DNA from: an uncultured Pseudomonadota bacterium
Lineage (GTDB): Bacteria > Pseudomonadota > Gammaproteobacteria > Burkholderiales > SG8-39
Assembly: GCA_903895005.1 (NCBI GenBank)
Contig: CAITSH010000193.1
Coordinates: 1 to 11,513 of the forward strand
Length of the DNA: 11,513 bases
Direction of reading: 5' to 3'
Shown: positions 1 to 11,513 of the stretch, piece after piece
Position numbering within the stretch: the stretch's first letter is position 1
Layout: each line of letters begins with the position of its first letter
The notes under the pieces: generated by a model
Told to the model about the DNA's origin: nothing
What the model saw: only the letters and a program-made list of their open reading frames with translations
Databases searched by the model: none
Position numbers and translations under genes: made by a program

Positions 1-219
1 GAATATCTCGAACTGCTCGCGCTTGCCCAGGAACAGGCTGGCAAGGGTCCAGTAAAAGTCGTCGCGCCTCGTGATGCCGGTCGCTTCCAGTGCCCGCAGC
101 GCGTCGATCACGCGGTCGGGACCGACCGGGATGCCCGCGGCCCGCAGCACGCGGGCGAAATGCATGACGTTGTCGCCCAGATGGCCGGCGTCCGCCTGCT
201 CCCGGATCGCCGCGCTCAT
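1..219 (-). CDS. CoxE-type VWA-domain protein, N-terminal part (runs off the window)
   Basis: Only the first 73 residues are present; the frame is open to base 1. The N-terminus contains the segments NVMHFARVLRAAGIPVGP and DFYWTLASLFLGKREQFEIF, which I recognise as the opening of the CoxE-like von Willebrand factor A family. The VWA metal-binding domain itself would lie outside the window. CoxE-type proteins work with a MoxR/CoxD-type AAA+ ATPase in maturing the molybdenum-copper or molybdenum centre of CO-dehydrogenase-like hydroxylases (family knowledge). Here that ATPase lies one gene upstream in the same direction, supporting the assignment. The ATG at 219-217 overlaps the TGA of the malonyl-CoA decarboxylase gene (218-216) as ATGA, so the two are probably translationally coupled. 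Confidence 0.82.
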   Translation of the reverse strand, partial: MSAAIREQADAGHLGDNVMHFARVLRAAGIPVGPDRVIDALRALEATGITRRDDFYWTLASLFLGKREQFEIF

Positions 220-1562
220 TTGCGTTTTGGCGACGTGCCTGACACCGGCGCGTCCTTGGCCAGCGACTCGAGCCGTGATGAGGCGATGACCTTGTGGTCC
301 TTGACGTAGGCTTCGTGATTGGCTTCGACGTCGCCCAGCTTGTAGACGTAATTCACCATAAGCCCCGCTGAGCGGACCATGCCCGCCTCGGAAACATCGC
401 CGAGCCAGTTGATGCGATCCAGGCGCGCGCCATTGGACAGGTGAAAGCGCGCCACCGGGTCGAGCGGTTCCTCGCCGTGCTTGGCGCGCAGCAGGTAGTG
501 TGCACAAAGCTGGGTGAGGGGCTGCTGCAGCACCGCACTGATGCCCTTGTCCTCGTTCCATTGCGGATTGTCGAGATGCTCGAGGAGCAATGCGATCTGC
601 CGCGCCTGCGCTTCGCTGGCGAGCTTGGCTGCCTCGACCGCAAGCCATTTGCGAAAACCCGGTATCGGGGAGAGTGTCGCGAAGGTCTTCAGGCGCGGGA
701 ACTCGCGTCCGAGGTCATCGGCCACCTGCTTGATCAGAAAATTGCCGAAGGAGATGCCGCGCAGGCCCTCCTGGCAGTTGGTGATCGAATAAAAAATCGC
801 GCAGTCGGCGCGTGCCGCGTCCGAGATCGCCGAGGCCGGGTCGAGCAGGGGCTGCACCTTGGTACTCATGCCGTGGGTCAGCGCCACTTCGATGAAGATC
901 ACCGGTTCGTCTGGCAGCGCAGGGTGAAAGAAGGCATAGCATCGGCGGTCCGCCTGCAGGCGCCGGCGCAGGTCATCCCAGCCCTGGATCTGGTGCACGG
1001 CCTCGTACTGGATGAGTTTTTCCAGCACGATGGCAGAGGTGCGCCAGTCGATGCGCTGCAGGCTCAGGAAGCCGCGGTTGAACCAGGATGAAAGCAAATG
1101 CCCGAGGTCAGCCTCGCTACCCGCCCATTGCGGATGCTTTTTCAGCCCCATCAACAGGCGCCTGCGCATCTGCACCAGTGTGCCGGTGCCGCCGGGGGCC
1201 ATGTTGAGACGGCGGAACAATTCCTGGCGCGGGGCCTCGACCACCTTTTGCAGTCGGATCAGGTTTTGTTGCGACGGATCTTTCTGGTAGGCGTCCGCTG
1301 CGCGCGACACGATCTTGGGGTCGGGAGAGAATTCCTCCCCCAGCAGGTCGAAAAACGCCTCCAGGCTGGCACCTTCGAGTGCCTGGTAGTCGGCGAGCGC
1401 CTCGCGCGCGAGCGACGCACCGGAGGCTTCCCCGCGCTCCGAGAGCAGTGCGTGGCAGCGTGCGATGACCAGCTTGGTACGGCGCGCCTCGGCGGCGGAA
1501 AGCGGGTTGTCAGCCTGCGTGACGGAACTGAGCAGGCGCTTCAGGAAATTGGGTTTGTCCAC
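216..1562 (-). CDS. Malonyl-CoA decarboxylase
   Basis: Cytosolic enzyme that decarboxylates malonyl-CoA to acetyl-CoA and CO2. The 448-residue product matches the usual bacterial length. Its N-terminal half is helical (about residues 1-200) and the C-terminal half is a GNAT-like catalytic domain. Recognisable stretches are HPALPDEPVIFIEVALTHG (213-231), FYSITNCQEGLRGISFGNF (257-275) and LDRINWLGD (381-389). By family alignment from memory, Ser259, His374 and Tyr405 correspond to the active-site Ser, His and Tyr. I chose the GTG at 1562-1560: it lies 34 nt after the stop of the MoxR gene, with AAGGA about 10 nt upstream. The frame stays open to 1673, but that extension overlaps the MoxR gene and its residues look like shadow coding. 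The stop overlaps the start of the CoxE-type gene. Its position between two Cox maturation genes is unusual. The family call is secure; its role in this operon is not. Confidence 0.93.
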   Translation of the reverse strand: MDKPNFLKRLLSSVTQADNPLSAAEARRTKLVIARCHALLSERGEASGASLAREALADYQALEGASLEAFFDLLGEEFSPDPKIVSRAADAYQKDPSQQNLIRLQKVVEAPRQELFRRLNMAPGGTGTLVQMRRRLLMGLKKHPQWAGSEADLGHLLSSWFNRGFLSLQRIDWRTSAIVLEKLIQYEAVHQIQGWDDLRRRLQADRRCYAFFHPALPDEPVIFIEVALTHGMSTKVQPLLDPASAISDAARADCAIFYSITNCQEGLRGISFGNFLIKQVADDLGREFPRLKTFATLSPIPGFRKWLAVEAAKLASEAQARQIALLLEHLDNPQWNEDKGISAVLQQPLTQLCAHYLLRAKHGEEPLDPVARFHLSNGARLDRINWLGDVSEAGMVRSAGLMVNYVYKLGDVEANHEAYVKDHKVIASSRLESLAKDAPVSGTSPKRK

Positions 1563-1596
1563 GGAACCGCGGTCCTTGCGCTGTGTTGTTCCCGGA

Positions 1597-2511
1597 TCAG
1601 GAAGCCGCGAGTTCGGCTTTGACTTCGGCCAGCAGTCGCCCCGCCTCGCTGCCCTGGATACGGCCGATGTCATCCTGGTACTTGAGCAGCGCGCCGAGGG
1701 TGTCGTTGACTGTCGCCGGGTCCAGGGTCATTCGATCGAGTGCGACAAGGGCTTTGGACCAATCTATGGTTTCGGCCACACCGGGCAGCTTGAACAAGTC
1801 CATCTTGCGCAGGCGTTGGACGAACTCGACCACTTCGCGCGACAGGCGCTCGGATGCGCCCGGTGCCTTGCGCCGCAGGATGTCCAGTTCGCGCGCCGCA
1901 TCAGGGTAGTCGACCCAGTGATAAAGGCAGCGACGTTTTACGGCGTCGTGAATCTCGCGCGTGCGGTTGGAGGTGAGAATGACGATGGGCGGCTTTTTCG
2001 CGGCGATGGTGCCGATTTCGGGCACCGTCACCTGGAAGTCCGACAGGATTTCCAGCAGGTAGGCTTCGAAGGGCTCGTCGGTGCGGTCCAGTTCGTCGAT
2101 GAGCAACACCGGCGGAAGCCCCTTTGCCTCAAGGGCGCGCAGCAGCGGCCGGCGGATGAGAAATTTTTCCGAGAAGACGTCGGCGCCCAGCTTGTCCTTT
2201 GATTTTTCGCCCGCCGCTTCGGCGAGGCGGATCTCGATCATCTGGCGCGAGTAGTTCCATTCGTACACGGCGCTCGCGACATCGAGCCCCTCGTAGCATT
2301 GCAGGCGTATCAGTTCGCGGCCCAGCGACTTGGCCAGCACTTTGGCGATTTCGGTCTTGCCCACGCCGGCCTCGCCTTCGAGCATGAGCGGGCGCTCCAT
2401 CTTGAGAGCAAGGAACACCGAGGTCGCAAGGCTGCGCTCGGCAACGTAATCGGCGCCGCTCAGAAGGGCGAGGGTGTCGTCGACGGATTTGGGGAGGGAA
2501 GGGGTAGCCAT
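1597..2511 (-). CDS. MoxR/CoxD-type AAA+ ATPase
   Basis: A 304-residue AAA+ ATPase of the MoxR branch. Visible motifs are Walker A GEAGVGKT (46-53), Walker B VLLIDELD (135-142), sensor-1 region VILTSNRTREI (177-187) and arginines R193/R194 at the expected arginine-finger position. MoxR/CoxD ATPases act as metal-centre or chaperone-type maturases with a VWA partner; in CO-dehydrogenase clusters the pair is CoxD and CoxE (established). A CoxE-type gene follows one gene later, and CoxS/CoxM-type subunits lie upstream on the same strand. The frame extends upstream to 2652 but would run into the Bug receptor gene. The ATG at 2511 begins MATPSLPKSVDDTLALL, typical for the family. No Shine-Dalgarno sequence is visible before it; instead a CATAAT hexamer sits 6 nt upstream (see promoter entry). 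Confidence 0.92.
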   Translation of the reverse strand: MATPSLPKSVDDTLALLSGADYVAERSLATSVFLALKMERPLMLEGEAGVGKTEIAKVLAKSLGRELIRLQCYEGLDVASAVYEWNYSRQMIEIRLAEAAGEKSKDKLGADVFSEKFLIRRPLLRALEAKGLPPVLLIDELDRTDEPFEAYLLEILSDFQVTVPEIGTIAAKKPPIVILTSNRTREIHDAVKRRCLYHWVDYPDAARELDILRRKAPGASERLSREVVEFVQRLRKMDLFKLPGVAETIDWSKALVALDRMTLDPATVNDTLGALLKYQDDIGRIQGSEAGRLLAEVKAELAAS

Positions 2512-2517
2512 GGCGGA

Positions 2518-2546
2518 ATTATGCCAGCAAGCGCCCTCACCCTGAA
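2518..2546 (-). promoter_or_regulatory. Possible promoter just upstream of the MoxR-type gene
   Basis: On the minus strand TTCAGG (2546-2541) and CATAAT (2523-2518) are separated by 17 nt, with only 6 nt between the -10 hexamer and the ATG at 2511. If used, transcription would begin at or within a base or two of the ATG, giving a leaderless message. This fits the lack of a ribosome binding site. A perfect palindrome GCGCGATCGCGC (2547-2558) adjoins the -35 element. The -35 match is modest and the call is inference. Confidence 0.35.
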
Positions 2547-2584
2547 GCGCGATCGCGCGGTAGCGCGGATTCTGTGCGCGATGG

Positions 2585-2601
2585 ACTCGCTTTCGGCGAG
2601 T
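2585..2601 (-). other. Small hairpin after the second Bug gene
   Basis: ACTCGC (2585-2590) and GCGAGT (2596-2601) form a perfect 6-bp stem around a 5-nt loop, starting 5 nt beyond the Bug receptor stop. No U-run follows on the minus strand, so it is not a classical terminator. It may protect the 3' end of the upstream message or mark a boundary before the MoxR gene. Confidence 0.35.
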
Positions 2602-2605
2602 GCTC

Positions 2606-3592
2606 TCAGAGTTTGATGCCGGTGGCATCGACCACTGGACGCCATTTTTCAATTTCGGTACGGATGAAGGCCGTGGCGGCCGCGGGGCCCGAGTCGGTAT
2701 TGGGCTCGATGGCCATTGCGGCCAGTTGCTGGTGCAGGGAGGTATCGCTCATCACCTTCGCGGTGGCGGTGGCGAGCGCGGCGGTGACCGCTGGAGGCAG
2801 GCCCGCGGGCGCGGCGACGACATTCCACAGCGTTGCATCAAACCCCTGGGTGCCGAGGGCCTCGTCCACGGTGGGCACATCGGGCGCCAGCGCCGAGCGT
2901 TTGGCCGCGGCGACGGCGACAATTCTGATCTTGCCTGCCTTGTGGTTGGGCAGCAGCGAACCCAACGTGTCAACGGTCATTCCGACCTGGCCACCGAGCA
3001 GTGCCGGCATCGCCTGCGCACTGCCGCGAAATGGAATGTGCTGGATGTCGGCGTTGCCTCCCTCGCGCTTGAGGCGTTCGGCGGCAAGATGCAGGTAGGT
3101 GCCCTCACCCGGAGAACCGTATTGCAGCTTGCCCGGCGTGGCGCGAGCTGCCTCCATCAATGACTTGAGGGTTTGCGGCGCCCCCGGCCCGACCCCGAAT
3201 GCCGCCGGTGCGCCGCCGACGATGGCGATATGCGTGAAGTCGCGAAGCGAATCATATTGCGGCTGTTTTGTAATCAGGTTGTACAAGCCGTGGGTTGAGG
3301 CGGTGCCGAACAACAACACGTGGCCGTCTGCCTCGGCGTTCTTGACCTCGAGCGAACCGCTGGCGCCGCTGGCGCCGCTTTTGTTCTCGACAATGACCGG
3401 TTTGCCGAGGATTGCCGAAAGCCGGTTCGCATACTGGCGCGCGAATACATCGGTCGGGCCTCCTGGCGGAAAGGGCACGATCAGGCGTATGGGCTTGGAC
3501 GGATAGGCGGTCTGTGCGCGCGCGCCCGCGGTCAAGGCCAGCGCCGGTAGGGCGGCGAACAGAGCCAGTTTGAGCAGATGGCGGCGACGCAT
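2606..3592 (-). CDS. Bug/TctC-family periplasmic solute-binding receptor (copy 2)
   Basis: A 328-residue extracytoplasmic binding protein of the Bug/TctC family, the receptor part of tripartite tricarboxylate transporters. The signal peptide covers about residues 1-26 and ends ARA before QTAYP. It contains RRHLLK (residues 3-8), close to the twin-arginine pattern RRxFLK, so Tat export is possible. Family signatures follow: YPSKPIRLIVPFPPGGPTD in the mature N-terminus, then PVIVENKSGASG, and later LAPDVPTVDEAL. Ligands of this family are usually carboxylates; the specific one cannot be told. No TctA or TctB membrane subunit lies in the window. The gene begins 15 nt after the GlcG-like gene stop, so they are probably co-transcribed. 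The ribosome binding site is weak (AGAAAGA). Confidence 0.93.
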   Translation of the reverse strand: MRRRHLLKLALFAALPALALTAGARAQTAYPSKPIRLIVPFPPGGPTDVFARQYANRLSAILGKPVIVENKSGASGASGSLEVKNAEADGHVLLFGTASTHGLYNLITKQPQYDSLRDFTHIAIVGGAPAAFGVGPGAPQTLKSLMEAARATPGKLQYGSPGEGTYLHLAAERLKREGGNADIQHIPFRGSAQAMPALLGGQVGMTVDTLGSLLPNHKAGKIRIVAVAAAKRSALAPDVPTVDEALGTQGFDATLWNVVAAPAGLPPAVTAALATATAKVMSDTSLHQQLAAMAIEPNTDSGPAAATAFIRTEIEKWRPVVDATGIKL

Positions 3593-3607
3593 GGCGTGGT
3601 CTTTCTG

Positions 3608-4096
3608 TCAGAGGCCCGCGTCGCGCCAGGCCGGGTTGGGTGTGGCCGGTTCGGTTTCGCAGCCGGCTGCATGAACGGCTTCAATGGCACAGTACTCGTC
3701 CTTGTCCGAGGCGTCGCCACTGATGCCGATGGCGCCGACAGCCGTGCCCTGCGCATCAAGGATCAGTACGCCGCCGGGCGTCGGAATAAAGCGCCCGCCG
3801 GAGGCGGCCGCCAGTGCGCTCTGGAAGGCCGGGCGTTGTGCCAATCGGTCGCGTATCAGGCGCGAGGACATGCCCATGCCCAGCGCGCCATGCGCCTTGC
3901 CAAAGGCGATGTCAAAGCGCATGACACCGCAACCGTCTTCGCGCTTGAACGCGACAAGTTGTGCTCCGGCGTCGAGCACTGCGACAGCCAGCGGCAAAAG
4001 GCGTTCACGACGGCGGATTGCGATGGCTGCGTCGACGATGGCGGCGGCACGCTCCAGCGTCATGCTCGAGTGGATGTTTTTCAGTTGTTCAGGCAC
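3608..4096 (-). CDS. GlcG/HbpS-like (DUF336) protein
   Basis: A 162-residue protein of the GlcG/HbpS family. Recognisable family stretches are TLERAAAIVDAAIAIRR near the N-terminus, PLAVAVLDAGAQLVAFKRED (about 35-54), ASGGRFIPTPGGVLIL in the second half and VGAIGISGDASDKDEYCA near the C-terminus. Members are called haem-binding or GlcG-like and often sit next to catabolic oxidoreductases, but the biochemical role of most is unknown. I see no signal peptide. The start is uncertain: GTG at 4096 gives MPEQLKN and lacks a clear ribosome binding site; the ATG at 4063 (MTLERAAA) would also preserve the domain. It follows the MBL-fold gene by 37 nt and precedes the Bug gene by 15 nt, so it looks like an operon member. 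Confidence 0.85.
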   Translation of the reverse strand: MPEQLKNIHSSMTLERAAAIVDAAIAIRRRERLLPLAVAVLDAGAQLVAFKREDGCGVMRFDIAFGKAHGALGMGMSSRLIRDRLAQRPAFQSALAAASGGRFIPTPGGVLILDAQGTAVGAIGISGDASDKDEYCAIEAVHAAGCETEPATPNPAWRDAGL

Positions 4097-4133
4097 GGGG
4101 GGCTCGAGGAGAATCAGCAGGGCCGGCGGGGTG

Positions 4134-5108
4134 TCATTTTGTCGGCAGTTGTACCACGCGATCGGCGTCGATGCGAAAGGCCATCAGGTCTTCGCCGATC
4201 AGAAGCGGGCCGGCGTAGGTTTTTCGCGTCATGGTCAGCACTTCCTCCTCGGTCACCGCCGGCACCTTGGGTGTTCCCAGCAGAACGAAATGGTAGTACA
4301 CCGCGAGCCTGGGTTTGGTGCGCGAAAATACCGTGCCCGCTTCCTCGGGTTTGGTGTGGTGATCGAGTATCACCTTGAACACCGGCGAATCCATCAACTC
4401 GGCGCGCACGGCGGCAACCTGGTGGATCAGCAAGTCGGTGCCGGTGGCGTGGTGGATCAGGTTTTCACTGAAGCGGGTATCGCCCGAAATCGTTACCGAG
4501 CGCCCGGCGAAATCGACGCGAAAGCCGAAGGCCGGTTTGAGCAGTTCGCCATGATCTACCTCGAAGGCGGTGACCGTGACGCCGCTCTTGCTGTAAATGA
4601 CGCCCTGCCTGATTTCGCTTACCTCCGGCCGGACGTTGGCGGGGTCGAGTTTCTGGTCGGCAATGCGCGCCTTGATATCCCAGTCGTAGGCCTTGACCAG
4701 CCCGTCCATGAGATTTTGAGACCCTGCAGGACCAAAGACGCGAAACGGCCCGTTGCGCTGGGCATAGCCCGCTTCTAGCCAGCCGGTCAGCCACAGGTCC
4801 GGAATGCCGACGACATGGTCAGAGTGAAGGTGTGTGATGAACAGCGCATCGACCGCACCCAGTTTTAGTCCCACCTGCAGCAGGCGTTGTGTGACGCCGC
4901 GCCCCGAGTCGATAAGCAGGTTCTGGCCTCCTGCCTGCACGAGCACGCCCGGGCCAAAGCGGCGCATGGCGGGCATGGGGCTGCCGGTACCGAGCAGCGT
5001 AACGCGAAATTCATCTTTGGCGGCCGGCGCAGGCTGGCTTGCGGCGCCTGCACTGAAAAAGGCGAAGGCCAGGGTGAGCGCTGAAGCAAGAGCACGGATC
5101 CTTGTCAT
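4134..5108 (-). CDS. Exported metallo-beta-lactamase-fold hydrolase (RNase Z/arylsulfatase-like)
   Basis: A 324-residue protein with an N-terminal signal peptide (about residues 1-24, MTRIRALASALTLAFAFFSA, ending near GAA-SQ). A metallo-beta-lactamase domain follows. The metal motif HLHSDH is at 93-98; other probable ligands are His186 (VDHGE), Asp210 (ISGDTRF) and His273 (YYHF), the order seen in RNase Z/ElaC-like members. LLGTGSPMPAMRRFGPG (38-54) is the typical opening strand and turn of that subgroup. Because it is exported it is unlikely to be a tRNA-processing enzyme; a periplasmic ester, lactone or sulfate-ester hydrolase is more likely (inference). The ATG at 5108 is chosen because GGGAGG lies 8 nt upstream; the frame is open further, but that extension overlaps the FAH-family gene. 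Confidence 0.9.
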   Translation of the reverse strand: MTRIRALASALTLAFAFFSAGAASQPAPAAKDEFRVTLLGTGSPMPAMRRFGPGVLVQAGGQNLLIDSGRGVTQRLLQVGLKLGAVDALFITHLHSDHVVGIPDLWLTGWLEAGYAQRNGPFRVFGPAGSQNLMDGLVKAYDWDIKARIADQKLDPANVRPEVSEIRQGVIYSKSGVTVTAFEVDHGELLKPAFGFRVDFAGRSVTISGDTRFSENLIHHATGTDLLIHQVAAVRAELMDSPVFKVILDHHTKPEEAGTVFSRTKPRLAVYYHFVLLGTPKVPAVTEEEVLTMTRKTYAGPLLIGEDLMAFRIDADRVVQLPTK

Positions 5109-5125
5109 GCAGAAAGCCTCCCGTG

Positions 5126-5154
5126 GCGCCGCCGGATATGACTCCGGCAGGCGC
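5126..5154 (-). other. Stable hairpin just upstream of the MBL-fold gene's ribosome binding site
   Basis: GCGCC-GCCGGA (5126-5136) pairs with TCCGGC-a-GGCGC (5143-5154): an 11-bp GC-rich stem with one bulged A and a 6-nt loop. It lies between the FAH-family stop (5173) and the GGGAGG ribosome binding site (5122-5117) of the MBL gene. There is no U-tract, so an mRNA-processing, stability or translation-control element is more likely than a terminator. Confidence 0.45.
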
Positions 5155-5172
5155 GTCGTTCTGGTGATAGTC

Positions 5173-6045
5173 CTAGGTTTCGTCTGCGATGGTGTTGGAC
5201 AGGATGCCCACACCTTCGATGTCGATCTCGCAAACGTCATCAGGCGCCATCCAGACCGGCGGTGTGCGTGCGTAACCAACGCCGGCGGGGGTACCCGTGA
5301 TGATCACATCGCCCGGCTCGAGCGTAATGCATTCGGTGATGATGCAAAGCGACTCGACCACGTCAAACAGGAAGTCCGAGGTATTGGCATCCTGCATGAT
5401 TTTGCCGTTGAGGCGCGACTGGATGCGCAGGCCCACGGCGCCGGCAGGCAGTTCGTCCGGTGTCACCAGCCAGGGACCGAAGCCCCCGGTCTTGTCAAAA
5501 TTCTTGCCCAGGGTCCACTGCGTGCCGCGGCGCTGGAAGTCACGAATGGAGCCGTCGTTGTAGCACGAATAACCGGCGACGCAATCGAGTGCGTCGGCCT
5601 TGGTCAGGTGACGCGCATGCTTGCCGATGATAACCGCGAGTTCGGCCTCGTAATCGAGCTTGCTCGAGGCCTTGGGCCGGATGATGGCTTGCTGGTGGGC
5701 CACCTGTGAAACCGCGCCGCGCATGAAAAAGCTCGGAAACTCTGGCTTGGCATGGCCGCCTTCCTTGGCGTGATCGGCGTAGTTGAGGCCGAGACAGATG
5801 ATCTTGGGTGGGCGCGGCACCAGCGGCAGGTAGCGAATGCCGGCGAGCGGCTTGACGGCGCTTGCCGGTGCCTTTTCGGCGGCGGCCTTGGCCGCTGCAA
5901 GCCCGTCAGGCATGGCCAGCAATGCGGTCATGTCCGAGGGCAGGTTGGGGGCGGCGGCGCCAAGGTCGACGAAGTCGGTGGCAGCGGCCGATTTGACCAC
6001 GCCGATGGCGGCGCAGCCGTTGATGTCGTAACTGATAAGTCGCAT
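5173..6045 (-). CDS. Fumarylacetoacetate hydrolase (FAH) family protein
   Basis: A 290-residue cytosolic enzyme of the FAH superfamily, which acts on C-C bonds of beta-diketo acids or isomerises, hydrates or decarboxylates 2-hydroxydienoates in aromatic meta-cleavage and related routes. A short N-terminal domain precedes the catalytic domain. Family motifs are ICLGLNYADHAKE (83-95), DYEAELAVIIGK (131-142) with probable metal ligands Glu133 and Glu135, and YNDGSIRDFQ (162-171) with probable ligand Asp164. GDVIITGTPAGVGYARTPP near the C-terminus is also typical. Upstream, GGA lies 7 nt before the ATG. It starts 48 nt after the Bug receptor and probably belongs to the same operon. The substrate cannot be deduced; acylpyruvate, 2-oxo-hept-3-ene-dioate or ureidoglycolate-type reactions all occur in the family. 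Confidence 0.93.
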   Translation of the reverse strand: MRLISYDINGCAAIGVVKSAAATDFVDLGAAAPNLPSDMTALLAMPDGLAAAKAAAEKAPASAVKPLAGIRYLPLVPRPPKIICLGLNYADHAKEGGHAKPEFPSFFMRGAVSQVAHQQAIIRPKASSKLDYEAELAVIIGKHARHLTKADALDCVAGYSCYNDGSIRDFQRRGTQWTLGKNFDKTGGFGPWLVTPDELPAGAVGLRIQSRLNGKIMQDANTSDFLFDVVESLCIITECITLEPGDVIITGTPAGVGYARTPPVWMAPDDVCEIDIEGVGILSNTIADET

Positions 6046-6093
6046 GTCAGATTCCGTATTAGTGTGAAAAATTTCCAGCTTTGGCTGTGATGT

Positions 6094-7071
6094 CTATTCG
6101 ACCTTGGCACCCGAACTCTTGACCACGCCGGCCCATTTGGGCACTTCTTCCTTGAGGAATGCGCCGAACTCGGCCGAGGTGTAATGCACGATCTCAAGGC
6201 CGTTCTGGGCGAAGCGCTCTTTTACGTCCGGCGCATCCATTGCCTTGTTGATGTCGGCATTAAATCGCTCAACGATTGCGGCGGGGGTGCCCACCGGCAG
6301 GAAAAAGCCGATCCATGTGTAGTCGTCAAAATCCTTGTAGCCGAATTCGCCCACCGTGGGTACGTCGGGCAGCAGCGCCGAACGCTTGGAACTTGTGACA
6401 GCGATGGCGCGCAGCTTGCCCGATTTGATTTGCGGCACTGCCGGGGGCATCGACGTCGAGGCCATCGGGGTCTGGTTGCCGACGACGGCGGTGATCGCCG
6501 CAGCGGGCTGGTAGGGAACGTGGGTGATGTCGACCTTGGCCGCGGTTTTAAGGCGCTCGATCGAAAGGTGGGTGGTCGTGCCTATGCCTGAAGAGGCGTA
6601 GGCGAGCGGCTGCTTGCGCGCCAGTTCGACGAGTTCCTTGAGGTCTTTGGCCGGCGTCGCCGGGTTGACCGTGATGATGTTGGGGGTGCGCCCGCCAAGC
6701 GACAGGGGAATGAAATCCTTGATCGCATCGTATCCGGCGTTTGGATAGAGCGATGGATTGACGGCGTAGGCGACGCTGTGCGCGAGCACGGTGTAGCCGT
6801 CAGGGGCGGCGCGTTTGACCTGCACCGTGGCGATGTTGCCGCCCGCCCCCGGCTTGTTTTCGACGACGAAGTTCGAGCCGTTCATCTCCACCAGTTTTTG
6901 CGCGACGATACGGGAAACGATGTCGGTGGTGCTGCCCGGCGCAAAGCCGACGATGATGCTCACCGGTTTGGCTTTGGGCCATTCGGCCTGTGCGAACGCG
7001 CTGGCGCTCGCGAGCATGCCGAGGGCGGCGATGGCCGCGGCGGCGGCGCGCGTGGAAAGGCGGGAATTCAT
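6094..7071 (-). CDS. Bug/TctC-family periplasmic solute-binding receptor (copy 1)
   Basis: A 325-residue extracytoplasmic receptor of the Bug/TctC family. The Sec-type signal peptide ends AFA (25-27) before QAEWP. Mature-protein signatures are WPKAKPVSIIVGFAPGSTTD, FVVENKPGAGGNIA, YASSGIGTTTHLSIERLK and LLPDVPTVGEFGY. It differs widely from the second Bug gene of the window, so the two are old paralogues rather than a recent duplication and may bind different ligands. AAGGAG sits 8 nt before the ATG, the clearest ribosome binding site on this strand. It is the first gene after the 7307-7333 terminator and a putative promoter/operator, so it probably heads an operon running through the FAH, MBL, GlcG-like and second Bug genes. 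No TctAB genes are present here. Confidence 0.93.
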   Translation of the reverse strand: MNSRLSTRAAAAAIAALGMLASASAFAQAEWPKAKPVSIIVGFAPGSTTDIVSRIVAQKLVEMNGSNFVVENKPGAGGNIATVQVKRAAPDGYTVLAHSVAYAVNPSLYPNAGYDAIKDFIPLSLGGRTPNIITVNPATPAKDLKELVELARKQPLAYASSGIGTTTHLSIERLKTAAKVDITHVPYQPAAAITAVVGNQTPMASTSMPPAVPQIKSGKLRAIAVTSSKRSALLPDVPTVGEFGYKDFDDYTWIGFFLPVGTPAAIVERFNADINKAMDAPDVKERFAQNGLEIVHYTSAEFGAFLKEEVPKWAGVVKSSGAKVE

Positions 7072-7086
7072 GTTTGATCTCCTTGG

Positions 7087-7102
7087 ATGTACGTTATGTA
7101 CG
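7087..7102. repeat. Direct repeat ATGTACG in the leader of Bug copy 1
   Basis: ATGTACG occurs at 7087-7093 and again at 7096-7102, separated by TT (9-bp period), between the putative promoter and the ribosome binding site of the Bug gene. It could be a protein-binding site in the leader, or chance. Confidence 0.3.
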
Positions 7103-7184
7103 GGGTGTGCGGCGCATCCGGATTCTCGGTTGTTCGTTCGGTCGAGCCGACCGCCCGAATATCCGTGTATGTCCGTTTCTTTTT

Positions 7185-7211
7185 TTTATATTGCGATGCC
7201 ACAAGCATCAA
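7185..7211 (-). promoter_or_regulatory. Putative promoter of the Bug-FAH-MBL operon
   Basis: On the minus strand TTGATG (7211-7206) and TATAAA (7190-7185) are separated by 15 nt, slightly short for sigma-70; the -10 element runs into an A-tract. The surroundings are strikingly AT-rich compared with the genes. The resulting leader would be about 100 nt. The promoter lies directly downstream of the terminator that ends the coxS-coxM unit, which is where a new operon start is expected. Confidence 0.45.
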
Positions 7212-7228
7212 TATTATCGATGATATTG
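7209..7228. promoter_or_regulatory. Near-perfect 20-bp AT-rich palindrome (operator candidate)
   Basis: The 20 bases CAATAT-tATCGATg-ATATTG match their own reverse complement at all but one symmetric pair. The site overlaps the putative -35 hexamer (7206-7211) of the Bug-operon promoter, where a repressor would block RNA polymerase. A smaller inverted repeat GATGC-N5-GCATC (7195-7209) abuts it. Size and AT content suit a MarR-, TetR- or GntR-type dimer (inference). No regulator gene lies in the window. Confidence 0.5.
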
Positions 7229-7306
7229 CACTATCAGCGCGTTTGTCGATTCCGGAACCGGATCGGGCGATCTGCCCGCGTTGAGTTACCGGTCCACAAA
7301 TAAAGA

Positions 7307-7333
7307 CCCCGCTTCCGGGAACCGGAAGCGGGG
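7307..7333 (-). terminator. Intrinsic terminator of the coxS-coxM transcript
   Basis: CCCCGCTTCCGG (7307-7318) and CCGGAAGCGGGG (7322-7333) form a perfect 12-bp stem with a 3-nt loop. On the minus strand it is followed by TCTTTATTT (7306-7298), a T-rich run. It lies 64 nt beyond the CoxM stop codon. This is the only convincing intrinsic terminator seen in the window. Confidence 0.8.
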
Positions 7334-7369
7334 CGGCAGGGCGGGGCGTTGTATCGCTCCGGCCCCTAT

Positions 7370-7388
7370 CCCCTCCCGTGAGGAGGGG
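7370..7388. repeat. Inverted repeat CCCCTCC-N5-GGAGGGG beside the terminator
   Basis: A 7-bp perfect stem with loop CGTGA lies 9 nt beyond the CoxM stop. Together with the nearby GGCCCCTATCCCCTCCC it resembles the dispersed CCCTCTCC/GGAGAGGG-type intergenic repeats common in proteobacteria. Whether it is one cannot be decided without other genome copies. Confidence 0.4.
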
Positions 7389-7397
7389 AAACGTGTT

Positions 7398-8195
7398 TTA
7401 TTTCAGCGCTGCCTCGACGCCGCGTTTGGCCATCACCGTAATGAGGTGCGCGCGGTAGTCGGCTTTGGCATGCATGTCGGAGTTGAGGTTGTGCTCGGGT
7501 ACCTTGATGCCAGCCACCGATTCGGGGGCGAATTTCGCGGCCAGGGCTTTTTCCATTTCAGGCACGCGGAACACACCTGCTGCGGCACCGGTCACCGCGA
7601 CACGCACGCTCGATCCGAAGTCTGCGATGAACACGCCGACGATGGCGTAACGCGAGGCTGGATTCTTGAATTTCATGTAAGACGCGCGCTTGGGTACGGG
7701 GAAGGACACCGCGGTGATGATCTCGCCCTGATGCAGGGCGGTTTCGTACATGCCCTTGAAGAATTCATCGGCGGAAATCTTGCGCTTGTCGGTGATGACC
7801 GTGGCGCCGAGGGCGACCAAGCCTGCCGGATAATCGGCCGCCGGGTCGTTGTTGGCAACCGAGCCGCCGATGGTACCCATGTTGCGCACCATGCGGTCGC
7901 CGATGCCGCCGGCAAGCGAGGCGAGCGCGGGAATGGCTTTTTTTACCTCGGGCGAGGCGGCCACCTGGGCGTGGCGCGTCATCGCGCCGATGGTGACGGT
8001 ATTGCCTTCCACCTTGATGCCGGCGAGGTCCTTGATCAGGCCGAGGTCGACAATGTCCGATGGGTTCGCGAGGCGCAGTTTCATCGCGGCAATCAGGCTC
8101 TGCCCGCCGGCGAGGAGCTTGGCGTCGGCGTTCTTGCCGAGCACACCGGCGGCGTCGGCTACGGATTTGGCTTTCTGGTACGCAAACGAATACAT
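7398..8195 (-). CDS. CoxM-type FAD-binding subunit of a molybdenum hydroxylase
   Basis: A 265-residue FAD-binding medium subunit of the xanthine dehydrogenase/CO dehydrogenase family; it passes electrons from the Fe-S subunit to the external acceptor. The two FAD-pyrophosphate motifs are visible: LLAGGQSL (27-34) and GTIGGSVANNDPAADYPA (107-124). A typical C-terminal CO_deh_flav_C-like region follows (VTGAAAGVFRVPEMEKALA). Length is slightly short of the usual 280-290 but no motif is missing. GGAGA lies 6 nt before the ATG. It follows the CoxS-type gene by 34 nt and ends before an intrinsic terminator, so coxS-coxM is a two-gene unit here. Substrate cannot be inferred without the large subunit; CO dehydrogenase, aldehyde or N-heterocycle hydroxylase are all possible. 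Confidence 0.93.
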   Translation of the reverse strand: MYSFAYQKAKSVADAAGVLGKNADAKLLAGGQSLIAAMKLRLANPSDIVDLGLIKDLAGIKVEGNTVTIGAMTRHAQVAASPEVKKAIPALASLAGGIGDRMVRNMGTIGGSVANNDPAADYPAGLVALGATVITDKRKISADEFFKGMYETALHQGEIITAVSFPVPKRASYMKFKNPASRYAIVGVFIADFGSSVRVAVTGAAAGVFRVPEMEKALAAKFAPESVAGIKVPEHNLNSDMHAKADYRAHLITVMAKRGVEAALK

Positions 8196-8229
8196 GTTGT
8201 CTCCGGTTTTACTCTGTTTACTCAGGGGC

Positions 8230-8703
<474 letters not shown>

Positions 8704-8729
8704 GGGGAGTTTCTCCTGAATTGCCTAAG

Positions 8730-8776
8730 TGTTCTGGTTGTTCTGGTTTTGCAGCTGCGGGGTGTTCCGCGTGTTC
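8730..8776. repeat. Four TGTTC half-sites in two 9-bp-spaced pairs
   Basis: TGTTC starts at 8730, 8739, 8763 and 8772, so two pairs with 9-bp spacing lie 33 bp apart, about three helical turns. They fall in the leader of the coxS-type gene. The regular phasing suggests cooperative protein binding, but low-complexity drift cannot be excluded. Confidence 0.35.
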
Positions 8777-8852
8777 CGGGAGTTTGGCTTTTCTGACCGG
8801 GAATGACCGTAACCGGCGTCTGTCCCGTGAAGCCGGAAAAGCGATGGTTTCA

Positions 8853-8862
8853 CGCCTAGGCG
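8853..8862. promoter_or_regulatory. Palindrome CGCCTAGGCG near the coxS start site
   Basis: A perfect 10-bp palindrome immediately downstream of the putative -10 element of the coxS promoter. An outer inverted repeat CGTGAA (8826-8831) / TTCACG (8849-8854) borders it. Operator candidate. Confidence 0.3.
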
Positions 8863-8863
8863 A

Positions 8864-8892
8864 ATCCTAGCCCACGCATGGCCCATAAGCAA
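8864..8892 (-). promoter_or_regulatory. Putative sigma-70 promoter of coxS-coxM
   Basis: On the minus strand TTGCTT (8892-8887) and TAGGAT (8869-8864) are separated by exactly 17 nt. The expected start site is near 8857, leaving a leader of about 150 nt before the coxS-type ATG. An inverted repeat CACCGG-N9-CCGGTG (8901-8921) lies just upstream of the -35 element, the position expected for an activator. Confidence 0.5.
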
Positions 8893-8900
8893 ATTCTGCG

Positions 8901-8921
8901 CACCGGATTGATTACCCGGTG
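8901..8921. promoter_or_regulatory. Inverted repeat CACCGG-N9-CCGGTG upstream of the coxS promoter
   Basis: A perfect 6-bp inverted repeat with an AT-rich centre (ATTGATTAC). It begins 9 nt upstream of the putative coxS -35 hexamer, and a palindrome CGTCGCGACG (8926-8935) follows. Such spacing fits an activator such as a LysR-type regulator, but no regulator gene is present to pair with it. Confidence 0.35.
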
Positions 8922-8975
8922 GGGTCGTCGCGACGGGACTTTCGATCTGATTTCAAAGCAGATTTGCCACTGGAT

Positions 8976-9001
8976 GCGGCCCGCCCGCCGGGGCGGGCCG
9001 C
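8976..9001. other. GC-rich 11-bp hairpin between the divergent promoters
   Basis: GCGGCCCGCCC (8976-8986) pairs perfectly with GGGCGGGCCGC (8991-9001) around a 4-nt loop. Neither side has a T-run, and it sits directly upstream of the putative xdhC -35 element. It may be a REP-like repeat, a bidirectional insulator or a weak terminator against read-through. Confidence 0.5.
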
Positions 9002-9030
9002 TTGACCCGCGCGTCGCCTGCGACTAGTCT
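9002..9030 (+). promoter_or_regulatory. Putative sigma-70 promoter of the XdhC-Rieske unit
   Basis: TTGACC (9002-9007) matches the -35 consensus at five of six positions. Seventeen nt later TAGTCT (9025-9030) forms a weaker -10. The start codon follows 36 nt downstream, preceded by GAGG (9057-9060). Confidence 0.5.
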
Positions 9031-9066
9031 TGGGAGCTGACTTAAAAGCTGCTTGCGAGGACTATT

Positions 9067-10080
9067 GTGGATAGCGTCGATCTGGAAGTAATACGCAGTG
9101 CCATCGCCTGGACCGGTGCGGGCCACCGCACCACCATCGGTACGGTTACCCATACTTGGGGCTCCGCGCCGCGGCCGGTCGGCGCGATGCTTGCGATCCG
9201 TGACGATGGCCATGTCAAGGGTTCGGTCTCTGGCGGTTGTGTCGAGGATGACCTCATCGACAAGGTCAAGGCCAATGCGCTTGGCGTGACGCGCCCTTCG
9301 GTGGTGACCTATGGCGTCACCCAGGAGCAGGCCAACCGCTTCGGCCTGCCCTGCGGCGGCACACTTCAACTGGTGCTTGAGCCGGTCGGGCCGCAGTCGC
9401 GGCTGCAGGAATTGCTCGGCATCATCGAACGCCACGAACTGGTCGCGCGCCACCTCGACATGGATACCGGCGAGGTGCGCCTCGAACCGGGCAAGTGGTC
9501 CGACTACCTTGAGTTTGACGGCAAGGTGCTCAAGTCTGTGCACGGCCCAAGCTGGCGCCTGCTGATCATCGGCGCCGGGCAGCTGTCGGGTTTTCTGGCG
9601 CAAATGGCGCAGGCGCTTGATTACCATGTGGTGGTGTGCGACCCGCGCGAGGAGTACGCCGAGGAGTGGAATGTCGCCGGCGTGCCGCTCAATCGCGGCT
9701 ATCCCGACGACGTGGTGCTGGAATTGAACCTTGACGCACACAGCGCCGTGGTGGCGGTGACGCACGATCCCAAGCTCGATGACATCGCGCTGATCGAGGC
9801 GCTCAAGTCGCCGGCGTTCTATGTCGGGGCGCTTGGCTCCAAGAAGAACAACGATGCGCGGCGCAGCCGTCTCACCGACTTCGACTTGTCGGCCGGCGAG
9901 ATAGCCCGGCTGCACGGTCCTGTCGGCCTCAAGATCGGCAGCAAGACGCCGCCGGAAATCGCGGTGGCCATCCTGGCTGAAATGACGGCGGTGCGCCACG
10001 GCGTCAAAATTCCCGAGACCATCGAGCCGGCCAAGCACAACGTAAGCGCCGGCTGCGCCGTGCCTTCGGCGGGGCGCTAA
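9067..10080 (+). CDS. XdhC/CoxF-family molybdenum-enzyme maturation factor
   Basis: A 337-residue protein of the XdhC/CoxI/CoxF family. XdhC proteins bind the molybdenum cofactor, promote its sulfuration and insert it into the apo-hydroxylase (established for the family). The N-terminal XdhC/CoxI domain contains RPVGAMLAIRDDG (36-48), GSVSGGCVE (52-60) and LPCGG (94-98) with the conserved cysteines Cys58 and Cys96. A Rossmann-like C-terminal domain starts at LLIIGAGQLSGF (165-176) and contains VTHDPKLDD (231-239), YVGALGSKK (252-260) and KTPPEIAVAILAEM (293-306). The start is GTG at 9067, 6 nt after GAGG. It is divergent from coxS-coxM and begins a plus-strand unit with the Rieske gene 130 nt downstream. 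Its presence makes a functional molybdenum hydroxylase likely even though the large subunit is elsewhere. Confidence 0.93.
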   Translation: MDSVDLEVIRSAIAWTGAGHRTTIGTVTHTWGSAPRPVGAMLAIRDDGHVKGSVSGGCVEDDLIDKVKANALGVTRPSVVTYGVTQEQANRFGLPCGGTLQLVLEPVGPQSRLQELLGIIERHELVARHLDMDTGEVRLEPGKWSDYLEFDGKVLKSVHGPSWRLLIIGAGQLSGFLAQMAQALDYHVVVCDPREEYAEEWNVAGVPLNRGYPDDVVLELNLDAHSAVVAVTHDPKLDDIALIEALKSPAFYVGALGSKKNNDARRSRLTDFDLSAGEIARLHGPVGLKIGSKTPPEIAVAILAEMTAVRHGVKIPETIEPAKHNVSAGCAVPSAGR

Positions 10081-10210
10081 CACCGTCATCGGCTGGAAAC
10101 GCCCGCCTGGCGCGGCTTTCCGGGCAGTGCCGGCGCGTATCGCGATGGTGGCGGGCAGTTGAATGGGCCTAGACCCGTTTGTCCCGATCAAAGAACAGGA
10201 GGTGTCATCG

Positions 10211-11266
10211 ATGTTTCCCCAGGACTACTGGTACGTGTTGTGCGAGGCGACCGAGCTTGCGGACAAGCTGTTCGCGCGCACGATCCTGAACATGCCGCTG
10301 GTCGCCTATCGTGCGCCCTCGGGCGAGGTTGTCGTCCTTGAAGATTTTTGCCCGCACCGCGGCCTGCCGCTGTCAAAGGGATCACTGGAGCCGGAAGGCG
10401 TGCGCTGCGGTTATCACGGCATGCTGGTCGGCCACAACGGCCGCTGCCATTCGATGCCCGGCCAGCCGCATATCGACAGACTGCGCGGTGTGAAGAGGTT
10501 TGCAGCGATTGAAAAATTCGGGTTTGTCTGGGTCTGGCACGGCGATGCCGAGCGCGCCGATACGGCCAAGTTGCCGGCCCTGCCCTGGGGCGAGGGCACG
10601 GCCTGGACTTACGGTGGCGGCGTCTTCGAAGTCGGTTGCAACTACCAGTTCCTCATCGACAACCTGATGGACCTGACGCACGAAACCTACGTGCACCCCA
10701 CCAGCCTCGGACAAAAGGAAATCGACCATGCCAAGCCCGAGCTCATTCTCAAGGGCGACGATGTGTTTCTTACGCGCTGGATGACCAACGTCAAGCCGGC
10801 GCCCTTCTGGGCGGTGATGATCAACACCGAAAAAAACTGCGACCGCTGGCAGATCTGCCATTTCGCGCCGCCCTCGAATGTTTTCATTGACGTCGGTGTG
10901 GCCATTACCGGGACCGGCGCGCCGCAGGGGGACCGCTCGCAGGGCATCACCGGTCTGGTAATCAACCTGATGACGCCGGCAACTGAGACCACGTCCTGGC
11001 ATTTCTGGGGCATGGCGCGAAACTTCAGGATCGATGATCCTGCGGTGACCGAGCAGATCAGGAAAAATCAGGGTGCCGTCGTCCTTGAGGATAATGTTGT
11101 ACTCGCGGCCCAGCAGCAAAGCGTGCTGCGTAACCCCGAGCGGCGCCTGGTCAACCTCGATATCGACCGCGGCGGTTCGAATGCGCGCAAGATCATAGAG
11201 CGCATTTGCAGCCAGCAGGTTGCCGAGGAACGGCTGGGTTCGGGGCAGGCCGGGGCGGCATCGTAA
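10211..11266 (+). CDS. VanA-like Rieske non-haem iron oxygenase, alpha subunit
   Basis: A 351-residue terminal oxygenase of the vanillate O-demethylase/dicamba monooxygenase-like class, which uses O2 for O-demethylation or hydroxylation of aromatic or related acids. The Rieske [2Fe-2S] cluster is bound by Cys47-x-His49 (FCPHRG) and Cys66-x2-His69 (RCGYHGM). The mononuclear iron site is NLMDLTHETYVH (151-162) with His157 and His162; Asp294 in LEDNVVLAAQQQS is the likely third ligand. The ATG at 10211 is preferred over one at 10163 because AGGAGG (10197-10202) lies 8 nt upstream and FPQDYWYVLCEA is the usual start of the family. No reductase partner (VanB type) is in the window. Substrate is unknown; resemblance to VanA is by class, not proof of vanillate use. 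Confidence 0.92.
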   Translation: MFPQDYWYVLCEATELADKLFARTILNMPLVAYRAPSGEVVVLEDFCPHRGLPLSKGSLEPEGVRCGYHGMLVGHNGRCHSMPGQPHIDRLRGVKRFAAIEKFGFVWVWHGDAERADTAKLPALPWGEGTAWTYGGGVFEVGCNYQFLIDNLMDLTHETYVHPTSLGQKEIDHAKPELILKGDDVFLTRWMTNVKPAPFWAVMINTEKNCDRWQICHFAPPSNVFIDVGVAITGTGAPQGDRSQGITGLVINLMTPATETTSWHFWGMARNFRIDDPAVTEQIRKNQGAVVLEDNVVLAAQQQSVLRNPERRLVNLDIDRGGSNARKIIERICSQQVAEERLGSGQAGAAS

Positions 11267-11316
11267 CTGCGGTCGGCGTGTGCGCTGAATCCGAACGAAA
11301 AGATTAAGACTCGACG

Positions 11317-11394
11317 ATGATTACCGGAATACTTCTAGCAGCAGGATCAGCGTCTCGTTTTAGTTGCGGCGTCACGCCCGCTTCGCGTGCATGA
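11317..11394 (+). pseudogene. Unit 1: truncated MocA/MobA-like gene start, 25-codon ORF
   Basis: ATG at 11317 opens a frame MITGILLAAGSASRF followed by SCGVTPASRA and TGA (11392-11394). GILLAAGxSxRF is the N-terminal nucleotide-binding signature of MobA/MocA-like nucleotidyltransferases, where a Gly normally follows the Phe. MocA makes molybdopterin cytosine dinucleotide, the cofactor of bacterial Cox-type hydroxylases, matching the neighbouring genes. No strong ribosome binding site is visible. It could be a broken 5' fragment, a leader peptide, or one cassette of an array that ends in an intact gene beyond the window. Confidence 0.6.
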
Positions 11395-11414
11395 GCCTTC
11401 ACTGAAACTCGACG

Positions 11415-11492
11415 ATGATTACTGGAATACTTCTCGCGGCAGGGTCAGCGTCTCGTTTTAGTTGCGGCGTCACGCCCGCTTCGCGTGCATGA
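11415..11492 (+). pseudogene. Unit 2: second copy of the truncated MocA/MobA-like gene start
   Basis: It encodes exactly the same 25 residues as unit 1, with different codons at Thr3 (ACT), Leu7 (CTC), Ala8 (GCG) and Gly10 (GGG). It begins 20 nt after the TGA of unit 1 and ends in TGA at 11490-11492. The next ATG would start at 11513, the last base of the window. The intact gene, if there is one, must start at that or a later unit. Confidence 0.6.
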
Positions 11493-11513
11493 GCCTTCAC
11501 TGAAACTCGACGA

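Follow-up and report, generated by a model that had tools for sequence, protein, structure and literature searches.

The right-hand end of the window (the whole 11,513-nt stretch of DNA analyzed here) carries a tandem array that we read, with a probability of roughly 0.68, as two or more gene-less mobile cassettes of about 100 bp, which would be moved in trans and would restore the genes they enter. Each cassette would consist of a hairpin, here called H, plus an end piece of the target gene that finishes in TTTT. The reading draws on several lines of sequence comparison: recurrence of the same anatomy in unrelated genes and in a tRNA; the presence of H in many Burkholderiales genomes and its near-absence from a class-wide sample; repetition of the target far above controls, with nearly all repeats ending in TTT; covariation in the arms of H; a third-position bias between gene pieces; an empty murG site in a related genome; complementarity downstream of H; and the number of tandem H pairs.

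Features of the array and its immediate neighbors are listed in Table 1. The first-pass annotation of this DNA had described a 98-bp tandem array of two full units and the start of a third, in which the start of a mocA-like gene is fused to a constant tail of about 50 bp foreign to that gene. The 98-bp period is recovered by Tandem Repeats Finder and both full units stand; the third is present as nine bases, short of a complete ATG. Each unit comprises eight bases, the ATG-led 15 codons of the mocA-like start and about 45 bp of non-gene sequence. Units 1 and 2 differ at four positions, all of them codon third positions of MITGILLAAGSASRF, and their hairpin parts are identical. The gene-like stretch stops after codon 15 in each copy, at CGT TTT/AG, and the opening five bases of the first hairpin, GTTTT, double as the end of the mocA-like piece. 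The tail is indeed foreign to the gene, with the correction that it is a conserved, structured hairpin of a widespread family; in the window its foot pairs and the following two positions are unpaired.

Table 1. Features of the array at the contig end and of the neighboring genes (window coordinates).
Feature	Position	Strand	Evidence or remark
XdhC/CoxI-type maturation gene, neighbor	9067..10080	+	PF02625, PF13478; NF045664 below cut-off
Rieske / VanA_C oxygenase gene, neighbor	10163..11266	+	PF00355, PF19112
Tandem array	11309-11513	+	Tandem Repeats Finder: period 98, 2.1 copies, 96% matches; reaches contig end
Unit 1	11309-11406
Left (first) mocA-like start, 15 codons MITGILLAAGSASRF, stranded by hairpin 1	11317..11361	+	by comparison with the uninterrupted gene at L253
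Hairpin H, copy 1	11357..11408	+	covariance model R1, 64.5 bits; the R1 training set includes one copy of the sequence
Unit 2	11407-11504
TCGACG after H copy 1	11409..11414	+	partial complementarity to the sequence preceding GTTTT
Second mocA-like start, 15 codons	11415..11459	+	4 third-position differences from the first
Hairpin H, copy 2	11455..11506	+	identical to copy 1
Third unit, first 9 bases	11505-11513	+	truncated by contig end, ATG incomplete

The mocA-like gene is uninterrupted at a locus of a distant relative (L253), where it encodes 196 aa from MITGILLAAGLSRRFG. That protein scores above the cut-off of PF12804 (MobA-like NTP transferase), and its best NCBIfam match is TIGR03310 (MocA), below the model cut-off. 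XdhC/CoxI-type genes are usual partners of mocA-like genes, and the neighborhood in the window fits mocA. The upstream gene of the window lacks a close relative among 200 sampled genomes, in which the best match reaches 66% over 650 bp. Positions 1-9000 hold, in one stretch on the minus strand, genes for malonyl-CoA decarboxylase, two TctC-type receptors, fumarylacetoacetate hydrolase and the small and FAD subunits of a molybdenum hydroxylase. An imperfect 18-bp tandem of 2.1 copies occupies positions 8012-8048, within the reading frame of the flavoprotein-subunit gene.

The tail occurs elsewhere, a point that the first-pass annotation had proposed to check. A search of GTDB contigs with a 21-base tail pattern returned two genomes. 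One, from an uncultured betaproteobacterium, has a single copy directly before glyA; the other, Methylophilales LSUCC0135, has two copies in tandem at a period of 59. A 20-mer allowed up to one mismatch found the reference genome G001 as the sole match among 369 genomes of the class. Twelve copies from looser searches were aligned with covariation into a covariance model, R1, which at E 0.001 matches 72 of 300 Burkholderiales genomes, with 1-16 matches in each; these are lower bounds, since 20 candidates per genome were scored. Across a class-wide sample R1 matches two of 140 genomes, namely G001 and a borderline case (L256 in G127, E 9.6e-4, about chance level). A position-matrix scan of the collected loci yielded 160 distinct hairpins; 19 loci added none, partly since the site had already been counted.

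H has the layout GTTTTAGTTCCGGC - variable top - GCCTTCACTGAAAC, with GTTTTAG and CTGAAAC as its ends. Standard pairs fill 1320 of the 1485 cells in 135 distinct arm pairs, as against at most 1239 in 1000 shuffles; double changes occur (such as A-T 83 and G-C 39; G-C 100 and A-T 32), and the foot pair covaries as well (G-C 55, A-T 15, C-G 8). The case for structure rests on this covariation: the 98-nt unit as a whole has no folding advantage over its shuffles (z 0.56), and individual hairpins folded as DNA give z from -0.5 to -3.4. No Rfam family covers H at E up to 5. Units are 59-214 bp long (median 121). Tandem pairs, with two H copies no more than 300 bp apart, number 22, the pair in the window included. 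Four loci (L008, L011, L015, L016) carry a variant with an additional small hairpin between CGGC and the following paired segment, 60-66 bp in total. Copies L075, L076, L077, L079 and L080 in G881 and L059 in G658 share flanks such as gcgttgcgcg upstream of H and ttcgtt(t/g)tcg downstream, as though a single copy had multiplied along with its flanking DNA. L099, L100 and L101 in G757 and L146 in G821 share ctcgctta.tc upstream and have a foot of TATG or TACG, not TTTT, and probably form another dispersed subfamily.

H lies mostly behind a run of T. The left foot of H is TTTT in 95 of 160 copies and has at least three T of four in 146. We tested whether the sequence that precedes H returns in the 260 bp that follow it (ungapped, score at least 13), one copy being dropped for too short a flank, and found it repeated in 51 of 159 copies; these represent 48 loci and are not independent, some being orthologous insertions in related hosts or array neighbors. 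All of the repeats except L108 end in TTT (50 of 51), 43 of them in TTTT. Of 1,098 TTTT sites picked at random from these loci, one showed such a repetition, and after permutation 3 of 472 comparisons reached score 14, versus 47 of 159 real ones. At score 10, 99 of the 159 copies have no target duplication, and a search for long copies with cargo found one far repeat, in the array locus L065. Of 100 unduplicated copies, nine (from eight loci) have a strong terminator-like stem between H and the next T run. H lies directly before such a stem, ending at the next T run, at L031, L045, L068, L060, L061, L026, L131 and L099; L131 has a second, unrelated stem to the left of H, as if one terminator had replaced another.

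The targets are diverse. Among the pieces tested, family models score above cut-off for the gene starts of hldD, rmlB, selD, ksgA, ruvC, murG and fabD and for the gene ends of acs, alaC, ftsW, serS and pheS; transketolase and a Dps-like gene score below the cut-offs. Four of 20 target proteins (L009, L022, L078, L085) have no family-model match at the limits used, and the sole match in the L042 frame is a NuoE gene beyond the target. By their sequence we take nuoD (MAEIRNYTMNF/GPQHP), sucD and a prepilin-peptidase-like gene to be targets too. At L149 the target is a tRNA-Ser, with an exact repeat of 67 bases, and glyA (L001, L010, L012) and tRNA-Leu (L030, L140) look alike by eye, though they fail to score in the ungapped test. 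The idea that the tail might always sit within starts of MobA/MocA-like genes is thus not borne out, given so many targets and so many copies without target duplication.

At loci where a gene start is duplicated, the left and right pieces have diverged as working genes would. Over 20 start-type loci, a class that includes the doubtful L107 with zero differences, 100 left/right differences fall 16, 9 and 75 at codon positions 1, 2 and 3 (p 4e-9 against 46% expected at third positions, our rough estimate). The 3'-end class (37, 20, 51) was excluded because automatic framing had misplaced several start-type loci (L009, L043, L084 and L136 among them) there. If selection had been lifted from one copy after a local duplication, third positions would hold a far smaller part of the differences. 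Replication slippage alone, proposed earlier as an alternative, explains neither this bias nor the common hairpin. The pair of starts at L009 is unequal in length and in residues, with the last 15 bases, up to GGTTTT, in common.

Uninterrupted versions of target genes occur in relatives, as had been suggested should be looked for. Besides the mocA-like gene of L253, the murG insertion of G757 is absent from the orthologous site of its relative G821: query segments 1-549 and 631-1199 of G757 overlap by 47 bp in G821, leaving a single piece and no H. In G900, whose similarity to G757 is lower, murG is also interrupted at this position, with a different spacer. Either clean loss in G821 or two strikes at the same site would account for this pattern. 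Comparison of native and foreign versions with murG relatives involved a short piece and distant relatives, and marks neither piece as the foreign one. The earlier proposal, in which a very small element breaks into the start of a gene and provides another, is supported by the empty murG site and by the same anatomy at many unrelated loci.

The same comparisons bear on the strongest competitor, in which H inserts alone, the event duplicates a long target (30-100 bp, in the manner of a target-site duplication) and the copies are later partly homogenized by recombination, with no foreign end involved. The left and right murG pieces of G900, identical at 50 of 51 bases, fit local duplication as well, and the pieces at L084, L106 and L149 are nearly or fully identical. 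Against this stand the third-position bias, which implies that both copies were under selection while diverging, the L009 starts, with their differences beyond the last bases, and the better match of the bases after H to the right piece than to the left. We regard insertion of H alone as unlikely, though the most serious of the rivals.

That last observation comes from 49 duplicated copies, where the bases following H show complementarity to the target sequence that runs up to TTTT. Unbroken runs of pairing average 3.45 with the right piece and 2.39 with the left, as against 0.69 and 0.66 after shuffling (maxima in 1000 shuffles 1.2 and 1.27), and pairing stays above half for about eight positions past H. 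Among 91 unduplicated copies the mean run is 1.05 versus 0.51. The stem of H thus extends into target-specific sequence, with the best fit to the cassette's own right piece; such complementarity may serve recognition or may be a by-product of how the cassette arose. It resembles both the unconserved complementary inner arms of attC sites (as described in parts of PMC12901181) and the guide pairing of IS200/IS605 elements (parts of PMC8266576).

From this anatomy and comparative pattern we infer a movement, a direction and a kind of enzyme. A cassette would enter a short T run near the end of a gene, severing the native end and leaving it stranded on the left; the cassette's own version, derived from a related gene elsewhere, would join the remainder of the gene in frame, and the host gene would go on working. 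A second cassette entering the same site would produce a tandem. The right piece would then be the incoming one, H and the right piece moving together, and a recombinase supplied in trans would act on the folded strand. Mobilization in trans, also proposed by the first-pass annotation on grounds of size, agrees with units of 59-214 bp, in which there is no room for a recombinase gene. The copies without duplication, the near-identity of the G900 pieces and the non-independence of the 51 repeats count against the mobile, gene-restoring reading. A bolder version, which we offer tentatively and would not bet on, makes H cassettes the smallest mobile elements known to restore genes, and self-addressed ones: through pairing of the bases after H to the target before TTTT, a cassette would locate the same gene in a new host, enter as a folded single strand through a host recombinase, perhaps an integron integrase acting on a type of site not yet recognized, and hand over its own version of the gene end.

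As to the enzyme, matches to the integron integrase model TIGR02249 (E 1e-40, with fragments counted) are found in 49 of 72 genomes with H and 72 of 228 without, an odds ratio of 4.6 (p 8.6e-8) that ignores kinship and completeness. IntI, the integron-type tyrosine recombinase, is on co-occurrence only the leading candidate rather than the answer. Counting against it, 23 of the 72 genomes with H have no integrase match, including the H-rich G001, G881, G757 and G703; H lacks attC core boxes; and H is absent from the 16 intI loci scanned, some of which carry ordinary attC-like sites, so integron arrays were rejected as its home. ORF clustering of the loci brought out no recognized recurring transposase beside H among the top 45 clusters, which are unannotated individually. 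A phage or plasmid origin was also considered and rejected: the window end is unmatched in plasmids, one H copy is unmatched in plasmids or phages, and four short exact patterns are unmatched in IMG/VR, searches that diverged copies could escape in the latter two cases.

An HUH (Y1) transposase of the IS200/IS605 or REP (RAYT) kind, moving the unit through a single-strand hairpin, is improbable. In its favor, elements of that class have a hairpin beside a short fixed target, insert next to a T run and use a pairing "guide" (as set out in parts of PMC8266576). However, Y1_Tnp occurs in 49 of 72 genomes with H and 131 of 228 without (p 0.13), and it is missing from the H-rich G001, G641, G862, G651, G703 and G732. 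We found no H at the 30 Y1 loci fetched from 36 genomes (some Y1 matches had no locus), hence no Y1 gene between two inverted copies; a lone, weak regular-expression match at L160 is unlike H. The foot of H, (N)TTTTAG, is also not the GTAG or GTGG foot of REP sequences. On this lack of association we rejected Y1/RAYT as the mover.

Comparison with described systems sharpens the picture. Integrative elements such as IMEVchUSA3 (dusA 5' end) and SXT (prfC) restore an interrupted gene end, and, as H would, they insert in the 5' end of a gene and supply a diverged N-terminus with a new start (parts of PMC8409611). They encode an integrase, on islands from 22 kb up (same parts of PMC8409611), whereas an H unit codes for nothing, an integrase of its own included, and the H family serves many different genes. 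Replacement of the displaced end would be common to both, judging from the anatomy and codon-position bias. Integron attC sites and cassettes likewise have paired outer arms, unconserved complementary inner arms and tandem units, and their GNT target is fitted by the GTTTT of H, which does not fit GWTMW (parts of PMC12901181, PMC2727003 and PMC4618277). The pairing runs after H are the counterpart of such inner arms; the ends of H, in contrast, are not the core boxes RYYYAAC / GTTRRRY, and an integron cassette carries a gene where an H cassette has none. REP/BIME sequences with their RAYT are short, dispersed, imperfect palindromes, gene-less and presumably moved in trans, like H (parts of PMC2817692 and PMC8266576), but H differs in its low copy number and in the duplicated gene end on its other side.

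H lacks a defining feature of each known kind that was tested, and on that basis the H cassette would be a new kind. Rickettsia palindromic elements and MITEs are, like H, very small mobile DNA that sometimes lies within genes; they are not known to bring a replacement gene end. Should IntI prove to move H cassettes, they would become a variant of integron cassettes. No such element is described in the titles and abstract openings of the papers listed in searches of openly available articles, and an earlier description may exist.

Two further explanations fare worse. If H and an upstream decoy start were a regulatory leader that tunes translation of the gene, the duplication being selected for that, the left starts, often intact and translatable into the hairpin, would make sense; but the sites of H also include the 3' ends of genes, a tRNA-Ser and positions next to terminators, in both orientations, none of which this or the expression-tuning array suggested earlier explains, and we consider it very improbable. 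An assembly artefact, to which the position of the array at the very end of a contig might point, is hardly credible given 21 further tandem H pairs elsewhere, including on a 3.6-Mb contig of G821 (L024) and a 4.2-Mb contig of G757 (L101), and abundant single insertions with the same anatomy.

If the mobile, gene-restoring reading is true, a layer of mobile DNA has escaped notice, since it has no coding content and the genes it enters stay functional. Units as small as about 100 bp would be able to settle in housekeeping genes such as murG, ftsW and serS, and in a tRNA gene, and to swap their ends for foreign ones. It would provide a testable substrate for a short, possibly base-pair-addressed integration system, and it would account for stranded gene starts and misannotated start codons in Burkholderiales.
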